DNA from: a bacterium
GTDB lineage: Bacteria; UBA9089; CG2-30-40-21; SBAY01
Assembly (NCBI GenBank): GCA_040757115.1
Contig: JBFLYA010000086.1
Location: forward strand, 1-11,982
Direction of reading: 5' to 3'
DNA length: 11,982 nucleotides
A program made the position numbers and the translations under genes. Positions 1-11,982 of this stretch are shown piece by piece; the first letter of the stretch is position 1; every line of letters begins with the position of its first letter. The notes below the pieces were generated by a model that had not been told where the DNA came from, did not search any database, and saw only the letters and a program-made list of their open reading frames with translations.

Positions 1-233
1 TAAAGATAGATGATGCGGGCGCTAATTGTTTAAAGGAAATTGTCGAACAAAGGATAAATAATAAAGAGTTTGAAATTGGATATGAGGATGTTCTGCCAGT
101 TTTATTTAAAAAGATACCTTTTAATTACGAATTAGTTGATGGATTACAGTGGGTAGAGATTGATTTCCCGGAGGATATAAAACAGGCGGAGCATCTGGAT
201 AAGTTACATCTGTCCAATAAAAGATGTGGATAA
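1..233 (+). CDS. Nucleotidyltransferase, C-terminal end (partial)
   Basis: Only the last 76 codons are present; the gene enters from the left edge in the frame starting at base 3 and stops with TAA at 231-233. The visible part ends with WVEIDFPEDIKQAEHL. This matches the closing W-x-E-I-D-x-P-E-D motif of sugar-phosphate and phosphocholine-type nucleotidyltransferases, in which the Asp binds the catalytic metal. It lies 27 bases before the phosphoenolpyruvate mutase gene on the same strand, so it is probably the previous gene of the same operon. By analogy with PntC-type cytidylyltransferases it may activate a phosphonate such as 2-aminoethylphosphonate with CMP, or it may activate a sugar phosphate. 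The substrate cannot be read from this fragment. Unlike the domain fused to the mutase downstream, its EID motif is intact. Confidence 0.72.
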   Translation, partial: KIDDAGANCLKEIVEQRINNKEFEIGYEDVLPVLFKKIPFNYELVDGLQWVEIDFPEDIKQAEHLDKLHLSNKRCG

Positions 234-260
234 AGATAAGTCTATTGGGAAGGTAAGATA

Positions 261-1940
261 ATGTCTCAACAAAAGGAAAATAAAGCCAGCCAACTGAGAA
301 AGATATTTAAGAAGAAAGGGATTATTCGTATTGTTGGAGCACATGATGGTTTGAGTGCCAAATTAGTAGAAAAGAATGGGTTTGATGGCGTCTGGGCAAG
401 TGGATTAGAAATATCAACATCATTTGCTGTCCCGGATGCGAATATTCTGACGATGAGTCAGTATTTAGAGGTAGCAAAAACGATGAATGATGCGGTTTCT
501 ATCCCGATTATAGCAGACTGTGATACAGGTTATGGGAATTCTAATAATGTGATGTATATGGTTAAAAAATATGAATCTGCGGGAATTGCGGCGGTTGTCA
601 TCGAAGATAAACAATTTCCAAAAGTCAACAGTTTTATTCCTGGAAGACAGGAATTAGCACCGTTATCTGAATTTGTCGGAAAGATTCTGGCGGCGAAAAG
701 TGTGCAGGAACATCCTGATTTTATGGTCATTGCTCGTGTGGAGGCATTAATTGCTGGCTGGGGACAAGAAGAAGCATTGCGCCGGGCTAATGCCTATGTT
801 GATGCCGGAGCAGACGCAATCCTTATTCACTCTAAATCAAAAACCCCTGACGAAATTATTGAATTCATCCACGCATGGAATAATAAATCCCCGTTAGTCG
901 TAGTTCCGACTACTTATTCTGCGGTTACCGCTGAGGAATTGGAAAAATTAGGGATAAAAATGGTCATTTATGCTAATCATGGTATTCGAGCCTCAATAAA
1001 GGCAATGGAGATGACTTTTAGTGCCATCGCCGCTTATGGCACAACAAAACCCATTGAAAAAGATATCGCCTCGATGGAAGAAGTCTTTGAACTTCAAGGT
1101 ATGTCCGTAATGAAGTTGATGGAGAAGAAATACTATCGACCCCAGGAACCAATCAAAGTTATTATCCCGGCGGCTGGGAGTTATGAAGATGAAATAAGTT
1201 TAAAGGATATTATGCAAGATATTCCTATGCCGATGATTGATATTAGGGGGAAATCACTCCTTCAAAGACAACAAGAAACCCTTAATACCCTCTCTATTCA
1301 AGATATTACTGTCGTGGGTGGACATCGAGGGGATAAAATTCAATTAGATGGTGTGGCGGTGATTCAAAATAATGATTATAAAAATACCCGTGATTTAGAA
1401 TCAATTATGTGTGCCCGCGATAAGTTAGAAGGGAAGGTGTTAATCTGTTATTCAGACATACTTTTTGATGCAGATGTGATTGACAAACTTTTAAAAAGTA
1501 TGGCAGATATTTCTATTCTTGCTGACCCAACTTATGTTGAGCGGACGGGTAAAAAACCAGATATGGATTTAGTTTCTGCCGAAAGTCCTCCTATGCTCAA
1601 TAAAAGGAGAATTCTAAGCGTAGCCAAAACTAATTATGCGGTAAAAATTGGCACTGACATCCCGGAAGAACAAAGACATTATGAATTTACAGGCATAACT
1701 TTTCTTTCTGCCGCCGGAACCCAAAAAATAAAAGACTGGTATGAAAAATCAAAGATAAAATATGCCAATCGATCATTCCATACCGCCCCAAATTTTAAAC
1801 AGGCTTCATTGACAGACCTTTTGCAAGAAATGATTGATGGTGGAGAAAAAATAGCCATTGTTGAAATAACATCCGGCTGGATGGAAGTGCACACAATGGA
1901 AAATTATAAACTTAGTTGTGACCTTCTGGCAGGTAAATAA
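261..1940 (+). CDS. pepM: Phosphoenolpyruvate mutase with fused nucleotidyltransferase-like domain
   Basis: This enzyme rearranges phosphoenolpyruvate to phosphonopyruvate, the C-P bond-forming first step of nearly all phosphonate biosynthesis. Residues about 15-285 are the mutase barrel of the isocitrate lyase superfamily. The mutase signature EDKQFPKVNS is at 115-124, WASG at 45-48, the metal-binding acidic loop ADCDTGYG at 85-92, and an active-site R159 in IARVEA. Residues about 297-559 form a nucleotidyltransferase-like domain, a known fusion in this family. In it the usual GxGxR loop reads GSYED (306-310), the expected R-P-K is I-P-M (321-323), and the closing W-x-E-I-D is WMEVH (540-544). 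YSDILF (397-402) keeps the central Asp. The mutase half looks fully active, but the second domain may have lost catalysis. The ATG follows GGGAAGG by 8 nt. The decarboxylase alpha gene begins 1 nt after the stop. Mutase call very sure; fused-domain function unsure. Confidence 0.95.
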   Translation: MSQQKENKASQLRKIFKKKGIIRIVGAHDGLSAKLVEKNGFDGVWASGLEISTSFAVPDANILTMSQYLEVAKTMNDAVSIPIIADCDTGYGNSNNVMYMVKKYESAGIAAVVIEDKQFPKVNSFIPGRQELAPLSEFVGKILAAKSVQEHPDFMVIARVEALIAGWGQEEALRRANAYVDAGADAILIHSKSKTPDEIIEFIHAWNNKSPLVVVPTTYSAVTAEELEKLGIKMVIYANHGIRASIKAMEMTFSAIAAYGTTKPIEKDIASMEEVFELQGMSVMKLMEKKYYRPQEPIKVIIPAAGSYEDEISLKDIMQDIPMPMIDIRGKSLLQRQQETLNTLSIQDITVVGGHRGDKIQLDGVAVIQNNDYKNTRDLESIMCARDKLEGKVLICYSDILFDADVIDKLLKSMADISILADPTYVERTGKKPDMDLVSAESPPMLNKRRILSVAKTNYAVKIGTDIPEEQRHYEFTGITFLSAAGTQKIKDWYEKSKIKYANRSFHTAPNFKQASLTDLLQEMIDGGEKIAIVEITSGWMEVHTMENYKLSCDLLAGK

Positions 1941-1941
1941 A

Positions 1942-2433
1942 ATGATAGCCCCAAAAGATTTTTGTAGTGCTTTAAAAAAAAGAGGATTTACTTTTTTGTC
2001 TGGAGTGCCGTGTTCGCTCCTTACCGACATCCTTAATTATATTTATACGGATAAGGAAATAACCTATATCCCTGTCCCAAGAGAAGATGCGGCATTAGGG
2101 ATAGCCAGTGGGGCGGCTCTATGCGGACAAAAAGGCGGAATTCTTATCCAGAATTCAGGATTAGGAAATATTATAAATGGCTTGACTTCTTTTAACCTCA
2201 TTTATCATCTCCCGCTACTGATGATAATTACCTGGAGAGGTTTTGAAGGCAAAGATGCTCCGGAACACTTAATTATGGGTGCAAAAATGACTGATTTCCT
2301 TGATTTATTAAATATACCCTACAGGATTCTCTCCGCATCGAATTATGAAGAATCTCTAAATTTTTCCATTGACTCAATGGAAAAAGAACATAAACCAGTG
2401 GCTTTAATATTAAAAGAAGGTGTCATCGGATGA
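1942..2433 (+). CDS. Phosphonopyruvate decarboxylase, alpha (N-terminal) subunit
   Basis: This is the pyrimidine-binding half of a thiamine-diphosphate decarboxylase of the phosphonopyruvate/sulfopyruvate decarboxylase family. With the next gene it should decarboxylate phosphonopyruvate to phosphonoacetaldehyde, the irreversible step that pulls the unfavourable mutase reaction forward. From ATG 1942 the protein has 163 residues and opens with MIAPKDFCSALKKRG, the usual opening of the family. PREDAALGIASGAAL (residues 47-61) carries the conserved Glu that activates the thiamine ring, followed by the QNSGLGN segment. An upstream in-frame ATG at 1918 lies inside the mutase gene and adds eight residues the family lacks, so 1942 is preferred. 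The gene starts 1 nt after the mutase stop and overlaps the beta gene by ATGA, so the pair is translationally coupled. Sulfopyruvate decarboxylase is possible from sequence alone; the mutase next door decides for phosphonopyruvate. Confidence 0.9.
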   Translation: MIAPKDFCSALKKRGFTFLSGVPCSLLTDILNYIYTDKEITYIPVPREDAALGIASGAALCGQKGGILIQNSGLGNIINGLTSFNLIYHLPLLMIITWRGFEGKDAPEHLIMGAKMTDFLDLLNIPYRILSASNYEESLNFSIDSMEKEHKPVALILKEGVIG

Positions 2434-3035
2434 AACGAGATGAAGCCATTAAGATAATCCTGGATAATCTAAATGAGGAAGATTTTGCCCTTTTTACCAC
2501 CGGGATGATTTCTCGGGAGGCATTTGCCATAAAAGATAGAAAGACTAATTTCTATATGATGGGTTCTATGGGTTTGCTCTCTGCAGTAGGATTGGGTATT
2601 TCTTTATGTTCACCTCTTAAAAAGGTGATTGTCGTAGAAGGAGATGGGAGTATTTTGATGAGTCTGGGTAACCTTCCGATGATTGGGGTATGTTCACCGG
2701 CTAATTTTATTCATCTTGTTTTAGATAATGAATCTTATGAGTCCACCGGCAATCAACCAACAATTACTAAAGACATTGATTTATCTAAAAGTGTCCAGAC
2801 ATTTGGATATAAAAACATATCAAAGGTCGATAATATCCAGGACTTTGCCCAGAAATTTAAAGAATTTTTAAAGGCTGAAGGACCTAATTTTATATTGGTT
2901 AAAGTAGAATCTTCAAGACTAAAAGGAGTTCCAAGAATTAGTTTTAGTCCTGAAGAATTAACTGAGAGATTTAGAGATAGTTCAAATCAGGGTATGACCC
3001 TGCGGCACACAAAGGAAAATGAAAATAGTAGGTAG
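2430..3035 (+). CDS. Phosphonopyruvate decarboxylase, beta (C-terminal) subunit
   Basis: This is the diphosphate-binding half of the split thiamine-diphosphate decarboxylase. The thiamine-diphosphate motif begins at GDGS (residues 71-74) and ends at DNESYESTGNQP (99-110), with the metal-ligand Asn at N100; this ending is characteristic of phosphonopyruvate decarboxylases. YMMGSMGLLSAVGLGISL (42-59) is the usual preceding helix and loop. At 201 residues it is slightly longer than a typical beta subunit. The last about 25 residues, ending NENSR, are polar, and the stop comes just after the start of the 7-bp repeat array, which may have created the end of the frame. Its ATG overlaps the alpha stop by 4 nt. 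Most bacteria carry both halves in one polypeptide; the split form is found in some bacteria and archaea. No aminotransferase or phosphonoacetaldehyde dehydrogenase is in the window, so the fate of the aldehyde is unknown. Confidence 0.9.
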   Translation: MKRDEAIKIILDNLNEEDFALFTTGMISREAFAIKDRKTNFYMMGSMGLLSAVGLGISLCSPLKKVIVVEGDGSILMSLGNLPMIGVCSPANFIHLVLDNESYESTGNQPTITKDIDLSKSVQTFGYKNISKVDNIQDFAQKFKEFLKAEGPNFILVKVESSRLKGVPRISFSPEELTERFRDSSNQGMTLRHTKENENSR

Positions 3036-3118
3036 GAGATAGAAGGTGGGAGGTAAGGAGATAGGCGTGAGGAGTGATGTTTTCTTTACTTTCTACTCTC
3101 TACTTTCTACTTCCTATT
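3025..3118. repeat. Inverted pair of 7-bp tandem repeat arrays
   Basis: A purine-rich array of seven imperfect heptamers (3025-3074: ATAGTAG, GTAGGAG, ATAGAAG, GTGGGAG, one 8-mer GTAAGGAG, ATAGGCG, TGAGGAG) faces a pyrimidine array of five (3084-3118: CTTTACT, TTCTACT, CTCTACT, TTCTACT, TCCTATT). The second array is the reverse complement of the same heptamer type, AGTAGAR, so the transcript can fold into a long GU-rich hairpin with a loop of about 9 nt. It covers the decarboxylase stop codon and ends 20 bp before the secretin start. I recall similar heptad strings between genes of several uncultured bacteria, but that is memory, not a search. Confidence 0.75.
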
Positions 3119-3138
3119 TTCAGGAGAGGAGATATAAA

Positions 3139-4299
3139 ATGAGAAAAAAATTATTTAGGTGGCTGATTATTTTACTATTTATCCCCGGGCATTGTTATGC
3201 CGATGAATGGATGATTGGTGTTGGTGATTCTATGGTCCTCGAGGTCCCTAATTTAGAAAAAATGGCTATTGGGGATCCGAGAATAGCCGATGCTACGGTT
3301 GTCGCACCAGAACAAATACTCATTAATGGTCTCCATGAAGGCGTAACTTCATTACACATCTGGGCAAAAAAAATCGTTAAAAAACATACCATACGCGTCA
3401 TAGAAAAGGAATTCCCGCTTCAAGAAATCTCTAAAATAAAAGGTTTAGAAAATATTACCGCTTCATTTGTTGGCAAATCTTTAGTCTTAAAAGGTCAGGT
3501 TAAAACTCAACATGAAAAACAAAACGCTGAAAGATTGGCTAATGCCTTCAATGAGTGGGTGATAAATCTGATTGAAGTTCAGGAACCGCTCCAAATATTA
3601 GTCAATTTACAAATTGTAGATATGAGCACAAAAGATTGGTTACAACTGGGGTCTAAGTGGAAAATAGAAGGTAAGATTGAAGACCGAAAATATGAAGGTT
3701 ACACGCAAGGATTTAAGGAAGGATTAAATATTGGTATCATAAAAGACGATGCAGGACTTCTGCCTGGTCTAAATGTCGAAATAGAGGCATTAAAGGAAAA
3801 AGGTAAGGCTAAAACACTATCTTCACCCAGCATTCTGACTTTAAGTGGTAAACAGGCGTATGTAAATGTAGGTGGTAAAATACCTGTTCCCACAACAGTG
3901 ACTCAGGTTAATCAAACAACAAATAGTGGAATTGAATGGGTTGACTACGGTATTCAGCTTAAAATTACACCAGTGGCAGATGCAGATAATAATATTAACC
4001 TGAAAATTGATACCGCTATTTCTACTCCTGATTGGTCACGAATACTTAATAATGTCCCCGCGATGATTTCAAAAAATGTTGTTACAGAGGTGAATGTTAG
4101 AAGTAAAGATACCGTTATCATTAGTGGATTGACTGAAGTAAAAAAGAGCACGACAACTAAAAGAGTGCCTCTAATTGGTAGAATACCTCTTTTAGGTGCA
4201 CTATTTTCTTACAAGGCGATTAAAGAAGATGAAACGGAATTAATTGCGATTATCACCCCGGAAATTGTTAAAACCGGTCAACTCGCAACGAGTCAGTAG
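3139..4299 (+). CDS. Secretin-family outer-membrane protein (CpaC / type II-III secretion type)
   Basis: Secretins form the outer-membrane ring of type II and III secretion, type IV pilus and Tad systems. From ATG 3139, preceded by GGAGAGGAG, the protein has 386 residues. Residues 1-21 are a signal peptide with a basic start (MRKKLFRW), a hydrophobic core and likely cleavage after CYA. Residues about 22-88 look like the pilus-formation N-terminal domain (MAIGDPRIADATVV, 42-55), about 93-148 like a BON-type domain (LVLKGQVKT, 115-123), and about 151-376 are the secretin core: TLSSPSILTLSGKQAYVNVG (226-245), then VPLIGRIPLLGALFSYK (343-359) and ELIAIITPEIV (367-377). It is short for CpaC-like proteins, and no other secretion or pilus gene lies beside it. 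An upstream in-frame start at 3046 would translate the repeat array and bury the signal peptide, so it is rejected. Partners and cargo are unknown. Confidence 0.88.
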   Translation: MRKKLFRWLIILLFIPGHCYADEWMIGVGDSMVLEVPNLEKMAIGDPRIADATVVAPEQILINGLHEGVTSLHIWAKKIVKKHTIRVIEKEFPLQEISKIKGLENITASFVGKSLVLKGQVKTQHEKQNAERLANAFNEWVINLIEVQEPLQILVNLQIVDMSTKDWLQLGSKWKIEGKIEDRKYEGYTQGFKEGLNIGIIKDDAGLLPGLNVEIEALKEKGKAKTLSSPSILTLSGKQAYVNVGGKIPVPTTVTQVNQTTNSGIEWVDYGIQLKITPVADADNNINLKIDTAISTPDWSRILNNVPAMISKNVVTEVNVRSKDTVIISGLTEVKKSTTTKRVPLIGRIPLLGALFSYKAIKEDETELIAIITPEIVKTGQLATSQ

Positions 4300-4329
4300 T
4301 GTATTCGTAACTATTCAGCCTTATTATAT

Positions 4330-4673
4330 CTCACCGCAGAGACGCAGAGAAAAAATTAAAATCTATTTACCAGAGACAGAAATTTCGAGACGGTTCATTT
4401 TATCGTTTTCCCTATGATTGGTTTCGGATATACATTTGTAAACATTCACAGAAAGTTGAAATTGGCGAATTTCAACTCCATTTTCTAACCACAAGCTTTC
4501 AAACAAAAGTGAACCGTCCCGAAATTTCCTTTTTTTGTACATTTCGGGTCTTTCGTCGTTTATTAATCTTTTAATACTTACTTTTGACTAACTGTTTTTA
4601 AACCTTTTTAAACACCGAGAAACACGAAAAAAAAGATATTTTCCTCTCTGTTTCTCTGCGTCTCTGCGGTGAG
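4330..4673. repeat. Outer 23-bp perfect inverted repeat pair
   Basis: Bases 4330-4352 and 4651-4673 are exact reverse complements over 23 bp (left arm begins CTCACCGCAGAGACGCAGAG). The right arm ends 3 nt before the phosphoketolase stop codon. A degraded copy of the same word, CACCGAGAAACACGAAAAA (from 4615), sits inside and can pair locally with the right arm. The CACCGCAGAGACGCAGAG word is, from memory, a dispersed repeat in many environmental bacterial genomes. Confidence 0.8.
4379..4528. mobile_element. MITE-like 150-bp element with 19-bp terminal inverted repeats
   Basis: GAAATTTCGAGACGGTTCA at 4379-4397 and TGAACCGTCCCGAAATTTC at 4510-4528 are reverse complements with one mismatch (18 of 19). 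The interior has no coding frame but holds a perfect hairpin, GTTGAAATT-GGCG-AATTTCAAC, at 4455-4476. A short non-coding unit bounded by inverted repeats with an inner hairpin fits a non-autonomous element, perhaps mobilised by an IS200-like or REP-associated transposase. No clear target-site duplication is visible, so mobility is inferred. Confidence 0.5.
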
Positions 4674-4676
4674 TAG

Positions 4677-7043
4677 TTATGTAAAATTCCATTCCCAATC
4701 ACGAATTTCGGGCATATCCTGACCGTACTTGACGATATACTCTTTATGCTGAATGAGTTTATCTCGAACAAACTGTTTGGTATAAGCGGCGATATAGCCC
4801 AGTTTAGGCACACGGTCAATAACATCAGCCACTAAATGAAAACGGTCAAGGTCATTACGCACCGCCATATCAAAGGGAGTGGTTGTTGTTCCTTCCTCTT
4901 TATATCCCCGCACATGGAGATTTTTGTGATTTGTTCGTCGGTAGGATAAGCGATGTATCAACCAGGGATAGCCGTGATAAGCAAAGATAATTGGTTTATC
5001 CGTGGTGAAGAGTATATCAAAATCTTTATTTGATAAACCATGAGGGTGTTCCTCTTTGGGTTGAAGTGTCATCAGGTCAACGACATTGATGAGGCGGATT
5101 TTCAATTCAGGCACCTGTTGTCGCAACAAATTGACTGCGGCAAGAGTTTCCAATGTTGGAACATCACCAGCACAAGCCATGACGACATCTGGCTCCTCGC
5201 CTTTATCGTTACTAGCCCATTCCCAGATACCAACGCCAGCGGTGCAGTGTTTAATTGCCGCATCCATATTCAACCATTGTGGTTGTGGATGTTTGCCCGC
5301 AATAATCACATTGATAAAATTACGGCTACGCAAACATTTATCTGCTACAAAAAGAAGTGTATTTGCATCCGGTGGCAGATAGACCCGAATAATATCCGCC
5401 TTTTTATTTACCACATGGTCGATAAAGCCGGGGTCTTGATGGCTGAAGCCGTTATGGTCCTGGCGCCAGACATGGGAGGTAAGCAGGTAGTTAAGTGAGG
5501 CAATTGGTCTTCGCCAGGCAACCTCTTTGCTGGCGACTTTAAGCCATTTGGCATGCTGGTTAAACATCGAATCAACAATATGGATGAATGCCTCATAACA
5601 GGAAAAAAAGCCGTGTCGGCCGGTGAGAAGATAACCTTCCAGCCAGCCCTGACAGGTATGTTCACTCAGTATTTCCATCACCCGTCCATCGGGTGAGAGA
5701 TGGTCATCCTCAGGAATAGTTTTTTCTAACCAGGTGCGGTCAGTTACCTCAAATAGGGCATCAAGCCGATTGGAGGCAGTTTCATCTGGTCCGAAAACTC
5801 TGAAATTTCGGCTCTCCATATTTAGTTTCATCACATCCCGAAGAAATCGTCCCAGCACACGGGTATCCTCTGCTACGACCTTACCTGGTGCAAGCACTTC
5901 AACCGCATAATCACGGAAATCAGGCATTTTCAGGTCTTTTAGCAGGATACCGCCGTTAGTATGTGGATTTGCTCCCATTCGTTGTTCGCCCGCAGGAGGA
6001 AGTTTAGCCAGTTCTGGAATGAGCCGACCGTTTTTATCAAAGAGTTCCTCCGGTTTATAACTTCTCATCCATTCTTCAAGCAATTTTATATGTCCAGGAT
6101 TTTTCTCCATATCCGCAAAAGGCACCTGGTGAGAACGCCAGAAATCTTCTGTTTTTAACCCGTCAACCTCTTTTGGTCCTGTCCAGCCTTTGGGTGTGCG
6201 CAGGATAATCATTGGCCACTGCGGACGATTAGCCTTACCTGTAGAGCGGACATCATTCTGAGTAGTTTTGATTTCATTAATGACCGTATCAAGGGTTTCT
6301 GCCATCAACTGGTGCATTGCCTCAGGTTCAGCCCCTTCAACAAAATAAGGTTTGTAGCCGTAGCCGATAAACAGGTCTTTGAGTTCTTCATGGCTTATTC
6401 TTGAAAGCACGGTAGGATTGGCAATTTTGTAGCCGTTCAAGTGAAGAATGGGCAAAACCGCCCCATCGGTGATAGGATTAAGAAACTTATTTGAATGCCA
6501 GGCAGTAGCCAGTGGGCCTGTTTCTGCCTCACCATCACCTACGATACAAGCGACAATTAAATCTGGATTATCAAAAGCCGCACCATAGGCATGTGAAACA
6601 GCATAGCCCAGTTCTCCGCCTTCGTGGATAGAACCTGGTGTTTCAGAACCAGTATGACTGGAGATACCACCCGGAAATGAAAATTGCTTAAATAGCCTCT
6701 TCATCCCCTCTACATCCTGAGAAATATGTGGATATACCTCGCTGTAAGTTCCTTCAAGATAGACATTAGCCACTAAAGATGGGCCTCCGTGTCCGGGACC
6801 AGTGACAAAAATCATATTAAGATTGTGCGTCTTAATCACCCGATTAAGATGGACATAGATAAAATTCAGCCCTGGGGTAGTTCCCCAATGTCCAAGTATC
6901 CGCGGTTTAATATGTTCCAGTCTAAGTGGCTCTCGCAATAGTGGATTGTCACAGAGATAAATTTGTCCAACCGCAAGATAATTTACCGCCCGCCAGTAAG
7001 CATCTATTTCCTTTAGTTCTTCATTAGAAACTATTAGAGACAT
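4677..7043 (-). CDS. xfp: Xylulose-5-phosphate/fructose-6-phosphate phosphoketolase
   Basis: This thiamine-diphosphate enzyme of the cytoplasm splits xylulose 5-phosphate (and usually fructose 6-phosphate) with phosphate into acetyl phosphate plus glyceraldehyde 3-phosphate or erythrose 4-phosphate, the key reaction of the phosphoketolase pathway. The 788-residue length is normal. Family signatures are present: GHWGTTPG (51-58), TGPGHGGPS (81-89), [19 protein letters not shown] (129-147), the thiamine-diphosphate motif GDGEAETGP (169-177), and N204 in [13 protein letters not shown] 7043 follows a strong GGAGGT with an 8-nt spacer (SD at 7052-7057). It is a single-gene unit: the upstream neighbour is a small methyltransferase-tail ORF 135 bp away, and no phosphate acetyltransferase or acetate kinase is nearby. 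The stop codon is 3 nt from a dispersed inverted repeat. Identity is certain; preference between the two sugar phosphates cannot be told. Confidence 0.98.
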
Positions 7044-7117
7044 TTTAGATTACCTCCTTTTTTCAAAAGAAATCTCTTGAAATCTGACACTTCTATCAAT
7101 AAATGGTTTAATCTCTC

Positions 7118-7145
7118 TATATATGATGAATCTACCCTTTTACAA
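7118..7145 (-). promoter_or_regulatory. Possible promoter for xfp
   Basis: On the - strand TTGTAA (7145-7140) is followed after 16 nt by TATATA (7123-7118). This would give a leader of about 70 nt before the phosphoketolase ATG. The -35 is weak and the region is AT-rich, so chance matches are likely. It lies in the only gap where a separate xfp promoter could be. Confidence 0.3.
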
Positions 7146-7178
7146 GCCGCCCAGGTTTGGTTTAAACATACTTATTGC

Positions 7179-7346
7179 TTATTTTTTAGCATTCCCTTCA
7201 ACGATTTTTATTTCGTCTTCGGTTAAGCCGTAAAGTTGGTAAACCATCTGGTCAATCTGGTTTTCGTATTCTTTGACTTGTGCCTGCTTTTCTGAATTTT
7301 GCAAATGATCATCATCGCCGGTAATTGCAAAAATTTTATCTACCAT
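7179..7346 (-). CDS. 55-aa ORF equal to a methyltransferase C-terminal tail (copy C)
   Basis: This intact 55-codon frame starts MVDKIFAIT and ends EDEIKIVEGNAKK. It corresponds to the last about 50 residues of the adenine methyltransferase at 9494-11982, with about 36 of 50 identical by hand alignment, and is closer to copy B (about 41 of 50). Its ATG overlaps the yhcG stop by one base (TAATG), so it could be translated by coupling. No other part of a methyltransferase is attached. It is most simply the stump of a second methyltransferase gene left after a rearrangement; a small free-standing protein kept by selection is the alternative. The conserved core, KEYEXQIDQMVYXLYGLTED, looks like an amphipathic helix followed by a turn. 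Confidence 0.5.
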   Translation of the reverse strand: MVDKIFAITGDDDHLQNSEKQAQVKEYENQIDQMVYQLYGLTEDEIKIVEGNAKK

Positions 7347-8368
7347 TACCTTTTTATAAGTTTCTTGTCTTTAATAATAATTTTTTCTACAGCTTTTTGA
7401 AGAAGCTTTTTATCTGGTAAAGACAAGCGATATTTTGAAGCAAAAAGTTTATTTGAAATTCCACCCAAAGCATATTCAACTAATACATGGTCTTTTTGAG
7501 CACCTAAAATAATACCTACAGGTTCATTGTCATCCTCTGTCATTTCTTCTTTCTTAAAATAATTCAAATATAAATTCATTTGTCCAATATCTTGATGATT
7601 TATTGCTCCGAGTTTAAGGTCAATTAAAACAAAACATTTTAAAATTCGCTGATAAAAAACCAAATCAATATAAAAATGTTTATTATTCAAACTGATACGA
7701 TACTGTCGTGCAACAAAAGAAAATCCTTTACCTAATTCCAATAGAAAACTTTGCATATTATCTATAATTCTTTGTTCCAATTCTTTTTCTGAATACCGAT
7801 AATCTTCAGGAATACCCAAAAACTCCAAAACATAAGGGTCTTTTACCATATCTTCAGGTTTCGCAATCTGCTGTGCTTTAGATGCAAGTTTAAGCACACC
7901 TTTTTTATCTTTACTTAACGCTAATCGTTCAAAGAGCATGGAATCTATCTGTCGTTCTAATTCGCGGGTACTCCAATGATTTGTAATACATTCTTTTTCA
8001 TAAAAAGACCGAGATAGTTCATCTTCTATTGAAAGAAGAAGCACAATATGTGTCCAGGACAAAATGGCAGGCACTGCCTGCCATTTTTGATATGCAAGGT
8101 AAAAGTTACGCATATTCAACACATTTCTTCTTGAAAAACCTTTGCCATAGCGAGTTTTTAAATCTTTAGATAATCTGTCCAGAAGATGAGAACCATAAAC
8201 TGGTTTTTCACGATTCTCTTGCTCATAAACAACAATATGATGTCCAATCTCCCAATAAGTTTTAGTCAATATAGTGTTTATTTGTTGATATGCTTTTTGT
8301 CGTGCTTCGTTTAGAAGACTACCTATTGAATCTAAAAGATTTTGATAAGGTTTTGTTATGTTTTTCAT
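7346..8368 (-). CDS. PDDEXK nuclease domain protein, YhcG/DUF1016 family
   Basis: The 340-residue protein has the two-part layout of this family. The N-terminal DUF1016 helical domain (about 10-165) carries YWEIGHHIVVYEQ (39-51) and the conserved RNVLNMRNFYLAY segment. The C-terminal PD-(D/E)XK nuclease-like domain (about 180-325) carries the probable catalytic residues in FYIDLVFYQR and, after a strand, VLIDLKLGAI, giving the D...(D)xK core; many relatives have ELK where this has DLK. GQMNLYLNYF and NEPVGIILGAQKDHVLVEYAL complete the signature. Such genes are often found beside type I and IIG restriction systems, and the substrate is not well established. The ATG has GGGGGAG upstream, supplied by the end of methyltransferase tail copy B, whose stop lies 4 nt before it. 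Codons 94-102 form a perfect palindrome. Family call strong; biological role unknown. Confidence 0.92.
   Translation of the reverse strand: MKNITKPYQNLLDSIGSLLNEARQKAYQQINTILTKTYWEIGHHIVVYEQENREKPVYGSHLLDRLSKDLKTRYGKGFSRRNVLNMRNFYLAYQKWQAVPAILSWTHIVLLLSIEDELSRSFYEKECITNHWSTRELERQIDSMLFERLALSKDKKGVLKLASKAQQIAKPEDMVKDPYVLEFLGIPEDYRYSEKELEQRIIDNMQSFLLELGKGFSFVARQYRISLNNKHFYIDLVFYQRILKCFVLIDLKLGAINHQDIGQMNLYLNYFKKEEMTEDDNEPVGIILGAQKDHVLVEYALGGISNKLFASKYRLSLPDKKLLQKAVEKIIIKDKKLIKR
8061..8087. repeat. 27-bp perfect palindrome inside yhcG
   Basis: Thirteen-base arms AAAATGGCAGGCA and TGCCTGCCATTTT flank a single C at 8074. On the coding strand it encodes part of QKWQAVPAILSW. It has the look of a terminator (GC-rich arms, T-run) but lies in the middle of an open gene that continues normally on both sides. 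Confidence 0.8.
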
Positions 8369-8372
8369 AATT

Positions 8373-8553
8373 TTATTTCTCCCCCTCTACTATTTTTATT
8401 TCGTCTTCAGTTAAACCGTAAAGTTTGTAGACCATCTGGTCAATCTGGTGTTCGTATTCCTTAACTTTTGCCTGCTTGGTAGAATTGGTTAAATAATCGT
8501 CATCCTTCGTGATGGCAAGGATTTTATCTACCAGGGGAAAATGGTTGCTGACC
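8373..8553 (-). pseudogene. Methyltransferase C-terminal tail remnant (copy B), frameshifted
   Basis: Read on the - strand this encodes LVDKILAITKDDDYL and onward to EDEIKIVEGEK plus stop, matching the last about 50 residues of the methyltransferase at about 41 of 50 positions. Just upstream, GQQPF in another frame matches the parent's DQQPF, so homology crosses a 2-nt deletion that breaks the frame. In the tail frame a TAG at 8555-8553 closes the reading frame, and no ATG precedes the conserved part. Upstream of about 8553 the likeness ends and the small-RNA segment begins. It is clearly a non-functional fragment, though its end (GAGGGGGAGAAATAA) supplies the Shine-Dalgarno of yhcG. Confidence 0.78.
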
Positions 8554-8583
8554 TAAAGCTTCTCTCTGGTTGACAAAAAATAC

Positions 8584-8613
8584 TTGACAAACATAATTAA
8601 TATATGCTATACT
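8584..8613 (+). promoter_or_regulatory. Strong sigma-70-type promoter of the small RNA
   Basis: TTGACA (8584-8589), an 18-nt AT-rich spacer and TATACT (8608-8613) give a perfect -35 and a near-perfect -10 on the + strand. Start is expected near 8620, which is the foot of the RNA hairpin. No protein gene follows on this strand. Confidence 0.75.
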
Positions 8614-8619
8614 AACTAT

Positions 8620-8695
8620 AGACTCGGGTAGTAATTGGAGATGTCAGGCAGGGACTGACTATCGTTTGACAATTACCACACCTGAGTCTTTTTAT
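8620..8695 (+). ncRNA. Candidate small structured RNA, about 75 nt, unrecognised family
   Basis: The predicted transcript folds end to end. GACTCGGGT (8621-8629) pairs with ACCTGAGTC (8680-8688) in nine pairs, one of them G-U. After a small internal loop GTAATTG (8631-8637) pairs with CAATTAC (8670-8676). The apical part holds an inner stem GTCAG/CTGAC (8643-8647 and 8655-8659) with loop GCAGGGA. A T-run starts at 8689. The promoter places the first base at the foot of the stem and the T-run ends it, so the whole unit is bounded. It lies opposite to and between two - strand genes; its last bases are antisense to the stop codon of the DUF3800 gene. I do not recognise it as tRNA, 6S RNA, retron or another known class. 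It could be a regulator or the RNA part of a defence or toxin system; both are guesses. Confidence 0.62.
8670..8695 (+). terminator. Intrinsic terminator of the small RNA
   Basis: The 3' arm of the long hairpin (to 8688, 5' arm from 8621) is followed directly by TTTTTATTTT. On the opposite strand the hairpin is not followed by a T-run, so it serves the + strand transcript, not the DUF3800 gene that ends at 8692. Confidence 0.65.
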
Positions 8696-9441
8696 TTTGG
8701 TTTCCAGTACCAAATATTAAATTTAGGATAATACTCTTCCACAGATCTTTTTGAATATTTATTCCATGTTTCTGGTAAAAGATTTTTTACTTTCAACTTT
8801 GAAATAAGATGTTCTCTAATCTGATTTTTAAACTTGTTTTGAGTCGGTTTCAGATTATTTAAAATACATCCCATCAAAATATCTCCAATTTGATTTACCT
8901 GATATTGCTCTAAATGTGAAGGGATGTCGATAACATCCTTTAATGTTGGGATGTGTGAATTGAGTGAATGTTTTCCATAAGGTAGACAAAACTCCTGTTT
9001 CATTATTTCGATAAACTCATCTCCATTACATCTTGTCAAACTATCCACAAGGAGGACAGCATTAAAGATATTTTCTGTATTATGACTCATCAACAACTCG
9101 GCAAATTTCTTATAAAGCCTTGCTCTTTTTAGTCTTTCATCCTCCCATCTTTTGCCAAAGCGATTTAGGTCAATCAATCTTTGTTCTACTACCACACACC
9201 GGAACCAACTGGTAGTCTCAAAGAAAATATCCACCGCAGATTTGGCAATTTGAAGTTTTTTGTTATCAGTAACATAATTATATTTAATCTCCCTTAACAT
9301 TCCATTTTGAGAGAAATAACTATATTTTTTCTTTACCTCTGATAATTTTCGGTGAAGGAATTTAGGGTGGGGATTAAAAAGTGCTCCCAGTAACAAATAT
9401 TGATGGTCATTATCATAAGATTCGTCAAAGTATATTAACAC
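8692..9441 (-). CDS. DUF3800 domain protein
   Basis: This is a 249-residue protein from GTG 9441. DUF3800 proteins have an RNase H-like fold and a conserved N-terminal D-E-S, here IYFDES at residues 3-8. VLLVDS near the middle and YQVNQIGDILMGCI towards the end match the second and third acidic motifs (the last usually reads Q-x-A-D). The family is frequent in phage and defence regions but has no settled biochemical function. The GTG is chosen because AAGGGG stands 7 nt upstream (9449-9454) and because IYFDES belongs at the very N-terminus. A longer frame from a TTG at 9504 overlaps the methyltransferase stop and adds 21 unlikely residues. The gap to the methyltransferase stop is 52 bp and contains a possible TATAAT (9484-9479). 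The gene may be co-transcribed with the methyltransferase. The stop codon sits in the T-run of the opposing small RNA. Confidence 0.85.
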   Translation of the reverse strand: MLIYFDESYDNDHQYLLLGALFNPHPKFLHRKLSEVKKKYSYFSQNGMLREIKYNYVTDNKKLQIAKSAVDIFFETTSWFRCVVVEQRLIDLNRFGKRWEDERLKRARLYKKFAELLMSHNTENIFNAVLLVDSLTRCNGDEFIEIMKQEFCLPYGKHSLNSHIPTLKDVIDIPSHLEQYQVNQIGDILMGCILNNLKPTQNKFKNQIREHLISKLKVKNLLPETWNKYSKRSVEEYYPKFNIWYWKPK

Positions 9442-9493
9442 GATGTTACCCCTTCGTTCTTTGGAATTACTGGTGAGTATTATACACCCCACA

Positions 9494-9669
9494 CTATCTT
9501 TCAACCATTTTTATCTCGTCTTCAGTTAAACCGTATAGTTCATAAACCCTCTGGTCAATCTGGCGTTCGTATTCTTTGACTTTCGCTTGCTTGCTCGGAT
9601 TATCTAAATAATCGTCATCCTTTCTTATTGAAAGAATTTTATCTACAAGAGAAATAAAGGGTTGTTGGT
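9494..9669 (-). repeat. Parental copy of the repeated methyltransferase tail (copy A)
   Basis: The last about 55 codons of the methyltransferase (DQQPF through LVDKIL to EDEIKMVER) are the intact version of the fragments at 8373-8553 and 7179-7346. The three direct copies have diverged (about 36-41 of 50 residues identical between pairs), so they are not a recent duplication. B and C share residues that A lacks (ITxDDD, DQMVY, KIVEG). Confidence 0.8.
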
Positions 9670-11982
9670 CGGATTTGGATATTATTTTTATTGGCAATTT
9701 TTTTAAATCATCAGGGTAAAAACCAATTTGACTCCTCCTAATTGAATCTAAGAACTTATAAGCAAACTGTGAATTAAGAATTGCCAGAAGATATTTTAAA
9801 TTAAAACGCCTTGAATTTTCTTCTAATTGATTTCTGAATGGATAAATATTCTTAATTTTAAAGTCTTTCTTAATGCTTCCATCAATGCTTCTGTTTTGAA
9901 CATCTTTAAGGTCCTTCCATAAAACAGAGACAAAACAACTGTCATTACACAACAAACCAGAGTTATCAAGTATGGCAGGTGTCATTCTGCCCTTTATTAT
10001 TTTTTCAGGTAAATATAATTCTGGAAAGGTTGGTCTAACTAATTTTTTAGGACTCCTTTTAGTTTCCCATTCCAGATATTTTATTTTTTCTATCACATAT
10101 TTATTAATCCATTTACCTTCAATATAAGGTTTTGGATGTATTTTATCTTGAACATCAGAAATTAAATCTTCTTTGGTAAATTCACCTTTCCAAAAACGCT
10201 CGTCGTTGCTAGGTCTTAATCCATAACTCACATAACAAATTTCACCCCAAGTTAAAGCATTTGATAAATTCCCAAAAGAATTATTTTCAATATCCATCTT
10301 AAAAGTATTCTCATCCATTTCTGATTGCTTCTTTGAAGGGAGCAAAACAAAATTATTCCATTCATTAATATGTTTAATTCGTAATGGAATATGATTTTCA
10401 TCTTTTGCTTTTTTATATTCAATAATAATATTCCTAACCGCCACTTCAAATATTTTTAATTCTGAACAAAAATTTATCCTATTTATTAGGGCATTTTCTA
10501 AAAAGTATCTATGTGATTTTATTGCATATTTTGAAGTCATATAGGCATCAGGAATAATAAATTCAAGGATGCCATAAGATGTAAGAATTTTATAACCTCT
10601 TTCAATAAATGCTACATATAAATCCCACTTCTCCCATAAAGTTTCATAGGCATTGTATTTTTTTACTGCATCTCTTTGCTTTTTGATTTCTGGATTATCA
10701 GCTCTAACATACGGCGGATTTGCTATAACAATATCAAATCCCCCTGTTACTCCGAACATCCATTCCGGGTCAAAGAAATCTGCAGAAGCGTTCTGGTCAT
10801 ATAAATCAAATTTTGCAATCTTCTCTGCCGTGGATGTATCCCACCCGCTGTATTTTAATAAATCAGCAATCTCCTTACGAATTTGCGCATCTTTCTTTTG
10901 ATAGTCAAGTTTCTCTTTTCTTGTTTTTGCTTCAAAGTATTTATGCCTGATTTGTTTTAGCTCTTCCTCCTTCTTTTCAATGTCAGGATTTTTAAATGAC
11001 ATTTGTTGAGGTTTATCAAGTCCAAGCAATGTATTTGCTGATACAAATCTTGTTTCAAGGTTTGGTAGTGCTCTTATGCCGAAATTTTCCTTATTTCTAT
11101 CAACCTTTTGGTCTAAAACAAGAGAAATAAAAAACCGCAGTTTTGAGATTTGAATGGCTATGGGCTGGATGTCAACTCCGTAAATACAATTTTCTATGAG
11201 ATACAATTTACGGGCATAATCAGGATAGTTTATACTTTCGTCAAATGTTTCGTTTATCTCTTTAAGACGCTCTTCCCTTTGGTTTTTATCACCCTGTTTA
11301 AATACCTCTTCAGATTCTTTGAGTGCCTTTTGGTATTGCAATTCCTTCCACTGTTCGTTATCAGGGTCTAACTTCTGAAGAGCAGAAACAAGTTTGTGCA
11401 GGATACCCATTGGAAAAGCCCCTGAACCACAGGCAGGGTCAAGAATCTTAACCTCATCAATTGCTGATATTATCTTTTGTTTCTCTTCTTTTGAAAACAC
11501 CGGGTTCTCTTCTGAATAGGAAAGAAGTGTTTTAATTTTTTCTTCTGCCTGCGCCGAGGCTTTGGCAGACAGGTCATCAGTTTCATGAAGTTTTTCTTTG
11601 AGGTATTCAAACAGACTTGCTTCCACCATATAGTCAACTATCTCTCTGGGTGTGTAGTAACTCCCTGTTGCTTTTCTTGCTGTGGTTGCTGTTTCCGGGT
11701 TATATGAAGCAAGCAGGTTTTCAAATACATTGCCGAGCAATTCTGGGTCCAATGCTATTTCCTGGTCTATAGGTGTGTTTTCATCAATGGTAAAATTGTA
11801 ATTATTCAAAATCTCAATCAGTCCTCTGACAGGTTTATTACCGAGACCATATTGGGACAGGTCAACTCTTTCCTCTTCCTGTTGAAAAAATAAATAGTCC
11901 GGGATGATTGAGTGCTTTGCTGGGTTTCTTGAAAACCCATCCACATAAATCACCTTTCCTGTTTCATCTTCTTTATCAAGGC
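9494..11982 (-). CDS. Adenine-specific DNA methyltransferase, Eco57I/type IIG-like (5' end outside window)
   Basis: The frame is open to the right edge, so at least 828 residues are present and the N-terminus, where a nuclease domain would lie in type IIG enzymes, is missing. Counting from a GTG codon at 11953, ATGSYYTPREIVDYMV (95-110) is the usual entry to the methylase domain, LDPACGSGAFPMG (171-183) is the S-adenosylmethionine motif, YGVDIQPIAIQISKLRF (258-274) follows it, and NPPYVR (412-417) is the catalytic motif of N6-adenine methylases. A TaqI-like target-recognition domain follows (about 590-760, with IIKGRMTPAILDNSGLLCN), then the C-terminal tail that recurs twice downstream. The enzyme would methylate, and if the nuclease domain exists also cut, a specific DNA site. 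A BREX PglX protein has similar motifs, but no BREX genes are visible. A 26-bp palindrome codes for SAKASAQA near residue 130. Confidence 0.9.
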   Translation of the reverse strand, partial: LDKEDETGKVIYVDGFSRNPAKHSIIPDYLFFQQEEERVDLSQYGLGNKPVRGLIEILNNYNFTIDENTPIDQEIALDPELLGNVFENLLASYNPETATTARKATGSYYTPREIVDYMVEASLFEYLKEKLHETDDLSAKASAQAEEKIKTLLSYSEENPVFSKEEKQKIISAIDEVKILDPACGSGAFPMGILHKLVSALQKLDPDNEQWKELQYQKALKESEEVFKQGDKNQREERLKEINETFDESINYPDYARKLYLIENCIYGVDIQPIAIQISKLRFFISLVLDQKVDRNKENFGIRALPNLETRFVSANTLLGLDKPQQMSFKNPDIEKKEEELKQIRHKYFEAKTRKEKLDYQKKDAQIRKEIADLLKYSGWDTSTAEKIAKFDLYDQNASADFFDPEWMFGVTGGFDIVIANPPYVRADNPEIKKQRDAVKKYNAYETLWEKWDLYVAFIERGYKILTSYGILEFIIPDAYMTSKYAIKSHRYFLENALINRINFCSELKIFEVAVRNIIIEYKKAKDENHIPLRIKHINEWNNFVLLPSKKQSEMDENTFKMDIENNSFGNLSNALTWGEICYVSYGLRPSNDERFWKGEFTKEDLISDVQDKIHPKPYIEGKWINKYVIEKIKYLEWETKRSPKKLVRPTFPELYLPEKIIKGRMTPAILDNSGLLCNDSCFVSVLWKDLKDVQNRSIDGSIKKDFKIKNIYPFRNQLEENSRRFNLKYLLAILNSQFAYKFLDSIRRSQIGFYPDDLKKLPIKIISKSDQQPFISLVDKILSIRKDDDYLDNPSKQAKVKEYERQIDQRVYELYGLTEDEIKMVER
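11544..11569. repeat. 26-bp imperfect palindrome inside the methyltransferase gene
   Basis: TCTGCC (11544-11549) pairs with GGCAGA (11564-11569), and inside it GCC-GA-GGC forms a second stem. On the coding strand it gives SAKASAQA, a low-complexity stretch between the methylase entry motif and the SAM motif, where such a sequence is dispensable. GC content is clearly above its surroundings. Confidence 0.6.

What the first reader, a model, noticed from the sequence alone, without database searches (positions are those of the whole stretch)
8584..8695. A self-contained small RNA gene hidden between two defence genes, on the opposite strand
A perfect TTGACA, an 18-nt spacer and TATACT point to a start at the foot of a hairpin (8621-8688) that takes up the whole transcript and ends in a T-run. 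Promoter, fold and terminator fit each other to the base, which chance rarely gives, and no protein gene follows on that strand. It sits inside a cassette with a DUF3800 gene, so it could be a regulator, an antitoxin-type RNA or the RNA part of an unknown defence system. I recognise no known family.
Basis: partly seen in the sequence, partly recalled or inferred. Interest (0 to 1): 0.78.

Follow-up and report, generated by a model that had tools for sequence, protein, structure and literature searches.

The report
New small RNA paired with nuclease
Between two bacterial defence genes lies a real, about 75-nucleotide structured RNA gene with its own start and stop signals that travels, across very different bacterial phyla, with one lineage of DUF3800 proteins (predicted RNase H2-like nucleases), which suggests an RNA that controls or arms a nuclease.

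Summary
At 8584-8613 there is a near-consensus extended promoter, and at 8620-8693 one long interrupted hairpin ending in a T-run, convergent with the DUF3800 gene and abutting its stop codon. Every relative of this DUF3800 protein whose 3' flank could be read (14 loci besides the window, from about nine phyla) carries the same RNA at the same place. All 24 base pairs recur, 18 with changes on both sides. G-U outnumber C-A cells 39 to 2, so the + strand RNA is selected. In 386 genomes the RNA and this protein lineage occur in the same two. No Rfam 15 family matches, yet Rfam's DUF3800-V and DUF3800-IX RNAs lie in the same genome in the same convergent layout. So this is a new class within a known, functionally unexplained kind: RNAs paired with DUF3800. 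The protein models as an RNase H2-like fold. Best reading: a two-part RNA-nuclease module in which the RNA binds and restrains the nuclease (antitoxin-like), about 50%; an RNA cofactor or guide is the main rival.

The parts
8584..8613 (+). extended sigma-70-type promoter: -35 TTGACA (8584-8589), TG (8605-8606), -10 TATACT (8608-8613)
   Evidence: a promoter-like pair at the same distance (2-6 nt before the model start) in all 16 aligned copies, though 4 of 16 score no better than shuffles
8620..8693 (+). structured RNA, about 75 nt, one long interrupted hairpin plus T-run; inferred start about 8619-8621
8620..8629 (+). outer stem P1a, 5' arm (pairs with 8680-8689)
   Evidence: of the 9 pairs modelled, 6 changed on both sides in relatives
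8631..8637 (+). stem P1b, 5' arm (pairs with 8670-8676)
   Evidence: 7 of 7 pairs changed on both sides in relatives
8638..8669 (+). conserved core: GA / GAU-GU ... AC-U-AUC / GYUAANA asymmetric internal loop with a variable-length terminal hairpin; proposed protein-binding site
   Evidence: near-invariant columns in 15 distinct sequences
8680..8697 (+). P1a 3' arm and T-run, intrinsic terminator
   Evidence: in Patescibacteria copies a separate downstream hairpin with T-run takes this role
8692..9441 (-). DUF3800 protein, predicted RNase H2-like nuclease; conserved start is the GTG at 9439-9441; stop codon 8692-8694 lies in the RNA's T-run
9494..11953 (-). Eco57I/N6-methylase, type IIG-like restriction-modification protein (window part)
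8386..8550 (-). diverged second copy of the 3' end of the restriction-modification gene (81%), bounding the DUF3800-RNA cassette
7346..8368 (-). YhcG/DUF1016 PDDEXK nuclease (PADLOC candidate PDC-S02)

Best explanation
The feature is a small non-coding RNA gene that forms a two-part module with the convergent DUF3800 gene. Shown here: the RNA has its own promoter and terminator signals, a conserved and covarying structure on the + strand, and it co-occurs and co-varies with one DUF3800 lineage. Inferred: the constitutive RNA accumulates, is bound by the DUF3800 protein (an RNase H2-like nuclease by fold) at the conserved GA/GAU-AUC/GYUAANA internal loop, and keeps the nuclease inactive. When the RNA is lost or its supply stops, for instance when a phage shuts off host transcription, the nuclease is freed and harms the cell or invader. 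That is toxin-antitoxin-like logic with an RNA antitoxin made from the opposite strand.
For: Structure: 24 pairs, 96% of cells paired, 18 pairs changed on both sides, 0 of 500 shuffles reach it. Strand: 39 G-U against 2 C-A cells. Promoter at a near-fixed distance in the relatives. Linkage: same 2 of 386 genomes for RNA and protein; exactly one RNA copy in each of 13 host genomes. RNA and protein distances correlate (Mantel r = 0.75, p = 1e-4; 0.53, p = 0.02 without Patescibacteria). Protein: AF2 model pLDDT 89; RNase H2 chains top VIA-align 2 (Z 9.8, 153 aligned, 3.5 A); invariant D5, E6, E50, D132, D186. Asymmetry in the phylum: all 7 intact DUF3800 genes have a convergent RNA, while 5 of 9 DUF3800-V/-IX RNAs lack an intact DUF3800 partner, as expected if the RNA is the safe half. 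Defence neighbours: restriction-modification genes in 6 loci; ParE, RhuM, FRG or PIN genes in others.
Against: No binding, toxicity or transcription data. RNAs may outlive DUF3800 merely because they are a smaller target for mutation, and two of the five cases are one duplication. Mantel correlation is also expected if the pair simply travels as one cassette. Nuclease activity is inferred from fold and conserved acids only; the Foldseek match is weak (best E 1.4e-3). DUF3800 proteins also occur with CRISPR effectors (PMC10910872, PMC12669027), which fits an RNA-processing or cofactor role as well.
Confidence: 0.5

Rival explanations
1. RNA cofactor or guide: DUF3800 needs the RNA to be active, as an RNA-guided or RNA-activated RNase H-fold nuclease, and the pair acts directly on invading nucleic acid.
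For: RNase H fold; 1:1 linkage; DUF3800 proteins found beside Cas12a2 and in VI-F/V-A2 CRISPR loci (PMC10910872, PMC12669027); defence neighbourhoods.
Against: The transcript starts at the stem and ends at or just after it, leaving no variable guide segment at either end; only the terminal loop varies. RNA copies of the related classes persist without an intact nuclease.
Confidence: 0.25
2. Cis-antisense or interference regulator: transcription of the RNA against the 3' end of the DUF3800 mRNA limits DUF3800 expression, and the fold only stabilises or terminates the RNA.
For: Convergent, 3' ends overlap; strong promoter.
Against: Overlap is only a few bases in the window and small in most loci. 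The internal loop is near-invariant and Patescibacteria copies use a separate terminator hairpin yet keep the fold. Orphan RNAs of the related classes keep their structure.
Confidence: 0.12
3. DUF3800 and its RNA are parts of a mobile element and the RNA serves its movement, not defence.
For: Same cassette in about nine phyla with unrelated flanks; direct repeats bound it in the window, L045 and L050, possibly L042; internally deleted copies of a related cassette in the same genome.
Against: One copy per genome; no shared ends, no target duplication of fixed length; 10 of 13 loci show no clear flanking repeats.
Confidence: 0.1
4. Only a terminator or a chance hairpin.
For: Promoter + hairpin + T-run alone occurs 0.17 times per simulated window.
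Against: Compensatory changes, conserved loops, promoter and linkage in 14 other loci.
Confidence: 0.01

Closest known systems
Rfam DUF3800-V RNA (RF02964)
   Same: Structured RNA on the opposite strand, abutting the 3' end of a DUF3800 gene, with CTTGACA-type promoter and T-run; present in the same genome.
   Different: 96-position model with a different, longer structure; no match to our RNA at E up to 10; partner DUF3800 belongs to another lineage.
Rfam DUF3800-IX RNA (RF02968)
   Same: Same convergent layout; L034 and L077 copies lie within 2 nt of the DUF3800 stop.
   Different: Different fold and sequence; no match to our RNA.
Rfam DUF3800-I RNA (RF02969)
   Same: By name, linked to DUF3800; cited in PMC11701678.
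   Different: No match here or in the 19 genomes of the phylum.
Type III toxin-antitoxin systems (ToxIN and relatives)
   Same: Possible logic: structured RNA restrains a nuclease.
   Different: From general knowledge, type III RNAs are repeats co-transcribed upstream of the toxin, and the toxin has a different fold; here a single hairpin on the opposite strand and an RNase H2-like protein.
OMEGA (TnpB/IscB) RNA-guided nucleases
   Same: RNase H-type nuclease plus a non-coding RNA from the same cassette.
   Different: No guide segment; RNA convergent instead of same-strand; no TnpB/IscB protein (comparison from general knowledge).

Membership tests
DUF3800-associated RNAs (the kind) | RNA gene next to a DUF3800 gene in many genomes | tested here: met
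   window plus 14 other loci with readable 3' flank
DUF3800-associated RNAs (the kind) | conserved secondary structure with covariation | tested here: met
DUF3800-associated RNAs (the kind) | convergent with DUF3800 and abutting its stop codon, as seen for DUF3800-V and -IX in this phylum | tested here: met
Rfam DUF3800-I, -V, -IX and any other DUF3800 family in Rfam 15 | covariance-model match | tested here: not met
   cmscan with all 4227 families at E up to 10 on the window, L012 and 11 relative loci: none
Published DUF3800 motifs possibly not in Rfam | match to the published alignment | not testable with these tools
   the 2017 motif paper is not held
RNase H2-like nucleases (the protein) | RNase H2-like fold | tested here: met
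   VIA-align 2 Z 9.8, top nine rows all RNase H2/H3; Foldseek support weak
RNase H2-like nucleases (the protein) | conserved catalytic acids | tested here: inconclusive
   D5-E6, E50, D132, D186 invariant in 14 proteins; their geometry was not checked
Type III toxin-antitoxin | RNA of tandem repeats upstream of and co-transcribed with the toxin | tested here: not met
   single hairpin, opposite strand, own promoter
Type III toxin-antitoxin | RNA inhibits the protein's toxicity | not testable with these tools
   needs expression in a laboratory strain
OMEGA RNA-guided nuclease | variable guide segment at one end of the RNA | tested here: not met
   start and stop coincide with the conserved stem or its terminator

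The most novel reading that the evidence does not exclude
DUF3800 and its many RNA classes form a widespread, unrecognised RNA-nuclease defence system in which each protein lineage has its own RNA architecture, this being one more class, and the RNA switches an RNase H2-like nuclease on or off during infection.
Probability: 0.35. Interest if true: 0.85.

Novelty: new member of a known kind. Interest (0 to 1): 0.58.

Why it matters
RNAs linked to DUF3800 have been known as motifs, but in the papers I could read no function is given. This class adds a compact, well-covarying RNA of about 75 nt with a single-domain partner of about 250 residues: small enough for in vitro binding, structure and toxicity tests. 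The 1:1 pairing of RNA class with protein lineage, the defence neighbours and the RNAs of sister classes left behind without nucleases turn 'what do DUF3800 RNAs do?' into a direct experiment.

Tried and rejected
Rfam at E up to 10: only chance matches such as microRNA models. BLASTN of the RNA against phages gave promoter-only matches of A/T-rich sequence; plasmids none. tblastn of the protein against phages and plasmids: none. Viral contigs: no protein relatives; six exact matches to the RNA core pattern, none accepted by the covariance model and none beside this DUF3800; they look like coding repeats. The C54 match in the same genome shares the promoter only, downstream of a tRNA-like sequence. 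379 genomes from the phylum of one Patescibacteria host added no new RNA. PADLOC and NCBIfam do not know this DUF3800; PDB by sequence gave nothing useful. The reverse strand also folds, but the G-U count rejects it as the selected strand.

Full report
Setting. The window lies on contig C86 of a 4.3-Mb, 462-contig genome. On the minus strand it carries an Eco57I/N6-methylase type IIG-like restriction-modification gene (9494-11953), a DUF3800 gene (conserved start GTG 9439-9441, stop 8692-8694) and a YhcG/DUF1016 nuclease gene (7346-8368).

The observation. The promoter (TTGACA 8584-8589, TG 8605-8606, TATACT 8608-8613), the hairpin (8620-8689) and the T-run (8689-8693) are there. The fold has z = -4.8. 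Chance alone is not negligible: a promoter-hairpin-T-run triple of this quality appears 0.17 times per simulated window. Comparison decides.

Relatives. The one DNA match spanning the hairpin among 98 genomes was G056, where the RNA again ends at a DUF3800 3' end. A search with the two DUF3800 proteins (A1, 56% identical) gave 15 loci in genome contigs, from Aminicenantes, Desulfobacteraceae, several Patescibacteria, Desantisbacteria (the G056 locus itself, L046), Actinomycetota, Elusimicrobia, Omnitrophota, Phycisphaerae and Gracilibacteria. Every locus whose 3' flank is present (14 of 15; L039 ends at a contig edge and overlaps L052 from the same genome) carries the RNA, convergent, right at the DUF3800 end.

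Structure. A model from nine sequences (R1) recovers the six Patescibacteria copies it was not built from with E from 2e-11 to 6e-7. On 15 distinct sequences, 24 pairs are 96% paired, 18 with changes on both sides; sliding the partners by one base drops pairing to about 43%. That alignment was fitted to the model, so it leans towards it; the nine-sequence MAFFT alignment gives the same picture (97%, 15 pairs changed on both sides), with the caveat that the structure was drawn from these sequences. G-U cells number 39, C-A cells 2: the selected strand is the + strand RNA and not the DUF3800 mRNA tail. The near-invariant core is GA/GAU-GU...AC-U-AUC/GYUAANA. Promoter hexamers sit at a near-fixed distance in all copies, although in 4 of 16 they score no better than shuffled sequence. 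Patescibacteria copies end in a separate terminator hairpin, so the fold is more than a terminator.

Linkage. In 386 genomes R1 finds the RNA in two, and the protein search finds this DUF3800 lineage in the same two. Thirteen further host genomes have exactly one copy each. A sample of 379 genomes from one host's phylum adds none. RNA and protein distances correlate. The neighbours differ but are often defence genes: Eco57I restriction-modification (window, L038, L041), type I restriction (L040, L047, L048), ParE (L040), RhuM (L045), FRG (L049), PIN (L039). Others are not, for example DUF72, DUF58 and a glycosyltransferase.

Known kind. Rfam 15 has no match for our RNA, but it holds DUF3800-I, -V and -IX. 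The same genome carries DUF3800-V three times and DUF3800-IX once; the IX copy (48 bits) shows only with lax filters and is missed by the default search. In this phylum these RNAs have the same layout: L078, L079, L077 and L034 put the RNA within 2 nt of the DUF3800 stop, on the opposite strand. Two more DUF3800 genes (L033, L076) have convergent promoter-driven RNAs that Rfam does not name. So the kind is known and this is a new class. The original motif paper is not held, so novelty is judged against Rfam 15 only; that it described eleven DUF3800 motifs is my recollection.

The protein. AlphaFold2 with 14 relatives gives pLDDT 89 and pTM 0.89. The top nine VIA-align 2 rows are RNase H2 or H3 (Z 7.6 to 9.8); Foldseek's best is RNase H3 at E 1.4e-3. 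D5, E6, E50, D132 and D186 are invariant. Papers describe DUF3800 as an RNase H-fold nuclease with rearranged catalytic residues, linked to Cas12a2 and some CRISPR loci (PMC10910872, PMC12669027).

Mechanism. Inhibitor or cofactor cannot be told apart by sequence. I favour an inhibitor for two reasons: the RNA has its own, often strong, promoter and no guide-like segment; and in this phylum intact DUF3800 genes always have an RNA (7 of 7), while of nine DUF3800-V/-IX RNAs four have an intact partner, three a truncated one and two none (the C50 and C86 hits in G005 are one site seen at two overlapping contig ends). The small-target argument is a fair objection, and two of the truncated cases are one duplication.

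Noticed in passing
window 9501-9667, 8386-8550, 7194-7345: Three copies (79-81% identical) of the last 150-167 bp of the restriction-modification gene bound the DUF3800-RNA cassette and then the DUF1016 gene, as if cassettes were added one by one at the gene's 3' end. Direct repeats also bound the cassette in L045 (84 bp, 89%) and L050, possibly L042.
   Followed up: partly
L036 and L037 (G000:C20), L087 (G000:C200): All three DUF3800-V RNAs of this genome lack an intact DUF3800: two share an internal deletion leaving 52 N-terminal and 13 C-terminal residues (1152-bp duplication, 94%), one has none.
   Followed up: yes
L088 about 741-807 (G013:C342:3240-3306): A DUF3800-IX RNA without DUF3800, 1.5 kb from an almost identical copy that has one.
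   Followed up: yes
L033 about 1318-1425 and L076 about 2112-2210: Two more DUF3800 genes with convergent promoter-driven structured RNAs that Rfam 15 does not name; both share GUAAG-CCU and AGGG-C stretches with L087 and may be diverged DUF3800-V.
   Followed up: partly
L051 3001-3744: The Gracilibacteria DUF3800 gene is intact only if TGA is read as glycine (two sites, one at an invariant glycine), so the cassette has adapted to code 25.
   Followed up: yes
L002 1091-1205 (G000:C54): A similar strong promoter downstream of a tRNA-like sequence appears to drive another short transcript ending in a hairpin and T-run, not next to DUF3800.
   Followed up: no
L046 2553-2623 (L012 2716-2786): A 71-bp near-perfect palindrome next to the Desantisbacteria cassette; only chance microRNA matches.
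   Followed up: no
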